From positions 1 through 64,000 of the forward strand of contig NZ_WMLB01000031.1 in the NCBI RefSeq assembly GCF_009709675.1: a stretch of DNA of 64,000 bases, given 5' to 3'. How positions within the stretch are numbered: the first letter of the stretch is position 1; every line of letters begins with the position of its first letter. The translations under genes were made by a program, and so were the position numbers. The DNA is from Agromyces bracchium (GTDB taxonomy: Bacteria; Actinomycetota; Actinomycetes; Actinomycetales; Microbacteriaceae). Below are positions 1 to 64,000 of this stretch, piece after piece. The notes beneath the pieces were generated by a model. That model worked only from the letters and a program-made list of their open reading frames with translations. It was not told the origin of the DNA and did no database searches.

Positions 1-62
1 GTCGCGGCCGCCGCCGCCGTGATCGCCACGCCGAAACGGCGCGAACGCTTGCTGGTGAACAT
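1..62 (-). CDS. Sugar ABC transporter substrate-binding protein, N-terminus only (partial)
   Basis: Only the first 20 codons are in the window; the gene runs off the left edge. The ATG (complement of 60-62) follows an AAGGAA ribosome site. The visible peptide starts with MFTSKRSRRF followed by an Ala-rich hydrophobic run, as in the n- and h-regions of an exported binding protein. It is the last gene of a four-gene importer operon, 57 bp after the second permease, which is where the periplasmic/lipoprotein binding component is expected. The identity rests on position and signal peptide, not on the domain itself. Confidence 0.6.
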   Translation of the reverse strand, partial: MFTSKRSRRFGVAITAAAAA

Positions 63-118
63 CGTTGTTTCCTTCCTTGGTGCCGGATACCGACTGTGTG
101 TGATTCCAGGTGGAGCGA

Positions 119-1195
119 TCAGGACGACGAGGCCGCCGCCAGCTCGCGCTCCTTCTTCTTCCCGATCGCCGAGATCCGCCGACGGCGGAGCCAGGCGAGG
201 AGGCTTGCCGACACCACCGAGAGCACGAGCAGCACGCCCGTGATGACGTTGATGATGTCGCTCGTGACCCCGGCGAGGCGGAGTGCGCTGCCGAGCGTGC
301 CGATGAGGAGCACGCCCGCGATGACCCCGTGCAGTGCGCCGCGGCCGCCGAAGATCGAGACGCCGCCGAGGAGCACCGCGGCGATCACCTGCAGCTCCAT
401 GCCCGTCGCGTTGTCGCCGCGGGCGTTGTTGTAGAGCAGCGTGAAGTACACGCCGGCGAAGCCCGAGACCGCGCCGCTCATGACGAAGAGCAGGAACTTC
501 GTGCGGCCGACGTCGACGCCCGAGAAGGCCGCGGCCTCCTTGTTCAGGCCGATCGCGTAGAGCGAGCGACCGAACGGGGTGAAGTGCAGCAGGATCGCGA
601 AGGCGATCGCGAGCACGACGAACGGGATCATGATGCCGGGGATCGGCGTGCCGGGGATGTTGTCGCGGGCGAGGTCGGACCAGAACTCGGGGAACTCCGT
701 CACCGCGGTCGTGCCGAGGAGGCCCACCGCGATGCCGCGGAAGAGCGCGAGCGTGCCGATCGTGACGGCGAGCGAGGGCAGGCCGACGACGGTCACGAGG
801 AAGCCGTTGATCACGCCCGCGACGGTGCCGACGAGGATCGCCGCGATGGCGGCGACCGGGAACGGCAGGCCCGCCTGGGTCAGGATGCCCGTCATCACGC
901 TCGAGAGACCCACGATCGACGCCACCGAGAGGTCGATCTCCTCGGTGATGATGATGAGCGTCATCGGCAGCGCGATGAGCAGGATCGGCGCGATGTCGCG
1001 CAGCAGGTAGGTGACCGTGAGCGGGCTGTCGAAGTTCGGCACGACCGCGAGCGAGACCGCGATCACGACGAGCAGCAGTCCGATCACGGCGGACTCGCGC
1101 GTGAGCAGCACGCGCCGCCAGAGCGGGTTGCTGTACGTCTTGTAGGTGCGGGTGGTCCGGGTGTCCGGCGCGGGCGCCGGTGCCGTGGCGGTCAT
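119..1195 (-). CDS. Sugar ABC transporter permease (RbsC/BPD_transp_2 family), second subunit
   Basis: A 358-residue polytopic inner-membrane permease that would form half of the translocation pore of a carbohydrate importer. It has about ten hydrophobic segments and the family loop with EEIDLSVASIVGLSS near residue 80. The ATG at 1195 overlaps the stop of the preceding permease gene (ATGA, 1192-1195), so translation is probably coupled; a longer open frame reaching 1768 is just an overlap with that gene. Having two different RbsC-type permeases plus a double ATPase is seen in rhamnose (RhaP/RhaQ) and AI-2 (LsrC/LsrD) systems. Rhamnose is the more likely substrate in actinobacteria, but this is inference. 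Confidence 0.88.
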   Translation of the reverse strand: MTATAPAPAPDTRTTRTYKTYSNPLWRRVLLTRESAVIGLLLVVIAVSLAVVPNFDSPLTVTYLLRDIAPILLIALPMTLIIITEEIDLSVASIVGLSSVMTGILTQAGLPFPVAAIAAILVGTVAGVINGFLVTVVGLPSLAVTIGTLALFRGIAVGLLGTTAVTEFPEFWSDLARDNIPGTPIPGIMIPFVVLAIAFAILLHFTPFGRSLYAIGLNKEAAAFSGVDVGRTKFLLFVMSGAVSGFAGVYFTLLYNNARGDNATGMELQVIAAVLLGGVSIFGGRGALHGVIAGVLLIGTLGSALRLAGVTSDIINVITGVLLVLSVVSASLLAWLRRRRISAIGKKKERELAAASSS

Positions 1196-2232
1196 CGGCC
1201 TTCCTCCCTGATCTCGAGCAGCTTGCGGGATTGTCGGAGCGCGAGCACCCGGTCGAGCACGATCGCGCCGATGATGAGCGCACCGACCACGGCGCGCTGC
1301 CAGAAGTCCTGGATGCCGAGGATCGGCAGCGCCCGGTTGATGGTGAGCAGCAGGTACGCGCCGATCGCGGCACCCCACAGCGTGCCGACGCCGCCGGAGA
1401 TCGCGACGCCGCCGATGACGGCCGCGCCGATCGCCTGGAGCTCCCAGCCGGTGCCGGCCTGCGAGCTGACCGTGCCGTACCGGGCGGCGTAGAGCACGCC
1501 CGCGAGGCCCGAGAGCGCCCCGCTCAGCAGGAACGCGGTGAGGATGCGGCGCGTCACGCGGAGGCCGTAGAGGTGCGCGGCATCCGGGTCTGAACCGATC
1601 GCGTAGAACTCGCGGCCGCTGCGGAGGTTCCGGAGCACCCACGCGGCGATCACGAGGACCACGACCGCGATGATCGTGAGGATCGGGATGTAGAGGATCT
1701 GGCCCGTGCCGAGCCCGCGGAACGCGGCGGGCAGGTCGGAGGCGTTGATCCGGTCGCTGCCCGTCCACGCGACGTTGATGCCGCGGTAGACGTAGAGCGT
1801 GCCGAGCGTGATGACGAGTGCGGGCACCTTCGCGAACGCGACGAGCGCGCCGTTGATGAGGCCGAGCGCGGCGCCGAGGGCGATGCCGGCGATGAACACG
1901 ACGATGATCGGGATGCCGGGCACGTCGATGAACAGGCGGCCCGTGAGGTAGGCGGTCAGGCCCAGCACCGAGCCGACCGAGAGGTCGACGTTGCGCGTGA
2001 TGATCACGACCGCCTGGCCCACCGCGACGAGCAGCAGCAGCGACGGCGTCAGCAGCAGGTCGCGGAACCCGTCGCTCGAGAACAGGAAGTTCGGGTTCAC
2101 GATCGTCGCGACGACGATGACGAGGAGCAGTGCGATGACGATGCCGGTCTCGCGCGCCTTGAACAGGTGCGAGACGGCGCGCGAGGCCGCGGAGGTTCCG
2201 GGCTTGGCGGGCGGGGCTGCGGTGGCGGTCAC
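1192..2232 (-). CDS. Sugar ABC transporter permease (RbsC/BPD_transp_2 family), first subunit
   Basis: A 346-residue membrane permease paired with the following gene. It shows the characteristic ITRNVDLSVGSVLGLTAYL segment around residue 85 and about ten hydrophobic helices. A GTG start at 2232 overlaps the stop of the upstream ATPase gene by four bases (GTGA), and its own stop overlaps the next permease, so the three genes form one translationally coupled unit. The two permeases share only family-level similarity, which points to a heterodimeric pore. The Ala/Pro-rich N-terminal 20 residues are a cytoplasmic extension. Confidence 0.88.
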   Translation of the reverse strand: MTATAAPPAKPGTSAASRAVSHLFKARETGIVIALLLVIVVATIVNPNFLFSSDGFRDLLLTPSLLLLVAVGQAVVIITRNVDLSVGSVLGLTAYLTGRLFIDVPGIPIIVVFIAGIALGAALGLINGALVAFAKVPALVITLGTLYVYRGINVAWTGSDRINASDLPAAFRGLGTGQILYIPILTIIAVVVLVIAAWVLRNLRSGREFYAIGSDPDAAHLYGLRVTRRILTAFLLSGALSGLAGVLYAARYGTVSSQAGTGWELQAIGAAVIGGVAISGGVGTLWGAAIGAYLLLTINRALPILGIQDFWQRAVVGALIIGAIVLDRVLALRQSRKLLEIREEGR

Positions 2233-3758
2233 TTCGCCTCCTCCTTGTCAGCGGTGGCGGCGAACATGACGGTCTCGGGCGTCGCCTCGGAGCGGGGGAA
2301 CTCGCCGGTCAGCCAGCCCTCGCGCATGACGAGGACGCGGTCGGCCATGCCGAGCACCTCGGGAAGCTCGGAGCTGATCATGAGGATCGCCATGCCCTGC
2401 TGGGCGAGCTCGGAGAGCAGGCGGTGCACCTCGGACTTCGTGCCGACGTCGATGCCGCGCGTCGGCTCGTCGACGATGAGCACCTTGGGCTCGGTCGCGA
2501 GCCACTTGCCGAGCACGACCTTCTGCTGGTTGCCGCCCGACAGGGTGCCGGTCTCGGCGTCGAGCGATGCGGTCTTCACCTCGAGCCGGCTCGCCCAGAC
2601 GGCGGCCGCGGCGTTCTCGGTGCGGTTCGTGATGAGGCCGGCGGTCGCGAGCGAGTCGCGGATGGCGAGGGTCACGTTGCGCGACACGCTCTCGTCGAGC
2701 ACCAGGCCCTGCTTGCGGCGGTCCTCGGGCACGAGCGCGAGGCCGCGCGCCATCGCGACGCGGGGGTTGCCCTTCGGCAGCGCGGTGCCGGCGAGCGTGA
2801 CGCGCCCCGACTCGTAGGGGTCGACGCCGAAGATCGCGCGCGCGACCTCGCTGCGGCCGGCGCCGACCAGACCCGCGAGCCCGACGATCTCGCCCGCCCG
2901 CACCGAGAAGCTGACGTCGTGGAACACGCCCGTGCGCGTGAGGCCCTCGACGACCAGCACCTCGTCGCCGATCTCGGCCGGGAGCTTCGGGAAGAGCTCG
3001 GCGACATCCCGCCCCACCATCTGGCGGACCAGTTCGTCGACGCTCGTCTCGCTGATCGCCTCCGTGGCGATGTAGCTGCCGTCGCGCATGACCGTGACGG
3101 TGTCGCAGAGCGCGAAGACCTCGTCGAACCGGTGCGAGATGAACATGAGCGCGCGACCCTCGTCGCGCAGGCTCCGGGCGACGGCGAAGAGGCGCTCGAC
3201 CTCGACGCCCGAGAGGGCGGCGGTCGGCTCGTCCATGATCAGCACGCGCGCGTCGAGCGAGATGGCCTTGGCGATCTCGATGATCTGCTGGTCGGCGATC
3301 GAGAGGCCCTCGGTGATGCGGTCGGGGTCGATCGAGACGCCGAGCCGCGCGAAGATCTCCTGCGCCTCGGCGCGCATGGCCTTGCGGTCGATGCGGCCGA
3401 ACCGGTTGGTGGGCTGGCGGCCCATGAAGATGTTCTCGGTCACCGACAGGTCGGGGAAGAGCGTCGGCTCCTGGTAGATGACGGCGATGCCGGCCGCCTT
3501 CGACTGCGCGGTCGAGTGGAAGTCGACCTCCTCGCCGCGGAGCTTGATGGTGCCCGCGTCGCGGCGGTAGAGGCCGGCGATGATCTTGACGAGCGTCGAC
3601 TTGCCCGCGCCGTTCTCGCCGATCAGCGCGTGGATCGATCCCTGCTCCAGGGTGACGGTGCCGGATCGGAGGGCGACGACGGCGCCGAACGACTTCACGA
3701 CCTTCGAGAGCTCGAGCGCCGGGGGTGCGGGCGTCGTGGGGGGCTGGGCCACGGTCAC
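2229..3758 (-). CDS. Sugar ABC transporter ATP-binding protein, two ABC domains
   Basis: A 509-residue double ATPase of the RbsA/MglA/RhaT class that energises sugar uptake. The first domain has Walker A GENGAGKST (about residues 50-58) and Walker B VLIMDEPTAAL; the second has a degenerate Walker A (GLVGAGRSE), signature LSGGNQQKV and Walker B VLIVDEPTRGID. The GTG at 3758 follows a very strong AAGGAGGAGG site. It is the first gene of the importer operon and faces the divergent lacI-family gene across an operator, so it is probably repressed without sugar. The family is certain; the substrate (possibly L-rhamnose) is inferred from operon architecture. Confidence 0.93.
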   Translation of the reverse strand: MTVAQPPTTPAPPALELSKVVKSFGAVVALRSGTVTLEQGSIHALIGENGAGKSTLVKIIAGLYRRDAGTIKLRGEEVDFHSTAQSKAAGIAVIYQEPTLFPDLSVTENIFMGRQPTNRFGRIDRKAMRAEAQEIFARLGVSIDPDRITEGLSIADQQIIEIAKAISLDARVLIMDEPTAALSGVEVERLFAVARSLRDEGRALMFISHRFDEVFALCDTVTVMRDGSYIATEAISETSVDELVRQMVGRDVAELFPKLPAEIGDEVLVVEGLTRTGVFHDVSFSVRAGEIVGLAGLVGAGRSEVARAIFGVDPYESGRVTLAGTALPKGNPRVAMARGLALVPEDRRKQGLVLDESVSRNVTLAIRDSLATAGLITNRTENAAAAVWASRLEVKTASLDAETGTLSGGNQQKVVLGKWLATEPKVLIVDEPTRGIDVGTKSEVHRLLSELAQQGMAILMISSELPEVLGMADRVLVMREGWLTGEFPRSEATPETVMFAATADKEEAK

Positions 3759-3785
3759 GTCCTCCTCCTTGAGGTGAAAACTTTA

Positions 3786-3810
3786 TGAATCGATTCAGGC
3801 TCGATTCAGG
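3786..3810. promoter_or_regulatory. LacI-type operator between importer operon and repressor gene
   Basis: A perfect 12-bp palindrome TGAATCGATTCA with a central CG lies at 3786-3797, 28 bp upstream of the GTG of the ATPase gene and about 95 bp upstream of the regulator start. A second half-site, TCGATTCAGG, follows at 3801-3810. A central CpG palindrome is the usual LacI/GalR operator form, so autoregulation plus repression of the importer is likely. Confidence 0.75.
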
Positions 3811-3889
3811 CATACTCTATGGAGGACATCGGCGAGGGTCAAGTCCGACCCGGACGGATGACCCCGAAGATCGATTGCGAAGGAGCAGG

Positions 3890-4906
3890 ATGGCCGCGGT
3901 CAGCATTCGCGACGTCGCCCAGCACGCGGGCGTCTCGGTGGGCACGGTCTCCAACGTCCTCAACCGCCCCGGCGAGGTATCGGCCGAATCGGTCCGCCGC
4001 GTGCAGGAGGCCATCGAGGTGCTCGGCTACGTGCGCAACGACGCCGCCCGCAAGCTCCGCGCCGGCGTGAGCACGACCGTCGGCTTCGTCGTGCTCGACG
4101 GGCAGAACCCGTTCTTCGGCGACGTCGTGCGCGGCGCGGAGGACGAGGGCTCGAAGTCGGGCATCGCGATCCTCTACGGCAACACCGACGAGGACCCGAA
4201 GCGCGAGCGCATGTACCTCGACCTCTTCGAGGAGCAGCAGGTGCGCGGCGTGCTCATCTCGCCCTACGGCGACATCAACCCCCGCCTCGAGCGGCTGCGC
4301 TCGCGCGGGATCGCGGCCGTGCTCGTCGACCGGTTCAGCGGCGACGGCCGTTTCAGCTCGGTCTCGGTCGACAGCGTCGCGGGCGGGCGGATGGCCGTGG
4401 AGCACCTGATCGCGACCGGACGCCGCCGCATCGCCTTCGTGGGCGGTCCGTTCGAGATGCGCCAGGTCACCGACCGCCTTGCGGGGGCCCGCGCCGCCGC
4501 CGAGAACGCTGGGGAGCACATCGACCTCGAGGTCGTCGCGACCGATGCGCTGACCGTCGCCGACGGCGCCGCGGCCGGTGCGCGCATCATCGCACGCCCG
4601 CGCTCGCAGTGGCCCGACGCGATCTTCGCCGCGAACGACCTGCTCGCCCTCGGGCTCCTGCAATCGCTCATCGTCGACGGCCGGGTGCTCGTGCCCGACG
4701 ACATCGCCCTCATCGGCTTCGACGACATCTCGTTCGCCGCTGCCGCCGCCGTGCCCCTGTCGTCGATGCGCCAGCCGAGCCGCATGATCGGCCGCACGGC
4801 CCTCCGGATCCTCCTCGAGGAGACGGCCGACCCCGAGCTGATCCCCCGGCAGACGGTGTTCCAGCCCGAGCTCGTGGTGCGCGCGAGCACGACCCCGCGA
4901 CGCTGA
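3890..4906 (+). CDS. LacI-family transcriptional regulator
   Basis: A 338-residue DNA-binding repressor. The N-terminal helix-turn-helix (SIRDVAQHAGVSVGTVSNVLNRP, residues about 4-26) and the hinge are followed by a periplasmic-binding-protein-like sensor domain with the usual IGFDDISFA segment near residue 280. The ATG at 3890 is preceded by GAAGGAG; an upstream in-frame ATG at 3785 lies inside the operator and is not a credible start. It is divergent from the sugar importer operon and most likely senses the imported sugar or its derivative. Confidence 0.93.
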   Translation: MAAVSIRDVAQHAGVSVGTVSNVLNRPGEVSAESVRRVQEAIEVLGYVRNDAARKLRAGVSTTVGFVVLDGQNPFFGDVVRGAEDEGSKSGIAILYGNTDEDPKRERMYLDLFEEQQVRGVLISPYGDINPRLERLRSRGIAAVLVDRFSGDGRFSSVSVDSVAGGRMAVEHLIATGRRRIAFVGGPFEMRQVTDRLAGARAAAENAGEHIDLEVVATDALTVADGAAAGARIIARPRSQWPDAIFAANDLLALGLLQSLIVDGRVLVPDDIALIGFDDISFAAAAAVPLSSMRQPSRMIGRTALRILLEETADPELIPRQTVFQPELVVRASTTPRR

Positions 4907-4939
4907 GCGCCCGCTCGCGCGTGCGCCGGTCGCCCCCAT

Positions 4940-5004
4940 CCAAGTGCGGTTTCTGTGGTGGAGGGCGGTTTCGGAGCGTACTCCACCGCAGAAATCGCAC
5001 TTGG
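4940..5004. repeat. Long near-perfect inverted repeat, hairpin after the lacI-family gene
   Basis: Two 24-bp arms (4940-4963 and 4981-5004) are complementary except for two positions that would be G-U pairs in RNA, with a 17-bp loop. It lies 33 bp after the lacI-family stop and 77 bp before the next gene. There is no T-tract, so it may be a factor-assisted terminator or a REP-like palindrome. Confidence 0.6.
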
Positions 5005-5080
5005 AGGGCACCGGTCGCGGCGGCGCGACGGGGCGCCGGTGACCGGCGGGGCGTCGGTGGGGCGGCGTAGCGTTCGGCGC

Positions 5081-5650
5081 ATGGTGACGGATGCCGCGGC
5101 CTGCACGGCCGTCGACGAGTTCGGGCCGTGCGGCGCGCACGCCGAGCCCGGCGCACCGCTCGCGCTGTGCACCCCGCACCTGCTCGCGGCGCACGACTGG
5201 GTCGCGCGCGAGCACGGCGTGACCGACGTCCTGCCGGGCGCGTGCCTGCTGTGCGGCTCGCGGGTCGGCGTGCGATATCCGTCCGGCTGGGTGTGCGCGG
5301 TCTGCGAGTGGCGGGTGGGCGAGGTTCCGGATGGCGAGCTCGCGCCGCCGCGCGTCGACGTCGTGTACTACGTGCGCTGGCGCGAGCGCGTCAAGATCGG
5401 CACCTCGTCGAACCCGCGTCAGCGCCTCGCGGCGATCCCGCACGACGAGGTGCTCGCGTTCGAGCGCGGCGGTCGAGCCCTCGAGCAGCGCCGCCACGCC
5501 GGGTTCGCGGCATCGCGCTGGCCCGGGGGCGAGTGGTTCCGCTTCGACAAACCGATCGTGCGGCACGTCGCCGAGCTCGCCGCCGACGGCGAGGACCCGT
5601 GGAGCCGCTACGACCGGTGGCGCAGCGAGGAGCTCGCCCGCCGCATGTGA
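5081..5650 (+). CDS. GIY-YIG-like nuclease-domain protein with N-terminal Cys-rich region
   Basis: A 189-residue protein. The C-terminal part carries a GIY-YIG/T5orf172-like signature: VYYVRWRERVKIGTSSNPRQR followed by a conserved Arg/His/Glu region ending in PGGEWFRF. The N-terminal half has Cys pairs (CGAHAEPG...CTPH, CLLCGSRV...CAVCEW) that resemble a zinc-binding fold. The ATG at 5081 is taken because upstream codons overlap the hairpin region; no strong ribosome site is seen. Single-gene unit, convergent with the DEAD-box gene. Nuclease activity is a family inference; cellular role unknown. Confidence 0.65.
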   Translation: MVTDAAACTAVDEFGPCGAHAEPGAPLALCTPHLLAAHDWVAREHGVTDVLPGACLLCGSRVGVRYPSGWVCAVCEWRVGEVPDGELAPPRVDVVYYVRWRERVKIGTSSNPRQRLAAIPHDEVLAFERGGRALEQRRHAGFAASRWPGGEWFRFDKPIVRHVAELAADGEDPWSRYDRWRSEELARRM

Positions 5651-5674
5651 GCGCGCCCGAACTCTTCAGTTCCC

Positions 5675-5840
5675 GTGCATGAGAATCCGGCTCAGCCCCC
5701 GCTGCGCGGCGACATCCGCCGGATCTTCATGCAGGGCTGGTTCGCGCTCAATGGCTGCGCGCGGAACCCGCGTGCGCACGCATGAGCATCCGGCCCAGAC
5801 CCCGCCGTGCGGGGCCAGGCACCGGATTCTTATTCGTGGA
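5675..5840. repeat. Four-copy alternating repeat forming two tandem hairpins between convergent genes
   Basis: A unit close to CATGAGAATCCGG occurs four times in alternating orientation (about 5679-5690 plus, 5719-5731 minus, 5781-5792 plus, 5820-5836 minus). Neighbouring copies pair to give two stem-loops, with GC-rich loops that also resemble each other. It fills the space between the GIY-YIG gene and the DEAD-box gene and probably ends transcription from both sides; it looks like a REP/BIME-type element. Confidence 0.55.
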
Positions 5841-5843
5841 TGA

Positions 5844-7910
5844 TCAGGAGCGCTCGGACTTGCCGTGCCTCGGCTTGCGCGGCTTGCGGTCGCCCGAGTC
5901 GCCGCCCTGCTCGCGGTCGCCATAGCCGCGATCCCGGTCGGCATACCCGCGGTCGCGGTCGTACCCGCGCCCGCCGCCGCCCTGCCCGCCGCCGCCCTGG
6001 CCGCGGTCGCGGTCGTACCCGCGGTCGCGGTCGTACCCGCGATCCCGGTCGCCGTCGCGCCGGTCGCGGTCGTACCCACGGCCGCCCCCGCCCTGCCCGC
6101 GGTCGCGGTCGTACCCGCGATCCCGGTCGTACCCACGGCCACGGTCGTAGCGCCCGCCGCCGCCACTGCCGCGGCGGTCGTCGTACTGGCGGCGCGGCCG
6201 CCCGCCGGTGTCGAGGCGGAGGTCGATCAGGCGCCCGGAGATGCGCGTGTCGGCAAGCCGCTCGAAGACGTCGGCAGGCAGGTTCGCGGGAAGCTCCACG
6301 AGCGAGAAGTCGGCCTGGATGCGGATGGCGCCGAAGTCGTCGCGCGCGAGTCCGCCCTCGTTCGCGAGCGCACCGACGATCTGGCCGGGCATCACGCGGT
6401 GGCGTTTGCCGACGTCGAGCCGGTAGGTCGCCATGCCCTCACGCGGCTGGCGCGGTCCGCGGTCGCCGCGATCCCGGTCGCCGTCGCGGCCACTGCGGTC
6501 GTCGCGGTCGAACCGGTCGCGGCCGCGCTCGCGCGGTGCGGGCTCGGGCTCGGCCTCCATGAGCAGCGGCGAATCGCCCTGCGCGACGACGGCGAGGGCG
6601 GCGGCGACATCCGTCTCGGGCACGTCGTGGTGGCGCACGTAGTGGGCGATGATGTCGCGGAAGCCCTCGATGCGGGCGGACTGCTCGAGCGCGGCCGAGA
6701 TGCGGTCGTCGAACCGCGAGAGCCGAGACTCGTTGATCTCGTCGACGCTCGGCAGCTGCATGGGCGTCATCTGCTGCTTGGTGGTGCGCTCGATGCGGCC
6801 GAGCAGGCCGCGCTCGCGCGGCGTGACGAAGCTGATCGCGTCGCCCGTGCGGCCCGCGCGACCCGTGCGGCCGATGCGGTGCACGTACGGCTCGGGGTCG
6901 GTGGGGATGTCGTAGTTCACCACGTGCGTGATGCGCTCGACGTCGAGGCCGCGGGCCGCGACATCCGTCGCCACCAGGATGTCGAGCTTGCCGCTCTTGA
7001 GCTGCTCGACGGTCCGCTCGCGCTGGGCCTGCGCGATGTCGCCGTTGATGGCCGCGGCCTCGTAGCCGCGTGCGCGGAGCTTCTCGGCGAGCTCCTCGGT
7101 CGCGTTCTTCGTGCGGACGAAGATGATCACGCCGCCGAAGTCCTCGACCTCGAGGATGCGCGTGAGCGCGTCGACCTTGCGGGCGTGCGCGACGACGAGC
7201 ACGCGCTGCGTGATGTTCGCCGAGGTCTGCGTCTTGGCCTTGACCGTGATCTGCTCGGGGTCGTTCAGGTACTGCTCCGACATGCGGCGGATAGCGGCGG
7301 GCATGGTCGCGGAGAACAGGGCGACCTGCTTCTCGTCGGGGGTGTCGGCGAGGATCGTCTCGACGTCCTCCGCGAAGCCCATCTTGAGCATCTCGTCGGC
7401 CTCGTCGAGCACGAGGTACTTGAGGCCCGACAGGTCGAGCGTGCCCTTGTCGAGGTGGTCGATGACGCGGCCGGGCGTGCCGACGACGATGTGCACGCCG
7501 CGCCGGAGCGCGGAGAGCTGCACGCCGTAGCCCTGGCCGCCGTAGACGGGCAGGATGTGCAGGTCGGGCAGGTGCGCCGCGTACTTCTCGAACGCCTCGC
7601 ACACCTGGAGGGCGAGCTCGCGGGTCGGGGCGAGCACGAGCGCCTGCGGACTGCGATCGGAGGTGTCGAGTCGGGCGAGGATCGGCAGCGCGAACGCGGC
7701 GGTCTTGCCGGTTCCGGTCTGCGCGAGGCCGACGACGTCGCGCCCCTCGAGCAGCGTCGGGATCGTCGCGGCCTGGATCGCGGAGGGCGTCTCGTAGCCG
7801 ACGTCGTCGAGCGCCTTGAGCACCGCCCCCTCGAGTCCGAGATCGGCGAAGGTGGGCGTCGCGGGCTCCTCGGGAGCCTCGGCCTCGGTGGAGATGTCGT
7901 CGGAAGTCAC
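5844..7910 (-). CDS. DEAD-box ATP-dependent RNA helicase (CsdA/DeaD type) with repeat tail
   Basis: A 688-residue cytoplasmic RNA helicase, probably for ribosome assembly and cold-linked RNA unwinding. Visible motifs are Walker A AQTGTGKT (63-70), PTRELA (95-100), DEAD (169-172), SAT (200-202) and HRIGRTGRAG in the second RecA lobe. A DbpA-type RNA-binding domain (YRLDVGKRHRVMPGQIVGAL onward) follows at roughly 475-550. The last 120 residues are an Arg/Gly/Asp/Tyr repeat of RGYDRDRG units with Gly-rich spacers, a disordered RNA-binding tail. Start is GTG at 7910. Single gene; ends against a hairpin pair. Confidence 0.95.
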   Translation of the reverse strand: MTSDDISTEAEAPEEPATPTFADLGLEGAVLKALDDVGYETPSAIQAATIPTLLEGRDVVGLAQTGTGKTAAFALPILARLDTSDRSPQALVLAPTRELALQVCEAFEKYAAHLPDLHILPVYGGQGYGVQLSALRRGVHIVVGTPGRVIDHLDKGTLDLSGLKYLVLDEADEMLKMGFAEDVETILADTPDEKQVALFSATMPAAIRRMSEQYLNDPEQITVKAKTQTSANITQRVLVVAHARKVDALTRILEVEDFGGVIIFVRTKNATEELAEKLRARGYEAAAINGDIAQAQRERTVEQLKSGKLDILVATDVAARGLDVERITHVVNYDIPTDPEPYVHRIGRTGRAGRTGDAISFVTPRERGLLGRIERTTKQQMTPMQLPSVDEINESRLSRFDDRISAALEQSARIEGFRDIIAHYVRHHDVPETDVAAALAVVAQGDSPLLMEAEPEPAPRERGRDRFDRDDRSGRDGDRDRGDRGPRQPREGMATYRLDVGKRHRVMPGQIVGALANEGGLARDDFGAIRIQADFSLVELPANLPADVFERLADTRISGRLIDLRLDTGGRPRRQYDDRRGSGGGGRYDRGRGYDRDRGYDRDRGQGGGGRGYDRDRRDGDRDRGYDRDRGYDRDRGQGGGGQGGGGRGYDRDRGYADRDRGYGDREQGGDSGDRKPRKPRHGKSERS

Positions 7911-8085
7911 ATTTCAGGGTAGACCTCGGCCCTGTGCAACCGCCCTATGCGGTGACGGATGCCGCGCCGGCGCGCCGCACGCCTCCACGCTCCCGGCCCC
8001 CGAATCGCGCGAGTCCCGCGAAATGGCGACCGTCGCCGCCATTTCCCGGAAGTCGTCCACGCCCGGCCGCGCCGGCGCGCCGCAC

Positions 8086-9048
8086 CTACCCCCAGGTCCG
8101 TGCGCTCCGCGCCGCCCAGTACGCCTCGGGCTGCTCGGCGAGCGCCGCCAGCGCCGCGAGCACCGCGGCATCCGTCGCCGGGGCCCGCGAGGCGAGGTTC
8201 GCGTCGAGCTGCTCGGGCGTCATCGCCCCGGAGAGCACGACGTCGGCCCACGGCTGGGCGCGCGCGGTGCCGATCGCGAGCGCGTCGAGGCCCTGCCCGT
8301 CGGCGGCGGCGAGCGCGGCGGCATCCGTCTCGTCGCCTGCCGGCGTCAACCGCCCGTTCGCGACCGCCTCCTTCACGACGACGAACCATCCGGCGTCGTG
8401 GGCGCGCGCGAGCGCGGGGCCGGCCGAGGGCTCGAGCAGGTTCCAGGTCGCCTGCACGGTGCCGAACGGCGAGTCGGGCAGGGTTCGGGCGGCGTCGAGC
8501 GCGTCGGCCTGGTGCGGTCCGCTCGTCGAGATGCCGACGGCGACGCCGGATGCCGCGAGCTCGCGCAGCCGGTCGAGGAGCGCCTCATCGGCGAGCGCGG
8601 GGCTCTCCGGGGTCAGCGAGTGCACGAGGTAGCGGTCGGGCGGCCCGCCGAGCGCGGCGAGCGTCTCGGGCCACTGCCGCTCGAGCATGGCGAGCGAGTG
8701 CTCCTTGCGCTCGTGCACGTCGGCGTCCATGCGCCAGTCGCCGACGTAGGCATAGCCCCACTTCGACTCGATCGCGAGGTCGGCGCGACGCTCGGGGTGC
8801 GCGGCGAGCCATGACCCGAGGAACTCCTCGGCCCGCCCGTACGACCGGGCGGCGTCGATGAAGCGGATGCCGCGTTCCCACGCCGCGTCGAGCATCGCGT
8901 GCGCCCGGCTCCGCATCGCGTCGACGCTGCGGTCGTCGCCGAGCGACGCGTCGCGGCCGGCGGTGATGTACGCGGGGCGGCCGAGGGCGGCGAGGCCCAG
9001 GCCGAGCGGGGCGAGCCGGGGTGTCCCGGATTTCGGCGATGCCTGCAC
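8086..9048 (-). CDS. Aldo/keto reductase family protein
   Basis: A 320-residue NAD(P)H-dependent oxidoreductase fold. The family pattern is visible: FIDAARSYGRAEEFLG (catalytic Asp and Tyr), then a Lys in IESKWGYAY, a His in YLVHSLTPES, and SGAMTPEQLDANL near the C-terminus, the usual cofactor segment of the aldo/keto reductase barrel. The GTG start at 9048 lacks a clear ribosome site, so the start may be a little downstream. It is a single gene, divergent from the TetR-like regulator, which could control it. Substrate unknown. Confidence 0.85.
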   Translation of the reverse strand: MQASPKSGTPRLAPLGLGLAALGRPAYITAGRDASLGDDRSVDAMRSRAHAMLDAAWERGIRFIDAARSYGRAEEFLGSWLAAHPERRADLAIESKWGYAYVGDWRMDADVHERKEHSLAMLERQWPETLAALGGPPDRYLVHSLTPESPALADEALLDRLRELAASGVAVGISTSGPHQADALDAARTLPDSPFGTVQATWNLLEPSAGPALARAHDAGWFVVVKEAVANGRLTPAGDETDAAALAAADGQGLDALAIGTARAQPWADVVLSGAMTPEQLDANLASRAPATDAAVLAALAALAEQPEAYWAARSARTWG

Positions 9049-9136
9049 GCTGCGTGAGCCTACGCGCCACCGCCGACGCGCGCATCGGCGGAGTACGCTC
9101 GTCGAGGGTCGGACGAGACGGAAGCGGAGGCCGCGC

Positions 9137-9817
9137 GTGAGCCGAGGGAGCGAGCAGCGTCAGGTGACCCTCGACCGGCTGACGCGCGCGGCGCGCGTCG
9201 CGCTCGGGTCGGGGCGGACGCTGGACGACCGGCTGATCGCCGACATCTGCGAGCAGAACGGCGTGGACCCCAAGGCGTTCCGCCGGTTCTTCGCCACCGA
9301 CGACGAGCTGCTCGACGCCGTGAACGAGCAGCTCGTGCACGATTGCGTGAGCCGGCTGCGGTCGGCGGTCGACGCGTTCGACGCGATCCACCTCGTCGAG
9401 TCGGAGGACGAGGGCGAGGTCGGCGAGGCCGCCGACACGACCACTCCCCTCGAGATCGCGGCACGCATGCTCGCCGACTCGTGGCCGCTGGATCGCGGCG
9501 GACTGATCATCCGCGCCCAGCGCCGGCTGCGCGCGCTGACCTCGCAGGCCGGCGGCGGCGACGCCGCGGCGGCGGCCGAGCGGTCGTTCGTCGAACGCCT
9601 GGTGCCCGTGTTCGAGGACCTCATGGCCAAGCTCGACCGGCGCTTCACGTGGTCGCCGACGCTCGCCGTGCGCGTCGTCGTCGACACGTACGAGCGGTCC
9701 TTCGAGAGCTGGTTGCTCATGGGCAACCGCGAGGAGGACTTCGACGCGTCCCCCTACGCGACGCGCACGCTGCCCGTGCTGCTCAGGGGAACGAGCGAAC
9801 CGCTGCCGACGGCCTGA
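9137..9817 (+). CDS. TetR-like transcriptional regulator (divergent)
   Basis: A 226-residue all-helical protein. Residues 1-60 resemble a TetR helix-turn-helix (DRLIADICEQNGVDPKAFRRFFATDDELLDAVNEQLVHDC), and the rest a helical ligand domain. The GTG at 9137 is supported by GGAGG six bases upstream; the longer open frame from 8858 runs through the divergent reductase gene. It sits 88 bp from the aldo/keto reductase start on the opposite strand. The DNA-binding part is less canonical than in the other TetR gene of the window. Confidence 0.65.
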   Translation: MSRGSEQRQVTLDRLTRAARVALGSGRTLDDRLIADICEQNGVDPKAFRRFFATDDELLDAVNEQLVHDCVSRLRSAVDAFDAIHLVESEDEGEVGEAADTTTPLEIAARMLADSWPLDRGGLIIRAQRRLRALTSQAGGGDAAAAAERSFVERLVPVFEDLMAKLDRRFTWSPTLAVRVVVDTYERSFESWLLMGNREEDFDASPYATRTLPVLLRGTSEPLPTA

Positions 9818-9928
9818 GCGCGACGCGCGCGGGCGCGAGCGTACGCGACGAGCGAAACGCCTGCTGCGGGGTGGCGGTCCTCCGCCCGATCTGGAATCGT
9901 GGCCGACTCGCGATCAGAGGAGGACGAC

Positions 9929-10216
9929 ATGCTCACACTGACCGACACCGCGGCGACCGTCGTGAAGGAGATCGTCGCCGGCAACGGCGCCCCCGAGGGA
10001 TCGGGATTGCGCATCGAGGCCGAGGACCAGGACGCCACCCAGTTCGGCGTCTCGATCACGCCCGCCCCGGAATCGGGCGACGCCGTGGTCGAGCAGTCGG
10101 GCGCCCGCGTCTACCTCGGCGAGCGCGCGACCATCGCGCTCGACGACAAGACGCTCGACGCCAGCGTCGCCGAGGACGGACGGGTGTCCTTCGACATCCT
10201 GCCGCAGGCGCTCTGA
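9929..10216 (+). CDS. HesB/IscA-like (A-type Fe-S carrier fold) protein without cysteines
   Basis: A 95-residue protein starting MLTLTDTAATVVKEIV, the typical start of A-type iron-sulfur carrier proteins, followed by GLRIEAEDQ and GVSITPAPESGD as in the family. It contains no cysteine at all, whereas IscA/ErpA/SufA use a C-x(n)-C-G-C set to hold iron or a cluster. The ATG at 9929 follows AGAGGAGG. It may be a structural relative with a different job. It stands alone between the TetR-like gene and a terminator hairpin. Confidence 0.75.
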   Translation: MLTLTDTAATVVKEIVAGNGAPEGSGLRIEAEDQDATQFGVSITPAPESGDAVVEQSGARVYLGERATIALDDKTLDASVAEDGRVSFDILPQAL

Positions 10217-10221
10217 CGGCT

Positions 10222-10247
10222 CCCTCGCGCCGCGTGCGGCGCGAGGG
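10222..10247. terminator. Hairpin between convergent genes
   Basis: Two perfect 12-base arms (10222-10233 and 10236-10247, starting CCCTCGCGCCGC) lie 5 bp after the HesB-like stop and 30 bp from the stop of the convergent MFS gene. There is no U-tract; a bidirectional terminator is likely. Confidence 0.6.
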
Positions 10248-10277
10248 GCGACGGGTCGGCCCGCCGGCTCCGCGTCG

Positions 10278-11669
10278 CTAGGACGGCGTGCGCGTCCGCG
10301 ACCCCTCCGATCGGAGGAGCGCGACGGCCACGATGGTGCCCACGACGCCGAGCACCGCGTCGACGCGGAACGCGTTCCGGATGCCGACCGTGAAGGCGGA
10401 CGCGGCGAGCACGATCGCGGTGTTCACGCCCAGGCCGAGCGAGCCGCCCGCGACGTTGCCCATGTAGACGATGCCGCCGGCGAGGCTCGAGTCCTCCGGC
10501 CGCACGGCCGTGACGGCCGCCGTCGTCACCGCCGAGAAGTAGAGCCCTACGCCGATGCCGCACAGCACGAGCCCCGGGACGAGCGGCAGGTATCCCGTCC
10601 CGATGACGAGGGCGATCACGAGCACGCCGGCCGTGAGGCAGGCCGCGCCGATCCCGACGACGAGCCGGCTCCCGATGCGGTGGTACAGCGGCCCGGCCGC
10701 GAATGAGACCGTCGCGAAGGTGAGCATCATGGGCAGGAGGCCCGCGCCCGCGGCGAAGGCGCTCCATCCGAGTTCCTTCTCGAGGTACTGCGGCACGTAG
10801 ACGAGCACGCCGAAGAACACCGACCCGAGGAGCAGGATCGAGATCAGTGCGCCGCTGAACTGGCGGCTGGCCACCACGCGGCGCGGCACGAGCGCATCGT
10901 CGCCCTGCCGGCGCTGGATGAGCACGAAGACGGGCAGCAGCAGTACGCCGAGCGCGATCATCCCGAGCACCCACGGCGACGCGAAGGTGTTCGCGCTGCC
11001 GACGTCGAGGGCGACGAGCACGAGCACCACCGCGGCCGACAGGCTCGCGATGCCCGCGTAGTCGACGCGGATGCCGCTCCCGCGCTTGGACTCGGGCACG
11101 TTCCGGAGCACGACCAGTACCGCGAGCAGCGCCACGGGAACGTTGACGAAGAAGATCCACCGCCAGCCGAGGGTGTCGGTGAGGATGCCGCCGAGCAGGG
11201 GCCCGATCGAGTTGCCGAGCCCCGCGACGCCGATGATCAGGCCGCCCGCGAGCCCGCTGCGCGACTTCGGGATGATGTCGTAGACCATGCCGAGCACCGA
11301 CGGCCACATCATCGCGCCGCCGATGCCCATGAGCGCGCGGGCGGCGATGAGCAGGCCGATGTTCGGCGCGAACCCGCCGAGCAGTGAGAACGCGCCGAAG
11401 ATCAGCGCGCCGATCACGAAGATGCGCCGCCGGCCGAAGAGGTCGGCGAGCCGGCCGCCCGTGACGATGAGCACGCCGAAGACGACGGTGTAGCCGTTGA
11501 TGACCCATTGCGCCCGGTTGAGGGTCGTGTCGAGGTCGTGCTCGATGCTCGGCACCGCGACGGTCAGCGCCGTGAAGTCGTTCGCGACGACGAGGATGCC
11601 GAGCGACAGGGCGACGAGCGTGATGATCGCGCTCCGGTCGAGCCGGTCGGTCGTGCTCGGTTCGGCCAT
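10278..11669 (-). CDS. MFS drug exporter, EmrB/QacA (DHA2-like) family
   Basis: A 463-residue polytopic membrane protein with at least twelve hydrophobic helices. It shows the DHA motifs: WVINGYTVVFGVLIVTGGRLADLFGRRRIF (motif A after helix 2) and GPLLGGILTDTLGWRWIFFVNVPVALLAV (motif C region with the WRWIFFVNVP signature). It would export drugs or metabolites using the proton gradient. The ATG at 11669 follows GGGAGGG. It lies 22 bp after an alpha/beta hydrolase gene and probably shares its transcript; a second exporter of the same family precedes that gene. Confidence 0.92.
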   Translation of the reverse strand: MAEPSTTDRLDRSAIITLVALSLGILVVANDFTALTVAVPSIEHDLDTTLNRAQWVINGYTVVFGVLIVTGGRLADLFGRRRIFVIGALIFGAFSLLGGFAPNIGLLIAARALMGIGGAMMWPSVLGMVYDIIPKSRSGLAGGLIIGVAGLGNSIGPLLGGILTDTLGWRWIFFVNVPVALLAVLVVLRNVPESKRGSGIRVDYAGIASLSAAVVLVLVALDVGSANTFASPWVLGMIALGVLLLPVFVLIQRRQGDDALVPRRVVASRQFSGALISILLLGSVFFGVLVYVPQYLEKELGWSAFAAGAGLLPMMLTFATVSFAAGPLYHRIGSRLVVGIGAACLTAGVLVIALVIGTGYLPLVPGLVLCGIGVGLYFSAVTTAAVTAVRPEDSSLAGGIVYMGNVAGGSLGLGVNTAIVLAASAFTVGIRNAFRVDAVLGVVGTIVAVALLRSEGSRTRTPS

Positions 11670-11691
11670 GATCCCTCCCGGGCGAGCCCGC

Positions 11692-12600
11692 TCAGTCGTC
11701 CTTCGCCGACGGATGGTGCACGCCGCGGTGGATCTCGACGACCCGGGCGCCTCCGGTCCAGGTCGGGTCGTCGAGGATCGACAGGTCGTCCATGAACCGC
11801 CGGATGAGGTGCGCGAGCGCGCGGGCGTGGCTGAAGTTGATCGCGTGCGCGGCGCCCTCGATCGTGACGGCGAGCACGTGGTTGTCGACCTGCCCCGCGA
11901 CCTCCTGCACGCGCGCGGGTCCGGGCATCAGCGGGTCGCGGTCGCCGAGGACGACGAGCGTCGGCAGCTCGAGCTCGAGCAGGCGCTGGAGCGACGGGTA
12001 CTGCGTGAGCGCCCGGAACAGCTTCAGAGTGCTCGGCACCCCGAACCGCGCGTAGTCGGGCACGGCGACGCGTGCCATCCGGGGCGGCTCGCGAGTGCCG
12101 TCCTGGGCGAGCTGCCGGATCGCCCGCGACAACGGCCGGTTGAACACACCGCCGGCGGGCGAGACGAGCACGGCTCGCTCGATGCGGTCCGGGAACCGGT
12201 CGGCGAACTCGAGGATCACCGGGCATCCCATCGAGTTCCCGACGAGCGTCGCCTTCTCGACGCCGCGATCGTCGAGGAAGCGGGCGGCCGCGGCCGCGAG
12301 GTCGGGGATGTCGAGACCCTGCGGGTGCCGGCCGCTGCGACCGAAGCCGGGCAGGTCGGGCACGAACGTGTGGAACTCGTCCGCGAGCAGTTCGGCGGTC
12401 GGCAGGAGGTACCGGCCCGACATGCCGAACCCGTGGACGTGCATCATCACGCGGGCGTCCTTCGGCGGGTTCGGCGACTCCCGGTAGAACACGTCGACGC
12501 CGTCGACGACCGTCCAGCGGTCGATCAGTCGCGAGGCCGCGCGTCTCGGAGTCCGCCGTTCGCGCCACCGATCGGCGGCCGCCGCGCTCGTCTTGGCCAT
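11692..12600 (-). CDS. Alpha/beta hydrolase
   Basis: A 302-residue hydrolase of the meta-cleavage-hydrolase/haloperoxidase-like superfamily. The oxyanion HGFGMSG motif is near residue 54, the nucleophile elbow is GNSMG (about residue 120), the acid is probably Asp in LGDRDPLMP, and the catalytic His lies in EGAAHAINFSH. The ATG at 12600 follows GAGGGGGTG. It is flanked on the same strand by two MFS exporters (88 bp upstream, 22 bp downstream), suggesting an esterase or lactonase linked to handling of a small toxic molecule. Substrate unknown. Confidence 0.88.
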   Translation of the reverse strand: MAKTSAAAADRWRERRTPRRAASRLIDRWTVVDGVDVFYRESPNPPKDARVMMHVHGFGMSGRYLLPTAELLADEFHTFVPDLPGFGRSGRHPQGLDIPDLAAAAARFLDDRGVEKATLVGNSMGCPVILEFADRFPDRIERAVLVSPAGGVFNRPLSRAIRQLAQDGTREPPRMARVAVPDYARFGVPSTLKLFRALTQYPSLQRLLELELPTLVVLGDRDPLMPGPARVQEVAGQVDNHVLAVTIEGAAHAINFSHARALAHLIRRFMDDLSILDDPTWTGGARVVEIHRGVHHPSAKDD

Positions 12601-12688
12601 CGACGCACCCCCTCGTCGGGCCCATCAGACCACGAACGCCCGCTCGGCCGGCGGGACCTCCGACCCGCGGCGCGGATCGGGGGCGTCG

Positions 12689-14140
12689 TCAGTTCGCCCG
12701 CGCGGGCGCCTCCTGCTCGGCGGGTCGGTGCTCGATGTCGTCGACGTGCGCGCGCGGCATCGCGACCGCGCCGGCGATCGTGGCGACGGCGGCGATCACG
12801 ACCCCGATGAACACGGCAGCGGATGCCGCCTGGATCGCCGCACCCGAATGCGCCCCGAGCCCCGACTCGCCGATCACGCCGTTGGCGACGGCGCCGAAGA
12901 TCGCGACGCCGACGGCGCTGCCCATCGAGCGGAGGAACATGTTCGCGCCGGTCACGACGCCGCGTTCCGACCACGGCACCGACGACTGCGCGGCGATGAG
13001 GGTGGGCGAGGCGACGAGACCGAGACCCAGGCCGACGACGAAGCACGCGAGCGCGGTCGTCACCGGGTTCGGCACGAGCGTCGCCGCGACGAGGCCCACC
13101 GTGCCGATCACGGCGATGCCGAGGCCGAGGAACGCGGTGTTCCGGAACCCGATCCGCAGGTACAGCCGGCCCGACTGCGACGCCGAGATCGGCCACCCGA
13201 GCGTGAGCGCGGCGACCGCGAGCCCCGAGACGAGCGGGGTCGCGCCCGCCGACACCTCGAGGAAGGTCGGCACGTACGAGGTCAGCCCGATGAGCACGGC
13301 GCCGACGCCGAGCGAGATGAGCGAGGTGGTCACGATCAGCCGTCTCGAGAACAGCCACAGCGGCAGCACGGGTTCGGCCGCACGTCGCTCGATGAGCACG
13401 AACGCCACGATGAGGAGGGCAGCCAGGGCGAACGCCCCGATGCTCTGCCACGAGGTCCATGCCCAGGCTTGGCCGCCCTCGAGCACCGCGAGGATGAGCA
13501 GCGTCAGCCCGACGGTGAGCACGCTCGCCCCGGCGAGGTCGATGCGGTGCTTCTTGCGCTCGACCGTCTCGTGGTAGCTGCGGATCAGCATCCACGCGGC
13601 GATGAGGCTCAGCGGGATGTTGACGAAGAAGATCCACCGCCACGAGAGGAACTCCGCGAACAGACCGCCGAGCGTCGGTCCGATGACGGATGACGCGGCC
13701 CACACGCTCGCGATGTACCCCTGCACGCGCGCGCGTTCCCGCACGGAGTAGATGTCGCCCGTGATGGTGATCGAGACCGGCAGCACGGCGCCCGCGCCGA
13801 GGCCCTGGATCGCGCGGAAGACGATGAGCGAGGTCATGTCCCACGCGAAGCCGGCGAGGATCGACCCGACGAGGAACGCGCCGATGCCGACGAGCATGAT
13901 CGGCTTGCGGCCGATCGTGTCGGCGAGCTTGGAGTAGACGGGCACCGACACCGCCTGCGCGAGCAGGTAGATCGAGAACAGCCACGGGAACTGCGCGAAG
14001 CCGCCGATGTCGGCCACGATCGACGGCACCGCCGTCGCGAGGATCGTCGCCTCGATCGCGACGAGCCCGGTGCACAGCATGAGCGCGGCCAGCACCGGCC
14101 CGCGCTCTGAACGCAATCCCACGGCGGTCTGCTCGGTCAC
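12689..14140 (-). CDS. MFS drug exporter, EmrB/QacA (DHA2-like) family
   Basis: A 483-residue polytopic exporter with about 12-14 hydrophobic helices. Motif A appears as FSIYLLAQAVSVPVYSKLADTIGRKPI and motif C as GPTLGGLFAEFLSWRWIFFVNIPLSLIAA. The GTG at 14140 is supported by GGAGAGCGC. It is first in a probable three-gene group with the hydrolase and the second exporter. The C-terminal 20 residues (VDDIEHRPAEQEAPARAN) are polar and cytoplasmic. The transported compound cannot be read from the sequence. Confidence 0.92.
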   Translation of the reverse strand: MTEQTAVGLRSERGPVLAALMLCTGLVAIEATILATAVPSIVADIGGFAQFPWLFSIYLLAQAVSVPVYSKLADTIGRKPIMLVGIGAFLVGSILAGFAWDMTSLIVFRAIQGLGAGAVLPVSITITGDIYSVRERARVQGYIASVWAASSVIGPTLGGLFAEFLSWRWIFFVNIPLSLIAAWMLIRSYHETVERKKHRIDLAGASVLTVGLTLLILAVLEGGQAWAWTSWQSIGAFALAALLIVAFVLIERRAAEPVLPLWLFSRRLIVTTSLISLGVGAVLIGLTSYVPTFLEVSAGATPLVSGLAVAALTLGWPISASQSGRLYLRIGFRNTAFLGLGIAVIGTVGLVAATLVPNPVTTALACFVVGLGLGLVASPTLIAAQSSVPWSERGVVTGANMFLRSMGSAVGVAIFGAVANGVIGESGLGAHSGAAIQAASAAVFIGVVIAAVATIAGAVAMPRAHVDDIEHRPAEQEAPARAN

Positions 14141-14232
14141 GCGCTCTCCTCACCGGGTCGGTCGAGGTGCGACACGGCCCACTCAGAGCCAACGCGATCG
14201 AGCGCCGTGCATTCCCGCGGACGGCGGCGGCG

Positions 14233-16272
14233 TCAGTCCCGCATGCGGACGAGGATGCCGCCGGCGTAGCCGATCGCGGCGCCGATCCAGATCAGGGGCA
14301 GCCCGATGTCGAGGGCCGACAGCGCCATCCCCGGCGTGACAGCGAGGAAGACGAGGTAACCGGCCGCGAGGAGCACGACGAGCACAGCCATCTTGCGGGT
14401 CAGGCCGCCCTCCTTGCCTGCGACGCCGAGCAGCATCATCACCCCGAGCGCCACGAGCAGGATCCGCAGGGGGCCTTCGACGAAAGCCGCCTGGAGACCG
14501 CTCGCCTGCGATATCGCGAAGGCGATCTCGAGCGGGTTCACGGAGGGCACGGAGATCGAGACGAACCACGGCAGCAGCAGCGCCCCGACGATGACGAGGA
14601 GCGACCCGAGGACGATCAGCCATCTCCCGACGGCCGGACGGTGGTTCGGCCTCGTCTGCGCGATCTCCACGCTCGCGTCGAGATCCTGGCTCCCGTCGGA
14701 GGCGGTGACGTGGAGTCGGCGTGTGCCCTGCTGGCCGGCGGGAGGCCGCGGGCTCGAGAACGAGACCCTCGAGTACCCGATCGCGCCGGGCGCGACCACC
14801 ACGACGGCCGGGGCGAAGGTCGCACGCACCGCGCCGTCGTCGGATCGACCGGAGATCGCCACGTTGAGCGGGCGGACCCCGCGCCGGTTGTCGACCTCGA
14901 CCGTGAACCGGCCCTGCCGGTGGTGACCGAGGTCGAGGCGCTCCGGGTTCGCCCGCAGCTCGGCGGTCGCGATCGCCGCCGCCGAACTCGACAGCTCGAG
15001 TTGCGCCTGCCCCGAGACATCCGTCGTGCCGTCGCTCGCGACCACGGTGAAGGGGTGCGTCGCCTGCGAACCCGGAGGCGGCGGGTCGGCCCGGACCAGG
15101 CCCCTCGCCTGCGTGATCTTCCCCGGGGCCGCGACGAATTGCGCCGGGACGAACGCGAACGAGAGCCGCTGCTCGGGGTCGACTCCCGTGAGGCTGACCA
15201 TGACGCCCGAGTGCCCGCCGCGGTTGTCGATGAGCACGTCGAACTCGGCGTCGTGCGCGTCCTCGAGGCGGATGGCGCTCGGCTTGACCTGCACCGTGAT
15301 CGGCTCGTCGACCGGGGCCGCCGTGGTGCTCTGGACGAGCGTGATCGTCGCCGCGATCGGACCCTCGTCGTCGGTCGCCGCCACGGCGAGCTGCCGGTTC
15401 CGCTGCTGCCCCGGCGGCGGCTGCGGGGCGGTGAAGTCCACGTGCACCTCGGCGGTGGACCCCGGCTGGACCTCGACGGTCGACGCGGAGAACCGGAAGT
15501 CGACCACGTCCTCGGGGTCGTTGCCCGCGAGCGCGAGCGTCTGCGGGTGATTCGCGGACCGGTTGTCGAAGTGGAGCGTGAACGCGCCCTCGCCGACGTC
15601 GTCGAGCCGGATCATCGCCGGGTTCGCGGTGACGCCGACCCGCGGGCCGTACGGCGGCACGTGGACGACGATCCCGACGATCGCGTACCGGCCGGCATCC
15701 TCCTGCGAGCTGATCCGCAGCGACAGCTCGATGCGCTGGGCGACGACCATCGGCCCGGGTCGCATCACGAGTGACAGCTCGACGTCGTCGGAGGCGCCCG
15801 GCATGAGGTGGACCTCGGGGCTCACAAGGTCGATCCAGTCCGGCTGGTCGATGATCCGGACGTCGTAGCCGTCGACGACCTTCGTCGGGTTCTCGATCGC
15901 GAGTTCGACCCTGGCGGCTTCGTCTCGCGTGACCGTGACCTCGGGCGTCGCGACCGTCACCACCGGCGAGCCGGGCGCGGGCGCCGCGGCATCCGTCGTG
16001 CCTTCGTTCCCGGTCGGGCCGGCCCCGCCGCCGTCGCCCGACGGTCCCGGCTGCTCGCCTCCCCCATCGGGAGGCGGCTCGGGCCCGGGCTCCGGCTCGG
16101 GCGTCGTGCCACCGCCGCCTCCGGACGGCGGCGACGGCGTCGCGCCGCCCGACCCGCTTCCGCCGGACGCGGCCGCCTCCTTGTCCCAGCCCAGGTAGGA
16201 GTTGCAGTTCGTGCACCATCGCGCGTCGGGCGCGTTCATCGCACCGCAGTTCCAGCAGCTGCGATCGGCCAT
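14233..16272 (-). CDS. Zinc-ribbon protein with repeated Ig-like domains and C-terminal membrane anchor
   Basis: A 679-residue protein of unknown function. Residues 6-23 form a zinc ribbon (CWNCG...CTNC). A Pro/Gly/Glu-rich linker follows to about 110. Then come about four repeats of a 110-130-residue beta-sandwich-like unit, recognisable by recurring PAMIRLDD / PSAIRLED / PERLDLGH starts and F-x-V-x-x-DNRxG and P-x-PPGQQ segments. The last 125 residues hold four hydrophobic helices. The layout suggests a large folded region tethered to the membrane, with a cytoplasmic zinc ribbon. It is divergent from the acyl-CoA dehydrogenase gene across 230 bp. Confidence 0.7.
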   Translation of the reverse strand: MADRSCWNCGAMNAPDARWCTNCNSYLGWDKEAAASGGSGSGGATPSPPSGGGGGTTPEPEPGPEPPPDGGGEQPGPSGDGGGAGPTGNEGTTDAAAPAPGSPVVTVATPEVTVTRDEAARVELAIENPTKVVDGYDVRIIDQPDWIDLVSPEVHLMPGASDDVELSLVMRPGPMVVAQRIELSLRISSQEDAGRYAIVGIVVHVPPYGPRVGVTANPAMIRLDDVGEGAFTLHFDNRSANHPQTLALAGNDPEDVVDFRFSASTVEVQPGSTAEVHVDFTAPQPPPGQQRNRQLAVAATDDEGPIAATITLVQSTTAAPVDEPITVQVKPSAIRLEDAHDAEFDVLIDNRGGHSGVMVSLTGVDPEQRLSFAFVPAQFVAAPGKITQARGLVRADPPPPGSQATHPFTVVASDGTTDVSGQAQLELSSSAAAIATAELRANPERLDLGHHRQGRFTVEVDNRRGVRPLNVAISGRSDDGAVRATFAPAVVVVAPGAIGYSRVSFSSPRPPAGQQGTRRLHVTASDGSQDLDASVEIAQTRPNHRPAVGRWLIVLGSLLVIVGALLLPWFVSISVPSVNPLEIAFAISQASGLQAAFVEGPLRILLVALGVMMLLGVAGKEGGLTRKMAVLVVLLAAGYLVFLAVTPGMALSALDIGLPLIWIGAAIGYAGGILVRMRD

Positions 16273-16502
16273 CCGGTCCCCCCGCTCACGGCACCGCGAC
16301 GCCGCATCGCAGACGATGCCGTGACACCGATGTTAGGGAACCACGAGCACGCTCGGCCAGTCCCATGCCCCAACAGGCAGGCATCGATGCCCGGCCTCCC
16401 CGACTGCCGGGAGGCACAAGGTCGGCATCGGTTCGGCCGACACGCTTCGTGGATGGCGACAGATTCGGCCCGCACGCGCATACCCGCGCCTACAGTCCGA
16501 AG

Positions 16503-18299
16503 ATGACTGATTTCCGTCCGCCCGTCGCCGACCTGGCCTACACGCTCGCGCACGTCGTGGGCTACGACCGGGTCGCCGAGCTTCCGGGCTTCGAACATGC
16601 CGACCTCGACATGGTCACCGAGATCCTGGAGGAGGTCGGCGGCTTCATGGCCGAGGTCGTCGCCCCCACCAACCGCGCCGGCGACCTCGAGGGCGCCCGC
16701 CTGAACGCCGACGGCACGGTGACCACGCCGACCGGGTTCCGGGAGGCGTACGCCGCCTACGTCGAGGCCGGCTGGGGATCGGTTCCCCTGCCCGAGGCCT
16801 TCGGCGGCGGCGACTTCCCGCGCACGGTCGGGCTCGCCATCCAGGAACTGACGATGGAGGCCAACATGGCCTTCTCGCTCGCGCCCCTCCTCACGCAGGG
16901 CGCGATCGAGGCCCTCCTGCACTACGGCAGCGATGAGCAGAAGCAGGCCTGGCTGCCCAAGATGGTCACCGGCGAGTGGGCCGGCACGATGAACCTCACC
17001 GAGCCGCACGCCGGCTCCGACGTGGGCGCCCTGACGACGAAGGCGGTCAAGCGCCCCGACGGCACGTACGGCATCACCGGGCAGAAGATCTTCATCACCT
17101 TCGGCGACCACGACCTGAGCGACCAGATCGTGCACCTGGTGCTCGCCCGCACTCCCGACGCGCCCGCCGGCACCAAGGGCATCTCGTGCTTCATCGTGCC
17201 GAAGTTCCTCGTGAACGACGACGGCTCGCTCGGCGAGCGCAACGGCGTGCACACGGTCGGCGTCGAACACAAGATGGGCATCCACGGCTCCCCCACCTGC
17301 GTGCTGTCGTACGAGGATGCCACCGGGTACCTCATCGGCGAGGAGAACCTCGGCATGCGCATCATGTTCGTGATGATGAACAGCGCCCGCCTCTCGGTGG
17401 GCACGCAGGGCCTCGCCGTGGCCGAGCGCGCGTACCAGCAGTCGCTCGACTACGCGACGGGCCGCATCCAGGGCCGCGCGCTCGGCGCCACGCAGGACTC
17501 GCCGATCATCGACTTCCCCGACGTGCGCCGCATGCTCATGACGCAGAAGTCGTACATCGCCGCGCTCCGCCGCATGATGCTCCTGAACGCCGTGTACGTC
17601 GACATCTCGACCCACCACCCGGATGCCGCGACCCGCGCCCGCGCGGACGAGATCGTCGGCCTCCTCACCCCCATCTGCAAGTCGTTCGGCACCGACCTCG
17701 GCAACGAGCTCACGTCGCTCGCGCTGCAGATCCACGGCGGCATGGGCTTCATCGAGGAGACGGGCGCCGCGCAGCACTACCGTGACGTGCGCATCGCCGC
17801 GATCTACGAGGGCACCAACGGCATCCAGGCCGCCGACCTCGTGGGGCGCAAGCTCGGCGTCCGGGGCGGGGCGTCGTCCCTCGAGTTCATCGCGACCATG
17901 CGCGAGCTCGACGGCGAGTTGGCGACGGCGGGCGAGGAGTTCGCGTCCATCCGGGCCCAGCTGAACACGAGTCTCGACGTGCTCGAGCAGACCACGGCGT
18001 GGATGCTCAACACCGGCGCCTCCGACCCCAACTCGGTGCTCGCGGGCTCCAGCCCGTACCTGCGCATCTGGGGGCTGGTCGTGGGCGGATGGCTGCTCGC
18101 GAAGTCCGCGCTCGCCGCTCGCGAGCTCGACGGCGACGCCATCGCCGCGGCGCAGTTGCCGCTTGCGCGGTTCTACGCCGAGCAGCTGCTCCCGGCGGTC
18201 TCCGGCCTCGTCGGCGCCGCGACGGCCGGGTCGCGCGACCTGTTCGCGCTCGACGCCGACGCACTCGGCGACGTGGCGCGGCGCACGGCGCGCGTCTGA
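16503..18299 (+). CDS. Acyl-CoA dehydrogenase with C-terminal extension
   Basis: A 598-residue FAD flavoenzyme that would introduce the alpha-beta double bond in acyl-CoAs (beta-oxidation). Domain order is N-terminal helical, central beta (MNLTEPHAGSDVGALTTKA, KIFITFGDHD), C-terminal helical with IHGGMGFIEETGAAQHYRD and the catalytic base in AIYEGTNGIQ, then a roughly 120-residue helical extension found in the long (~600-residue) subfamily. The ATG at 16503 is the natural start; no strong ribosome site is visible. It is the last backbone gene before the first tRNA-derived repeat. Confidence 0.93.
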   Translation: MTDFRPPVADLAYTLAHVVGYDRVAELPGFEHADLDMVTEILEEVGGFMAEVVAPTNRAGDLEGARLNADGTVTTPTGFREAYAAYVEAGWGSVPLPEAFGGGDFPRTVGLAIQELTMEANMAFSLAPLLTQGAIEALLHYGSDEQKQAWLPKMVTGEWAGTMNLTEPHAGSDVGALTTKAVKRPDGTYGITGQKIFITFGDHDLSDQIVHLVLARTPDAPAGTKGISCFIVPKFLVNDDGSLGERNGVHTVGVEHKMGIHGSPTCVLSYEDATGYLIGEENLGMRIMFVMMNSARLSVGTQGLAVAERAYQQSLDYATGRIQGRALGATQDSPIIDFPDVRRMLMTQKSYIAALRRMMLLNAVYVDISTHHPDAATRARADEIVGLLTPICKSFGTDLGNELTSLALQIHGGMGFIEETGAAQHYRDVRIAAIYEGTNGIQAADLVGRKLGVRGGASSLEFIATMRELDGELATAGEEFASIRAQLNTSLDVLEQTTAWMLNTGASDPNSVLAGSSPYLRIWGLVVGGWLLAKSALAARELDGDAIAAAQLPLARFYAEQLLPAVSGLVGAATAGSRDLFALDADALGDVARRTARV

Positions 18300-18453
18300 C
18301 GCCTCACCGATACCGCGGGGGTCGTGCCGATCGGCACGGCCACCGCGGTCGTACGACGAGACGCGCTTGACCGCGCGTTGCGGTCAGCATCGCCGTCGCG
18401 CGCGCCGCGTCGACCTCAACAGACCCTGAGGTGACGCGAGGTCCGGAAACGAG

Positions 18454-18479
18454 AGAACCCCCGGATGACCGGGGGTTCT
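18454..18479. terminator. Terminator hairpin, left copy
   Basis: An 11-bp perfect stem with ATGA loop (arms AGAACCCCCGG and its complement) lies directly next to the left tRNA-derived repeat, on the side of the tRNA 3' end. Its core recurs at 44173-44198. It is probably the transcription terminator of the original tRNA-Met gene (minus strand). Confidence 0.8.
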
Positions 18480-18482
18480 GCG

Positions 18483-18517
18483 GTAGCGAGGGCGGGACTC
18501 GAACCCGCGACACCACG
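18483..18517 (-). other. Left attachment site: 3' end of a tRNA-Met gene (truncated)
   Basis: 35 bp identical to 44202-44236. Read on the minus strand it gives the variable loop, a full T-arm (GCGGG-TTCGAGT-CCCGC) and the 3' acceptor strand CCTCGCT plus discriminator A. There is no anticodon arm, D-arm or 5' acceptor half, so it is not a functional tRNA. Such duplicated tRNA 3' ends are the usual scar of tyrosine-recombinase integration. Confidence 0.8.
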
Positions 18518-18669
18518 GATGGGACGGGGTGGGCTTCGTGTCTTTCCTCGCGATCCGGAGATCTCGAATGGTCTCGGACTGGCCCGGGATTCCTTGAGAG
18601 AACGGATGCTGCCGAGCCGACTCTACTCGGGAGAGCTGGGAACGCCTCGGGTGGGCTCGGATGCATACT

Positions 18670-18683
18670 CGTTGAATAAGCGT
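18670..18683. repeat. 14-bp repeat CGTTGAATAAGCGT, left copy
   Basis: The same 14 bases occur at 44025-44038, in the same orientation. The left copy lies 153 bp inside the left attachment core, the right copy 164 bp inside the right core. The symmetry suggests integrase or excisionase arm sites of one element. The rest of 18518-18792 has no gene that I can support. Confidence 0.5.
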
Positions 18684-18792
18684 GCGCGCATCAAGTCCCT
18701 CGAAGTCACTCGAGACCGCCGGGCGGTGGGATCCTCACAGCGGCGACACGGGATCGCAGACTGTCACCGATCTGTGCAGCAGACCTCCGCCC

Positions 18793-19185
18793 TCACTCGA
18801 GATCGTGCCACCTGCCGCTCGGCTGTTGCTGCCCGAGACTGCTTCGACTCGCAGGGAGCACACCCGCGAAGAGGAAGATCGCCATCCCGATGGCAGAGAA
18901 GAACACCGCACCGCCAACTCCGATGACGAGAACCGCCATGAACATGTCGGGCCCATTCGTGGTGGATGAGAACGGGTAGAGCAGGGCTAGGCAGAGCGTC
19001 GTTCCAACTAGCGGAGTCAACGCGGACCACCATCTCGAGGCCCGGCCGTGGTATTTTCCGCCCCACCACAGCCAGACCGAGAACGCGCAGACACCCAGCC
19101 CGAGTCCCAGCGCCACCGCGAGGTAGCCGCTCCCAAGCCAGGCAAGCAGGGCATAGAACACGACGACGAAAACGATGAACGGCAT
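18793..19185 (-). CDS. Small membrane protein, unknown function
   Basis: A 130-residue protein with about four hydrophobic helices (MPFIVFVVVFYALLAWLGSG; YLAVALGLGLGVCAFSVWLW; TPLVGTTLCLALLYPF; MFMAVLVIGVGGAVFFSAIG region) and a polar C-terminus. The ATG at 19185 has GGGAGGG upstream; the longer open frame to 19527 runs into non-coding sequence. It lies just inside the left end of the island. No family recognised. Confidence 0.6.
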   Translation of the reverse strand: MPFIVFVVVFYALLAWLGSGYLAVALGLGLGVCAFSVWLWWGGKYHGRASRWWSALTPLVGTTLCLALLYPFSSTTNGPDMFMAVLVIGVGGAVFFSAIGMAIFLFAGVLPASRSSLGQQQPSGRWHDLE

Positions 19186-19483
19186 GGATGCCCTCCCACG
19201 GTGCTGTGTGCGCCACAGCATAGAGCCAAGTGCAATCTCAGCTGAAGGGCCCGCGCCCTTCATGGCCGGGGCCACGAACCGAAGAAGTCTGCGGGTTCGC
19301 CAAGCAAGTGGACCCGCTCCACATCGACGAGCCCGATCAGGCAATGACGTCCGGTCCTGTGGCGAGCGAGAGCAGCGTCCGTATTGGTGCGGCACAGCCG
19401 GACCGCACCAGCGGCCTGACCACTGCAAACCCCGACCATCAACCAAACTCGGGCCAGACCCCACCGTTCGGGAGAACTCCAGG
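19186..19483. other. No supported gene (298 bp)
   Basis: Short open frames here show no recognisable domain and disagree with each other in composition. The stretch lies just upstream of the integrase remnant and may be decayed integrase sequence. Confidence 0.4.
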
Positions 19484-19720
19484 TTCGACCGGGCTCTTGA
19501 GACGGCTGAGCTGAAGGCAATGACCATTCACGACCTCCAAACGGCCGCGAGTCTGGCAGTCTCGTCGGGTGCAAACGTCAAGGCGATGCAGCGGATGCTC
19601 GGACACGCCTCGGCGGCGAGGACGCTCGACACTTACTCGGAACTCTTCGACGACGACTTGGACGCCGTGGCAGTCCGCCTCGACGAGGCCGCAGCACTCG
19701 CGCTCGGCGCCCTCAACTGA
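19484..19720 (+). pseudogene. Tyrosine recombinase (phage-type integrase), C-terminal remnant
   Basis: About 79 codons match the end of actinobacterial tyrosine recombinases: HDLQTAASLAV, then GANVKAMQRMLGHASAARTLDTYSELF and DDDLDAVAVRLDEAA. The usual HDLRHTAAS box appears as HDLQTAAS, so the catalytic Arg and one residue are lost. The H-x-x-x-Y part (GHA...DTY) remains, but the N-terminal SAM-like domain, the first catalytic Arg region and a start are missing. It lies 1.0 kb from the left attachment repeat, where an integrase would normally sit, and is inactive as it stands. Confidence 0.8.
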
Positions 19721-19793
19721 TCGGACGCCGAACGAGAAGTCGACGGGCGTAGATCACGTTCGCATGCCCGAATCACATCCGATCAGGTTCGTC

Positions 19794-21203
19794 TTACGAG
19801 TTCAGGGCGACGAGGTTCTTGCGCATCGCACTCCAATGTTGGGGCTCATAGAAGCAGATCTCATTGGCGAACGCCGCTCCGGCGACCGTTGAGTTCATGA
19901 TCGTCCGTGCTTCGGGCACCATCCGTCGATTCAGCAGATCGAATGCGCTTGCCGTGTCGATGATGGGGTCTATGGTGTGCGAGTCCAGTGGTATGAGATT
20001 GTGACCGATCTCCTGGCCTACGACGGTGGCAAAGAAGTCACGACCACCTGGTGGGTCAGTTCTGATCTGGACCCCCAGAATCTGGCCCGTGCTGTTGACT
20101 CCATTCCCAGAGCCTTCCGACGAACCGGGCGCGTGGTCCTGACCGGGTTGCTGCTCGCGAACGTTCATTAGCATGTGCGCCCTGTCGCCACGTCCGAACG
20201 GAAGCCCGAGTCGGTTGAACAAGGTGAGAGCGAGTCTCGCATTGGCCCACTTCGGCGTCTGTGTCCAGCCGGGATTGTACGGGCGCGGGTCAATGTAGTA
20301 CCGAAGTCCGGCAGTCACGTCGCTGTCCATAGGGGCCAAGCCAGCCCGCACCGGAAGGTTGCGCTGGAGATACTTGAGCGCCATCAGGACGGTGTCCCAC
20401 CCCTCGTCGGTCATCGGCCAGGTGTTCACCTTGATCAGGAGTCGAAGGTCAGCAGTCGGGAGGAAATTGCGGCTTCCCAGCGAATTCGTACCTACAAGCT
20501 GCCCGTCACGGTAGAACCGAGCGATGAACTCGTACGTTCCCGCGTGCGACAACTGATCGCCATCGACATAGAAATTGACGTTGTCCTGCTCGGATCGGCT
20601 CGGAAGAAGGAACCGGCCCGACATCGTCGCCGGAACCCTGAAGCGGGCACCATTTGGCGCCTTGACTTCGAGGGATGCGAAGTCGAGCCGCGATACCAAC
20701 AGATCGGGCCCACCGAAGTCAAGGCGTGCGACCTCGATCCCCGCAATACGGGCGGGCAGGGCGACCGGGGGCCTGGCCTGGACGAACACTCGGATGAGTG
20801 TGTCCTTGCCTGCAACGAGCTCGTATTCGACCAAGCCCTGTGTAGCTTCCCAGCCAAGGACCTGCGGATCCCGCAGCGGCGGATCGTCCGTGGCTGCGAT
20901 CGCCTCAAGGTCGGCTCGCTTCTGAGCGATCTCCTGCTCAATGCGAAGAACCAAGCTTGCCAAGTCTTCGGCGTCGGACGCGGCTGCATGTTCAAGGTCA
21001 GACCGGACAGCGTCGACCCGCTTGCTCAACTCCCCGATATCCGTGGACAGCGCGGCCCGTAGGCGATCACCGGACGGGTTCTTCTCGGCGTTTTCTGCAT
21101 ACTCGTCCATGGCGCCCCCCGTTGCTTGCGGATTGCGTGACCACAGTGGACTGAGCCAGTGGGCACCTATCAACACGCCGTCCCCAGACATCAATGATGA
21201 CAT
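19794..21203 (-). CDS. Putative secreted-type zincin-like protein (QEIGH motif), unknown function
   Basis: A 469-residue protein if started at the ATG at 21203 (AAGGCGAGG upstream); an alternative ATG at 21110 with GGGGGG upstream gives 438 residues. Residues about 35-120 are a coiled coil (ELSKRVDAVRSDLEHAA, EQEIAQKRADLEAIA). A beta-rich middle follows, then VVGQEIGHNLIPLDSHTID, which looks like the zinc helix of metallopeptidases but with Gln instead of the first His. No signal peptide is visible. The C-terminus has a family-like Met-turn candidate (RTIMNSTV). Lower local GC than its neighbours suggests acquired DNA. Confidence 0.5.
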   Translation of the reverse strand: MSSLMSGDGVLIGAHWLSPLWSRNPQATGGAMDEYAENAEKNPSGDRLRAALSTDIGELSKRVDAVRSDLEHAAASDAEDLASLVLRIEQEIAQKRADLEAIAATDDPPLRDPQVLGWEATQGLVEYELVAGKDTLIRVFVQARPPVALPARIAGIEVARLDFGGPDLLVSRLDFASLEVKAPNGARFRVPATMSGRFLLPSRSEQDNVNFYVDGDQLSHAGTYEFIARFYRDGQLVGTNSLGSRNFLPTADLRLLIKVNTWPMTDEGWDTVLMALKYLQRNLPVRAGLAPMDSDVTAGLRYYIDPRPYNPGWTQTPKWANARLALTLFNRLGLPFGRGDRAHMLMNVREQQPGQDHAPGSSEGSGNGVNSTGQILGVQIRTDPPGGRDFFATVVGQEIGHNLIPLDSHTIDPIIDTASAFDLLNRRMVPEARTIMNSTVAGAAFANEICFYEPQHWSAMRKNLVALNS

Positions 21204-21374
21204 TTCCTCGCCTTTGCGGGAAGGTAAGCATTGGCTCGTCTCTGCCTTCAAGCAAGGGATTCTCACTTTGATGGGGGTCTGCTGCACGCGTGGGCGACAT
21301 CTCAGTTTTCCCGCCCATACGGCCGACGCAGCTAACCACCCGGGGGGAACACTGCGATCCGTCGCGGAAGCAAC

Positions 21375-22952
21375 CTACTCAGGGCGACGGATCGTCGTGA
21401 CGTCCGTCGGATTGATCAGGTCCGGTGCGGTGAATCCATCGAGGTCGTACTCCGACAGGATGCCGTCCACGAGATCCCTCGCATCATCGAGCTGGCCGTC
21501 GGCGCCGGCCATGCCCAGGATGTCGACATACGTCTTCTCGGGCTGGCCCCAGTAGTTGAGTTCGTACAGTTCGTGCCGGGCTGCGAACTCGCTGCCGATG
21601 GCATCCCACAGGGCCTTCATGGTCTTCGAGCGGTCGAGGGCCGTCTTCCCGTTCGAGCCGCGCAGGTAGCGGTCGAGGTCGGCCCGGAACTCGGGCACCT
21701 GGAAGTCGACGGCGTTGGAGTTCAGGTAGATGAGGCCGGAGGCGATGATCGTCTCGACGATCTGCCGCATCCGGAAGTACATGCCGGGCGCGGTCGCCGC
21801 GTAGGTGAGTGCGTAGCGGCCGTCGGGGATCAGGATGCCGCCAGGGCCCACCTCGGCTCGCTCGATCATGCCGTCGCGCAGACCCGAGACGAGGTTGCGG
21901 AACGCGAGGATCTCGCCGAGCTGCGCCTGCACGCCGCGGAATCCGCCGGCGCCGGTGATCTCGAGCGCCTTCGACACGAGGCCCGAGATGAAGTCGAGCT
22001 TGACCTCGAGACGCGTGGACGCCTGGAACGCGGCGCGCTGCATCCAGCCGAGCGGGCCGTCGTTGAACTCCTGCACCTTCTGGGCGTCGTAGACGAGCAC
22101 GTTCTCCCACGGGATGAGTGCACGGTCGAACACGAGGATCGCGTCGTTCTCATCGAAGCGACTGGACAGCGGGTAGTCGAACGGGCTCGCGGCCTTTGCC
22201 GCCGCCGCCTCGTACGAGTGGCGCGAGTAGAGCTTCACGCCCTTCGCGTTCATCGGCGCCATGAAGATGAGCGCGAACTCCTTCTTTCCGAGGAGGGCCC
22301 CGAAATGCGAGACGAAGGTGTACTGCGTGAGCGGCGCCCCCGTTGCGACAACCTTCGCGCCGCTCACGATCAGGCCATTGTCGGTCTCCTCCTCGACGTG
22401 CACGAACACGTCGCCGACCTCGTCGGCGGGCTTGGAGCGGTCGACTGGCGGGTGCACGATCGCGTGACCGACGTGCAAGACCTCCTCCTGCACCCGGCGG
22501 TACCAGTACGCGGCGTTCGGGGCGTACTCGCCGAAGAACGACGGGTCGGCGCCGAGCGTCATGAGCAGCGACGCCTTGTAGTCCGGAGTGCGGCCCATCC
22601 AACCCGCGACCTGCTTCTGCCAGCCGCGGATGGCACCGCGCGCGGCGCGAAGGTCCTCGGTCGTCCGGGGCACCTTGAAGAACGCGTGAGTGAAGCCACC
22701 GTTGCCGGTATCGGTCGGCAGGATCAGTTCCGAGTTCCGCGACGGGTCGGCGAGGGAACCGTAGAGGCGAGCAATGGAGCGAGCCGAATTGCGGTAGGCG
22801 GGATGGCTCGTGACGTCGTCGATCCTCTCGCCGTAGATGAAGACGTCGCGGCCGTCGTTCAGGCTGTCGAGGTACTCATCGGCGGTCTGCGGACGATCGG
22901 ACGCGCCGGAGGCGATCGATGCCTCGACGACGCGGGTCTCGGTGGTGCTCAT
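21375..22952 (-). CDS. HpaB-type FADH2-dependent aromatic hydroxylase (4-hydroxyphenylacetate 3-monooxygenase large component family)
   Basis: A 525-residue oxygenase of the acyl-CoA-dehydrogenase-like two-component family. The HpaB pattern is visible: TADEYLDSLNDGRDVFIYGERIDDVTSHPAY at the N-terminus, then DYKASLLMTLGADPSFFG, FVHVEEETDNGLIVSGAKVVATGAP, and IPWENVLVYD. It would ortho-hydroxylate a phenolic substrate using reduced flavin from a separate reductase; candidates are the flavin reductase at 41.6 kb or a chromosomal enzyme. The ATG at 22952 follows GAGGAGG. A TetR-type operator precedes it and a tetR gene lies upstream. Confidence 0.87.
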   Translation of the reverse strand: MSTTETRVVEASIASGASDRPQTADEYLDSLNDGRDVFIYGERIDDVTSHPAYRNSARSIARLYGSLADPSRNSELILPTDTGNGGFTHAFFKVPRTTEDLRAARGAIRGWQKQVAGWMGRTPDYKASLLMTLGADPSFFGEYAPNAAYWYRRVQEEVLHVGHAIVHPPVDRSKPADEVGDVFVHVEEETDNGLIVSGAKVVATGAPLTQYTFVSHFGALLGKKEFALIFMAPMNAKGVKLYSRHSYEAAAAKAASPFDYPLSSRFDENDAILVFDRALIPWENVLVYDAQKVQEFNDGPLGWMQRAAFQASTRLEVKLDFISGLVSKALEITGAGGFRGVQAQLGEILAFRNLVSGLRDGMIERAEVGPGGILIPDGRYALTYAATAPGMYFRMRQIVETIIASGLIYLNSNAVDFQVPEFRADLDRYLRGSNGKTALDRSKTMKALWDAIGSEFAARHELYELNYWGQPEKTYVDILGMAGADGQLDDARDLVDGILSEYDLDGFTAPDLINPTDVTTIRRPE

Positions 22953-22980
22953 GGGGGGCCTCCTCGGGGCGAGTCTTCAT

Positions 22981-23004
22981 CGTTATGTACGGCTGTACGT
23001 AACG
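22981..23004. promoter_or_regulatory. Inverted-repeat operator upstream of the HpaB-type gene
   Basis: Two half-sites of form GTTAyGTACrG face each other across 22981-23004, 29 bp upstream of the hydroxylase ATG. Its position would block transcription of that gene. The nearby tetR gene (23227-23817) is the natural candidate repressor. Confidence 0.55.
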
Positions 23005-23226
23005 GCGAAGCTAGTTCACACCGAGCTCGTGCGCAAGCGATGTGGACCGCACTCGTGACCCATGGCGGTCAATCTTGTGCAGGGGCCCAATCCGGGCCTT
23101 GACTCCTGTGCAGAATGACCTGCGGCGCGCCCTCGTGCTTGTAAGAACGCGCGTACACACGCCCGCGCAAGCAGCGACCGCGGGGCACACCGTCGCGGTG
23201 TCGAGCGTCGCCGAGGCGTGGCGAGG

Positions 23227-23817
23227 TCAGCGACGGCGGCCGTCGACGGGCGCGTCGGCGGCCGCGCCGAGCACCACGCGCAGGTGCGGCTCGACGTCGG
23301 AGGCGAAGAACATCACATCGAAGAGCGCCGACTGGAGGCAGATGCCATCGAACAGGAGCCCGAGCGTCTCGGCCGTGGCCGGGCCCGTGTACTCGCTCAC
23401 CGTGTCGACGAAATCGTGGGACCACTGGCGACTCTGCTCCCGCAGGCGAGGATGGCGCAGCGCGGAGAGGAACAGGTCGTGTTCGAGAACGAGGAGCCGG
23501 TGCTGGCGGACCGTGAGCTCCTCGACGAGGTTGCAGATGCCGCCCAGGAGGCCGAGCCGCTCGACGCCGTCGCGGAGCGTGCGCTCGGTGAACTCGCGAT
23601 TGCGTTCCCGCGAGAGCTCGACGACCGCCTCGAGGAGTTCGTCCTTGTCGGCGAAGTGATAGGTGGTGGAGCCGAGCGGAACGTCGGCGGCGTCCGCCAC
23701 CGCGCGGAAGGTCAGCCCACTGATGCCACGCTCGGCGACGACCCGGAGGCCGGCCTCGACGATGCGGCGGCGGCGTTCCGGGTCGTAGCGCCGACCGGTG
23801 CCATGCGTGGTGCTCAC
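23227..23817 (-). CDS. TetR-family transcriptional regulator
   Basis: A 196-residue regulator with a clear TetR helix-turn-helix (residues about 12-58: RRRRIVEAGLRVVAERG, LTFRAVADAADVPLGSTTYHFADKDELLEA) and a helical ligand domain. It is on the same strand, upstream of the HpaB-type hydroxylase, separated by 274 bp that contains a palindromic operator. It probably controls the hydroxylase and possibly the adjacent permease. Inducer likely the phenolic or amine substrate (inference). Confidence 0.9.
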   Translation of the reverse strand: MSTTHGTGRRYDPERRRRIVEAGLRVVAERGISGLTFRAVADAADVPLGSTTYHFADKDELLEAVVELSRERNREFTERTLRDGVERLGLLGGICNLVEELTVRQHRLLVLEHDLFLSALRHPRLREQSRQWSHDFVDTVSEYTGPATAETLGLLFDGICLQSALFDVMFFASDVEPHLRVVLGAAADAPVDGRRR

Positions 23818-23890
23818 GGCTCCACCCTAGGGATGACGCCGCGCTCCCGCCGGACACCTCGCGGGCGTTCGGCGGGAGCGGGGCCGTCGG

Positions 23891-25432
23891 TCAGCGCTCG
23901 GATGATCCGACCGCCGTCGTCGAGTCGGATGCGGGCGGCGCGTCGGACCCATCGCCGGTGTCGACGACCCGCACAGACGCAGTGCCGTGCTCGCGCAAGC
24001 CCTCGTACCGCTGGGGGTCGACGCGTTTGGCGACGAGTGCGACGACGACCCCGATCAGGAAGACGGCGACGGGCAGGAGTTGCAGGACGACGTTCACAGC
24101 GGGGTCGGCCGCTGAGAGCACCGAGAAGTTGAGCAATGCCGTGACTGCGATCGCGCCGAGAAGGAGGAAGGAGAGGATCGGCGAGATCGTCGAGCTCCAG
24201 ATGCTCACCGGCAGGCCGCGATTGCGTCGGAAGAACACGACGATCGCCACGCTGGTCAACGTGAACAGCACGAGCGGCGCAAGGGTGCCGACCGCGATGA
24301 ACCATCCGAAGACCATGAAGGGGTCGAGTCCGCTGACGACGACGGCGAGCAGGACGACGGCTCCGATCGCGGTCGTGACGAGCGATGCGACGTACGGCGA
24401 GCGGTGCTTGCGGTGCACCCAGGTGAGCCGCTGCGGCAGTACCGAGTGCCCGAGCGAGTGCAGGTAGCGCGTGACGATGTTGTGGTACGAGAGCACGCAC
24501 GCGAACATCGAGGTGATCGCCAGCACGCTCATGACCTGCATGAAGACCGGGCCGACCCACTCGGCTGCGGTCGTGTACATGATGTTCACCGGGTCCTCGG
24601 CGACCGCATCCATCACGCCGTTCACGCCGAAGGCCTGCATCCATCCCCAGATGGCGAAGCCGTAGAACACGGCCGCGGCGATGATCGAGATGAAGATGGC
24701 CCGCGGGATGGTCTTGCGCGGCTCGCGCGCCTCGTCTCGGAAGATCGCGGTGGCCTCGAAGCCGAGTCCGACGCTGATGCCGAAGAGGATGCCGAGTGGG
24801 AGCGAACCCCAGGTGATGGCGTCGACGCTGAAGAAGGGCGCCACCTGGATTCCCTCGGGCCCGCCCCCCTGGAAGAGGATGGCGAAGTCGATCACGAGGA
24901 TCACGATCACTTCGAGGATGAGTGCGACCGCCAGGACCTTTGCGCTGAGGTCGATGCTGAGGTAGCCGAGGAGCGCGACGATCGCGACTGCGACCAGGGT
25001 CCAGCCCCACCAGGGGAGGATGCCGGTGCCGATGAGGCTCACGAACAGGCCCTCGACCGAGAAGCCGAGCAGCATGTAGACGAACGCCTGGAAGAGGAAG
25101 TAGCCCAGCATGGCCAGGAATCCGGCACCCACGCCCACCGGACGGCCCATGGCCGCGGTGATGTACGAGTAGAACGCGCCCGCCTTCTCGACGTGGATCG
25201 ACATGGCGGCGAAGCCGGCGCCGAACAGCAGCATGATCAGCGGCCCGACGATATAGCTGAACGCGATGCCGGGGCCGTTGCCGTTCAGCATGTTGACCGG
25301 CGTGGAGACGAAGATCGTGAGCGGTGCGGCTGCGGCGACGACCATGAAGACGATGGAGATCGGACCGAGCTTGCCGCTCAGCCGCTGCGAAGTGCCTGCG
25401 TGCGCGTCGGCCTCGTGGGTGGGACTGGACAT
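23891..25432 (-). CDS. APC-superfamily amino acid/amine permease
   Basis: A 513-residue membrane transporter with about twelve helices. The family start is LGPISIVFMVVAAAAPLTIF followed by the GIAFSYIVGPLIMLLF segment, and GLGFEATAIFRDEAREPRKTIPRAI is the conserved loop after helix 6. The ATG at 25432 has CGGAGGACC upstream, so it is preferred over the one at 25465. In an island with gamma-glutamyl-amine genes, uptake of an amine or amino acid (a PuuP-like role) is the likely job. A 246-bp upstream gap contains an AT-rich promoter-like stretch. Confidence 0.9.
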   Translation of the reverse strand: MSSPTHEADAHAGTSQRLSGKLGPISIVFMVVAAAAPLTIFVSTPVNMLNGNGPGIAFSYIVGPLIMLLFGAGFAAMSIHVEKAGAFYSYITAAMGRPVGVGAGFLAMLGYFLFQAFVYMLLGFSVEGLFVSLIGTGILPWWGWTLVAVAIVALLGYLSIDLSAKVLAVALILEVIVILVIDFAILFQGGGPEGIQVAPFFSVDAITWGSLPLGILFGISVGLGFEATAIFRDEAREPRKTIPRAIFISIIAAAVFYGFAIWGWMQAFGVNGVMDAVAEDPVNIMYTTAAEWVGPVFMQVMSVLAITSMFACVLSYHNIVTRYLHSLGHSVLPQRLTWVHRKHRSPYVASLVTTAIGAVVLLAVVVSGLDPFMVFGWFIAVGTLAPLVLFTLTSVAIVVFFRRNRGLPVSIWSSTISPILSFLLLGAIAVTALLNFSVLSAADPAVNVVLQLLPVAVFLIGVVVALVAKRVDPQRYEGLREHGTASVRVVDTGDGSDAPPASDSTTAVGSSER

Positions 25433-25627
25433 GGGGTCCTCCGGGTTGTGGTCGGGCGATGTCACTCCGCTGTGGCATCGCTGCCGAGGGGTGCGGGGTG
25501 CGGCCTTGGCCGCGGTGTCAAGTCCGACAGTACGTTCGATCTGGTTTTTTTACAACCATTAACGTGATGTTTTACGAGAACGAAACGCTGCGGAACATAT
25601 GTACACAACAGCCCTCGCAGTCACGAC

Positions 25628-25660
25628 GACGGGGACGGCGCTCGTCGCGCCGTCCCCGTC
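25628..25660. terminator. Strong hairpin after the VOC-family gene
   Basis: A perfect 13-bp stem (arms 25628-25640 and 25648-25660, GACGGGGACGGCG) with a 7-base loop lies 18 bp after the stop of the minus-strand VOC gene. It very likely ends the transcript of the VOC/monooxygenase unit; no U-tract. Confidence 0.7.
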
Positions 25661-25678
25661 ATCCGCCCCGATGTCCCG

Positions 25679-26476
25679 TCAGAGGCGATCCGTGGTGAGC
25701 TGCAGCACCTTGAACTCGCCGCCGGCCGGGTCGACGACAACGCCCCAGAGGCCGAAGCTCAGCTCGTTGTCGACCGTGTTGACGCGGCCGCCGCGTTCGA
25801 CCGCGATCTCGGTCGCACGCTGCTGGTCGACCACGTTGAACCACGGCAGCCAGTGCGGCGGCAGGAACGCACGCGCCTCCTCCGCGACCTCATACGAGCC
25901 GCGCAAGGCACGCCCCTCCTCGTCGCGGAAGAAGTGGATGCCGTGGTCGAGTGCCTCGACTCGCTGTCCCGGGAACAAGGCGTGCTGGAACCGGATCTCG
26001 GCGCCCAGGTCGTGGTTCGTGGGGTCGACGAGTGACATCCTGCCGAGCTCCGTCGAGGGGATCACCGCGTGTCCCGCATCGGGCTCGGCGAGGCCGAACC
26101 ACGCGCCGAAGGGGTCGGTGAGCTCGATCGCGCGTCCCGGGATTCCGATGCGCTTGTCTCGCGTCTGCACCACGGCGCCTGCCGCGACGGCGCGGGCCAC
26201 TGCCGCATCCAGGTCGTCGGCGCCGAGGTAGCAGCGCCATCCGATGCGACCGTCGTCGAGCGCAGGATCGATGCGGACCCCGGCCACCACGTCGCCGTTG
26301 CGCGTGAACAGGCCGCGATCGCCGTCGAGTTCGAGCCGCCAGCCGAGGACGGCGTCATAGAAGTCGGCGAGTCCGTCGGCGCTCCGCGCCTCCAGCTCCT
26401 GCCACACGGTCGTGCCGACGGGGTAGTCGCGGTACGTCACGGTCTGCTGTCCCTGGGTCTTCGTCGTCGTCGTCAT
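25679..26476 (-). CDS. Two-domain VOC (glyoxalase/dioxygenase-fold) protein
   Basis: A 265-residue protein made of two vicinal-oxygen-chelate domains, about residues 20-130 (starts TTVWQELEARSADGLADFYDAVLGWRL) and 145-260 (ends WGVVVDPAGGEFKVLQ). This arrangement is common in actinobacterial Cfp30B-like VOC proteins. Extradiol metal ligands are not obvious, so it may bind rather than cleave an aromatic compound. Its start overlaps the stop of the hydroxylase gene upstream (26473-26476), so the two are co-translated. Confidence 0.8.
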   Translation of the reverse strand: MTTTTKTQGQQTVTYRDYPVGTTVWQELEARSADGLADFYDAVLGWRLELDGDRGLFTRNGDVVAGVRIDPALDDGRIGWRCYLGADDLDAAVARAVAAGAVVQTRDKRIGIPGRAIELTDPFGAWFGLAEPDAGHAVIPSTELGRMSLVDPTNHDLGAEIRFQHALFPGQRVEALDHGIHFFRDEEGRALRGSYEVAEEARAFLPPHWLPWFNVVDQQRATEIAVERGGRVNTVDNELSFGLWGVVVDPAGGEFKVLQLTTDRL

Positions 26477-27885
26477 GCGGCCGCACCGCCAGTCAGGGGC
26501 GCACGATCGTCGGTGGCATCATCCGTCTCCGCCACGCCATCCGCTTCGACGGCCTGGTCGTAGCCGGCCTCGCCTGCGAAATGGAACGCCATCGCGGGCG
26601 CCGCGAAGAACTGGAACTGGTCGGTGCGACTCACGGTCGTCCAGATGTCGCGGAAGTACCGCTGCATGGCCTGGCCATCGGCCGAGAAGCCGGTGCCGGC
26701 GGTGCGGATGAGTTCCTGCAGCGCCTCCCAGACGAGCTCCTCGACCACGAAGTACTGGTTGTTCAGGCGCATCGCGCGGCCGGCGTCGAAGGTCTCGCCG
26801 GCGGTGACGAGCCGCCGAGCGAACTCCTCGTACTTGCGGCCACCGTCGAAGAGGGCGCCGGCCGCGGCATCCACCTTCGCCATCGCCATGCCGAGCACGC
26901 GACGCCAGTCGTCGGAATCGGCGCGGAGGCCGCCGTTCGGGTCGAACGGGGCACGGGTCGTGCGGATGATCCGCTCGTACTCGTCGACCGCGGCATAGCC
27001 GAGACCGACCGCCGCCGCCGCGACCTCGCCCTCGGCGAAACCGAAGAAAACGCCCGAGTAGAGCGGGTTGCCGTGGATGCAGTAGCCGACGGTCGGCTCG
27101 GCGACCTCGCTCGTCCAGGTCTCGGCGACGACTCGGTTGGCCGGGACGAACACGTCGGTCATCTCGATCCCGTTCGAGCCGCTCCCACGCATGCCGATCA
27201 CGCGGCCCCAGTCGTCGAGCACCGTGTAGTCCTCGCGGTCGACGACGATCCAGGCGCGGTACTCGGGCTCGTCGTCCGTGGCCGGGATCATCACGGTCGG
27301 GAAGAAGTGCGTCGAGTACGGCGCGCCCGAGCAGTAGCGCCACTTGCCCGAGACGCGGAAGCCGCCCTCGACGGGCACCGCGGTCGCGACGGTCGGGTTG
27401 CCGCTGGCGGGCGCGATCATGTATCCGAGCTTGCCGAAGACCTCGTCCTGCGCTTCGAGCGGCCAGTACGACGAGAGCGTGAGCGTGTGCGCGACCGACA
27501 GCGACAGGCACCATGCGGTCGACGGGCATCCACGGCCGACCTCGGCGATCAGGGCGAAGAACGCGGGCACGCCGAGTTCGAGCCCGCCGAAGCGTCGCGG
27601 AAGGAGCACCTTGTAGAAGTCATGCTCGAGGAAGTACTCGTGCACGTCCGGCCCGTACTGGCCGTCCTCCTCGGTGCGTGCCTGCCGCTCGCGCAGGGTG
27701 GGGCGGATGTCGCGGGCGGCCGCGAGCAGGCGCTCGAGCTCGCCGCGCACCCGCGCGTCGTCGTTCGTCACCGGGAACACCGAGTACGGCCCGGAGAGCC
27801 CGGGCTCTCCGGTGAGCGGCGGAGTGGCGAGGCCGGAATTGGTGGCCATGGGGTTCTGTGTCGCTGACACTTTGGCTCGGGACAT
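26473..27885 (-). CDS. Acyl-CoA-dehydrogenase-fold flavin-dependent monooxygenase (HsaA / HpaH-C2-like)
   Basis: A 470-residue group D flavin monooxygenase, oxygenase component. It follows the HsaA/C2 pattern: RPTLRERQARTEEDGQ, then YKVLLPRRFGGLELG, GCPSTAWCLSLSVAHT, VSGKWRYCSGAPYSTHFF and WGRVIGMRGSGSNGIEM. A normal acyl-CoA dehydrogenase catalytic Glu is absent. It would hydroxylate a phenolic ring with reduced flavin from a partner. The ATG at 27885 has GAGGAAG upstream and is preferred over the longer frame to 27963. It is the second hydroxylase family of the island, co-translated with the VOC gene. Confidence 0.85.
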   Translation of the reverse strand: MSRAKVSATQNPMATNSGLATPPLTGEPGLSGPYSVFPVTNDDARVRGELERLLAAARDIRPTLRERQARTEEDGQYGPDVHEYFLEHDFYKVLLPRRFGGLELGVPAFFALIAEVGRGCPSTAWCLSLSVAHTLTLSSYWPLEAQDEVFGKLGYMIAPASGNPTVATAVPVEGGFRVSGKWRYCSGAPYSTHFFPTVMIPATDDEPEYRAWIVVDREDYTVLDDWGRVIGMRGSGSNGIEMTDVFVPANRVVAETWTSEVAEPTVGYCIHGNPLYSGVFFGFAEGEVAAAAVGLGYAAVDEYERIIRTTRAPFDPNGGLRADSDDWRRVLGMAMAKVDAAAGALFDGGRKYEEFARRLVTAGETFDAGRAMRLNNQYFVVEELVWEALQELIRTAGTGFSADGQAMQRYFRDIWTTVSRTDQFQFFAAPAMAFHFAGEAGYDQAVEADGVAETDDATDDRAPLTGGAAA

Positions 27886-28015
27886 GTGGCACTTCCTCGA
27901 AGGGTCGATGGGTGCCTCAAGTCTCGGCGCGCCGGCGTGGGTGCCCAATGGTCGCATCGCCAATCAGGACCGTGCTCGTTGTGCACGGTGCATGGATGGC
28001 CGGCGCGATCGTGGC

Positions 28016-28870
28016 TCAGGCAATCGAACCGTGGTGCGCCGGGAACAGGTCGACGTGGTCGATGAGCTCGCCCGGTGCGTCGTCGTCGTCGGTGACGGGC
28101 AGCGATCCGAGCAGCGGCCGCGGGAGGAGCTGGCTGAATGCGAACAGGTCGCCCCATGGGTCCTCGAGCACCGCGTAGAGGTTGAAGGGCGAGCGCGTCG
28201 GCGGGATCAGTACGCGCGAACCCGACTCGGCGGCGCGCGCGACGTGCATGACGAGGTCCGCGACCTCGAAGTACACGATCCAGCACGGTCGCACCGCGAA
28301 GCCCGCCACGCCGTGCAGTCGGAAGACGCCGGCCGCGATGCGCCGGCCGCGGCACAGGAACCGCATGTCGTACGGGTCGTCGACCATGCGCAGGCGTCGA
28401 GCGTCGAACACCGCTCGGTAGAACGCCTCGGTCTCCTCGACGTCGAACGCCGAATAGTCGACGTTCGCGTGCCTGCCCGCGATCTCGGGCGGGACGGCCT
28501 CGACGAGCCGGCAGCGCACGCCCGCCGGGTCATGCACGATCCAGCGGCCGTCGGCATCCTGCTCGGCGAGACCGCCGAGCTGCTGCGCACGCATCACCGC
28601 ACGCGCGGCATCGTCGACCAGGAACGCGGGCGTCCACCCCGTAGGTGCGTCGGGCGCCGTCTGCCCCCTCACTGCGGTGACACCGACGCGCGCGAGCGCT
28701 TCGCCCGGGCGCGAACCCGGCGACAGTCCCAGGAGCCACTCGTAGTACACCGCGGCGTCCGTCGGCGCGGCGCTTTCGAGTTCGAGGCCGACGAAGACGT
28801 CGTCGCCCGATCGGTCGATGGCGGCCACGCCGCCTCCCTTCTGTTCCCCGGCCCGGGCCGTGCGGCTCAC
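28016..28870 (-). CDS. VOC-family protein (two-domain)
   Basis: A 284-residue protein with two VOC-like halves (FVGLELESAAPTDAAVYYEWLLGL at about 27-50 and HANVDYSAFDVEETEAFYRAVFDA at about 135-160; ends YAVLEDPWGDLFAFSQ). Its GTG start overlaps the stop of the PucR-type gene (GTGA, 28867-28870), so both are co-translated. Likely a ring-cleavage-linked or binding protein; ligands for an active metal site are not clear. Possibly acts with the extradiol dioxygenase upstream. Confidence 0.75.
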   Translation of the reverse strand: MSRTARAGEQKGGGVAAIDRSGDDVFVGLELESAAPTDAAVYYEWLLGLSPGSRPGEALARVGVTAVRGQTAPDAPTGWTPAFLVDDAARAVMRAQQLGGLAEQDADGRWIVHDPAGVRCRLVEAVPPEIAGRHANVDYSAFDVEETEAFYRAVFDARRLRMVDDPYDMRFLCRGRRIAAGVFRLHGVAGFAVRPCWIVYFEVADLVMHVARAAESGSRVLIPPTRSPFNLYAVLEDPWGDLFAFSQLLPRPLLGSLPVTDDDDAPGELIDHVDLFPAHHGSIA

Positions 28871-30039
28871 GATGCGGCTCCCGTCGACGGCGTTGCTCCC
28901 GAAGGCGTCGTGGACGCCAACATCGGACCTGGCTCGTCCGCGAGCGCGAGATACGCGAGCCAGAGCGTCGCGATGGTCGCGCTCGACTCGATGTCGGCAC
29001 CCAGGATCTCGGTGATCTGCCGCAACCGGTAGCGGAGGGTGTTCCTGTGGATGAACAGTCGGCCGGTCGCTGCCGCGACGTCGCGGTCGGCCTCGAGGTA
29101 GACGTGCAGCGTCTCGACGAGCGCACTGCCGTGCGCGGCGTCGTGCTCGATGAGCGGCCGCAACTGGTCGCGCGCGACATCGGCCAACGGCACGGTCGTG
29201 TTGGTCATGACGAGCAGCCGGCTCAGGTCGAGACGGCCCGGGTGACGGACGCCGTCGACGTCACCGTCGCGCAGCGCGGACAGCGCCTCGAGGTAGGCCG
29301 CGCGCAGACCTGCCCCGCCGACGTGCGATCGGCTGACGCCGACGCGCGCGTGCGCGCCGATCTCGGCGAGCTGCCCGCACAGGTTCTGCGCGATCCGCTC
29401 GACCATCGGATCGTCGGGAACGACCATGAGCACGGAGTCGTCGCGCACGATTCGCAGGAAGGGGTCGGGCCGATTCCCCATCAAGGCGTAGATGCCGCCC
29501 CACGGCAGTCGTTGCAGCGCCGACCCGGGCATCTCGGCCGAGCCGAGGAGCACCCGGTGCGGCACGGTGGCGTCGACGCCGACGGCGCGCAGCCGACCGA
29601 TCGCCTCGACCTCGTCGACGCGCCGGGCGAGCACGTCGTCGATGAGGCTCGCGGCCAGTTCCCGACGACCCTGCTGGGCCGCCCGCAGCCGGGCGAGCTC
29701 GAGCACGATGAGGTCGGCCGCCGCGTCGAGAAGTCGACCGCGGTCGTCGTGCACACGCGCCGCCAGAAGCGCGACAGGCTCACCCTCGTACTCGACCGGG
29801 TGCACGAGGAACCCGTTCGCCTCGCCGGTTCGACCGGCCGCGCGGCGCACGGCTTCGGCATCCCAGATGGCGCGGGCGGGAGCGGTCGCGATCATGCTGC
29901 CGCCGAGATCGAAGAGGCCGACCTCGGCGCCGAGTGCGCTCCGGAGCGCGCCGACGAGGTGGGTGAGCCCGCCGGAGCGCGCCGCGAACACGAGCCTCCG
30001 CAGGGCATCGGCGACATCGTCGGAGCGAACGGCGCTCAC
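28867..30039 (-). CDS. PucR/CdaR-type transcriptional regulator
   Basis: A 390-residue regulator. The C-terminal helix-turn-helix of the PucR family is clear: TLHVYLEADRDVAAATGRLFIHRNTLRYRLRQITEILGADI. The centre has a GGDEF-like/regulator fold (RVLLGSAEMPGS...), and the N-terminus an uncharacterised sensor. The GTG at 30039 has a full GGAGGTGA site; the longer open frame to 30099 is unlikely. It sits between the extradiol dioxygenase (98 bp upstream) and the VOC gene (overlap), so it probably activates this ring-cleavage unit. Confidence 0.88.
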   Translation of the reverse strand: MSAVRSDDVADALRRLVFAARSGGLTHLVGALRSALGAEVGLFDLGGSMIATAPARAIWDAEAVRRAAGRTGEANGFLVHPVEYEGEPVALLAARVHDDRGRLLDAAADLIVLELARLRAAQQGRRELAASLIDDVLARRVDEVEAIGRLRAVGVDATVPHRVLLGSAEMPGSALQRLPWGGIYALMGNRPDPFLRIVRDDSVLMVVPDDPMVERIAQNLCGQLAEIGAHARVGVSRSHVGGAGLRAAYLEALSALRDGDVDGVRHPGRLDLSRLLVMTNTTVPLADVARDQLRPLIEHDAAHGSALVETLHVYLEADRDVAAATGRLFIHRNTLRYRLRQITEILGADIESSATIATLWLAYLALADEPGPMLASTTPSGATPSTGAAS

Positions 30040-30136
30040 GTCACCTCCGATCGTAGGCGGGCGTGGTCCAAGTCTGGCGGGGCGCGGCATCCGTCTCAAC
30101 CGCGGGTGGGATGCCGCGACATCCCACCCGGCGACC

Positions 30137-31045
30137 TCACTCGTAGATGCCGCGGAGGCTCTCGCGCTCGGCCGCGATGCTCGCCTCGTCGAACCGGAAG
30201 TATGAACGTGGCGGCAGCATGCCCCAGACGTTCGAGCTGTGCCGGTCGTCGGGGAACTCGCGCACCTCGTGCGCGAAGTCGATCTGCTCCATGTCGCAGT
30301 AGAGCTCGACGAAGCAGTCGTTCTCGGGGACGCGCACGTACCCGGCGAGGTTGCCGCCGATGCCGTGGCGCACCGGGCCCCACGGGAACACCCGGCCGTG
30401 CTGCGAGAGGTGGTCGAACGACTGGCGGACCATGCCCCAGTCGGCCATCTCGAATGCGACGTGGTGGAAGTGGGGCGTGCCGGTGTTCACGAACGCGTTG
30501 ACGTGGTGGTCGGCGCCGACGCGCAGGAAGGCGCCGGCGTCGCTGCCGAGGCGATCGGTGAGCTGCTGGCCGACGACGTTGACATAGAAGTCGACCATCG
30601 TGTTCACGTCGGCGGTGAGGTAGTTCACGTGCCCGATGCGGCGGAAGAGGCCGGGGCCCTGGTCTGTCGTGAGCCGGGAGGCGACCGGGAAGACATCCTG
30701 CCCGGTGCGGGGGCGGAAGGGCACGTACCGCACGCCGTTGCCCTCCGGGTCCGTGAAGCTCACGGCCTCGTCGGTGCGCGTGTAGTCGACGCCGACGGAC
30801 TTCAGGTGGGCCTCGGCGTCGTCGAGCGAGAAGTCGGGGTGCAGGTTGTAGGCGGCGTACTGGATGCCGACCTCGTTCGAGGTCTCGAGCACGATCGAGT
30901 ACGGCTCGTAGTTGACGGCGAGGAACGAGGTGCGGCCCTCCCGCTCGCGCTCGTGCAGGCCGAACTCGGCCTGCCAGCTGTGGCTCGAGGCGTCCAGGTC
31001 CTCCACGCCGAACTTGACGTGGTCGATGTCGTAGAGCTTGATCAT
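30137..31045 (-). CDS. Extradiol ring-cleavage dioxygenase (VOC, catechol 2,3-dioxygenase-like)
   Basis: A 302-residue type I extradiol dioxygenase that would open a catechol-type ring beside the hydroxyls using Fe(II) or Mn(II). Two VOC domains are present; the C-terminal one keeps the metal triad H139 (GHVNYL), H195 (HHVAFEM) and E247 (VELYCD). The ATG at 31045 has AAGGAAG upstream. It is divergent from the glutamine-synthetase-like gene across 172 bp and heads a minus-strand unit with the PucR and VOC genes. The hydroxylases of the island could supply its catechol substrate. Confidence 0.9.
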   Translation of the reverse strand: MIKLYDIDHVKFGVEDLDASSHSWQAEFGLHEREREGRTSFLAVNYEPYSIVLETSNEVGIQYAAYNLHPDFSLDDAEAHLKSVGVDYTRTDEAVSFTDPEGNGVRYVPFRPRTGQDVFPVASRLTTDQGPGLFRRIGHVNYLTADVNTMVDFYVNVVGQQLTDRLGSDAGAFLRVGADHHVNAFVNTGTPHFHHVAFEMADWGMVRQSFDHLSQHGRVFPWGPVRHGIGGNLAGYVRVPENDCFVELYCDMEQIDFAHEVREFPDDRHSSNVWGMLPPRSYFRFDEASIAAERESLRGIYE

Positions 31046-31120
31046 GATGCTTCCTTGCCGTGCCGGTGGTGATCGTGGGCGGTCGTCCGCGTCTCGACTG
31101 TTTCTTTTGTCGATACGGTC

Positions 31121-31133
31121 ATAGTACTATAAT
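31121..31133 (+). promoter_or_regulatory. Promoter -10 and palindrome between divergent genes
   Basis: TATAAT at 31128-31133 is a consensus -10 for the plus-strand ligase gene, with a weak TTGTCG further upstream. It overlaps the 10-bp palindrome ATAGTACTAT (31121-31130), a likely operator able to affect both divergent units. Confidence 0.5.
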
Positions 31134-31217
31134 CAACATCACTCGCAAGCAACGGATGACGCGGCGGTCGCCCCGACTCCGTTCGCCCCACCACGAACTC
31201 GCGGAAGGCCGGATCGA

Positions 31218-32594
31218 ATGACCCTCACCGCCTCATCCACCGAGGCCGGCACGCCCGGCCGCCCTGACCCGGACCACGACGCCGCGGCCTCGCAGACCGA
31301 GCCCGGCTTGGAGCACCTGGAACGGCTGCTCGCGCGTGGCATCCGCGTCATCCGCGTCGTGCACGCCGACCTGTTCGGCCGGCAGCGCGCCAAGCAGTTC
31401 CCGGTCTCGTCTCTGCCGCAGCTCCTCGGCGGCATCGCCTACTCGAAGATGAGCGTGGCGGAGGACCTGCTGGGCGTGCCGGTGGACGAGACGCAGTTCC
31501 CGCAGCTGCTCGGCCACCCCGACCTGCACGCCCGCATCGAGCCCGACACCGCCGTCATCCCGCCGTGGGAGCCCGACGCGATCTGGGTGCTCGCCTCGCT
31601 CTGGGAGCACGGTCGCCGATCCGAACTCTGCGCCCGCGGGCAGCTCGCCGCTGCGCGCGAACACCTCGCCGCTGCGCTTGGGCTGACCGCCCAAGCCGCC
31701 GGCGAGCCCGAGTTCTACCTCTTCAAGCAGCCGACCGGCGACGGCGGTCGCGGCGCGCCGTACGCCCCGGACGGCGTCTCGTACACGATCGACCGCATCA
31801 CCGACCCGGATGGCGCGGTCGGCCGGATGCACCGGGCGCTCATCGACTTCGGCATCGGCGTGACCGTCGTCAACCGCGAGTTCTCGCCCGGCCAGTTCGA
31901 GGTCAACCTCCACCACGGTGAAGCGCAGGTCGCCGCCGACCAGGTGTTCCTCCTCAAGACGGCCATCAAAGAGCTCGCCCGCATCGAGGGGCTCGAGGCC
32001 GTGTTCATGGCCAAGCCCGTCACCGGCGAGGAGGGCAGCAGCCTCCACGTGCACCTCTCCTTCTGGGACGAGGCCGGCCGCAACGTGTTCGCGACCGACG
32101 ACGGCGGCATGAGCGATGTGCTCACTGCCGCGATCGGCGGCATCCAGGCGCACGCGGCGGCGCTGCTCGCATTCGCCTCACCGACCGTCAACTCGTACAA
32201 GCGGCTCCGCGGAAACGGGCTCTCGCCACGGCGCAGCAACGTCGCCGAGGACAACCGCTACACGTTCGTGCGGGTCCCCGCCGAGCGTGGCCCCGCCACG
32301 CGCTTCGAGCTGCGCGCGGGGGACGCGAGCGCGAGCCCGCACCTGCTCACCGCTGCGATGCTGCACGCCGCCTGCGACGGCATCGCGCGGGGTATGGTGC
32401 CCACCCCGGACGGTGCGCCGCTCCCCCGCTCGCTCGAGGAATCGATCGCGGCACTCGAGGCCGACGAGCTCTTCACCAACGCGTTCGGGGCCGAGCTCGT
32501 CGGCGTCTACGCGGCCGTCAAGCGCCGCGAGATCGAGGCCTTCGAGGCCTCCGTCACCGACTGGGAGTGGAACCTGTACCACTCGCACGCGTAG
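31218..32594 (+). CDS. Glutamine-synthetase-family gamma-glutamyl-amine ligase (PuuA/IpuC-like)
   Basis: A 458-residue ligase of the glutamine synthetase superfamily. Catalytic segments are conserved: GEPEFYLF (metal-binding Glu), PGQFEVNLHHGEA, MAKPVTGEEGSSLHVHLSFW, NSYKRLRGNG and RFELRAGDASASPHLL. The N-terminal half is divergent from housekeeping GlnA, as in enzymes that add glutamate to amines (putrescine PuuA, isopropylamine IpuC, aniline TdnQ). It would use ATP and glutamate to protect an amine as a gamma-glutamyl amide. Neighbouring PuuC-, PuuD- and PuuR-like genes support this role. Confidence 0.85.
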   Translation: MTLTASSTEAGTPGRPDPDHDAAASQTEPGLEHLERLLARGIRVIRVVHADLFGRQRAKQFPVSSLPQLLGGIAYSKMSVAEDLLGVPVDETQFPQLLGHPDLHARIEPDTAVIPPWEPDAIWVLASLWEHGRRSELCARGQLAAAREHLAAALGLTAQAAGEPEFYLFKQPTGDGGRGAPYAPDGVSYTIDRITDPDGAVGRMHRALIDFGIGVTVVNREFSPGQFEVNLHHGEAQVAADQVFLLKTAIKELARIEGLEAVFMAKPVTGEEGSSLHVHLSFWDEAGRNVFATDDGGMSDVLTAAIGGIQAHAAALLAFASPTVNSYKRLRGNGLSPRRSNVAEDNRYTFVRVPAERGPATRFELRAGDASASPHLLTAAMLHAACDGIARGMVPTPDGAPLPRSLEESIAALEADELFTNAFGAELVGVYAAVKRREIEAFEASVTDWEWNLYHSHA

Positions 32595-32602
32595 CCACGC
32601 GT

Positions 32603-33817
32603 TCAGGCGTCCCACACGGCGGGGAGGTGCTTCGCGCCGCGGAACACGAATCCCAAGACCTCCGGAGCGCGCTCGGGGTGCGGCCGTAGGCCAGGGAGCC
32701 GGCGCACGGTCTCCTCGATCGCGATGCGTCCGATCCCGCGCGCGAGGAAGTGGCCGGCGCAGTAGTGCTCGCCATAGCCGAAGGTGGCGTTCGGGTGCAT
32801 CATCCGGTCGAGGTCGTACCGGTCGGCATCCTCGTAGCGGGACTCGTCGCGATTGGCCGACGCGACAGCGAGCTGGATCCGGGCGCCTGCCGGGATGCGC
32901 ATGGCGCCGTGGGTGATATCGTTCCGGGCGGTGCGGGCGACCGTGCCGATCGGGGCGATCCACCGCAGCCCCTCCTGGAGGGCCGGACCGGCGAGGCGTT
33001 CCGGGTCCGCGGCCAGCGCCGTGAGCTGCTCCGGGCGTGAGAACAGGCCGAGGAACGTATTGGCGACGGCGTTGCCGGGCTCCTGGAAGCCTCCGAGGAT
33101 GATCACCCGGATCGAGGCGATCACGTCGTCGTAGCCGCGTGGCTCCACGCCGTCGGGGATGCCGCCGTGCAGCATGTGGGCGATGATGCTGTGGTCGGGC
33201 TCCCGGCGCAGGCGCTCGACCCGGTCGCGGAGGAAGCGGTCGATCTCGCGGAGAGATGCGGATGCTGCGGCCGCGCGCTCCTCGTCGCCGTCGGCGTTCG
33301 TGTGGCCGTCGCTCAGGGTGTGGAACCAGCGCACGAGGGTGGTGTCGTCGATGTCGGCCAGTCCCAGTTGATCGCCGACGACGCGCACGCTGATCCGTTC
33401 GAACAATTCACTCGTGAGGTCCGCCTCGCCGTTCGGGCGGATGCGCTCGAGGAACTCGATTACGACGGGCCGCGCGGCATCCTCGATGTATGAGTTCACG
33501 ACCCTCGGGCGGAGCCGGGCGTCGATGCCGGCCCGGAGGGCGCGGTGCTCGTCGCCCTCGATGCGCAGCACGTTGGGCGAGCCGAAGAACTCGTCGTCGA
33601 TCTCGTGCCCCGGCACGAGGTCGTCGTGCCGGCCGCCGATCGCGACGCAGTCGTCCCACCGGGTGACGAGCCATTCGCCGAGTGCGGGGAGGTGGGCGAC
33701 GGGCGCGCTCGCACGGAGGGCGGCGTACATCGCGTAGGGGTCGCGCTCCAGGTCGGCGAGGGTGATCGACGCGGGGTCGATCGAGGTGGGGGTGACGGGC
33801 GATGGGGTGATGGTCAT
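32603..33817 (-). CDS. Cytochrome P450
   Basis: A 404-residue soluble P450. The heme ligand is Cys353 in FGYGEHYCAGHFLAR, the K-helix ExxR is EGLRW, and the I-helix reads IILGGFQEPGNAV, where the usual acid-alcohol pair is replaced by E-P. The ATG at 33817 has GAGGGG upstream. It is divergent, across 148 bp, from a FMN/2Fe-2S reductase that could be its electron donor, and it is convergent with the ligase gene 8 bp away. In this cluster it may oxidise a carbon of the gamma-glutamylated amine; this is inference. Confidence 0.92.
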   Translation of the reverse strand: MTITPSPVTPTSIDPASITLADLERDPYAMYAALRASAPVAHLPALGEWLVTRWDDCVAIGGRHDDLVPGHEIDDEFFGSPNVLRIEGDEHRALRAGIDARLRPRVVNSYIEDAARPVVIEFLERIRPNGEADLTSELFERISVRVVGDQLGLADIDDTTLVRWFHTLSDGHTNADGDEERAAAASASLREIDRFLRDRVERLRREPDHSIIAHMLHGGIPDGVEPRGYDDVIASIRVIILGGFQEPGNAVANTFLGLFSRPEQLTALAADPERLAGPALQEGLRWIAPIGTVARTARNDITHGAMRIPAGARIQLAVASANRDESRYEDADRYDLDRMMHPNATFGYGEHYCAGHFLARGIGRIAIEETVRRLPGLRPHPERAPEVLGFVFRGAKHLPAVWDA

Positions 33818-33965
33818 GGCTGCCCCTCTCGGGCGAGTCGGTCGGATGCTGCGAGGTTCGCATCGCGCGCTTCGTCGGCCTATCGGGGGAATCACCGATG
33901 GACCGCGCGGCCGGCGAGCCGGACGCTGGAGCCAATCCCCGCCCGACCCCGCACCGGAGGCACCA

Positions 33966-34907
33966 ATGACCCCGTCGATCTCGATGACCGTCGTCGACCG
34001 CAGTGAGGCCGCGGCCGGCATCGCGGTGCTCCGCTTGCGCCCCGCTGACGGTGCGCCCACGCCCGTCTGGGCCGCCGGAGACCACGTCGACGTCGGCACG
34101 CCGTACGGTCTCCGCCAGTATTCGTTGTGCGGTCGTCCGGACGACGGCGCCTGGACCATCGCGGTGCGCCGCGATGCCGGCGGCCGCGGCGGGTCGCGAT
34201 GGCTGCACGAGACGGCCCGGATCGGCGTCCGGATCGACCTCGGGGCGCCGCGCTCGACGTTTCCGTTCCGGTCGGCACCGCGGTACGCGTTCATCGCGGG
34301 CGGTATCGGCATCACCGCGGTGCTGTCGATGCTCGATCGTGCGTCGGCCGACGGTGCCGACTGGACGTTGCTGTACACGGTTCGCGATGCCGACGGCCAC
34401 GCCCTTGCCGACCACCTTCCCGCAGATCCTCGGGTCACGCTGTGGTCGAGCGCGCGGGACGGACGCGTCGACGTCGGCGAGGTGCTCGATGCGAATCCGG
34501 ATGCCGCAATCTACTGCTGCGGGCCCGCCGGGCTCATCGACGACGTGCGCGAGGCCGCGGCGGCTCGAGGCCGCGCCGCATCCGTCACCATCGAGCGGTT
34601 CGAGGCGATCGACCGCCGGACCACAGAGGTCGCGGTCGATCGACCGTTCGACCTGCATCTGGCCCGAACCGGCCGCACGCTCCTGGTGCCGGCCGACCGC
34701 TCCGCGCTCGACGCGCTCGGCGACGCCGGCGTCTTCGTGCCGAGCTCCTGCCGCGAGGGCATCTGCGGATCGTGCGAGCTGCCGGTCCTCGCCGGCGAGG
34801 TCGACCATCGCGACTCCGTGCTCGACGACGCCGAGCGGGCCGAGCACGCGTGCTTCTTCCCGTGCGTGTCGCGTGCGCACGGCCGCGCGCTCACGATCGA
34901 CGCATAG
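33966..34907 (+). CDS. Phthalate-reductase-type FMN/NAD(P)H/2Fe-2S oxidoreductase (VanB-like)
   Basis: A 313-residue one-piece electron donor. The flavin domain motif is LRQYSLCG, the NAD(P) domain follows (FIAGGIGITAVLSML, YCCGPAGLID), and a C-terminal plant-type ferredoxin has ligands C262, C267, C270 and C300. It passes electrons from NAD(P)H to an oxygenase. The ATG at 33966 has GGAGG upstream. Placement opposite the P450 gene suggests a two-gene P450 system equivalent to the fused P450-PFOR (CYP116B) type. It overlaps the end of the convergent luxR-type gene by 17 bp. Confidence 0.9.
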   Translation: MTPSISMTVVDRSEAAAGIAVLRLRPADGAPTPVWAAGDHVDVGTPYGLRQYSLCGRPDDGAWTIAVRRDAGGRGGSRWLHETARIGVRIDLGAPRSTFPFRSAPRYAFIAGGIGITAVLSMLDRASADGADWTLLYTVRDADGHALADHLPADPRVTLWSSARDGRVDVGEVLDANPDAAIYCCGPAGLIDDVREAAAARGRAASVTIERFEAIDRRTTEVAVDRPFDLHLARTGRTLLVPADRSALDALGDAGVFVPSSCREGICGSCELPVLAGEVDHRDSVLDDAERAEHACFFPCVSRAHGRALTIDA

Positions 34908-36246
34908 CCTCGCGCACGCTCCACGCCGCGACCTGTGCGCGCGACGAGACCCCGAGCCGCGCGAACAGGTGCTCGACGTGCGTCTCGACGGTGCGCACGG
35001 TGATGAGCAGCAGACGGGCGATCTCCTTGTTGGTGCGACCGTCCGCGATGAGGTCGGCGATCTCGCGCTGGCGCGGCGTGAGGGCAGCGCCATGCGCGAC
35101 GTCGCCGCCCGCCACGCCGTCGTCGGCGTGGTCGGCGTGGTCGGCGGGCGGCGGCGCGAGCCAACCAGCCGCCTCGGCGAGTCCGGCGGCTCGACCGCGT
35201 TCGACCTCGCGCTCGAACAGCGCTTCGCCCAGGCGCGCCGCGCCCTGTTCGGCCGCCTCGTCGTGCTGCTCACCCGTGCCCCAGAAGTGCAGCGGCAGCC
35301 CGGTCGCCTCGCGCAGCGCGTCCGCCGCGCCCAGCAATCGCGCCCCGCGCCGCACGTCGCCATCGATCGCGTCGTACCATCCCGCGATCTCGAGGCAGAT
35401 GGCGCCGGCGTACGCGTCGCCGATCTCGCCGGCCGCGGCGATGCCGTCGAGTGCCAGCACGAAGGCACGGTGGCGGTCGCCGTCGCGCCAGGCGCTGAGC
35501 GCGAACGCCCACACGACGTACGTGCGGATCCAGCGCTCGCCTCGATCGTCGCAGAGCGCGATCGCCCGCTCGCAATGGTCGAACGCGGACTCCTGGTCAC
35601 CCGAGACCGAGTCGGCCGCGGCGAGGAACGACAGGTCCACGAAGACGTCGGCGTCACCGCCGGCGTCGAGGTGGTGGTCGAGCGCGTCCGCGAGCAGCGT
35701 GCGCGCACGATCGGCATCGCCTGCGTACAGCTCGCGGATGCCGCAGATCTGGGCGATCCTCGCGGCCTCGGCGGCGGTGGCGACGGCCGGTGTCGCGCGG
35801 CGGAGCAGGTCGATCCCCCGGTCGGCGTCGGCCACATCGTCGACGCAGAGCGCGAGCCACGCGTGCGCCCAGCCGGCGTCCTGCACCGCCGACCGCACGG
35901 CGGGCGAGGCGAGCGCGAGCGGGTCCACCGTGAGCCGACCGGCGAGGCTCCGGAGGCGGTCGAGCGTGGTCGTCACCCGGCCCGTCGCCCCCCAGTGCGG
36001 CCAGAGCAGCGCGACCGACTGCAGGAGCGCGGCATCCTTCTCCGGGTCGGGACGTCGTGACGACTCGTCGAGGAGCGCATCCAGCAGCGGCAGTTCGCGT
36101 TCGACGGCGGCGAAGAGCCCCGCCTGACCGCCACCGAACCACGTGCGTGACACCTCTCGGGCGCGGGCGAGCCACCAGTGCGCGACGGCGCGACCCAGCG
36201 CCGCTGGGGCCTCCGCCTCGGTGTCCGCCGGTGGGATCGCCGTCAC
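34891..36246 (-). CDS. LuxR-type transcriptional regulator with helical-repeat sensor
   Basis: A 451-residue protein. The C-terminal 65 residues are a LuxR/FixJ helix-turn-helix (LTPRQREIADLIADGRTNKEIARLLLITVRTVETHVEHLFARLG). The N-terminal 370 residues are helical TPR-like repeats, as in MalT/LAL-type regulators, but there is no AAA domain. The GTG at 36246 is chosen because upstream frame (to 38310) runs through other genes. It lies 17 bp after the aldehyde dehydrogenase gene on the same strand, so it may end that operon. Confidence 0.85.
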   Translation of the reverse strand: MTAIPPADTEAEAPAALGRAVAHWWLARAREVSRTWFGGGQAGLFAAVERELPLLDALLDESSRRPDPEKDAALLQSVALLWPHWGATGRVTTTLDRLRSLAGRLTVDPLALASPAVRSAVQDAGWAHAWLALCVDDVADADRGIDLLRRATPAVATAAEAARIAQICGIRELYAGDADRARTLLADALDHHLDAGGDADVFVDLSFLAAADSVSGDQESAFDHCERAIALCDDRGERWIRTYVVWAFALSAWRDGDRHRAFVLALDGIAAAGEIGDAYAGAICLEIAGWYDAIDGDVRRGARLLGAADALREATGLPLHFWGTGEQHDEAAEQGAARLGEALFEREVERGRAAGLAEAAGWLAPPPADHADHADDGVAGGDVAHGAALTPRQREIADLIADGRTNKEIARLLLITVRTVETHVEHLFARLGVSSRAQVAAWSVREAMRRS

Positions 36247-36263
36247 GGCACCATCCTGCCGCG

Positions 36264-37778
36264 TCAGAGCTGAACGTATGTGGTCTTCAGCTCGGTGTAC
36301 TTCTCCAGCGCGTGACGTGACTTGTCGCGGCCGTTGCCCGATTGCTTGAAGCCGCCGAACGGCACAGTGAGGTCGCCCTCTTCGTAGCAGTTGACCCACA
36401 CGGTGCCGGCGCGGAGCCGCCGCGAGAGGCGGTGCACCTTCGACACGTCGGTGGTCCAGAGTCCGGCGGCAAGCCCGTAGTCGGAGTCGTTGGCGACCCG
36501 CACGGCCTCGTCTTCGTCGCGCACGCGGAGCACCGCCAGGACGGGCCCGAAGACCTCCTCTCGCGCGAGTGCGGAGCCGGGCGCGACATCCGTGAAGACC
36601 GTGGGTTCGAAGTAGCTGCCGCCCGTGAGGCCGTCGTCGAGCCGGGCGAGGCCTCCGCCGATCGCGAGCGTGGCGCCGTCGGCGAGCGCACGGTCGACGT
36701 GCGAGCCGACCTCGGCGAGCCGGGCGGCCGACGCGAGCGGACCCATCGCCGTCGCGGGGTCGAGCGGGTCGGCCGGCGCGTAGCCGGCGGCGCTGCGCAG
36801 CACGCCCTCGATCACCTCGTCGGCGATCGTCTCGTGCACGATGAGCCGCGACGGTGCCGTGCACATCTGGCCCGAGTTGAAGAAGATGCCCCAGGCCGCC
36901 GTCGAGATCGCCGCGTCGAGGTCGGGCGCGTCGGGGAGGATGATGTTCGGCGACTTGCCACCGAGTTCGAGCCACGTGCGCTTCAGATTCGAGCGCGCCG
37001 AGTACTCGAGGTAGGCGCGGCCCACGTCGGTCGATCCGGTGAACGCGAGTGCGTCGACGAGCGGATGCTCGCCGAGGTGGCGGCCGAGCACCGAGCCGCG
37101 GCCCGGTACGACGTTGAGCACACCCTCGGGCACGCCTGCTTCGAGGGCGAGCTCGGCCATCCGGATCGCCGAGAGCGGAGCGAGGTCCGCTGGCTTGTGC
37201 ACGACCGTGCATCCCACGGCGAGCGCGGGTGCGATCTTCCATCCGGCGAGTGTGAGCGGGAAGTTCCACGGCGTGACGACGCCGACGACACCCACCGGCT
37301 CGCGCGTGATGAGCGCGAGCGCGTCTTCGCCGACGTTCGAGACCTCGTCGAGCTCCTTGTCGGCGAGCTCGGCATACCAGCGGTATGTGCTGATCACAGC
37401 GCGCAGCTCGATGGTCCACGCCTGGGTGATGGGCTTGCCCATCTCGACAGCGAGCATGGCAGCGAGCTCGTCGCGGTTGGCCTCGATGAGGTCGACCCAC
37501 CTGAGCAGGATCTCCTTGCGCTCGCGCGGGGCCATCCGGGGCCACGGTCCCTCGTCGAAGGCGCGGCGGGCGGCGCGCACGGCGGCGTCGAGGTCGTCGA
37601 CGCTCCCCCATGGCACGGATGCCGCGGTGCGGCCGTCGCGCGGCGAGACGAGGTCGCGTGACTCGCCCGCCAGGGGCGCGCGCGCGTCGCCGTCGACGAT
37701 GAGTCGCTCGGGCCAGCGGATACCGGCGGCGAGCGCCGCCCACTCGCCCGCGGTGCGCTCGGGCATCGTGGCGGTCAC
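36264..37778 (-). CDS. Aldehyde dehydrogenase (PuuC/BetB-like)
   Basis: A 504-residue NAD(P)-dependent aldehyde dehydrogenase. Active residues are Cys306 (NSGQMCTAP), Glu271 (LELGGKSPN) and Asn172 (TPWNFP). The C-terminus has PFGGFKQSGNGRDKSRHALEKYTELKT, typical of the gamma-glutamyl-gamma-aminobutyraldehyde/betaine aldehyde branch. The GTG at 37778 overlaps the stop of the gamma-glutamyl hydrolase gene by four bases. It would oxidise the aldehyde formed from the (gamma-glutamylated) amine to the acid; alternatively the semialdehyde from ring cleavage. Confidence 0.92.
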   Translation of the reverse strand: MTATMPERTAGEWAALAAGIRWPERLIVDGDARAPLAGESRDLVSPRDGRTAASVPWGSVDDLDAAVRAARRAFDEGPWPRMAPRERKEILLRWVDLIEANRDELAAMLAVEMGKPITQAWTIELRAVISTYRWYAELADKELDEVSNVGEDALALITREPVGVVGVVTPWNFPLTLAGWKIAPALAVGCTVVHKPADLAPLSAIRMAELALEAGVPEGVLNVVPGRGSVLGRHLGEHPLVDALAFTGSTDVGRAYLEYSARSNLKRTWLELGGKSPNIILPDAPDLDAAISTAAWGIFFNSGQMCTAPSRLIVHETIADEVIEGVLRSAAGYAPADPLDPATAMGPLASAARLAEVGSHVDRALADGATLAIGGGLARLDDGLTGGSYFEPTVFTDVAPGSALAREEVFGPVLAVLRVRDEDEAVRVANDSDYGLAAGLWTTDVSKVHRLSRRLRAGTVWVNCYEEGDLTVPFGGFKQSGNGRDKSRHALEKYTELKTTYVQL

Positions 37779-38524
37779 GCCGCCATCCCCGCTCGCGCCC
37801 CTGCGTGTTCGCGGGCGGCTTCGACGAAGGCGCGCACGAGTGCAAGGCCCTCGGGGTCGAGCCGCTCCTCGGGGTGCCACTGCACGCCGAGGCAGAACGC
37901 GCCGTCGCCGGCTTCGAGGGCCTCGACGACGCCGTCGGGTGCGCTCGCCGACGCGACGAGACCGTCGCCGAGCGCTCCCACACCCTGGTGGTGGTGCGAG
38001 GCGATGTCGAAGGCGTCGGCGTGCACCAGCGATGCGAGGAGCGTGCCCGGTTGCAACCGCACCTCGTGCGCGGTGAACGTGCCGACGATATCGCGGTGCG
38101 GGGTGAGGTCGACGCGGTCGCCGAGGTGCTGCTCGAGCGTGCCGCCGAGCGCGACGTTGATGACCTGCAGTCCGCGGCAGGCCCCGAAGACGGGGATGGC
38201 GCGGCGGCGCGCCGCGCGGGTGAGTGCGATCTCGAGCTCGTCGCGCAGGGAGAAGGGCGGGTCGTTGGCAGGATGCGCCGCGCTGCCGTAGAGGGCGGCG
38301 TCGAGGTCACGGCCGCCTGGCAGGAAGAGCCCGTCGACCAGGTCGAGCACGCGGTCGGGATCGTCCAGGAAGGCGTCGAGGCTCGGGATGACGAGCGGCA
38401 TGCCGCCCGCCTGTTCGATCGCGGCGACGTAGGTGTGCGGGAGCCCGTCGGTCGGGATGTCGACCCACGCGCCCGAGGTCGCGGTCTTGCGGTCGGCGAC
38501 GATCGCGATGAGCGGTGCGGTCAC
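37775..38524 (-). CDS. Class I glutamine-amidotransferase-like gamma-glutamyl hydrolase (PuuD-like)
   Basis: A 249-residue peptidase C26 family enzyme. The nucleophile is Cys116 (GACRGLQVINV), with His217 and Glu219 (QWHPEE) completing the triad, and LFLPGGRD forms the oxyanion region. PuuD cleaves gamma-glutamyl-GABA to glutamate and GABA. Here it would release glutamate from the oxidised gamma-glutamyl product. It overlaps both neighbours by four bases (cupin upstream, aldehyde dehydrogenase downstream), which is strong evidence for a shared pathway. Confidence 0.9.
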   Translation of the reverse strand: MTAPLIAIVADRKTATSGAWVDIPTDGLPHTYVAAIEQAGGMPLVIPSLDAFLDDPDRVLDLVDGLFLPGGRDLDAALYGSAAHPANDPPFSLRDELEIALTRAARRRAIPVFGACRGLQVINVALGGTLEQHLGDRVDLTPHRDIVGTFTAHEVRLQPGTLLASLVHADAFDIASHHHQGVGALGDGLVASASAPDGVVEALEAGDGAFCLGVQWHPEERLDPEGLALVRAFVEAAREHAGARAGMAA

Positions 38525-38892
38525 GAGGACTCCAGGGGGTTGTCGTCGGTCCAGTCGGTGACGCCGAACGTGAACGCGAGCCAGACGGCGTCGCCGCCGT
38601 CATCGGCGCCGTGCCAGTGCGGCTCACCGGCAGGGGTCTCGACCGTCGTGCCCGGCAGGAGCCCGCCGTGCGCGCCCTCGCCGTTGCCGACCCGGCCGAC
38701 GCCCGACTGCAGCACGAGGATCTGCCCGCCGGGGTGCGAGTGCCAGTGCGTCACCGCACCGTGCTCGCAGTGCACGCGCGCGACATCCGGTTCGGTCGGC
38801 ACCGCCGCCTCGACGATCATCTCGAGCTGCACCGGGCCGGTGAACCGGCCGTTGTAGACGTAGTCCTTGTTGCCTTCGGCGAGCACCTTCAT
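38521..38892 (-). CDS. Single-domain cupin protein
   Basis: A 123-residue cupin. The metal motif HCEHGAVTHWHSHPGGQILVL matches cupin motif 1 (G-x5-H-x-H-x3-E region with His ligands), and the second motif is TPAGEPHWHGADD. The ATG at 38892 has AAGGACAGG upstream. It lies between the FAH-family gene (29 bp) and the gamma-glutamyl hydrolase (overlap). Function could be isomerase, dioxygenase or binding; not clear. Confidence 0.8.
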   Translation of the reverse strand: MKVLAEGNKDYVYNGRFTGPVQLEMIVEAAVPTEPDVARVHCEHGAVTHWHSHPGGQILVLQSGVGRVGNGEGAHGGLLPGTTVETPAGEPHWHGADDGGDAVWLAFTFGVTDWTDDNPLESS

Positions 38893-38921
38893 GGTCCTGT
38901 CCTTCCTCAAGCTTCCCTGGG

Positions 38922-39800
38922 TCAGGCCGCGTCCGCCTGCGCGCGGTCGGTCACCGAGGCGGCGGCATCCTCGGCGCGCACCGGGTTGCGGATGGCGCCG
39001 ACGCCCGCCACCTCGACGGCGACGACGTCGCCCGGCACGAGGTATCGCGGGGGCGTGCGCTCGTCGCCGACACCGCCGGGCGTGCCCGTCGCGATGAGGT
39101 CGCCCGGCTCGAGCGTGACGCCGCGCGTGAGGTACTCGATGAGTGCAGGGATGTCGAAGATGAGCTGGCGGGTGTTGCCATCCTGCATGACCTCGTCGCC
39201 GATCGTGGTCTTCACGCCGATCTCGTCGCGGTTCGCCACCGAGTCGACGCTCGCGATCACCGGGCCGAGCGGCGTGAACGTGTCGAAGCTCTTGCCCAGG
39301 GTGAACTGGCGCATCGGCGTCTCGAGCTGGGCGCGACGGCCCGACACGTCGTTCAGCGCGGTGAAGCCGCCGACGTACTCCCACGCGTCCTCCTCGCTGA
39401 CGCGATAGGCGCGCTTGGAGATGACGATGCCGAGTTCGCCCTCGTAGTCGGTGCGGGTCTCCTCGACCGGGATGACGATGTCGTCGAACGGCCCGGTGAC
39501 CGACGATGGGAGCTTGGCGAACACGACGGGGACGTCGGGGCGCTGCAGGTTGGTCTCCTCCACGTGGGCCTGGTAGTTGAGTCCGATCGCGAGGATCTTG
39601 CCCGGGGCGACCGGGGCGAGCACGTGCACGTCGGCGAGGGCGTGCCGTTCACCGTCTGCCGCGACGATCGCCGTCCATCCGGCCTCGTCGGGGACGAAGC
39701 CCTGTGCGGGCGCCTCGCCGGCGGTGACGATGTCGTCGCCGTCGAGCCGGCCGATCCAGCGCTTGCCGTCTGTGGTCTCGAAATGCACTGCCTTGGACAC
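38922..39800 (-). CDS. Fumarylacetoacetate-hydrolase-family protein (HpaG/acylpyruvase type)
   Basis: A 292-residue enzyme of the FAH family, which hydrolyses, decarboxylates or isomerises 2-oxo-acid ring-cleavage products. Conserved segments are ILAIGLNYQAHVEET, FAKLPSSVTGP, DYEGELGIVISKRA (metal-binding Asp/Glu), GKSFDTFTPLGP and TGTPGGVG. The GTG at 39800 has GGAGG five bases upstream, so the frame to 39812 is less likely. First gene of the minus-strand operon FAH-cupin-hydrolase-ALDH-(LuxR), and divergent from the XRE-cupin regulator. It fits the lower part of a meta-cleavage pathway. Confidence 0.9.
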   Translation of the reverse strand: MSKAVHFETTDGKRWIGRLDGDDIVTAGEAPAQGFVPDEAGWTAIVAADGERHALADVHVLAPVAPGKILAIGLNYQAHVEETNLQRPDVPVVFAKLPSSVTGPFDDIVIPVEETRTDYEGELGIVISKRAYRVSEEDAWEYVGGFTALNDVSGRRAQLETPMRQFTLGKSFDTFTPLGPVIASVDSVANRDEIGVKTTIGDEVMQDGNTRQLIFDIPALIEYLTRGVTLEPGDLIATGTPGGVGDERTPPRYLVPGDVVAVEVAGVGAIRNPVRAEDAAASVTDRAQADAA

Positions 39801-39862
39801 GGATGCCTCCACGATCTGAGGTGAGCGACGGATTCTCGCTCGGGTTACTTTGATACTATATG

Positions 39863-39882
39863 TGTACTCGTAAACGAGTACA
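39863..39882. promoter_or_regulatory. Perfect 9-2-9 operator between XRE-cupin gene and catabolic operon
   Basis: TGTACTCGTAAACGAGTACA is a perfect inverted repeat of two 9-bp arms with a 2-bp spacer. It lies 62 bp upstream of the minus-strand operon start and 46 bp upstream of the regulator start. AT-rich promoter-like DNA (39850-39860) adjoins it. The XRE-cupin protein is the obvious candidate to bind it. Confidence 0.7.
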
Positions 39883-39928
39883 ACCCGGAGCGCGGTCGGC
39901 TCCCCCGAGGCCTGCGAGGATGGCAGCT

Positions 39929-40498
39929 ATGACCAACCACGTCGACGCGCTCGCAGACAACGTTCGGCGCCTCCGCGAGGCCCATGGGCTCTCCCTCTCC
40001 CAGCTCAGCGAGCGCAGCGGCGTGGCCAAGGCGACGCTGTTCAAGGTGGAGCGCGGACGCACCAACCCGACCCTCGACACGCTCATCGCGATCGCCGAGA
40101 CGTTCGACGTCTCCGTGCCCACGCTCATCGCGGCACCCCCGCGCGCCGACGTCGAGGTGCTCCGCGACGGCGAAGGCGTCGACATCAGCGACGACTCGTC
40201 CTTCGGCCGGGTGCTCCGCAGCCAGGTCATCGGTGCAGGCTCCCTTGAGATCCACGCCCAGACCTTCCTCGACGGCAAGGCCGAGACGAGCGCCTCGCAC
40301 GGCTCGGGCGCACGCGAGCACGTGTTCGTCCGCAACGGGTCCATCCGCGTCGGACCAGTCGGCCAGGAGCAGGTGCTGCACGCCGGCGACTACGCGACAT
40401 ACCCCGCCGATCGGGCACACCGCTGGCAGGCGGTCGACGGCGACGCCTCCATCTGGATCGTGCACACGTTCCCCCGCGCGGCGGCGTTCGCCGAGTAG
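39929..40498 (+). CDS. XRE-cupin transcriptional regulator (PuuR-like architecture)
   Basis: A 189-residue regulator: XRE helix-turn-helix at residues about 8-62 (DNVRRLREAHGLSLSQLSERSGVAKATLFKVERGRTNP) and a cupin sensor at about 105-185 (GAREHVFVRNG, LHAGDYATYPADRAHRW). The same layout is found in PuuR, repressor of putrescine use. The ATG at 39929 has GAGGA 8 bp upstream. It is divergent from the FAH/cupin/gamma-glutamyl hydrolase/ALDH operon across a perfect palindrome and probably represses it. Confidence 0.9.
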   Translation: MTNHVDALADNVRRLREAHGLSLSQLSERSGVAKATLFKVERGRTNPTLDTLIAIAETFDVSVPTLIAAPPRADVEVLRDGEGVDISDDSSFGRVLRSQVIGAGSLEIHAQTFLDGKAETSASHGSGAREHVFVRNGSIRVGPVGQEQVLHAGDYATYPADRAHRWQAVDGDASIWIVHTFPRAAAFAE

Positions 40499-40521
40499 GC
40501 CGCGTCTGCCGGCAACGCCGC

Positions 40522-41328
40522 TCACACCGTGCGCGGCAGGTACCGCGCTGCAGCGCGCACAGCCTCGACGCGCGGCGGGATGAAGAGCACCAGCCGCTCG
40601 GCGCCCAACGCCTCGAGGCGGTCGTAGCCCGCCGAGCCGGCTCGCCACTCGGGGTCGCTCGCATCGTCGTCCGGCCCCGTGTGCGCGATGATCCGCACGT
40701 CGCCCGCACGACCCGCGTCCGCCCGGGCCCCGCGCGCGATGTCGACGAGCTGCTCGATGCCGGGCGCAGCATCGCCGTACCCGTCGACCGCGGCGGCGAT
40801 GCCGTCGGCATGCCGACCCGCGAGCTTGGCCGCGAGCGGCCCGAACGCGCCGAAGAACAGCGGCGGCACCGGTTCGGGCTGCAGGAAGTGGTCGTGCGCC
40901 CAGATCCGGTGCAACTCCGCGATGTACGCGCGCACCGAGGCGCGCCGCTCCGCCGGCGGCGCAGGCCGACGGCCGAACGCCATCTGGTCGCGCGAGTAGA
41001 CCTCGCCGTCGTTCGTCCCCGCACCGAGCCCCATCCAGAGCCGCCCGCCCGCGATCTCCTGCAGCGTGGCCGCGGCCACGGCGGTGGTGCCGGCATCGCG
41101 GTTGGCCACGTTGAAGACCATCGAGCCGATCGTGATCTGCTCGGTCACCGCGGCCGCGACCGCCATGAGCGTCCAAGGGTCGTGGCTCCAACCGCCGCCC
41201 ATCGACAGGTCCATCAGCTCGTCCGAGAACGACACGCCGCCGAACCCCTCGTCCTCGACGGCGCGGACGGCGTCGAGGACGTCGGCCGCGCGCTCGTTCT
41301 CGACGCGGATGCAGAAGTTGATCTCCAT
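40522..41328 (-). CDS. LLM-class (luciferase-like) flavin-dependent oxidoreductase
   Basis: A 268-residue TIM-barrel flavin enzyme: FGGVSFSDELMDLSMGGGWSHDPWTLMAVAAAVTEQITIGSMV at the N-terminus and GGRLWMGLGAGTNDGEVYSRDQMAFGR in the middle, both typical of bacterial-luciferase-like monooxygenases and F420 enzymes. It is shorter than most (usually 300-350). The ATG at 41328 is preferred; a TTG at 41364 is possible. It is divergent from the flavin reductase/IclR fusion gene, which could supply reduced FMN. Substrate unknown. Confidence 0.82.
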   Translation of the reverse strand: MEINFCIRVENERAADVLDAVRAVEDEGFGGVSFSDELMDLSMGGGWSHDPWTLMAVAAAVTEQITIGSMVFNVANRDAGTTAVAAATLQEIAGGRLWMGLGAGTNDGEVYSRDQMAFGRRPAPPAERRASVRAYIAELHRIWAHDHFLQPEPVPPLFFGAFGPLAAKLAGRHADGIAAAVDGYGDAAPGIEQLVDIARGARADAGRAGDVRIIAHTGPDDDASDPEWRAGSAGYDRLEALGAERLVLFIPPRVEAVRAAARYLPRTV

Positions 41329-41423
41329 CCGCCCATGGCAGCCGCACACGGCATCCCCTCGCAATGTGCGGGCCGACAGCGGGCGACGGAACCGGAGTGC
41401 ACGCCGCCCGGACCGCGATCATG

Positions 41424-41492
41424 TTGTAGATGGTGCACAGCGATCGCCTTCGCGAGCCCGCCGGCGCCGCACAGGTTGTTCACCGTGCACAA
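41424..41492. promoter_or_regulatory. Two related 17-bp sites between the LLM gene and the flavin-reductase gene
   Basis: TTGTTCACCGTGCACAA (41476-41492) is a near-palindrome. A related site TTGTAGATGGTGCACAG (41424-41440) lies 52 bp away on the same face of the helix (about five turns). Both share TTGT...GTGCACA. They fit a dimeric repressor controlling the divergent pair. Confidence 0.5.
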
Positions 41493-41600
41493 ATGAATGC
41501 CGCACTCCTGTATCGACGAACCTCGGATCGCGCACCGCGCCGCGGGTACCGTGACGTCACGCCCAGCACACCGGCGTGCTCGTGAACAGGAGGTCGAGGG

Positions 41601-42806
41601 ATGACCATGACACACACCACGCAACCGGCCGACGCCGCCGCCCTGTCGGCACGGCAGAAGTCGCAGTGGTGGCGCACCGTGCTCGGCGAGTACCCCACGG
41701 GCGTCACCCTCATCACCTCGGTCGACAGCGACGGCAACCCGATCGGCATGGTCGTCGGCACGTTCTCGGCCGTCTCCGAGGAACCACCGATCATTTCGTT
41801 CATGCCGACCTCGACCTCATGGAACGCCGCCCGCATCATCGAGACCGGTCGCTTCGTCGCCAACGTGCTGGGCTCGGGCCACGAGACGCTCTGTCGCGAG
41901 TTCGCGCGCGGCGCCGACGACCGCTTCGCATACGGAGTGTGGGACACCACGCCCGACGGACTCCCCCGCCTGCGCGACGCCGTCGCCTGGTTCACCGCCG
42001 ACGTACGCGACACCGTGCCGGCCGGCGACCACCAGATCGTGCTGGCGGATGTCACGAGCCTCGGCGTCGGCGACGGCAGCTGCGGCCTCCCGCTCATCTT
42101 CCTCAAGGGCGGGTACGGCTCGTTCACGGTGCCATCGCTGCAATTCGACCTCCACCAGTTCGGCGAGCAACTCCGACTCGTCGAGGCGATGGGCGGCACC
42201 ATGGAGGAGTTCGCCCAGCGCGCCGACGTCGAGTGCATCCTCTCGACCGTCGTGCGCGACAGCGTCGTGGTGCTCGCCGCAGCGAACCTACGACCCAACC
42301 GGGGCCTGTCGAGCATGCTCGGCATGACATTCCCGTTCGCCGCACCGCTCTCACCGGCGCTTGCGACTTGGTCCAGCGAGGAGGCGCACAAGCTGTGGGT
42401 GGAAAGCTCGCGGCACCTCCTCGGCCAAGTGGACCGCCCGGTGCTGCAGGCGATGCAGGATCGCGTTCGCGAGCGCGGATACGCCATCTCGCTCGGCACG
42501 GCGATGGACGAGGCGTTCGACGTCGTCGTCGCGAATCCCGACACGAGCCGCGCCGAGCTCGCCGCGCTATGGACGCAGGTCAACGAGGAGTACCGGGCGC
42601 TCGCCGACAGCCGTGAGTGGTACCGCGAGGTCAGCTCCTTCCAGGTGCCGGTGTTCGACGCTGACGGGCACGCGATCGTAGAGCTGGTCGTGAGCGGCTT
42701 CGGCCCGGGCGCCGACTGGGAGCGCTTCGATGCGATCACCCGCGGCGCGCAGGAGACAGCGCGTCGACTCACCGAAACGATCGGCGGGCGCGACCCGCGC
42801 GACTGA
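41601..42806 (+). CDS. Flavin reductase fused to an IclR-like effector-binding domain
   Basis: A 401-residue protein. Residues 20-185 are a flavin-reductase/FMN-binding split barrel (GEYPTGVTLITSVDSDGNPIGMVVGTFSAVSEEPPIISFM, FVANVLGSGHE). Residues about 195-395 resemble the effector domain of IclR regulators (VVVLAAANLRPNRGLS, FPFAAPLSPALATWSSEEAHKLW, REWYREVSSFQVPVFDADGHAIVELVVSGF), without any DNA-binding domain. It would supply reduced flavin to the hydroxylases and be allosterically switched by an aromatic ligand. ATG at 41601 has GGAGGTCGAGGG upstream. Similar logic is known from the A. baumannii C1 reductase, which uses a MarR-like domain. Confidence 0.8.
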   Translation: MTMTHTTQPADAAALSARQKSQWWRTVLGEYPTGVTLITSVDSDGNPIGMVVGTFSAVSEEPPIISFMPTSTSWNAARIIETGRFVANVLGSGHETLCREFARGADDRFAYGVWDTTPDGLPRLRDAVAWFTADVRDTVPAGDHQIVLADVTSLGVGDGSCGLPLIFLKGGYGSFTVPSLQFDLHQFGEQLRLVEAMGGTMEEFAQRADVECILSTVVRDSVVVLAAANLRPNRGLSSMLGMTFPFAAPLSPALATWSSEEAHKLWVESSRHLLGQVDRPVLQAMQDRVRERGYAISLGTAMDEAFDVVVANPDTSRAELAALWTQVNEEYRALADSREWYREVSSFQVPVFDADGHAIVELVVSGFGPGADWERFDAITRGAQETARRLTETIGGRDPRD

Positions 42807-43087
42807 GCGCGATGGGGCTTCCGCTCCAGGCTGCGCCATGCGCGATCACATGGATACACGCCACGGCGATCTGGGTGCCCAGCGGAATCGGCCGTCAGGC
42901 CTGCTGCGTAGGCGGGTTGCAGTCTGGGTTCGCTCGCCCGCCAGATGCGATGGGGACGGGCTAGTGGTCGCGCGAGGCTGCATCAGGCGGGTGCGTTCGC
43001 ACTCGACCTCGGGGCTCTGGATCGTCGACATCATCGCGGCCGGCTTCACCACGGTGCCGCACGAGTAGTGCGGATAGCCCGACACAG

Positions 43088-43897
43088 CTACGACGAGCTG
43101 CCTGGCCAGGCCGCGGCCTCCGGCACGCTGATACAGAACTCAGCCACGATGTCGACCGACGCCGGATCCGCCGGATTCTTCGTCTGTGCCAGCGCACCCG
43201 CAATATACGCGGCCTGCAGGTCGATCGCAGCGTCATAAACTTCACGGGGCAATCCGTTGTCGATGACGCTGCTCAGCACGAGCAATTGATCCTGATCCTC
43301 GGGGGCTCGCTCCGAGGACGAGCTCGCGACAGTGGCAACTCTAAGCGCGGCGTTGCAGAACGACCGCGCGTCTTCCGCGTTGATGCTGCCGTCCGCGGAA
43401 TCTGGACCCTTCGACATTGTTAGTCGGACACCGACGCTCGCACACGCCTCACCCACCTCATACGACTGGTCGACCCAGGCGAAGAACGCAGTGTTCTGAT
43501 CGTGCACACTGACGGATTCCGAACCCCGAGCGACCATCGCCCGATCGTAGGATTCCAAGTAGGCACCGAGGGCCTCCTTTACCTCACTGTCTGACTCTGC
43601 GATACTCAGCGCCTCGGTGATTCCGGTGCGAGTGTCCGAACCGGGAGCACCGGAGCTCAGGCCCGAAGGTCCGCTCATCCTCGTGAAGACTTTGGCGATC
43701 TCCTGACATGCGAGCACGTTCTTGTTCTCACGATCCTGAAGCTGAATCATCAACGCGACGACCGCCACGACCACGCCGACGATGGTGGCCACAGCTGCGC
43801 TGATCCCCAGCCACGCGGCGACTGAGCTCTTGCCGTTGCCCGAAGAACGCGTTCTCGGAGCGGGGCGTGCTCCGCGACGGCCACCACTTGCACTCAT
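43088..43897 (-). CDS. Hypothetical single-pass membrane protein
   Basis: A 269-residue protein with a basic Gly/Arg N-terminus, one membrane helix at about 31-55 (WLGISAAVATIVGVVVAVVALMI), and a long soluble helical region rich in Asp/Glu/Ser. No family recognised. The ATG at 43897 has GAGGG upstream; the frame to 43942 is less likely. It is the last gene before the right end of the island; the 280 bp before it (42807-43087) holds no gene I can support. Confidence 0.55.
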   Translation of the reverse strand: MSASGGRRGARPAPRTRSSGNGKSSVAAWLGISAAVATIVGVVVAVVALMIQLQDRENKNVLACQEIAKVFTRMSGPSGLSSGAPGSDTRTGITEALSIAESDSEVKEALGAYLESYDRAMVARGSESVSVHDQNTAFFAWVDQSYEVGEACASVGVRLTMSKGPDSADGSINAEDARSFCNAALRVATVASSSSERAPEDQDQLLVLSSVIDNGLPREVYDAAIDLQAAYIAGALAQTKNPADPASVDIVAEFCISVPEAAAWPGSSS

Positions 43898-44024
43898 TGC
43901 ACCCTCGTGTGAGATCGACGTTTGCCCAACGATATCCACCAATGGTGCAGGCGGCGGCCACCTGCAATCACGGCATCCTGGAGCGAGCGCGAAGGTCTGC
44001 GGCTCCGGCCAAAGTCCGGATAAG

Positions 44025-44038
44025 CGTTGAATAAGCGT
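44025..44038. repeat. 14-bp repeat CGTTGAATAAGCGT, right copy
   Basis: Identical to 18670-18683 and in the same orientation. It is embedded in a local tandem (TAAGCGTTGAATAAGCGTTG). It lies 164 bp inside the right attachment core. Probable arm-type site of the element's recombinase. Confidence 0.5.
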
Positions 44039-44172
44039 TGAACGCGGATCACTCCGACGCGATCACCCGCGCGAGAAATGCCAGATCAGCGGCGCATTGG
44101 ACGATAGGTCCAATATTCGAACCCACGACACCGCCGAGACCACAAGCAAGTCTCGCCGCATCGAGAAACGAC

Positions 44173-44198
44173 AAAACCCCCGGATGACCGGGGGTTTT
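44173..44198. terminator. Terminator hairpin, right copy
   Basis: A perfect 11-bp stem (AAAACCCCCGG and complement) with ATGA loop, with flanking A and T tracts on both sides, so it can end transcription in either direction. It adjoins the right tRNA-derived repeat exactly as the left copy does. Confidence 0.85.
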
Positions 44199-44201
44199 CG
44201 T

Positions 44202-44253
44202 GTAGCGAGGGCGGGACTCGAACCCGCGACACCACGATTATGAGCCGTGTGCT
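44202..44253 (-). other. Right attachment site: truncated tRNA-Met (CAU) 3' portion
   Basis: Minus strand: the end of a D-stem (GAGC), a full anticodon arm CACGG-CTCATAA-TCGTG with CAU anticodon, variable loop, T-arm and 3' acceptor strand. The D-loop and 5' acceptor half (expected AGCGAGG) are missing, so it is not a working tRNA. Positions 44202-44236 are identical to the left copy. It retains about 16 bases more than the left copy, so it marks a second junction rather than the intact target. Confidence 0.8.
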
Positions 44254-44546
44254 CGTATTCGCGGCGTGGAGCCAGGATGTCTGGGTTTCAGAACGGCGAG
44301 ATCACGGCCGTTTCGGCTCACAGTGACCTCTGCTGGTTCACGGCTCGAATGGCCCAAGTGTGGTCAAAATGTGGTCAGCCTCTGGGGCGGCGTGCCATGG
44401 CCAGCCATCGCTTTGACGCGCCGGGCGCCCGGTGCGGGCAGAGCGAGGAACGGTGGCCCGCTGACTGCGATGCGGGCCACCGTCCCGGCTGTCGACCGAT
44501 GTTGGCCGGCCGAACTCGTGGAGCGTTGATCAGGAGGCGGTCGTAA
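44254..44546. other. No supported gene (293 bp) next to the attachment site
   Basis: One open frame (44247-44546, plus) exists but shows no domain. Its ARMAQVWSKCGQPLG stretch resembles tails of actinobacterial integrases only vaguely. It probably is element-end DNA. Confidence 0.35.
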
Positions 44547-47165
44547 CTACCGTGCCTTCTCTACTTTCACCTTCACCTTTGCCTTGATCTGCCCGGATCC
44601 CTTGTTCGCTTCGGCTGTGGCGGTCACAGTGACGTGTGGCGCGGTTCCGTCCGGTCGTACGATTACGAGTGCTTTCCCGGAGAACGCCCGGCGTACGTTG
44701 CTGTCTGCGTACCGTTCCAGGCTGATCGGGTTGCCGTTGTCGACACCGACGATCTCACCACCGGTCACGTCGAAGGTGATCCTGTTGTCGGCATCGGGGA
44801 CGAGGACGCCCTTCTTGTCGAGCACGTCCGCTGTGATGAACACGAGTTCTTCGCCATCGGGTGAGGCGGTCGACCGATCCGGTGTCAACGCCAGCTTCGC
44901 CGGAGCTCCCGCGGTCGACACGACGTCCTTCGCGACCAGTTGTCCGTCTCGATAGGCCTCGGCGCGGAGCGTACCGGGCTGGAACGGAACGTCCCAGGTC
45001 AGGTAGAGCTTCCCGTTGGCGCTCACCCGATACTCACCGCGCGGCCCCGTCTTCGTCTCGAAGGCCTTCTCCTCGATCAGTTGGTCGTTGAGGTACAGCT
45101 TCACCGAGTCGGCGTTCGTGTATGCCCACACGGTCACGGTGTCACCGGTTGCCCAGTTCCATTGCGGGAGCAGATGAACCATGGGTTCGGTGGTCCACTG
45201 GGACTGGTACAGGTAGTACAGGTCCTTCTTGAAGCCGGCGGTGTCGACCATGCCCGAATACGAGTTCTTCGGCTGCTCCAGTTCACCGTTGGCGTTCGTC
45301 CGAGCGGTGACACTTGCGTAGGGCGCGGTCTCACCGAAGTAGTCGAATCCCGACCAGAGGTAGGAACCGAGCACTCGCGGCTCCTCGTAGACGTGCCGAA
45401 GGGAGGTCGACGAGTCGAAGAGGGCGGGGACCCCGAACGGGAACTCGTTGTCGTAGGAGGATGCCTGCCACGATTCGGGGTAGGTCGGCTGACCGTTCAC
45501 CGGATCGACGAGATCCGCGAACCGACCGATCAATCCCTTCGGGTTGTAGTAGTAGCCCCGGCTGCGGAAGCCCCAGGATGCCTCGGTCTGCAGGACGACG
45601 CCGTTCGGATGCGACTGCGAGATCGACCGCAGCGTGTTCCGGTCTCCGTAATTAACACCCGGAATATCCAGGACGTTGCGAATTGCCGCATAGGGGTCGC
45701 TGGGTTGCTGCGACTGCTCGCCCCACGTGGTCGGGCGTGTCGTATCGATCTCCTTGACCCACTGGTTCAGGTTCTGGGCGTCCTGAATCGCTTGGACACG
45801 AGCGTCAGGGCTGGCGACATTGATCGGAATCTCGTTGCCGATCGACCACATGATCACGGCGGGTGAGTTCTTGTCGCGCTGGACCATCTCCTGGATGTCC
45901 TGCTTCGCATCGGTGGGGAAGAACTGGGAGTAGTCGTTCGAGGTCTTGGCGACACGCCACTGGTCGAACGCCTCCTCCAACAGTGTGATGCCGAGCTTCT
46001 CCGCCTCCTCGATCAGGACCCGCGAGCCCGGGTTGTGTGAGATTCGGACCGAGTTCACGCCAGCGGACTTCAGGATCTCGAGCTGGCGCTTGACCGCGCT
46101 CCGGTTGACCGCAGCGCCGAGAGCGCCCAGATCGTGGTGCATGTTCATACCACGGATGACGAACGGCTCGCCATTCAAGTACGCACCCTGACCATCGACG
46201 CGGAAGGAGCGAAGGCCCGTCACCGTCTGGTATGTGTCGACCAAGCTGCCGTCGACCGTGACGTTGGAGATGACCGTGTAGAGGTAGGGGTCTTCAGGCG
46301 ACCACAACCGAGGGTCCGGAACGGCGATGCTCTGACTGAACACCTCAGCGCCAGCGGAAGCAACCGATTTGGCCGGTGAGACCCCATTGGCTACTTCCAC
46401 ACCTGAAGCATCGATCACGGACGTCTCCAGCGCGACGTTCTGCTCGGTGCCGGAATCATTCGCGATGGTCGTCTCGACGGCGACGTTCGCGACGCCGTTC
46501 GACACATCAGCTTCAAGCGTCGGGGTCGTGACATACGTCCCGTGCCGGTCGACGTGGACCGTGTCCGTGACCGTCAGCGTCACGTCCCGATAGATGCCGC
46601 TTCCCGTGTACCACCGGGAGTTCGGCTTGATGTTGGACACGCCAACCGCGATGACGTTCGCTCCCCCGTCTGTTCGGACGAGGTCAGTGATGTCAAAGCT
46701 GAACGACGTATAGCCATAGTTGTGGACCCCGAGCTGCTGCCCGTTCAGGAACACCTGGGTGACACCCATGACACCATCGAAGTCGACGCTGATCCGCTTC
46801 CCGGACGCTGATTCCGGCAGGGTGAACGACTTCCGATACCACCCGTCGCCAGCCGGCAGCAGACCTTCGTTGCTGGTGGTCGATCCGCCTGGAGCGAAGT
46901 CCTGATGAATCGACCAGTCGTGCGGCACCTGAACCGATTCCCAGGACGAATCATCGAACCCCGGCTCCTGCGCACCATCGGGGTCGCCCAACGCGAACCG
47001 CCATCCGTCATCAAAGTCGACGCTCCGGGCGTCCACGGCCACGCTCGTTGGCGCTGGCGCGGCCGCCGCAGGCTGAGCGAGCACGGTCATGCCTCCACCG
47101 ACGAGCACGGCCGAAACGACGAGGGCACCTAACCGCCGGCACAGTGTCTTGAGTTCCATTTCCAC
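44547..47165 (-). CDS. Secreted glycoside hydrolase family 2 protein (beta-galactosidase-like)
   Basis: An 872-residue exported enzyme. Residues 1-36 form a signal peptide (RRLGALVVSAVLVGGGMTVLAQPAAA). Then come the GH2 sugar-binding jelly roll (about 45-200), Ig-like domain (200-320), TIM barrel (325-620) with acid/base Glu445 (SIGNEIP) and nucleophile Glu528 (QTEASWG), and C-terminal Ig-like domains ending in a Lys-rich tail. It would release galactose (or another beta-linked sugar) outside the cell. The ATG at 47165 has GGAGAAG upstream. A LacI-type operator lies 28 bp upstream; no lacI gene is adjacent. Confidence 0.92.
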   Translation of the reverse strand: MEMELKTLCRRLGALVVSAVLVGGGMTVLAQPAAAAPAPTSVAVDARSVDFDDGWRFALGDPDGAQEPGFDDSSWESVQVPHDWSIHQDFAPGGSTTSNEGLLPAGDGWYRKSFTLPESASGKRISVDFDGVMGVTQVFLNGQQLGVHNYGYTSFSFDITDLVRTDGGANVIAVGVSNIKPNSRWYTGSGIYRDVTLTVTDTVHVDRHGTYVTTPTLEADVSNGVANVAVETTIANDSGTEQNVALETSVIDASGVEVANGVSPAKSVASAGAEVFSQSIAVPDPRLWSPEDPYLYTVISNVTVDGSLVDTYQTVTGLRSFRVDGQGAYLNGEPFVIRGMNMHHDLGALGAAVNRSAVKRQLEILKSAGVNSVRISHNPGSRVLIEEAEKLGITLLEEAFDQWRVAKTSNDYSQFFPTDAKQDIQEMVQRDKNSPAVIMWSIGNEIPINVASPDARVQAIQDAQNLNQWVKEIDTTRPTTWGEQSQQPSDPYAAIRNVLDIPGVNYGDRNTLRSISQSHPNGVVLQTEASWGFRSRGYYYNPKGLIGRFADLVDPVNGQPTYPESWQASSYDNEFPFGVPALFDSSTSLRHVYEEPRVLGSYLWSGFDYFGETAPYASVTARTNANGELEQPKNSYSGMVDTAGFKKDLYYLYQSQWTTEPMVHLLPQWNWATGDTVTVWAYTNADSVKLYLNDQLIEEKAFETKTGPRGEYRVSANGKLYLTWDVPFQPGTLRAEAYRDGQLVAKDVVSTAGAPAKLALTPDRSTASPDGEELVFITADVLDKKGVLVPDADNRITFDVTGGEIVGVDNGNPISLERYADSNVRRAFSGKALVIVRPDGTAPHVTVTATAEANKGSGQIKAKVKVKVEKAR

Positions 47166-47192
47166 TTCTCCATTGAGGTGAGTCGCCGGCCC

Positions 47193-47204
47193 GTTAGCGC
47201 TAAC
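47193..47204. promoter_or_regulatory. LacI-type operator upstream of the GH2 gene
   Basis: GTTAGCGCTAAC is a perfect 12-bp palindrome with central GC, the classical actinobacterial LacI-family operator form, 28 bp before the GH2 start. The regulator gene is not in the window. Confidence 0.7.
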
Positions 47205-47427
47205 ATTTCGCGATGTCAGAAAAGTGACCGGTCACATAGTGTCGCAGCGGACACTATCATCGTGGCTTCCTCGGCGCAAGGTGGCCTCAACGGAGCTCAG
47301 CCCCTCCACCGGCGGATCCGCGAGCCGCGGGAGCCTTCGCTCACGAAGGCGAGCCTGTAGCCCGGACACCGACGACGACGGGTCTTCAGATGGGTTTGGC
47401 AGCACCGCCACCGAACACCCCGCCGTC

Positions 47428-47976
47428 TCAGCTGGACGAGAGCCGGACTGCGGTCAACGTTTCGAGGTCCTCCGCGAGCCGCGGGAGCAGCCGCTCCAGG
47501 GCATCGACATCCGGCTCGGACCAAGCGCTGAAGAGAAGGTCGTAGAACCGTCTGCCCGTGGCTGCAAACTCGTTCGCGAAGGCCAATCCCGAAGGTGTGA
47601 GCTCGACGAACACCGATCGAGTATCCGCAGCATTCGTCCTTCGTTGAACGAGGCCAATGGATTCGAGACGAGCGACGATCTTGCTGACGTTCGCACGACC
47701 CGTACTCAGAATCTCCGCCAGCTCGGCCGGGCGGAGTGGACCTCGTCGGATCACCTCCGTCAGCAAACGGAAGGCCGATTCGTCCCCCCGCAAAGGAAAT
47801 CCGGTCGCTTCCATGGAACCTTGAAGCACGCGCCTAGACTGCGACCACAGGACGATCCGCTGGACGCCATCGGCGATGAGCTGCGCACGCTCAACCGAGT
47901 CCGACGATCCGCTCTCAGCGCCGATCGGCAGGACGATTCCCTGCTTGCCCTCCGACTGGACCGTCACCGACACCAC
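47428..47976 (-). CDS. MarR-family transcriptional regulator
   Basis: A 182-residue regulator. The winged helix is at about 65-130 (LLTEVIRRGPLRPAELAEILSTGRANVSKIVARLESIGLVQRRTNAADTRSVFVELT). A 40-residue N-terminal extension may reflect a start set too far upstream; GTG at 47976 has no clear ribosome site and a later Met (about codon 55) would cut into the fold. It is upstream of the GH2 gene on the same strand, with 262 bp between. Effector unknown. Confidence 0.83.
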   Translation of the reverse strand: MVSVTVQSEGKQGIVLPIGAESGSSDSVERAQLIADGVQRIVLWSQSRRVLQGSMEATGFPLRGDESAFRLLTEVIRRGPLRPAELAEILSTGRANVSKIVARLESIGLVQRRTNAADTRSVFVELTPSGLAFANEFAATGRRFYDLLFSAWSEPDVDALERLLPRLAEDLETLTAVRLSSS

Positions 47977-48328
47977 CCCACATCGAACCTAGCGCCACCG
48001 CAACTTGAGTGTCGACCGGCACGGTCGGCCGCACCCGCGACCCGCCAGGCGCCGTCGATACGACGAGGGTACCTGCCCTCACAATCACCGGCGGCTTGCT
48101 GCCTGATTCTGCCTTCTCATCCGCGCGCGACCTTGGTGCGAACCTCCATCGATTAGATACCGCGCGACCCATATGTCAAGTTCGAACGATGTCTCAGCCC
48201 TCGCTTACCGGTGGGATTTGAACCCGCATCCTTCCATCAACAGGCCGCAGTTGGGCCAAGATCCGCAAGAATTCAAGCTTCCTCGATCATCTTGAACAGT
48301 GCAGAGACCGCTCCGATTGCCGCGGATT
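47977..48328. other. No supported gene (352 bp); possible second tRNA-like scrap
   Basis: At 48205-48235 the minus strand reads GCGGG-TTCAAAT-CCCAC, which is T-arm-like with one mismatch, and the surrounding sequence does not fold into a tRNA. I see no gene here. It directly precedes the IS256-type remnant. Confidence 0.3.
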
Positions 48329-49228
48329 GGGGACTGTCTGATTTTCGGTGTTTCTGGGTCGGCCTGACCGGAAGGAACAGGCCGTGATGGACACGACCGA
48401 GATGATCGATCCCGTGACGGGAGAGATCATCGATGAGCAGCAGCTCGCTGAGCAGCTGCTGAAGCAAGCGAAGGAACAAGGCGTTGACCTGCTGGGCCCG
48501 GACGGGCTGCTGAACGGCTTGACCAAGCGGGTGCTGGAATCCGCGCTCGAGGCGGAGATGACCGAGCACCTCGGCCGCGACAAGCACGAGCCCGCCGAGG
48601 GCGGCAACGTCCGCAACGGCACCAGGTCCAAGACCGTGCTGACCGAGGTCGGCCCGGTGCAGATCGATGTGCCGCGGGACCGGGACGGGTCGTTCACCCC
48701 GGCGATCGTGAAGAAGCGGCAGCAGCGCCTGACCGGCGTCGACGAGATCGTCCTCTCATTGACTGCGCGCGGGCTGACGACCGGTGAGGTCGCGGCGCAC
48801 TTCGACGAGGTCTACGGCGCATCCGTGTCGAAGGACACGATCTCGAGGATCACGGACAAGGTGATCGAGGAGATGACGGACTGGGCCAACCGGCCGCTGG
48901 ACCGCGTCTACCCCGTGGTGTTCATCGACGCCCTGGTCGTGAAGGTCCGCGACGGGCAGGTGCAGAACAAGCCGTTCTATATTGCCGTCGGCGTCACCGT
49001 GAACGGCGAACGCGACATCCTCGGCATCTGGGTCGGTGACGGCGGCGAAGGCGCGAAGTTCTGGCTCGGAGTGCTGACCGAGATCAAGAACCGCGGCGCC
49101 GAGGACGTCTGCATCGTCGTGTGCGATGGCCTGAAGGGGCTGCCCGAATCGATCAACACAGTCTGGCCGCTCGCGACGGTTCAGACCTGCATCATCCACC
49201 TGATCCGGGGCACGTTCCGGGGCAGTCC
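48329..49228 (+). mobile_element. IS256-family insertion sequence, internally deleted
   Basis: The left end begins at about 48329 with GGGGACTGTCTGATTTTCGG. The transposase frame stops resembling the family at about 49208, and a GGCAGTCCCT stretch at 49221-49230 resembles the inverted left end, so the right third of the element seems deleted. The element lies inside a GHKL-type ATPase gene on the other strand. Confidence 0.7.
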
Positions 49229-49250
49229 CTCCCATTGTCCTCGACGCTAA
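48387..49250 (+). pseudogene. IS256-family (Mutator) transposase, truncated
   Basis: About 274 codons of a transposase that is normally 400-430 residues. Family hallmarks are GLTKRVLESALEAEMTEHLG, VPRDRDGSFTPAIVKKRQ, LTARGLTTGEVAAHFDEVYG and the first catalytic Asp in YPVVFIDALVVKVRDG, with the second in VVCDGLKGLPESI. It ends just after VQTCIIHLIR, followed by unrelated residues, so the catalytic Glu and C-terminus are missing. It cannot move itself. Start ATG at 48387 follows AAGGAACAGG. Confidence 0.9.
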
Positions 49251-49488
49251 AGCCTGTGATGATCTTGAGCGGTGCGCGGCCGGGAGCTCCGGTGCCGAGG
49301 TCGAACTCCGCCTGTGCCTCTCGATGGATTCGAACCGTGAGACGACCTCGACCAGCGGCATCGTTGGGGAACCGACTGTCGATCGCCTGAATACCGTTGA
49401 CGACCGCTTCGTGGAGCGGGAGTAGCGCATGGGTTTTCGGCAGCGTTGTGTTCCGCACCCGACCTGCCAGCGACGTCTTCAGCGCCAT
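49231..49488 (-). pseudogene. GHKL-type ATPase protein, N-terminal fragment cut by the IS256 remnant
   Basis: About 86 codons starting MALKTSLAGRVRNTTLP. The N-box of the Bergerat fold is visible (LLPLHEAVVNGIQAIDSRF, with Glu and Asn) and the G1 box FSVEDNG begins exactly where the reading runs into the insertion-sequence end. The rest of the protein is not found on the other side of the remnant. The ATG at 49488 has AGGAGAGGG upstream. The family is seen in uncharacterised ATPases, some near defence genes; role unknown. Confidence 0.7.
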
Positions 49489-49665
49489 GATCCCTCTCCT
49501 GTGTGCTCGTTGTCATGGACGGTAGACCCGGTCACTGACATGTCATCGTGCTCGCGGCGTCACCGCGAAGCCGACCGACACACCGCTTTCTACTCACTGG
49601 GCGTCGCCAGCGCCTGCTTCCGGAACGATGCTTCGAGCGGAGCGCCCCTCGGGTCCGCGCTCAAG

Positions 49666-49800
49666 CTAGTTTCGCGGGAGCACGAGCACGCCGCATCGAC
49701 GACAGTACGCGTGGCCGCGATTCCGCATGCACCGTGTGCCACAGTTTGGACAGTCAGGTTCCGTTGCGGCGATCAGGGATTCGAGTTCCTCAGTACACAT
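49666..49800 (-). CDS. Zinc-ribbon micro-protein overlapping the cell-wall hydrolase gene
   Basis: A 44-residue protein, MCTEELESLIAATEPDCPNC then GTRCMRNRGHAYCRRCGVLV, with a CxxC...CxxC zinc ribbon. Its ATG at 49800 lies 11 bp inside the end of the upstream gene, so translation is probably coupled. It ends the transfer operon. The function may be regulatory or structural; no family recognised. Confidence 0.65.
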   Translation of the reverse strand: MCTEELESLIAATEPDCPNCGTRCMRNRGHAYCRRCGVLVLPRN

Positions 49801-50866
49801 TCGCCAACCCGGTGAGAAGTGAGCCAGAAGCGTTAGGGAGGTCGACGTGCAGGTGGTTGCAGCTGTCGTCGAACTCTTCGAGATTGCGAAACGCGATCGC
49901 ACTACCTACGGCGGCTCGACACTGCGCCTGGCCGACGCGGGCTCCGGCAGGCATGGCGGGGTCGAGCATCGAGATGAGGCGTACGGAGTATGAGTCGGCA
50001 CCAGTGAGGGCATGTCCGTCGAGCGAGTAGAAGTCGACGGCGTGGCCACCGCCTTTCGTCCAGTGTGAGGAGTTGGTGCCGGCGCCGAGGAGTGAGCCGG
50101 TGCAGTGTCGGTTGAGGTCGCTGATGCCGACGGTGTCGAAGGTGCGGACGGCGAGGACGATGACCTGCAGGGTGCCGATCTCGATGCCGCATCCGGGCAC
50201 GTTGCGGCCTACGGCGATGTCGGTGATCTGCTCGAGGTAGCGAGGCTCGAGCACACGGAGCCGGCCGGCCTCGACGGCCGCGGCGAGTTCCTGTGCGAGC
50301 GTCGTCGCGTCACCGTCGATGCCGCAGGCGCCGGCGCTGGATGTGCTGGTGAGTGCGTTGACGACTTCGACGGCGGCTGAGTAGTAGGGCGTGTAGTGGT
50401 CGGGGTCTTGGTTGATCTGCACGGTGTGCGCTGCCAACGATGGCTCTATGGTGTCCCAGCTGGGGACCTGGGCGAGTCGGCGGAGGAAGGCTGTGGCGGC
50501 CGTTGCGAGGTTGAGTCGGTCGGCGCGGGTTCCGTAGGACTCGCCTTGTTGGAAGACGCCGATGGTGGTGTTGTCGACATGGTCGCCGTGGTCGAGATTG
50601 CGGAGCGAGCTCTCCCCCATCGCGGTCATCACCGCGATCGTGGCCGCGCGGGGCGGCAGGCCGAGCTTCGCGGCAGAGTTCATGATCATCGCGGCGATGC
50701 CGAGTTGGGTACCGTCGTATCCGGCGACCGGGCCTGACTGTTCGGCGGTGGTGGGGTTGATGGTGCCGCCGCCGCAGCTGGCGGTTGCGGTGTTGAGCAT
50801 GAATGCGCCGCCGAGGAGGGTGCCGAAGATGATCGCGCCGGCGATGCCGATGTTCCGGGCCCGCAT
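49790..50866 (-). CDS. Cell-wall hydrolase of the transfer apparatus (lysozyme-like plus M15-like domains)
   Basis: A 358-residue protein with an N-terminal membrane or signal helix (NIGIAGAIIFGTLLGGAFML). Residues about 50-170 resemble a lytic-transglycosylase-type domain (GIAAMIMNSAAKLGLPPRAATIAVMTAMGESSLRN; FQQGESYGTRADRL). The C-terminal part keeps HAVDFYSLD...CNHLHVDL, with spaced His/Asp as in M15/D-Ala-D-Ala peptidases. It would open peptidoglycan for the conjugation channel. It is 7 bp after the VirB4-like gene in the same operon. Confidence 0.75.
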   Translation of the reverse strand: MRARNIGIAGAIIFGTLLGGAFMLNTATASCGGGTINPTTAEQSGPVAGYDGTQLGIAAMIMNSAAKLGLPPRAATIAVMTAMGESSLRNLDHGDHVDNTTIGVFQQGESYGTRADRLNLATAATAFLRRLAQVPSWDTIEPSLAAHTVQINQDPDHYTPYYSAAVEVVNALTSTSSAGACGIDGDATTLAQELAAAVEAGRLRVLEPRYLEQITDIAVGRNVPGCGIEIGTLQVIVLAVRTFDTVGISDLNRHCTGSLLGAGTNSSHWTKGGGHAVDFYSLDGHALTGADSYSVRLISMLDPAMPAGARVGQAQCRAAVGSAIAFRNLEEFDDSCNHLHVDLPNASGSLLTGLANVY

Positions 50867-50873
50867 CCGCTGG

Positions 50874-52325
50874 TCACCGGTTCCGCTCGGTGGGGGCGGC
50901 GAGAGCTTCGTCGGTGTTGGTGACGTCGATTTCCCAGTTGGAGCGGATGTGTTGGACGTGGGTTTCGGGGTGGGCGCCGTACTTGAACACGTAGTGGCCG
51001 TCGCGGAGACGGGTGATCTGGTCGGTGGTGTCGGGGTCGAATCCGAAGGTGTCGGTGCACCAGGCGGCGTCTTCAGGTCGCCCTTGCCGGAACACGTAGA
51101 TGCTCTGGGCTTCTTGGATGATGGTGACCCCGGGTGAGTCTCGGGGAACGTCGGTGCCCTTGTGCATGACGAACACGTTCGCGATGCCGAGACCGCGGGA
51201 GAGCTTCTGGTTGGCCTTGATCAGGCGCGCAGATGGGCCACCGATCATGTGCCAGCCCTCTTCGTAGACGACGGTGGTCGCCCAGCCGCGGTCGGCGCGG
51301 AGCCGGCCGAGCATCCACATGTTCCCGATCGCCATCACGACCGGCACCGCGGGCCCGTCGTCGGGGAGTTGGGAGATGTCGAACGAGGTGAGCTTCCCGG
51401 TCAGGTCGACGCTGGCCGAGGTTTCCCCATCGAGCAGGCCGGCGTATTCGTCGAGGAGCCCGTTCAGCGTCCACCGCACCGCGAGGCCCGCATGGTGGAG
51501 CGCGTCCTTCGCGCTCGGTGAAAGGTCCCGGTACTGGTCGTCGTCGATGACGCCCAGGTTCGGGACCACGTCGGCGAGGGTCGGCACCCGACCGTCCTCG
51601 AACTTCGCGAGGGTGCGCCGGAGCGCGGCCCGGAGTGCTTCATGTTCGGCGCCGTCGAGGTGCTGGTCGTCGCGGGCGAGGCGGGCGATGGTGGCGAGGA
51701 GGCGGGCTTGGCCGCGGGTGCCGGTGCCGCGGGCGATGACGGGGTCGAGGAGGTTGAGCCGGGTGCCGGTGCCGTCTGCGGTGAACCTGATGGGTTCGGT
51801 GCCGTACCGGCGGACGACGTTGGAGTATTCGCCTTCGCCGGCTTGGTCCTTCTTGTCGAACACGACCGCCCGCCGGCCGGTGAGGACGAGGGGGCGGAGC
51901 ACGCAGACGGTCTTGACGAAGCTGGATTTGCCGGCGCCGACGTCGCCCATGACGACGGTGTTTGGGCTGGAGACCTCCCGGGGTTGCGCGTTGTACGCGG
52001 TGATCGGGTCGTGGGTGACCGAGGTTCGGGAGAGCACGTCGCGTCCGTTGACGACCCCCTTGGTGCCGGTGGGCGGTCCGATCAGTGCGGTATTGAGGAT
52101 CTCCGCCTGCCGGGTCGATGTCGGCGCACCGACCACGGAGGGCGCGTAGTGCCCGCGCGCGGCGGCGCGGTGGTTGGTGCGGAGGGGTGCGCCAGGTCGT
52201 TCCCACGGGACGAGCTCGGTGGTGTGCGCCGCCTGCTCGGCGGGCGTCGTCTCGGGTGGTGGGGCGAATGCGCGGAGGACGGGGAGGGACCAGATCCGGC
52301 TCGTGGCCGGGGTGGTGTCGGTCAT
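50874..52325 (-). CDS. VirB4/TraC-type conjugation ATPase
   Basis: A 483-residue ATPase. Walker A is GDVGAGKSSFVKTV (about residue 127) and Walker B is VVYEEGWHMIG (about 360), as in VirB4-type motors. It drives assembly or substrate transport in the transfer channel. The N-terminal VirB4 half is short; the upstream SCO6880-family gene likely supplies the missing part. It overlaps that gene by four bases (ATGA, 52322-52325). Confidence 0.87.
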   Translation of the reverse strand: MTDTTPATSRIWSLPVLRAFAPPPETTPAEQAAHTTELVPWERPGAPLRTNHRAAARGHYAPSVVGAPTSTRQAEILNTALIGPPTGTKGVVNGRDVLSRTSVTHDPITAYNAQPREVSSPNTVVMGDVGAGKSSFVKTVCVLRPLVLTGRRAVVFDKKDQAGEGEYSNVVRRYGTEPIRFTADGTGTRLNLLDPVIARGTGTRGQARLLATIARLARDDQHLDGAEHEALRAALRRTLAKFEDGRVPTLADVVPNLGVIDDDQYRDLSPSAKDALHHAGLAVRWTLNGLLDEYAGLLDGETSASVDLTGKLTSFDISQLPDDGPAVPVVMAIGNMWMLGRLRADRGWATTVVYEEGWHMIGGPSARLIKANQKLSRGLGIANVFVMHKGTDVPRDSPGVTIIQEAQSIYVFRQGRPEDAAWCTDTFGFDPDTTDQITRLRDGHYVFKYGAHPETHVQHIRSNWEIDVTNTDEALAAPTERNR

Positions 52326-53968
52326 GTGAGGGCCTCCTTCTCGGTGCGGCCGGCGAGGAGCCGGTAGGCGCGGGCGGACAGTGACCGGTCGGTCGCGGTC
52401 TGGCCGCGGCCGATGGGCCAGGTCGTGCCGGACGCGGCGGCCTGGTAACTGTCCTGCCAGTCGAGGTACTCGATCCCGAGCGCGGTCTGGCAGGCTTCCT
52501 CAAGCTGCCGGGACGCACGGGCGAGTTCGTCGCGGGAGCGTGCCGAGATCGTGACGTACCCGGTCCAGGCGACGCCGTGGTGCCCGGTGCCGGCGCGCAG
52601 GTCGGTGCGGCGGCGGCGGGACGCGGTCATTGCGGTGCTGGTTTCGTCGAGGTCGACGGTGCCGTGCTCGGTCTTGGAGATCGCGTCGGCCTGGTCGCGG
52701 ACGAGGTCGCGGTTCGCGGCCGCTTTCGCTTCCGCGGCGGGTACGAGGTGGAGGTGGAAGCTGACTGTGCGGACGAAGTCGAGGTCGCGGCCGATGAGCA
52801 GCTCCAGCATCCACAGCTGCGTGCGGCCGCCGGTGGAGAGGTTGCGGGCGTCGATGCGGGCGGTGCGGTGCCACCAGGTCACTGGTGCCCCGGTGACGGG
52901 GTCGCGGTCGTCGACGATGTGGGCGGAGAACTCGTCGTGGCTGGGCAGTCCGGTTCGGGAGGGGTGTACGTCGGCGACGTAGTCGAGCGGGCGGGACGGG
53001 TTCTGCTGGTGCAGCATAGCCGCGGTGACCTGCCGTGCTGAGAGCACCTCGACCGCGCCCATGCGCGCGTCGACCAGGCCCCGGTACACGGAGCCGATCT
53101 CGGTGGCCATCAGGTTCCGCCATCCGTCGCGGCCGTCGCCGTGCTTCGCGGCGGCGGCGGTGAACTCCGGGGTGAGTGGCCACTTCACGGTGATGAAGTG
53201 GCGTTGCACCATTGCCCCGTCCCCGGTTCGGCGCAGCACCTCCTCATAGGACGCCCGTGCAGCTGGCGGGGCGGTGGGGTCGAGGTTGTTGAGGACCCAG
53301 AACTCCTGCAGCGCGGTGTCGGCGGGCAGGACTCGGGTGACGGTCTGCACGTCCTCGACCAGCACCGAGGGAACAGCACGGGCCGCGAGGAAGGCGCCCC
53401 AGGCGGTTGCGGCGCGGTTCATCACGGTGCGGGACTCGATGCCGCGGAGTTGCCCGCTGACGGTGAACACGACCGACAGGTACGCCGGTTCCCCGACGGG
53501 TGCGTGCCAGGCGATTCCGGGGATGCCGCGCCCGTACTGCAGCCAGCCCATCCCGTCGGCACCGTCGGGGTTGGCCCGCATCCCGTTCAACGCGCGCCGC
53601 GCCTGCCATTTGGCGTGGCGGCCTTTCGCGTCGCAGGCGGCTTGCTCGAGCTGGTCCCACGCGGCGACGTCGTACGGGACGAACGCGTCGGTGCCGGCCT
53701 GGATCCGGTCCCGCCACCGTCGCCGCTTCTTCCGCCGGCCGAGGATCGTGCCCCGGTGCGTGCGCGCGGTCAGCACCAGCGTCACCACCACCGCGACCAG
53801 GCCGAACAGCAGCGCGGGCCAGCCGATGAAGATGGTGAGCAGCATTGACGCGAGCACGACGACGATCAGTGAGCTGGTGCGGGCCTTCGAGCTCGTGCCG
53901 CCGAAGAAGGACCGGTGCCCGGCCTCCCCGCCGAGATGCCGGACCACGGGCGCCTGTGTTGGGGTCAT
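52322..53968 (-). CDS. SCO6880-family transfer protein (VirB4 N-terminal-like, membrane-anchored)
   Basis: A 548-residue protein typical of actinobacterial conjugative elements. Two membrane helices at about 32-68 (SLIVVVLASMLLTIFIGWPALLFGLVAVVVTLVLT) are followed by a basic segment (RRKKRRRWRDR) and a large soluble region. It probably joins the VirB4-like ATPase to the inner-membrane complex. It overlaps both neighbours by four bases. Confidence 0.85.
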   Translation of the reverse strand: MTPTQAPVVRHLGGEAGHRSFFGGTSSKARTSSLIVVVLASMLLTIFIGWPALLFGLVAVVVTLVLTARTHRGTILGRRKKRRRWRDRIQAGTDAFVPYDVAAWDQLEQAACDAKGRHAKWQARRALNGMRANPDGADGMGWLQYGRGIPGIAWHAPVGEPAYLSVVFTVSGQLRGIESRTVMNRAATAWGAFLAARAVPSVLVEDVQTVTRVLPADTALQEFWVLNNLDPTAPPAARASYEEVLRRTGDGAMVQRHFITVKWPLTPEFTAAAAKHGDGRDGWRNLMATEIGSVYRGLVDARMGAVEVLSARQVTAAMLHQQNPSRPLDYVADVHPSRTGLPSHDEFSAHIVDDRDPVTGAPVTWWHRTARIDARNLSTGGRTQLWMLELLIGRDLDFVRTVSFHLHLVPAAEAKAAANRDLVRDQADAISKTEHGTVDLDETSTAMTASRRRRTDLRAGTGHHGVAWTGYVTISARSRDELARASRQLEEACQTALGIEYLDWQDSYQAAASGTTWPIGRGQTATDRSLSARAYRLLAGRTEKEALT

Positions 53969-55365
53969 GGGCGGCTCCCTCCGATGACGCCGTCTTCCAT
54001 GGGTTCGACGGCCTGCTCGGCGGCGGCGTTGCCGAGCTGCTGCCCCGCCTCCGCGGCCTTCAACCCGGCCGCGGCGATCAGCGTCGGTACCCCGATCGCC
54101 GCCCCAACCCCGGTCGCGGACTCAGCGGCACCGGCCGCGGCGACCGTCTCCGCCGCGCCCGCGGTCGACGCCGCACCCGTTGCCGCGGCGGCTGTGCCGC
54201 CCTCGGCACCTGCGAGGCCCGCCGCACCGGTTGCACCGGCCTCGCCGACGGCGCCGGCCGGTCCTGTCTGGGCGGCGGCGACATCCGACAACCCACCACC
54301 GTCTGCCCCGCCAAGCTCGCTGACCGGGACGTCGGCGGCGGTCGTTTCCGACATGGCGGGCTGCGGGCTCGTGGCAGCATCCACGGGTTGGTCGGCGTAG
54401 CGGTTGGTGGCTTCGGTCATGCTGGCCGGACCGATCTGCTGGCCGTTCAGCGTGGGCCCGTTCGTGCCGCCGACACCGGCGGGCATCGGGATCGGCGCGA
54501 ACTTCAGCAGCATCAGCGGGGCGAGCGCGGCGATGTAGATCGCCAGCAACGACACGATGAACGTCACCAGCGCCTGCAGGGCGTCCTTCTCACCGAGGGT
54601 GGTGACGTTGCTGGCCATCAGCCCGTAGGCGGACCCGAGGAGGAAGAACAGCAGCGGGTGCGCGGCGAGGATCCCCAGCCAGAGGTACCCGATCCGGAAG
54701 CCCGCGTCGCGGCCGTTCGGAGTCGTCACCCACGCGAACACGAGCGGGGCGAGGATCCCGGTGAAATACAACGTGACCAGCTGCACGATCAGCATCAGCA
54801 CGACCAGGAACAACCCGACCACCATGCACAGCATGAGGATGATGCCGATGAACACTCCCCCGGTGATCCCGGCCGGGTCCGCCCGCTCGATCATCACGAC
54901 CAGGGTGTCGACGACCTCGGCGTAGTTGCCCGCGATGCCCCACCCCATTACGGATGTCGACAGGGCGTGGAAGAACTGGACCAGCAGGATGCCGAACATC
55001 GGCCCGAACATCGCGCCGATCATGAACGCGGGCCAGAACAGCACGATCGAATCCAGCAGGTCTCGGCCTGCCATCGTGCCCCGCGCGACCCGGACGAACT
55101 GCGGCAGCAGCAGCACGATCGCGACCAGGATGCCGCCGGCGAACGAGATCGCATACGCGTTGAGGAACCACTCCGCGCTCAGATCCGGCATCGTTGCCGT
55201 CCCCAGCGCGGGTAGCACGTCTTGCGCCAACCCCGACGCGGCATCCTTCAACATCTGGAACGTGTTCCCCGCCGGGTCCTGCCAGAAGTTGATCGTCCCA
55301 CCGATCGTCTCGCCCAGTCCGGTGAGGCTGCAGAGTGGGTTGTCGCACGGGTCGAGCGTGAGCAT
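53965..55365 (-). CDS. VirB6/TrbL-like inner-membrane channel protein
   Basis: A 466-residue protein with seven or eight hydrophobic helices at about 60-330, and a soluble Ala/Gly-rich tail (350-466) of low complexity (AAGAAESATGVGAAIG). VirB6/TrbL proteins form the channel in the inner membrane. Its ATG at 55365 shares one base with the stop of the upstream gene, with GGAGG upstream. The tail length and composition are characteristic of actinobacterial versions. Confidence 0.82.
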   Translation of the reverse strand: MLTLDPCDNPLCSLTGLGETIGGTINFWQDPAGNTFQMLKDAASGLAQDVLPALGTATMPDLSAEWFLNAYAISFAGGILVAIVLLLPQFVRVARGTMAGRDLLDSIVLFWPAFMIGAMFGPMFGILLVQFFHALSTSVMGWGIAGNYAEVVDTLVVMIERADPAGITGGVFIGIILMLCMVVGLFLVVLMLIVQLVTLYFTGILAPLVFAWVTTPNGRDAGFRIGYLWLGILAAHPLLFFLLGSAYGLMASNVTTLGEKDALQALVTFIVSLLAIYIAALAPLMLLKFAPIPMPAGVGGTNGPTLNGQQIGPASMTEATNRYADQPVDAATSPQPAMSETTAADVPVSELGGADGGGLSDVAAAQTGPAGAVGEAGATGAAGLAGAEGGTAAAATGAASTAGAAETVAAAGAAESATGVGAAIGVPTLIAAAGLKAAEAGQQLGNAAAEQAVEPMEDGVIGGSRP

Positions 55366-56042
55366 CAGCAGCCTCCGGTGAAGGGCGTCCCGATCGCGAA
55401 GAGTTCCTCTGTCGTTCGATCGAGACTGGCCTCGTCGAACTGCCATCCGTCGTCTGCCCAAGTAAGGGTGAAGGTCTTGGCCATCCGGAAGGTTGGGTGG
55501 AGCTCACCGTCAATCACGAGACCCGCGCCGACGGTGACCACCGCGTCGACGTCGGAGTACGACTCGAGGTGCCACACGCCGGGCACGGTCGACAGATGAA
55601 AGGGCGTTCCGTCTGGAACGAGGGATCCGGATGTGTTCGGGTCGTCCGCGTAAGCGGAGGCGAGGTCGTACGGCGACGAGCTGGCAACCAGTTGCTGCTC
55701 GAACTGATCGATGTCGTCGACCGAAGGCACCGGATATTGGTGCATCCACCGCAACACCGCCGCCGCAACTTCGACGGCGCCATTGCTGGTGTGAGGTGCC
55801 TGGTCCTGCGCAGCGAGAACCATCGCAGCATCGCGAGAGCCCCCACCGAGGCATCCAGTGGGGTCAGCATCGAACGTCGGCGTGGCGGTCGCGTCGTCGG
55901 ACGTCATGGGCGCGGCGTGGTCGCCGTCGGCGTTCCATCGGTCGGTGATCCAGACGCCGCCGGCGACGGTGAGCGCGATCGCTGCAGCGGCGGCAAGGAT
56001 CCAGGGCACGATCCGTCGAGGTGGGCGAGGTTGTGCGCGCAC
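55365..56042 (-). CDS. Membrane-anchored transfer-operon protein, unknown
   Basis: A 225-residue protein with an N-terminal basic stretch and one helix (WILAAAAAIALTVAGGVWITDRW), then an extracellular region with TFDADPTGCLGGGSRDAAM and a C-terminal TFTLTWADDGWQFDE fold, as seen in VirB8/SCO-type lipoprotein-like partners. GTG at 56042 follows the upstream stop by 8 bp. Its place between the pilin-like and VirB6-like genes makes a structural channel role likely. Confidence 0.65.
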   Translation of the reverse strand: MRAQPRPPRRIVPWILAAAAAIALTVAGGVWITDRWNADGDHAAPMTSDDATATPTFDADPTGCLGGGSRDAAMVLAAQDQAPHTSNGAVEVAAAVLRWMHQYPVPSVDDIDQFEQQLVASSSPYDLASAYADDPNTSGSLVPDGTPFHLSTVPGVWHLESYSDVDAVVTVGAGLVIDGELHPTFRMAKTFTLTWADDGWQFDEASLDRTTEELFAIGTPFTGGC

Positions 56043-56050
56043 GGCCGGTT

Positions 56051-56338
56051 TCAGTTTCCGAAGATGGCGAGGATGGCGCCGACGATGACGGCGACGGCGG
56101 CGAGGAGGCCGAGTCCGAGGCCGGCCCAGAGGGCTTTGGTGCGGGCGTTCTTGTATTCCATGGGGTTGCCGTTGGAGCCGCCGGCTGCGGAGAGCTGGGC
56201 GAGGCTGATGATCAGGAACGCGGCGCACGCGATCAGGGCGAGGCCCCAGAGGCCGGCCATGAGTTTCTGCCAGAGTTCGGTGAACTCGGCGCCGAAGATC
56301 GCGAAGTCGGGGACGATGCCGTCGAGAGGGTTTTGCAT
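56051..56338 (-). CDS. Pilin-like (VirB2/TrbC-type) small membrane protein
   Basis: A 95-residue protein with two hydrophobic helices (LMAGLWGLALIACAAFLIISLAQL and ALWAGLGLGLLAAVAVIVGAILAIFG) joined by a short polar loop (GGSNGNPMEYKNART). This is the VirB2/TrbC pilin pattern, but the signal peptide is not typical. ATG at 56338 has AGGAG upstream. It is 19 bp downstream of the ParA-like gene. Confidence 0.65.
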   Translation of the reverse strand: MQNPLDGIVPDFAIFGAEFTELWQKLMAGLWGLALIACAAFLIISLAQLSAAGGSNGNPMEYKNARTKALWAGLGLGLLAAVAVIVGAILAIFGN

Positions 56339-56357
56339 GCTGGTGCTCCTTGCCTGG

Positions 56358-57677
56358 TTATCGGATGCGGTGCTGCAGGGAGGTGATGGTCTCGGCGGCG
56401 AGCCGGGTGAACGCCCGACGGGTCGCTGGCGCGAGGCGGTCGAGGGTGAGCTGCCCGCGTTCGGCGATGTGCGCGTCATACGGGACCTCGAGCACGACGC
56501 TGACCCGGGCGGTGTCGAGGAGTTCGGTGATGCGGTCAACGACGTGAGGGTGCTCCGGACGTCCGTCCGTCAGGCGGACGATGATCGCCTGATCGGCGAG
56601 CTCAGCGGCGTGGCCGCCGAGGCTGCGCAATTCCTCGAGCATCGCGAGCGCTTCGAGGACCGCGTCGCCGGCGTTCAGCACGGGGACGACGAGGACGTCG
56701 GCGGCGGCGGTGGCGGCGTGGAAGGCGTCGGAGCTGGGTTGGTTTCCGGAGTCCATGACGCGGATCGCGTAGTACTCGTCGATCACCGCGGCGACTCGGC
56801 TGACGGCGTCGCGGGTGAGGCGCTCGCGGCGGCCCGGGGAGCCGATGACAGCTGCGAACGAGGTCTGCGGAGCGGTGTAGCCAGCGAGCTGCCCGGCGGT
56901 GCGGATGGTGTCGATGTCGCGGACGAGTTCGCCGATGCCGCGCGGCGGCGTGCCTTCGGCCCGGAACGCGAGCGCGCCGGGGTCGTCTGCGACTTCGACG
57001 ATCGCGACCGAGCCGCCGCGGATCGCGGCGAGTGTTCCGCCGAGCAGGAGCGAGACGGGGGTCTTCCCGGTGCCGCCCTTGCGGTTGGCGACGAGCACGC
57101 TGACCGCCCTGATCCAGGTCGCCTGCCGGATGGTCTGCTCGTCCCGACGGACCGCATCGGCCTGCTCGCGTTCGGCCTGCTCGGCACGGCCCGGCGCGAC
57201 CCGGATACCGAGCCTGCCGAGCAGCCCGCGCATCCCGGTCGATGCCACGACGGATGCGTGCGGGGCGGTGAGCGAGACGAACTGCTCAACGCTCAGCTCC
57301 GCCGCGGGTGGCGTCGTCGTCAGGGTCGCGTCAACCGTCGGATGCGGGTCGGCTGGCAGCTCGACCTCCGGTTCGGTGTCGTGCTGCTGCCGGGCGATCG
57401 CGCGGATCTCGGCGAGCTCGGCGCCGTGGATGGTGTGCGGGCTCTCGACGTACCCGGCGGCGCGCTGCGCCCCGGCGAACACGCCCGGCGCCGCTGCGTC
57501 CACGGGCGCCGCGGGGGTCGGCGCCTCGGATGGTGTTGATTCGGTCGGCACCTGCGCGTGGGATCGCGGTGCACCGCAGGCGGTGCAGAACTGGGACCCG
57601 AGCTGGTCCGACCCGCACCGCCCGCATGCCTGGGCCGCGTCCTTGACCGCGATAGCGTTGGTTGTCGGCTCGTTCAT
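56358..57677 (-). CDS. ParA/MinD-type ATPase with N-terminal zinc ribbon
   Basis: A 439-residue protein. Residues 18-36 form a zinc ribbon (CGRCGSDQLGSQFCTACG). A Pro/Ala-rich linker follows, then a deviant Walker A VANRKGGTGKTPVSLLL and the MinD-like VAIVEVADDPGALAF and VMDSGNQPSSDAF segments. It probably positions the element or the channel (partition- or ComM-like ATPase in transfer loci). ATG at 57677 has AAGGGGGAA upstream. It is first in the transfer operon. Confidence 0.85.
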   Translation of the reverse strand: MNEPTTNAIAVKDAAQACGRCGSDQLGSQFCTACGAPRSHAQVPTESTPSEAPTPAAPVDAAAPGVFAGAQRAAGYVESPHTIHGAELAEIRAIARQQHDTEPEVELPADPHPTVDATLTTTPPAAELSVEQFVSLTAPHASVVASTGMRGLLGRLGIRVAPGRAEQAEREQADAVRRDEQTIRQATWIRAVSVLVANRKGGTGKTPVSLLLGGTLAAIRGGSVAIVEVADDPGALAFRAEGTPPRGIGELVRDIDTIRTAGQLAGYTAPQTSFAAVIGSPGRRERLTRDAVSRVAAVIDEYYAIRVMDSGNQPSSDAFHAATAAADVLVVPVLNAGDAVLEALAMLEELRSLGGHAAELADQAIIVRLTDGRPEHPHVVDRITELLDTARVSVVLEVPYDAHIAERGQLTLDRLAPATRRAFTRLAAETITSLQHRIR

Positions 57678-57856
57678 CGTTCCCCCTTCACCGCCTCGCG
57701 GCGTGACCCCCGTTTGAGGGTAGTGGATGGTTCGGATGTGATGTCGGGCTGTGGAGAACGACGTGATCGAACCGCCACCATCGTGAGAACAAACCCGCTG
57801 AACCGGGCCGAGAATTCTCCGCCCCGCCGACCGAGCGGCTGGGGCAGAATGTGGGA

Positions 57857-58168
57857 ATGCCGGCCCGTGTCGATCTCGTGGACCTGCCGCCCCGTGCGGC
57901 GGCGGCGCGTGACGCGGTCGCGGGGCATGCACGGGTGGCGGTGCTGCGGTTCCTGTTGGATCATCCGGACTCGACCCGCCCGGCAATCGTGGCCGGCACC
58001 GGGATCAGTTCGGGTGGGGTGCGGTCCGCGCTGGCCGAGCTCGAGCAGCTCGGCTTCGTCGACGCTGATGCAGCGCAGCCCCGGCGCGGGCAGCGGGTCC
58101 GGTACGCCGCGAACCGGCGTGTACTCACCGACGACCTCACCGCGTTCGTCGCATGGATGCTGCACTGA
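57857..58168 (+). CDS. Small winged-helix regulator (ArsR-like)
   Basis: A 103-residue protein with a winged helix (AVLRFLLDHPDSTRPAIVAGTGISSGGVRSALAELEQLGFVDAD) and a short basic tail. It is divergent from the parA-like operon, with 179 bp between, so it may control it. No metal-binding Cys motif is present. ATG at 57857 is chosen over the GTG six bases upstream. Confidence 0.75.
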   Translation: MPARVDLVDLPPRAAAARDAVAGHARVAVLRFLLDHPDSTRPAIVAGTGISSGGVRSALAELEQLGFVDADAAQPRRGQRVRYAANRRVLTDDLTAFVAWMLH

Positions 58169-58190
58169 ATCCGCACGATGCAGCGGGCGA

Positions 58191-58556
58191 TCAGTGGCCG
58201 GCTTCATCGGCCCAGTCCGCGATCAGTTCGGCGAGCTCGTCATCGACGCTGCGCCGGGTCCGTGACTGTATGAGGGTGGGCAGGAATCCGCGGATGGCGG
58301 CCATGCCAGCTTGTGCGGTGGGGTGGGTGCCGAGGCTGACGAGGAGTCGTTGCCGGTCGGTGGTGCGGATCTCGATGAGCGGGTAGTGCTCGGCGTCGAT
58401 GGCCCCGTGCAGGTGGTGACGGCGGGCGAGGTTGTTGCCGAGCATGCCGCGCACGGTGGCGACCTGGTCCAGGTTGACCCAGGTGTCCCGGTTGGACGGC
58501 AGCGGTTCCCCGTCGCCGTTGAGGTCGGTGATCGCGATCCTGATGAAGTTCGCCAT
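58191..58556 (-). CDS. Hypothetical protein
   Basis: A 121-residue soluble protein, MANFIRIAITDLNGDGEPLP at the start and a helical C-terminus (VDDELAELIADWADEAGH). No family recognised. Its 3' end lies 22 bp from the convergent winged-helix gene. A GAGGGGACGAACGGC site precedes the ATG. Confidence 0.6.
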   Translation of the reverse strand: MANFIRIAITDLNGDGEPLPSNRDTWVNLDQVATVRGMLGNNLARRHHLHGAIDAEHYPLIEIRTTDRQRLLVSLGTHPTAQAGMAAIRGFLPTLIQSRTRRSVDDELAELIADWADEAGH

Positions 58557-58674
58557 GCCGTTCGTCCCCTCGCCTCGTGTACAGTCCGTGTGCGGTTCAG
58601 GCTGCCGGGCGGGAACCGGACGACGGGTACGTCGGTGGCGGACTGTGGACGGATCCGCCTCTCAGGGGGAGTGT

Positions 58675-58726
58675 GAGGGGCGCACCCCTCACCGCCCGTG
58701 GGCCGGCCGGGGCCGGTCCCACGGGC
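58675..58726. terminator. Two hairpins after the 239-residue gene
   Basis: GAGGGG/CCCCTC with CGCA loop (58675-58690) and a longer 15-bp stem with one bulge (58694-58726, GCCCGTGGG arm) follow the stop of the minus-strand gene at 58735. Together they probably end its transcript. Confidence 0.6.
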
Positions 58727-58734
58727 GCAGGGGG

Positions 58735-59454
58735 TTAGGTGAAGTCGGGCAGGAGTTGCGGCTTCGGGAAGGTGCCGCCGTGCTCCTCGAGCACGGCGGT
58801 CGCGATCCGCATCGCAGTGTCGAGCGTCATCCCGACGGGGCGAATCTGGGTGCGTTGCGCGCGCCGCAACTGCTGGTGGCGGTGTTGGCGCGCGACACGT
58901 TCGTCCCGGCCGACGATCGTCGCCCAGATCGGGTGTTCGGGCTGGACGGGACCGTAGCCGGGGTGAACGATCGCCCACTGAGTGAACGGGAGGTGCTGGG
59001 CGTGGCGGGCGAGCACCTCCTCCGGGTTTTCGGCCACGCGCGCCGCCCACGCGCGGGCGGCCTGCCTGCGCTGCGCGATCCGCTTCGTGGTGTGCTGGTC
59101 GGCGGCGATCATTGGTGTGGGCATCATCGCGAGCGTGGACGCGTGCACGTACTTGCGGCGGTTCGCGGTGAAGTGCGCCGCGAGCACCGCGCGGCGCTGC
59201 TGCTCGGCCTCACGTTCGGCGGCCTGCCGAGCCTCGCGTTCGGTGCGGGCGGCCTGCACGGGCTTGCACCACGCGACCATCTCCCGCATGGCGGCGAGCA
59301 GGTTGTGATCCAGCACCGCCTCCCGTGCGATGTGTTTGAACTTGTGCACCGGCATCCGTTCCATCCGGTCGAAGAACGCGGCCGCCTCGGCCCGGTTGAT
59401 CTCAACCTGCGAGGCCGCATCGGCCACGGTCCGCGGAGTGGTGTGCTGGCGCAT
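58735..59454 (-). CDS. Hypothetical helical protein of the mobile element
   Basis: A 239-residue protein with a strongly charged helical centre (RTEREARQAAEREAEQQRRAVLAAHF; RIAQRRQAARAWAARVAENPEEVLARHAQHL), likely a coiled coil. No membrane helix or known motif. ATG at 59454 has AAGGAGA upstream. It could be a replication or mobilisation accessory; not recognised. Confidence 0.6.
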   Translation of the reverse strand: MRQHTTPRTVADAASQVEINRAEAAAFFDRMERMPVHKFKHIAREAVLDHNLLAAMREMVAWCKPVQAARTEREARQAAEREAEQQRRAVLAAHFTANRRKYVHASTLAMMPTPMIAADQHTTKRIAQRRQAARAWAARVAENPEEVLARHAQHLPFTQWAIVHPGYGPVQPEHPIWATIVGRDERVARQHRHQQLRRAQRTQIRPVGMTLDTAMRIATAVLEEHGGTFPKPQLLPDFT

Positions 59455-60120
59455 GGTGGGTTCTCCTTCGCATTTGCCTCTCGGGCGATTAGCCCCGGCA
59501 GGCCATGCCTGCCGGACGCCGCCGTGAAGGCGTGCGAAGCAGGAGGCTCCGCGCGAAGCCCCAAGGAAGGCGTGGCGGAAAGAAGTCGCGAAGGAGCGCC
59601 AGCGACGAACGCGTCTTGTTTCCGACACGGCGACGACGGCTCCGCGTGGAGAAGCGCAGCACGCTAGGCGAGCACCGAGAGGTGCCAACAACACCGGCCG
59701 CCCACCGGGCGGCTCCACACAGCGAACACCGCCGGCCGGACACGGCCGACCACCACCTATGAAGTGCTCGGAACCGGGCCCCGAGCACGCCCCGGAGCTG
59801 GGCCGCGGCGCGGCCGAATCGGACGCCGCAGGGCGGCGGACAGGGCGCAGCCGCCGTGGCGGCGGCGCGGGCGCCTGACGGAGCAGGCGCCACTTCAGGA
59901 ACGCAGCGTGGAGCCGCTACCGCGGCGCCGAACCCATGGATTGTTTGGCCATTCCGGCTGGCGATCGTAGCTTGCGGCTACGGCTACGTTCCCAGAATCT
60001 CGGACGCGCCCAAGGGCTTATTCCGCCCGACATTCCGGGCACTTCGCCTTGCCGCTACGCACTCGATCTCTCTGCCGGACGGCAAACAAAATGATCGATC
60101 CGAGAGAGAGCCCCGCGACG
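59455..60120. other. Non-coding, GC-rich stretch with a perfect hairpin (666 bp)
   Basis: A perfect 9-bp stem with CAT loop (CCGGCAGGC..GCCTGCCGG) lies at 59495-59515, followed by GC-rich DNA with further short inverted repeats (about 59770-59850). Open frames here look like shadows. It sits between the coiled-coil gene and the dprA-like gene, so an origin or control region is possible. Confidence 0.4.
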
Positions 60121-61011
60121 ATGACCTGGAACTCCCTACGCCCCAGCATCCCCACCACCATCAACCTCGACGACGACCTCGAAGCCCGCCTCATCCTCAC
60201 CCATGCCGGACTCTCCGGAAACCCCGCCATCGGCAACCTCATCCACCGGGTCGGCGGAGCGGCCGGCGTCCTCGAGCTCGCGAAGGCTGGTGCCGCCGAC
60301 ACCGCGGTCGGCCTGCCGGACGGCACTCTTCGCCGCGTCGCCCACGCGGCGCGCCAAGGCACGGCGCAGAGAATCGCAGACGTTACCGAGCAGCACGGGC
60401 TCATGCTCCTCACTCCCGAGCAGCCCGGGTGGCCAGCGCGAATCAACGTTCTCGGACCTGCCGCACCCCTGCTCCTCTGGATCGACGGACCGGAAGCGGT
60501 CCTCGCAGACGGCATCGCAGCCGTCGTCGGGCCCCGCCACCCCGGCCGAGAAGCACGCCACGCGACACTCGAAATCGCCACCGCGCTGGCCGACCAAGGA
60601 TGGGTCGTGGCAGCGAACGACGCGCCAGGCGTGGCTTCACTTGCGCTCCGCGCAGCCACAGCGATGAAGGGTCGCAACGTCCAAATCGTGCCGGCCGGCA
60701 TCGACCGTATTCGCGACTCCGAACGCCTGCCGATGACGATCCGAATGAGCGCTGAGGGGCCAGATAGCCATGGGTCGGCGCGCGCGACCCAGCTGGCACG
60801 CGCAACGCTTGTCGCGCTCGCAGAACGAGTCTTCGTCGTCGATCGGGGTCCGAGTTGTGAGAGCGAGAAAGTGAGCGTGCTCGCACGCGCCTTGGGCCGA
60901 CTCGTCGGAGATTCAGGGACTACGTCAATGGCTGGTGGCGCGCAGTCCCGACGTCCGCGTCCGACATGCGAATCGTCTGTCGAAGCTGGGAAGGACTCCT
61001 CGAGATGGTGA
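60121..61011 (+). CDS. dprA: DprA/Smf-like DNA-processing protein
   Basis: A 296-residue protein with DprA Rossmann features: AAVVGPRHPGREARHATLEIATALADQGWVVAANDAPGVASLALRAATA and GRNVQIVPAGIDRIRDSERL. The N-terminal part (LILTHAGLSGNPAIGNLIHRVGGAAGVLELAKAG) matches the SAM-like region. DprA binds single-stranded DNA and loads RecA in transformation; on mobile elements it may protect incoming single strands. The C-terminus (GGAQSRRPRPTCESSVEAGKDSSRW) looks out of frame, so the end may be damaged. Its ATG at 60121 has only a weak ribosome site. Confidence 0.75.
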   Translation: MTWNSLRPSIPTTINLDDDLEARLILTHAGLSGNPAIGNLIHRVGGAAGVLELAKAGAADTAVGLPDGTLRRVAHAARQGTAQRIADVTEQHGLMLLTPEQPGWPARINVLGPAAPLLLWIDGPEAVLADGIAAVVGPRHPGREARHATLEIATALADQGWVVAANDAPGVASLALRAATAMKGRNVQIVPAGIDRIRDSERLPMTIRMSAEGPDSHGSARATQLARATLVALAERVFVVDRGPSCESEKVSVLARALGRLVGDSGTTSMAGGAQSRRPRPTCESSVEAGKDSSRW

Positions 61012-61071
61012 TGCACAAAAAGGGTCACAGGATTCGCGGAGCCATCGTCCGTGCGCCATGCGTGGGGGTCT

Positions 61072-61282
61072 CTACTTTGCGGACCGGCGAGTTGTTCGAG
61101 GGGAACGGCCGCTGGTTCTACGAGCGGCCGTGGCGTAGGACTCGAGCGCGGCGCGGAACGCGACCGTTGTCAGTCGAGAGATCGATTTCGTAGCCGGCGC
61201 CATCGATGGTGAAGGCGATGGTCTCGGCTGCGTCCGTGCCGTCGATGTCATCGACGAGCGTGACGACCGTCCTCTTGGCCAA
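61072..61282 (-). pseudogene. lsr2: lsr2 (nucleoid-associated protein), frameshifted and truncated
   Basis: The N-terminal domain is recognisable: LAKRTVVTLVDDIDGTDAAE, then TIAFTIDGAGYEIDLSTDN. From about 61160-61170 homology continues in another frame (VAFRAALESYATAARRTSG), so one frameshift is present. The C-terminal DNA-binding part is missing; the shifted frame stops at 61072. Lsr2 silences AT-rich acquired DNA in actinobacteria; this copy is unlikely to do so. The start is a TTG (61282). An IS5-type element begins 48 bp upstream of it. Confidence 0.75.
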
Positions 61283-61379
61283 TACCGGGGTTCCCCTCTT
61301 GCTGCGCGCGGGTCCAACCCGGGTTGCACCTAGGCCGTGTTGCTAAACCAATCTTGCGTGTTCGACGATCCTTGATGGC

Positions 61380-62337
61380 GTGTCTCGCGATGTGATCTCC
61401 GATGAGGTGTGGGACGTGCGCGGTCCGGTGTTCCCGGCCGCCGCGGCGACGGGGCGCCCTCCAGCGGATCGGCGCCTCGTCGTGGAGGCGATCGCGTGGC
61501 ACTACCGGACCGGCGCACCGTGGCGGGATACACCGGAACGGTTTGGGAACTGGAACACCGTTTACAAGAACTTCGATCGGTGGTCCAAGGCCGGCGTTTG
61601 GGCGGACTTGCTCGAGCATGTCCAGTCGCTCGCGCTGGCGAACGAGGATCTGGACTGGGTGGCCTCGATCGACTCCACGATCGTGCGCGTCCACCAGCAC
61701 GGCGCGACCCTCCCGCGCACCACAGGGGGCTCGAACGAACTACAAGAAATTTGGTCCCGAGCCTCCTGATCACGCGATCGGCCGCTCCAGGGGCGGGGTG
61801 ACGAGCAAGACGCACCTGGTCTGCGACGGCAGAGGACGCCCGCTCGCATTCATCCTCACCGGCGGTCAAGTCGCCGACACGTCGATGCTGACCGAGACGA
61901 TCTCCCAGATCCGCGTTCCCGGTCCTACCGGCCGGCCGCGCACCCGCCCCGACCGGATCATCGCCGACAAGGGCTACCCGTCCAAGGCGAACCGCGCCTG
62001 GCTACGCGAACGCGGCATCGCCTCGACTATCCCTGAACGCGCCGACCAGATCGCCCACCGCAGCCGGCGCCCCGGCCGGCCGATCGACTTCGGCCCCGAG
62101 CAACGCCGGCGCTACCGCGGCCGCAACGTCGTCGAACGCTCCTTCAACAAGCTCAAGCAGTGGCGCGGCATCGCGATGCGCTCTGACAAGACGGCCCGCA
62201 ACTACCATTCCGCCCTCTGCCTCGCCGCGACGTTGCACTGGCTCAGCAGTGCGCCGCCGTCTCAGCGTCGGGTGATCACGGGGGGAACCCAGGTGCCTTC
62301 GGTGATGCCGGGCTTGGCGCCGTACGCGCGCAGGTAG
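61380..62337 (+). CDS. IS5-family transposase, two frames (orfA/orfB)
   Basis: orfA (61380-61769) gives VSRDVISDEVWDVRGPVFPA through DSTIVRVHQHGATLP and TTGGSNELQEIWSRAS. orfB continues one base on (+1) with ARTNYKKFGPEPPDHAIGRS and TKTHLVCDG-like segments. Together they carry the DDE triad: Asp in SIDSTIVR, Asp in IADKGYPSK and Glu in ERSFNKLKQWR. The shift site is near GGGGGC at about 61725. Whether it is programmed or a mutation is not clear. The orfB frame runs on into the passenger gene to 62337, so the normal stop is gone. Confidence 0.85.
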
Positions 62338-63641
62338 AGCGAGAACGTCGCGTCGGGCGCGGGCAACCAGTTGGCCTCGAGGTCGGCGCCTGGTGAGGTG
62401 TGTCCGACGTAGATGGTCAGCGACCCGTCGTCGCCGTAGACGATGGACTTGTTCTTCGTGCCCAATGAGTAGCGGCGCAGATCGTTCGGGTAGAAGAAGT
62501 GATCGTCGTCGTACATCGTCAGCGACCAGAACCCGTCGACCGGAGGCAGATCACCGGCCGCGAACACGACCGAGTACTCCTGCCCGCCAGTGAGCTGGTT
62601 CCCGTCGGAATCGTCGTCTGTGTAGAAGTACTGGGTCTCGTTCGGCCGGTTCTCGAACATGTTCGACCGAGACGTCGCCGCACGGTTGTGATAGTCCAAG
62701 CCCCACTGCGAGTTGTTGACGGACCGGTTCCATCCGTTGGCGGCGTCCCTGCCGTTGTACCGCCACTGCATCGCATGCGGCGCGAACGTCTCGTCAGCGG
62801 CGTGGAACGCGGCCTCGATACCGGCACGGATCTCCGGGTCGCGGGCACCAGCATCGAGCAGCGCGGTGAACTGGGCGTACAGGGCGTCCTCACCCGGCTG
62901 CGGTGCGACCGTCGCGAGCACCTCGCCGAGCTGGTCGAAGAACGTCTCCGGCCGCACCCATTTCGTCTCCGCGCCGCCTGCGTTCGGTCCGGCGTCGAAC
63001 GAGGGGACGTCGCTCCAGTCCTTGGTCTTCATCTCACCGGTGTAGTCGGTGAGCGGGTACACCATCACCTGGTTCACCAACGGTTGGATCGCGGCCCGGT
63101 CCTCGTCGGTGTCGTCCATGAAGATCCGCGGGATCGCATTCGCCAACGCGGTCGGGCTGCGGAATACATCCGTGATCCCGGCCGGAACCTCGCCGTGCCA
63201 GTCAGGCCCGACCAGCAGGTAATGCCCCGGCGTGCTGCCGTAGGGCGAGCCCAGGTCACCGAACTGGTCCGTGCGGGCGTCGTAGAACGCGTACACATAG
63301 AACCGGTCACCGAAGTCGGGCACCTGCACAACGACCGGCTGCTCATCGAGCGAGAAGAATCCCAGCCCGTACACGACATCCTGGTTCGGGCACGCGATGA
63401 ACCGCTCCGCCGGCTCGATGTAATCGTTCAGCATCGCGATCTGCCCGATCGGCGACGCCGGCAGCACACCGCCCAGCCGTCCAGGCTCAGGCGCTGCGCC
63501 CAACCGGGTACGACGGTTCATCATGTTCACCATCGGGTAGCCCCAGACATACGCGAACTGCGCCACCGACGACACATACGACGGCTCCAACGCCGACGCC
63601 CCACTCGGCATCGCCAACCCCGCACGCACAGCCTCATTCAT
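62262..63641 (-). CDS. DUF1254/DUF1214 domain protein carried inside the IS
   Basis: A 459-residue protein. The DUF1254 domain (FAYVWGYPMVNMMNRRTRLG through YGLGFFSLDEQPVVVQVPDFGDRFYVYAFYDARTD) is at about 20-170, and DUF1214 (QYFYTDDDSDGNQLTGGQEYSVVFAAGDLPPVDGFWSLTMYDDDHFF, LTIYVGHTSPGADLEANWLPAP) at about 325-450. No signal peptide is visible from the ATG at 63641; an upstream frame exists to 63755. Function unknown, though the family appears in enzymes acting on outer metabolites. It is convergent with, and overlaps, the transposase frame. Confidence 0.85.
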   Translation of the reverse strand: MNEAVRAGLAMPSGASALEPSYVSSVAQFAYVWGYPMVNMMNRRTRLGAAPEPGRLGGVLPASPIGQIAMLNDYIEPAERFIACPNQDVVYGLGFFSLDEQPVVVQVPDFGDRFYVYAFYDARTDQFGDLGSPYGSTPGHYLLVGPDWHGEVPAGITDVFRSPTALANAIPRIFMDDTDEDRAAIQPLVNQVMVYPLTDYTGEMKTKDWSDVPSFDAGPNAGGAETKWVRPETFFDQLGEVLATVAPQPGEDALYAQFTALLDAGARDPEIRAGIEAAFHAADETFAPHAMQWRYNGRDAANGWNRSVNNSQWGLDYHNRAATSRSNMFENRPNETQYFYTDDDSDGNQLTGGQEYSVVFAAGDLPPVDGFWSLTMYDDDHFFYPNDLRRYSLGTKNKSIVYGDDGSLTIYVGHTSPGADLEANWLPAPDATFSLYLRAYGAKPGITEGTWVPPVITRR

Positions 63642-63762
63642 CCCAGACCCCCCAATCCCAGACGCTGCCACCATCGGCCACGCGACGACTCCCACGCTAT
63701 CCGGTCGAGCCCCAAAGCGACCATTGCCAAGACAACCGATCGACTTCAGCAACACGGCCTAG

Positions 63763-64000
63763 TCCGGCTCGTGGCGGGCTTCGGTGAGCCGTTCGGCGGG
63801 TTCCGTCTCTGCACTGGAGCAGACAGCACGACAGATAGCGACAACAGAACACCGCGATCTAACGCCGACAATCACACGTGCTCGGAGACCCATCCGGGAT
63901 GCGCGCCGTAAATCGACCGTTTTCGGTTCAGGGAGCCGCCCCGAGCGTCGCGGCGCTGAATCCCGCGTGTTGAACACGCCCGTGGATATCGTGGCAACGT
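63763..64000. other. Right edge, no supported gene (238 bp)
   Basis: A 72-codon minus-strand open frame (63759-63977) shows no domain and begins near the window edge. The stretch flanks the IS5-type insertion; it may be the end of a gene cut by the window. Confidence 0.3.

Follow-up and report, generated by a model that had tools for sequence, protein, structure and literature searches.

A probable IS5-family tIS with a DUF1254/DUF1214 passenger in Agromyces bracchium, and relatives with other genes in the same slot

Insertion sequences (IS) of the IS5 family end in short inverted repeats and duplicate a short target centred on TA. Elements in which passenger genes travel inside the ends of a single IS (transporter IS, tIS) have been described in other IS families (PMC9330008), and ten target duplications are reported for one element with a downstream passenger, ISPa75-fosZ (PMC12888890). 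No IS5-family tIS was found in the literature searched, with ISfinder and most subscription papers outside its scope; none is mentioned in the available portions of PMC6305408, PMC7371123, PMC9330008, PMC11092175, PMC12888890, PMC10132070 and PMC3004938, and 'IS5' occurs 0 times in the main text of PMC6305408.

The DNA analysed here (the window) is a stretch of 64,000 nucleotides of A. bracchium contig NZ_WMLB01000031.1, and contains a 2,425-bp unit (61334–63758) made up of an IS5-type transposase gene and a convergent DUF1254/DUF1214 gene (Table 1). The initial annotation had given the unit these limits, with matching ends and CTAG on both flanks, and they are exact: an 18-nt terminal inverted repeat (61330–61347 and 63745–63762) is 94% complementary, and the core end motif GGCCGTGTTGCTRAA, with up to 2 mismatches, is found at two sites in the 64 kb, which are the two ends of the unit. 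The expected count is 0.20 per 64 kb, and two matches were seen in 1 of 100 shuffles. The outer right inverted repeat (RIR) has 0 mismatches to the RIR motif, which in 495,928 strand-bases of background DNA is matched once with at most 1 mismatch in its 13 fixed positions, this single match being a related element in locus L022, and 8 times when 2 mismatches are allowed. Chance matches are rejected as the source of the ends by the GGCCGTGTTGCTRAA shuffles and the background rarity of near-perfect RIRs. CTAG or a close variant flanks most members of the clade; with flanks such as TTAG/CTAG at L083 and TCAG/CTGA at L090, the target duplication may be anywhere from 2 to 4 bp long. The L090 flanks, which belong to a DF-family element, lie within palindrome-like sequence and are not CTAG on both sides.

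Table 1. Coordinates of features of the unit and its flanks in the window
Feature	Position	Strand	Basis
Left CTAG (target sequence, presumed duplication)	61330..61333	none	Read from sequence
Left inverted repeat (without CTAG)	61334..61347	+	Repeat and motif searches, ends of relatives
Transposase ORF A (N-terminal part, DUF4096)	61380..61769	+	ORF list, Pfam
CACAGGGGG, candidate site for a +1 shift from ORF A to ORF B	61721..61729	+	Conserved in relatives
Transposase ORF B (DDE_Tnp_1), usual stop lost	61730..62258	+	ORF list, Pfam, relatives
Ancestral right inverted repeat position, now decayed or replaced	62242..62260	+	Simple relatives
Passenger, DUF1254/DUF1214 protein, 459 aa	62262..63641	-	ORF list, Pfam, DUF1254 tree, solved relatives
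Passenger upstream region	63642..63744	-	RBS-like purine stretch by inspection
Outer right inverted repeat, presumed functional	63745..63758	-	Repeat and motif searches, relatives
Right CTAG	63759..63762	none	Sequence and relatives

The transposase gene occupies two different frames, with Pfam matches of ORF A to DUF4096 (1.3e-25) and of ORF B to DDE_Tnp_1 (4.9e-19). The unit thus has a DDE transposase of the IS4/5 type with a DUF4096 N-terminal part, and also the short terminal inverted repeats and TA-centred target duplication of the IS5 family. CACAGGGGG is found at the ORF A/ORF B overlap in 27 of the 33 sources scanned, the window included, and is likely a programmed frameshift or slippage site at which a +1 (or −2) shift would fuse the two ORFs. 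No relatives of the transposase were found in the viral contigs searched.

The passenger has 459 codons, from an ATG at 63641 to a stop at 62262, and is oriented toward the transposase gene; both of its domains score above the Pfam cut-off (DUF1254, 5.9e-37; DUF1214, 4.4e-34), which, with the transposase matches, bears out the earlier claim that a single unit combines an IS5-family transposase with a 459-residue gene. Its solved relatives (3u07, 3vb9 and 2p3y, including VPA0106 and VPA0735) are uncharacterised or hypothetical proteins, and our literature search yielded no paper naming both DUF1254 and DUF1214. No sigma-70-type promoter was detected in 61200–63900, although a sigma-70 model says little for such a host. 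The same genome has a separate DUF1254 gene on another contig (67% DNA identity). The closest homologue is a Gordonia gene (L045) with 78.7% DNA identity that is limited to the gene; it has no such IS ends and is interrupted by a frameshift in its record. The dN/dS ratio between the passenger and the Gordonia gene is 0.13, indicative only since dS is near 1, and the ratios for the DUF1254 passenger of L011 (0.51) and the cargo of L050/L051 (0.58) are too high to support strong constraint on those genes.

Relatives of the element were obtained by a whole-element DNA search of 60 genomes of the genus and an IS-part search of 398 genomes of the family, both sets including the window's own genome, with best identities of about 70–86%. 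DNA similarity to the passenger-free relatives ends at about 62245–62250, where their RIR starts. In 32 of the 53 elements with an identified right end, the offset between the RIR and the aligned end of the transposase is −5 to +7 bp (the simple form), and in 26 of these 32 the first in-frame stop is inside the RIR or its CTAG. The transposase had been noted to lack its normal stop, and indeed the listed open frame of ORF B (61402–62337) continues past the RIR position of the relatives, which fits loss of the RIR together with its stop. Nearly all elements with both points located have their left end about 916–930 bp before the transposase end. The initial annotation had the passenger joining the element by recombination near 62250: the position agrees with the point where similarity stops, but recombination as the route is not borne out, and the different cargoes found at the same slot in relatives lead us to reject a one-off recombination event.

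In the other 21 of the 53 elements, that of the window among them, 374–1497 bp separate the transposase from the RIR. The inserts mostly hold one whole gene, in either orientation, and represent 15 different cargoes: DUF1254 (the window and L011), a LysE exporter with a divergent AsnC regulator (L054), AHSA1 (L055), GNAT acetyltransferases (L058, L068 and L075), a CAAX-type protease (L072), an EXLDI protein (L083/L084), DUF6226 (L082), a DF-family-like protein below the cut-off of that family (L007, L061–L063, L090 and L091), and four proteins without a Pfam family above the cut-off (L004, L009, L070 and L085). The cargo stop codon lies inside the RIR in L075 and L085. An apparent decayed inner RIR is visible by inspection in the cargo elements L004, L009, L058 and L070. 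A DUF1254-like gene located just outside the left end of the DF-family element in L007 (L027:3745-5055, genome G006; 28–29% identity) was set aside as a neighbour, not cargo. We consider it likely that the window unit is an IS5-family tIS bounded by the outer RIR, with a decayed inner RIR.

All loci were chosen by similarity to the window. The genus search used the whole element as its query, so that L011 entered the set through its passenger; the IS part was used for the family sample and the transposase for another search, and on plasmids 12 IS regions and two DUF1254 regions were examined. The 53 elements include L068 once, and the truncated second copies L006_b, L050_b and L051_b are among the 32 simple ends; outside this count are loci where no right end was found (for example L010, L073, L078, L092, the + strand copy of L082, and the loci L015 and L017–L021 of other subgroups). 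In the 398-genome family sample, 27 of 29 non-window loci were resolved and 10 of the 27 are extended, with eight distinct cargoes because L061–L063 are one element. When more distant IS5 relatives were sampled across the class, 17 of 29 non-window loci were resolved and one of the 17 is extended; the other 12 include L127, L128, L130 and L135, whose distant 14/16 repeat pairs were counted as chance, and L107 is the same place as L065. The one extended locus (L123) is from the same host family as the window. It is a member of another, related subgroup of IS5, in which the ends are of the GAGACACG type, and has a tautomerase gene at most 492 bp beyond the transposase. The cargo habit looks concentrated in the clade or host family, as far as small and related samples can tell (10/27 versus 1/17; Fisher p = 0.03, ignoring relatedness).

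Elements with cargo on the other side suggest how such units may arise. L050 and L051 share a common 1.84-kb unit (90% identity, with homology ending at the outer ends) that consists, in order, of an inverted RIR together with some 100 bp from the 3' end of the transposase, then a gene (235/244 aa; the L050 protein has no Pfam family), a degenerate left end, the transposase and an RIR. L006, a single copy, has a like layout with its cargo on the left side, and the remnant of the second copy spans about 75–150 bp in the three elements. We interpret L050, L051 and L006 as half-composite transposons, in which a gene lies between a full IS and the worn end of a second copy; the right-extended elements would represent the last stage of this wear.

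Our preferred route to the window unit is enclosure of a gene between a complete IS and a leftover end of a second copy. A simple IS of about 930 bp, its transposase gene ending inside the RIR, would have become the neighbour of a DUF1254/DUF1214 gene that had another IS end beyond it, most likely the last remnant of a second IS copy. By inspection, left repeats, simple RIRs and outer RIRs have about 16–18 bp in common. If the transposase needs little beyond the terminal ~16 bp, it would therefore have mobilised all DNA from the left repeat to the outer RIR, pairing these two ends and inserting at a CTAG target; the inner right end, no longer needed, would then have decayed. The lack of clear transposase remnants adjoining the outer ends, and the limitation of their similarity with IS ends to about 16 bp, would also suit a different origin of the outer RIR, as a surrogate end arising de novo in flanking DNA by one-ended mis-transposition. 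Such an origin is compatible with a tIS. We find it the less probable of the two, as background DNA very rarely contains a near-perfect RIR and L050, L051 and L006 keep about 75–150 bp of a second copy, though on the left side. None of the 21 right-extended elements has a clear second-copy remnant beside the outer RIR: the best DNA match is in L068 (E = 0.006), with others at 0.07 or worse or absent, and six-frame matches, all weak and the strongest (E = 5e-7) lying inside the passenger gene of the window, were taken to be compositional.

Evidence for movement comes from the sister elements. The Leifsonia sp. ZF2019 plasmid NZ_CP065038 carries two copies of the EXLDI element whose flanks differ but whose 1,555 bp, from TAG to TAG, show 100% identity. 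A DF-family element of about 1.31 kb occupies six sites in six genomes or plasmids (L007, L061, L062, L063 and plasmids NZ_CP038257 and NZ_CP064874), again with differing flanks, and its copies are 99.2–99.8% identical in the five pairs compared, some alignments running a few bases into the flanks. Identical or near-identical copies between different flanks indicate that cargo-bearing members move as units. The window element itself has one copy in its own genome. No match spanning both the IS and the passenger was found in the other 59 genomes of the genus, and searching the two halves in the 398-genome family samples, with few candidates scored per genome, revealed no second copy. Searches with DUF1254 likewise found no second copy in the order sample (3 of 396 genomes match, its own included) or the class sample (3 of 394, its own included), and the one new match in these samples (L081) is a homologue without a transposase. 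The proposed search for other copies thus gave similar ends with different cargoes in relatives, but no second copy of the window element.

The CTAG that the initial annotation took for a target duplication is present on both flanks, and the empty site it called for is represented by a short, approximate candidate in genome G011. This locus matches the left-flank region (87% over 294 bp) through one CTAG, and has neither the IS nor the DUF1254 gene. To the right of the CTAG the match is weak, with 10 of 20 positions identical (as good in 2,192 of 63,980 window 20-mers) and one 8-nt run (equalled in 22 of 63,980), after which homology stops. The next G011 sequence is found, as a 39-bp match, about 3.9 kb further to the right of the window element, a displacement that suggests the insertion site may be a hotspot. 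To the right of the element in the window contig is a 944-aa ORF that by inspection resembles restriction-modification enzymes (L026:15000-17834). ORFs of conjugation and ParA types, again by inspection, occur at 50000–59000 of the window, which raises the possibility that the contig is a plasmid or an integrative element.

These data bear on whether the unit ever moved as a whole, as it could instead be a static mosaic in which a simple IS lies beside a resident DUF1254 gene with an unrelated IS end beyond. The exact element being in one copy, its closest passenger homologue (Gordonia) being without IS ends and the empty-site match being short are all in keeping with a mosaic, but we regard it as unlikely: CTAG lies on both outer sides of the unit, the outer RIR is far beyond chance, the G011 left flank passes through one CTAG into the 8-nt right-flank match without the IS or gene, and sister elements of like layout move as units. 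We infer from sequence that the window's own copy transposed, that short ends suffice and that the passenger is expressed. The initial annotation named two findings as arguments against its reading, and both occur: homologues of the passenger without the ends (e.g. Gordonia L045), and, among the relatives, shorter ISs with an RIR at the equivalent place. Both are in keeping with a simple IS having captured a foreign gene.

Trees of the transposase and of the cargo were used to follow these captures. The transposase tree has 47 rows, with L011 (too truncated) and L068 left out, L070 and L072 as long branches, and the + strand L082 copy, whose right end was not found, scored as extended. The extended label needs 10 changes on this tree (bootstrap 9–11), at least 4 of them forced by strongly supported branches; it is also clustered (shuffle mean 14.9, none of 500 as low), to which near-copies contribute. 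The DUF1254 tree (27 rows) pairs the window gene with the Gordonia gene (100/100) and groups the L011 gene with same-genus genes not bordered by these ends (100/99). The two DUF1254 genes are in different supported branches, and were thus probably captured independently, in the same slot and orientation. Replacement of the gene inside an old IS5-DUF1254 element is possible. Descent of the window element and L011 (G012) from one ancestral IS5-DUF1254 transposon would explain their equal order, orientation and slot, but is very improbable given the supported branches that split their DUF1254 genes and the sister relationship of the window transposase to that of cargo-free L003 (91/88).

With many captures in one slot, decayed inner ends, half-way forms (L050/L051) and recent moves, the steps from a simple IS to a gene carrier are readable and testable in this group. 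It also suggests a role for very small elements, on plasmids as elsewhere, in the spread of ordinary genes such as DUF1254/DUF1214. Having repeatedly taken up different genes in one place, these elements offer a simple and natural means of carrying single genes from one genome to another. There is about an even chance, in our judgement, that this Microbacteriaceae-like IS5 clade is a general carrier of single-gene cassettes, in which short ends, a tolerant transposase and a gene between a full and a worn copy make a compact autonomous mobile gene. The clade would then provide a recurrent, IS-based way of making integron-like cassettes that needs no integrase.

Among known systems, the tIS of PMC9330008 share the design of the window unit, with passenger genes enclosed by the one pair of ends of a single IS, and here too a passenger uninvolved in transposition lies inside the IS ends, although the portions of that source available name no IS5-family example. 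ISPa75-fosZ, as far as described in the parts available (PMC12888890), also has its passenger downstream of the transposase and a right end resembling the ends of other ISs, but differs in its family (IS66), resistance cargo and host (Pseudomonas). ISArsp12 (IS481) and ISPst2a/b (ISL3) of Arthrobacter plasmids are likewise actinobacterial with small passenger sets (ArsR and a permease), but are of families other than IS5, according to the available text of PMC6305408. ISKpn21, ISKpn65 and ISRel10 are likewise tIS, with one additional ORF each, all different, but are assigned to the IS1202 family, and their extra proteins lack a Pfam match of known function (PMC10132070, available parts). Composite transposons share with the window unit a gene between two IS-derived ends, but are defined by two IS copies flanking the gene, whereas one copy is complete here and the other, on the right side, is a short end of 14–18 bp.
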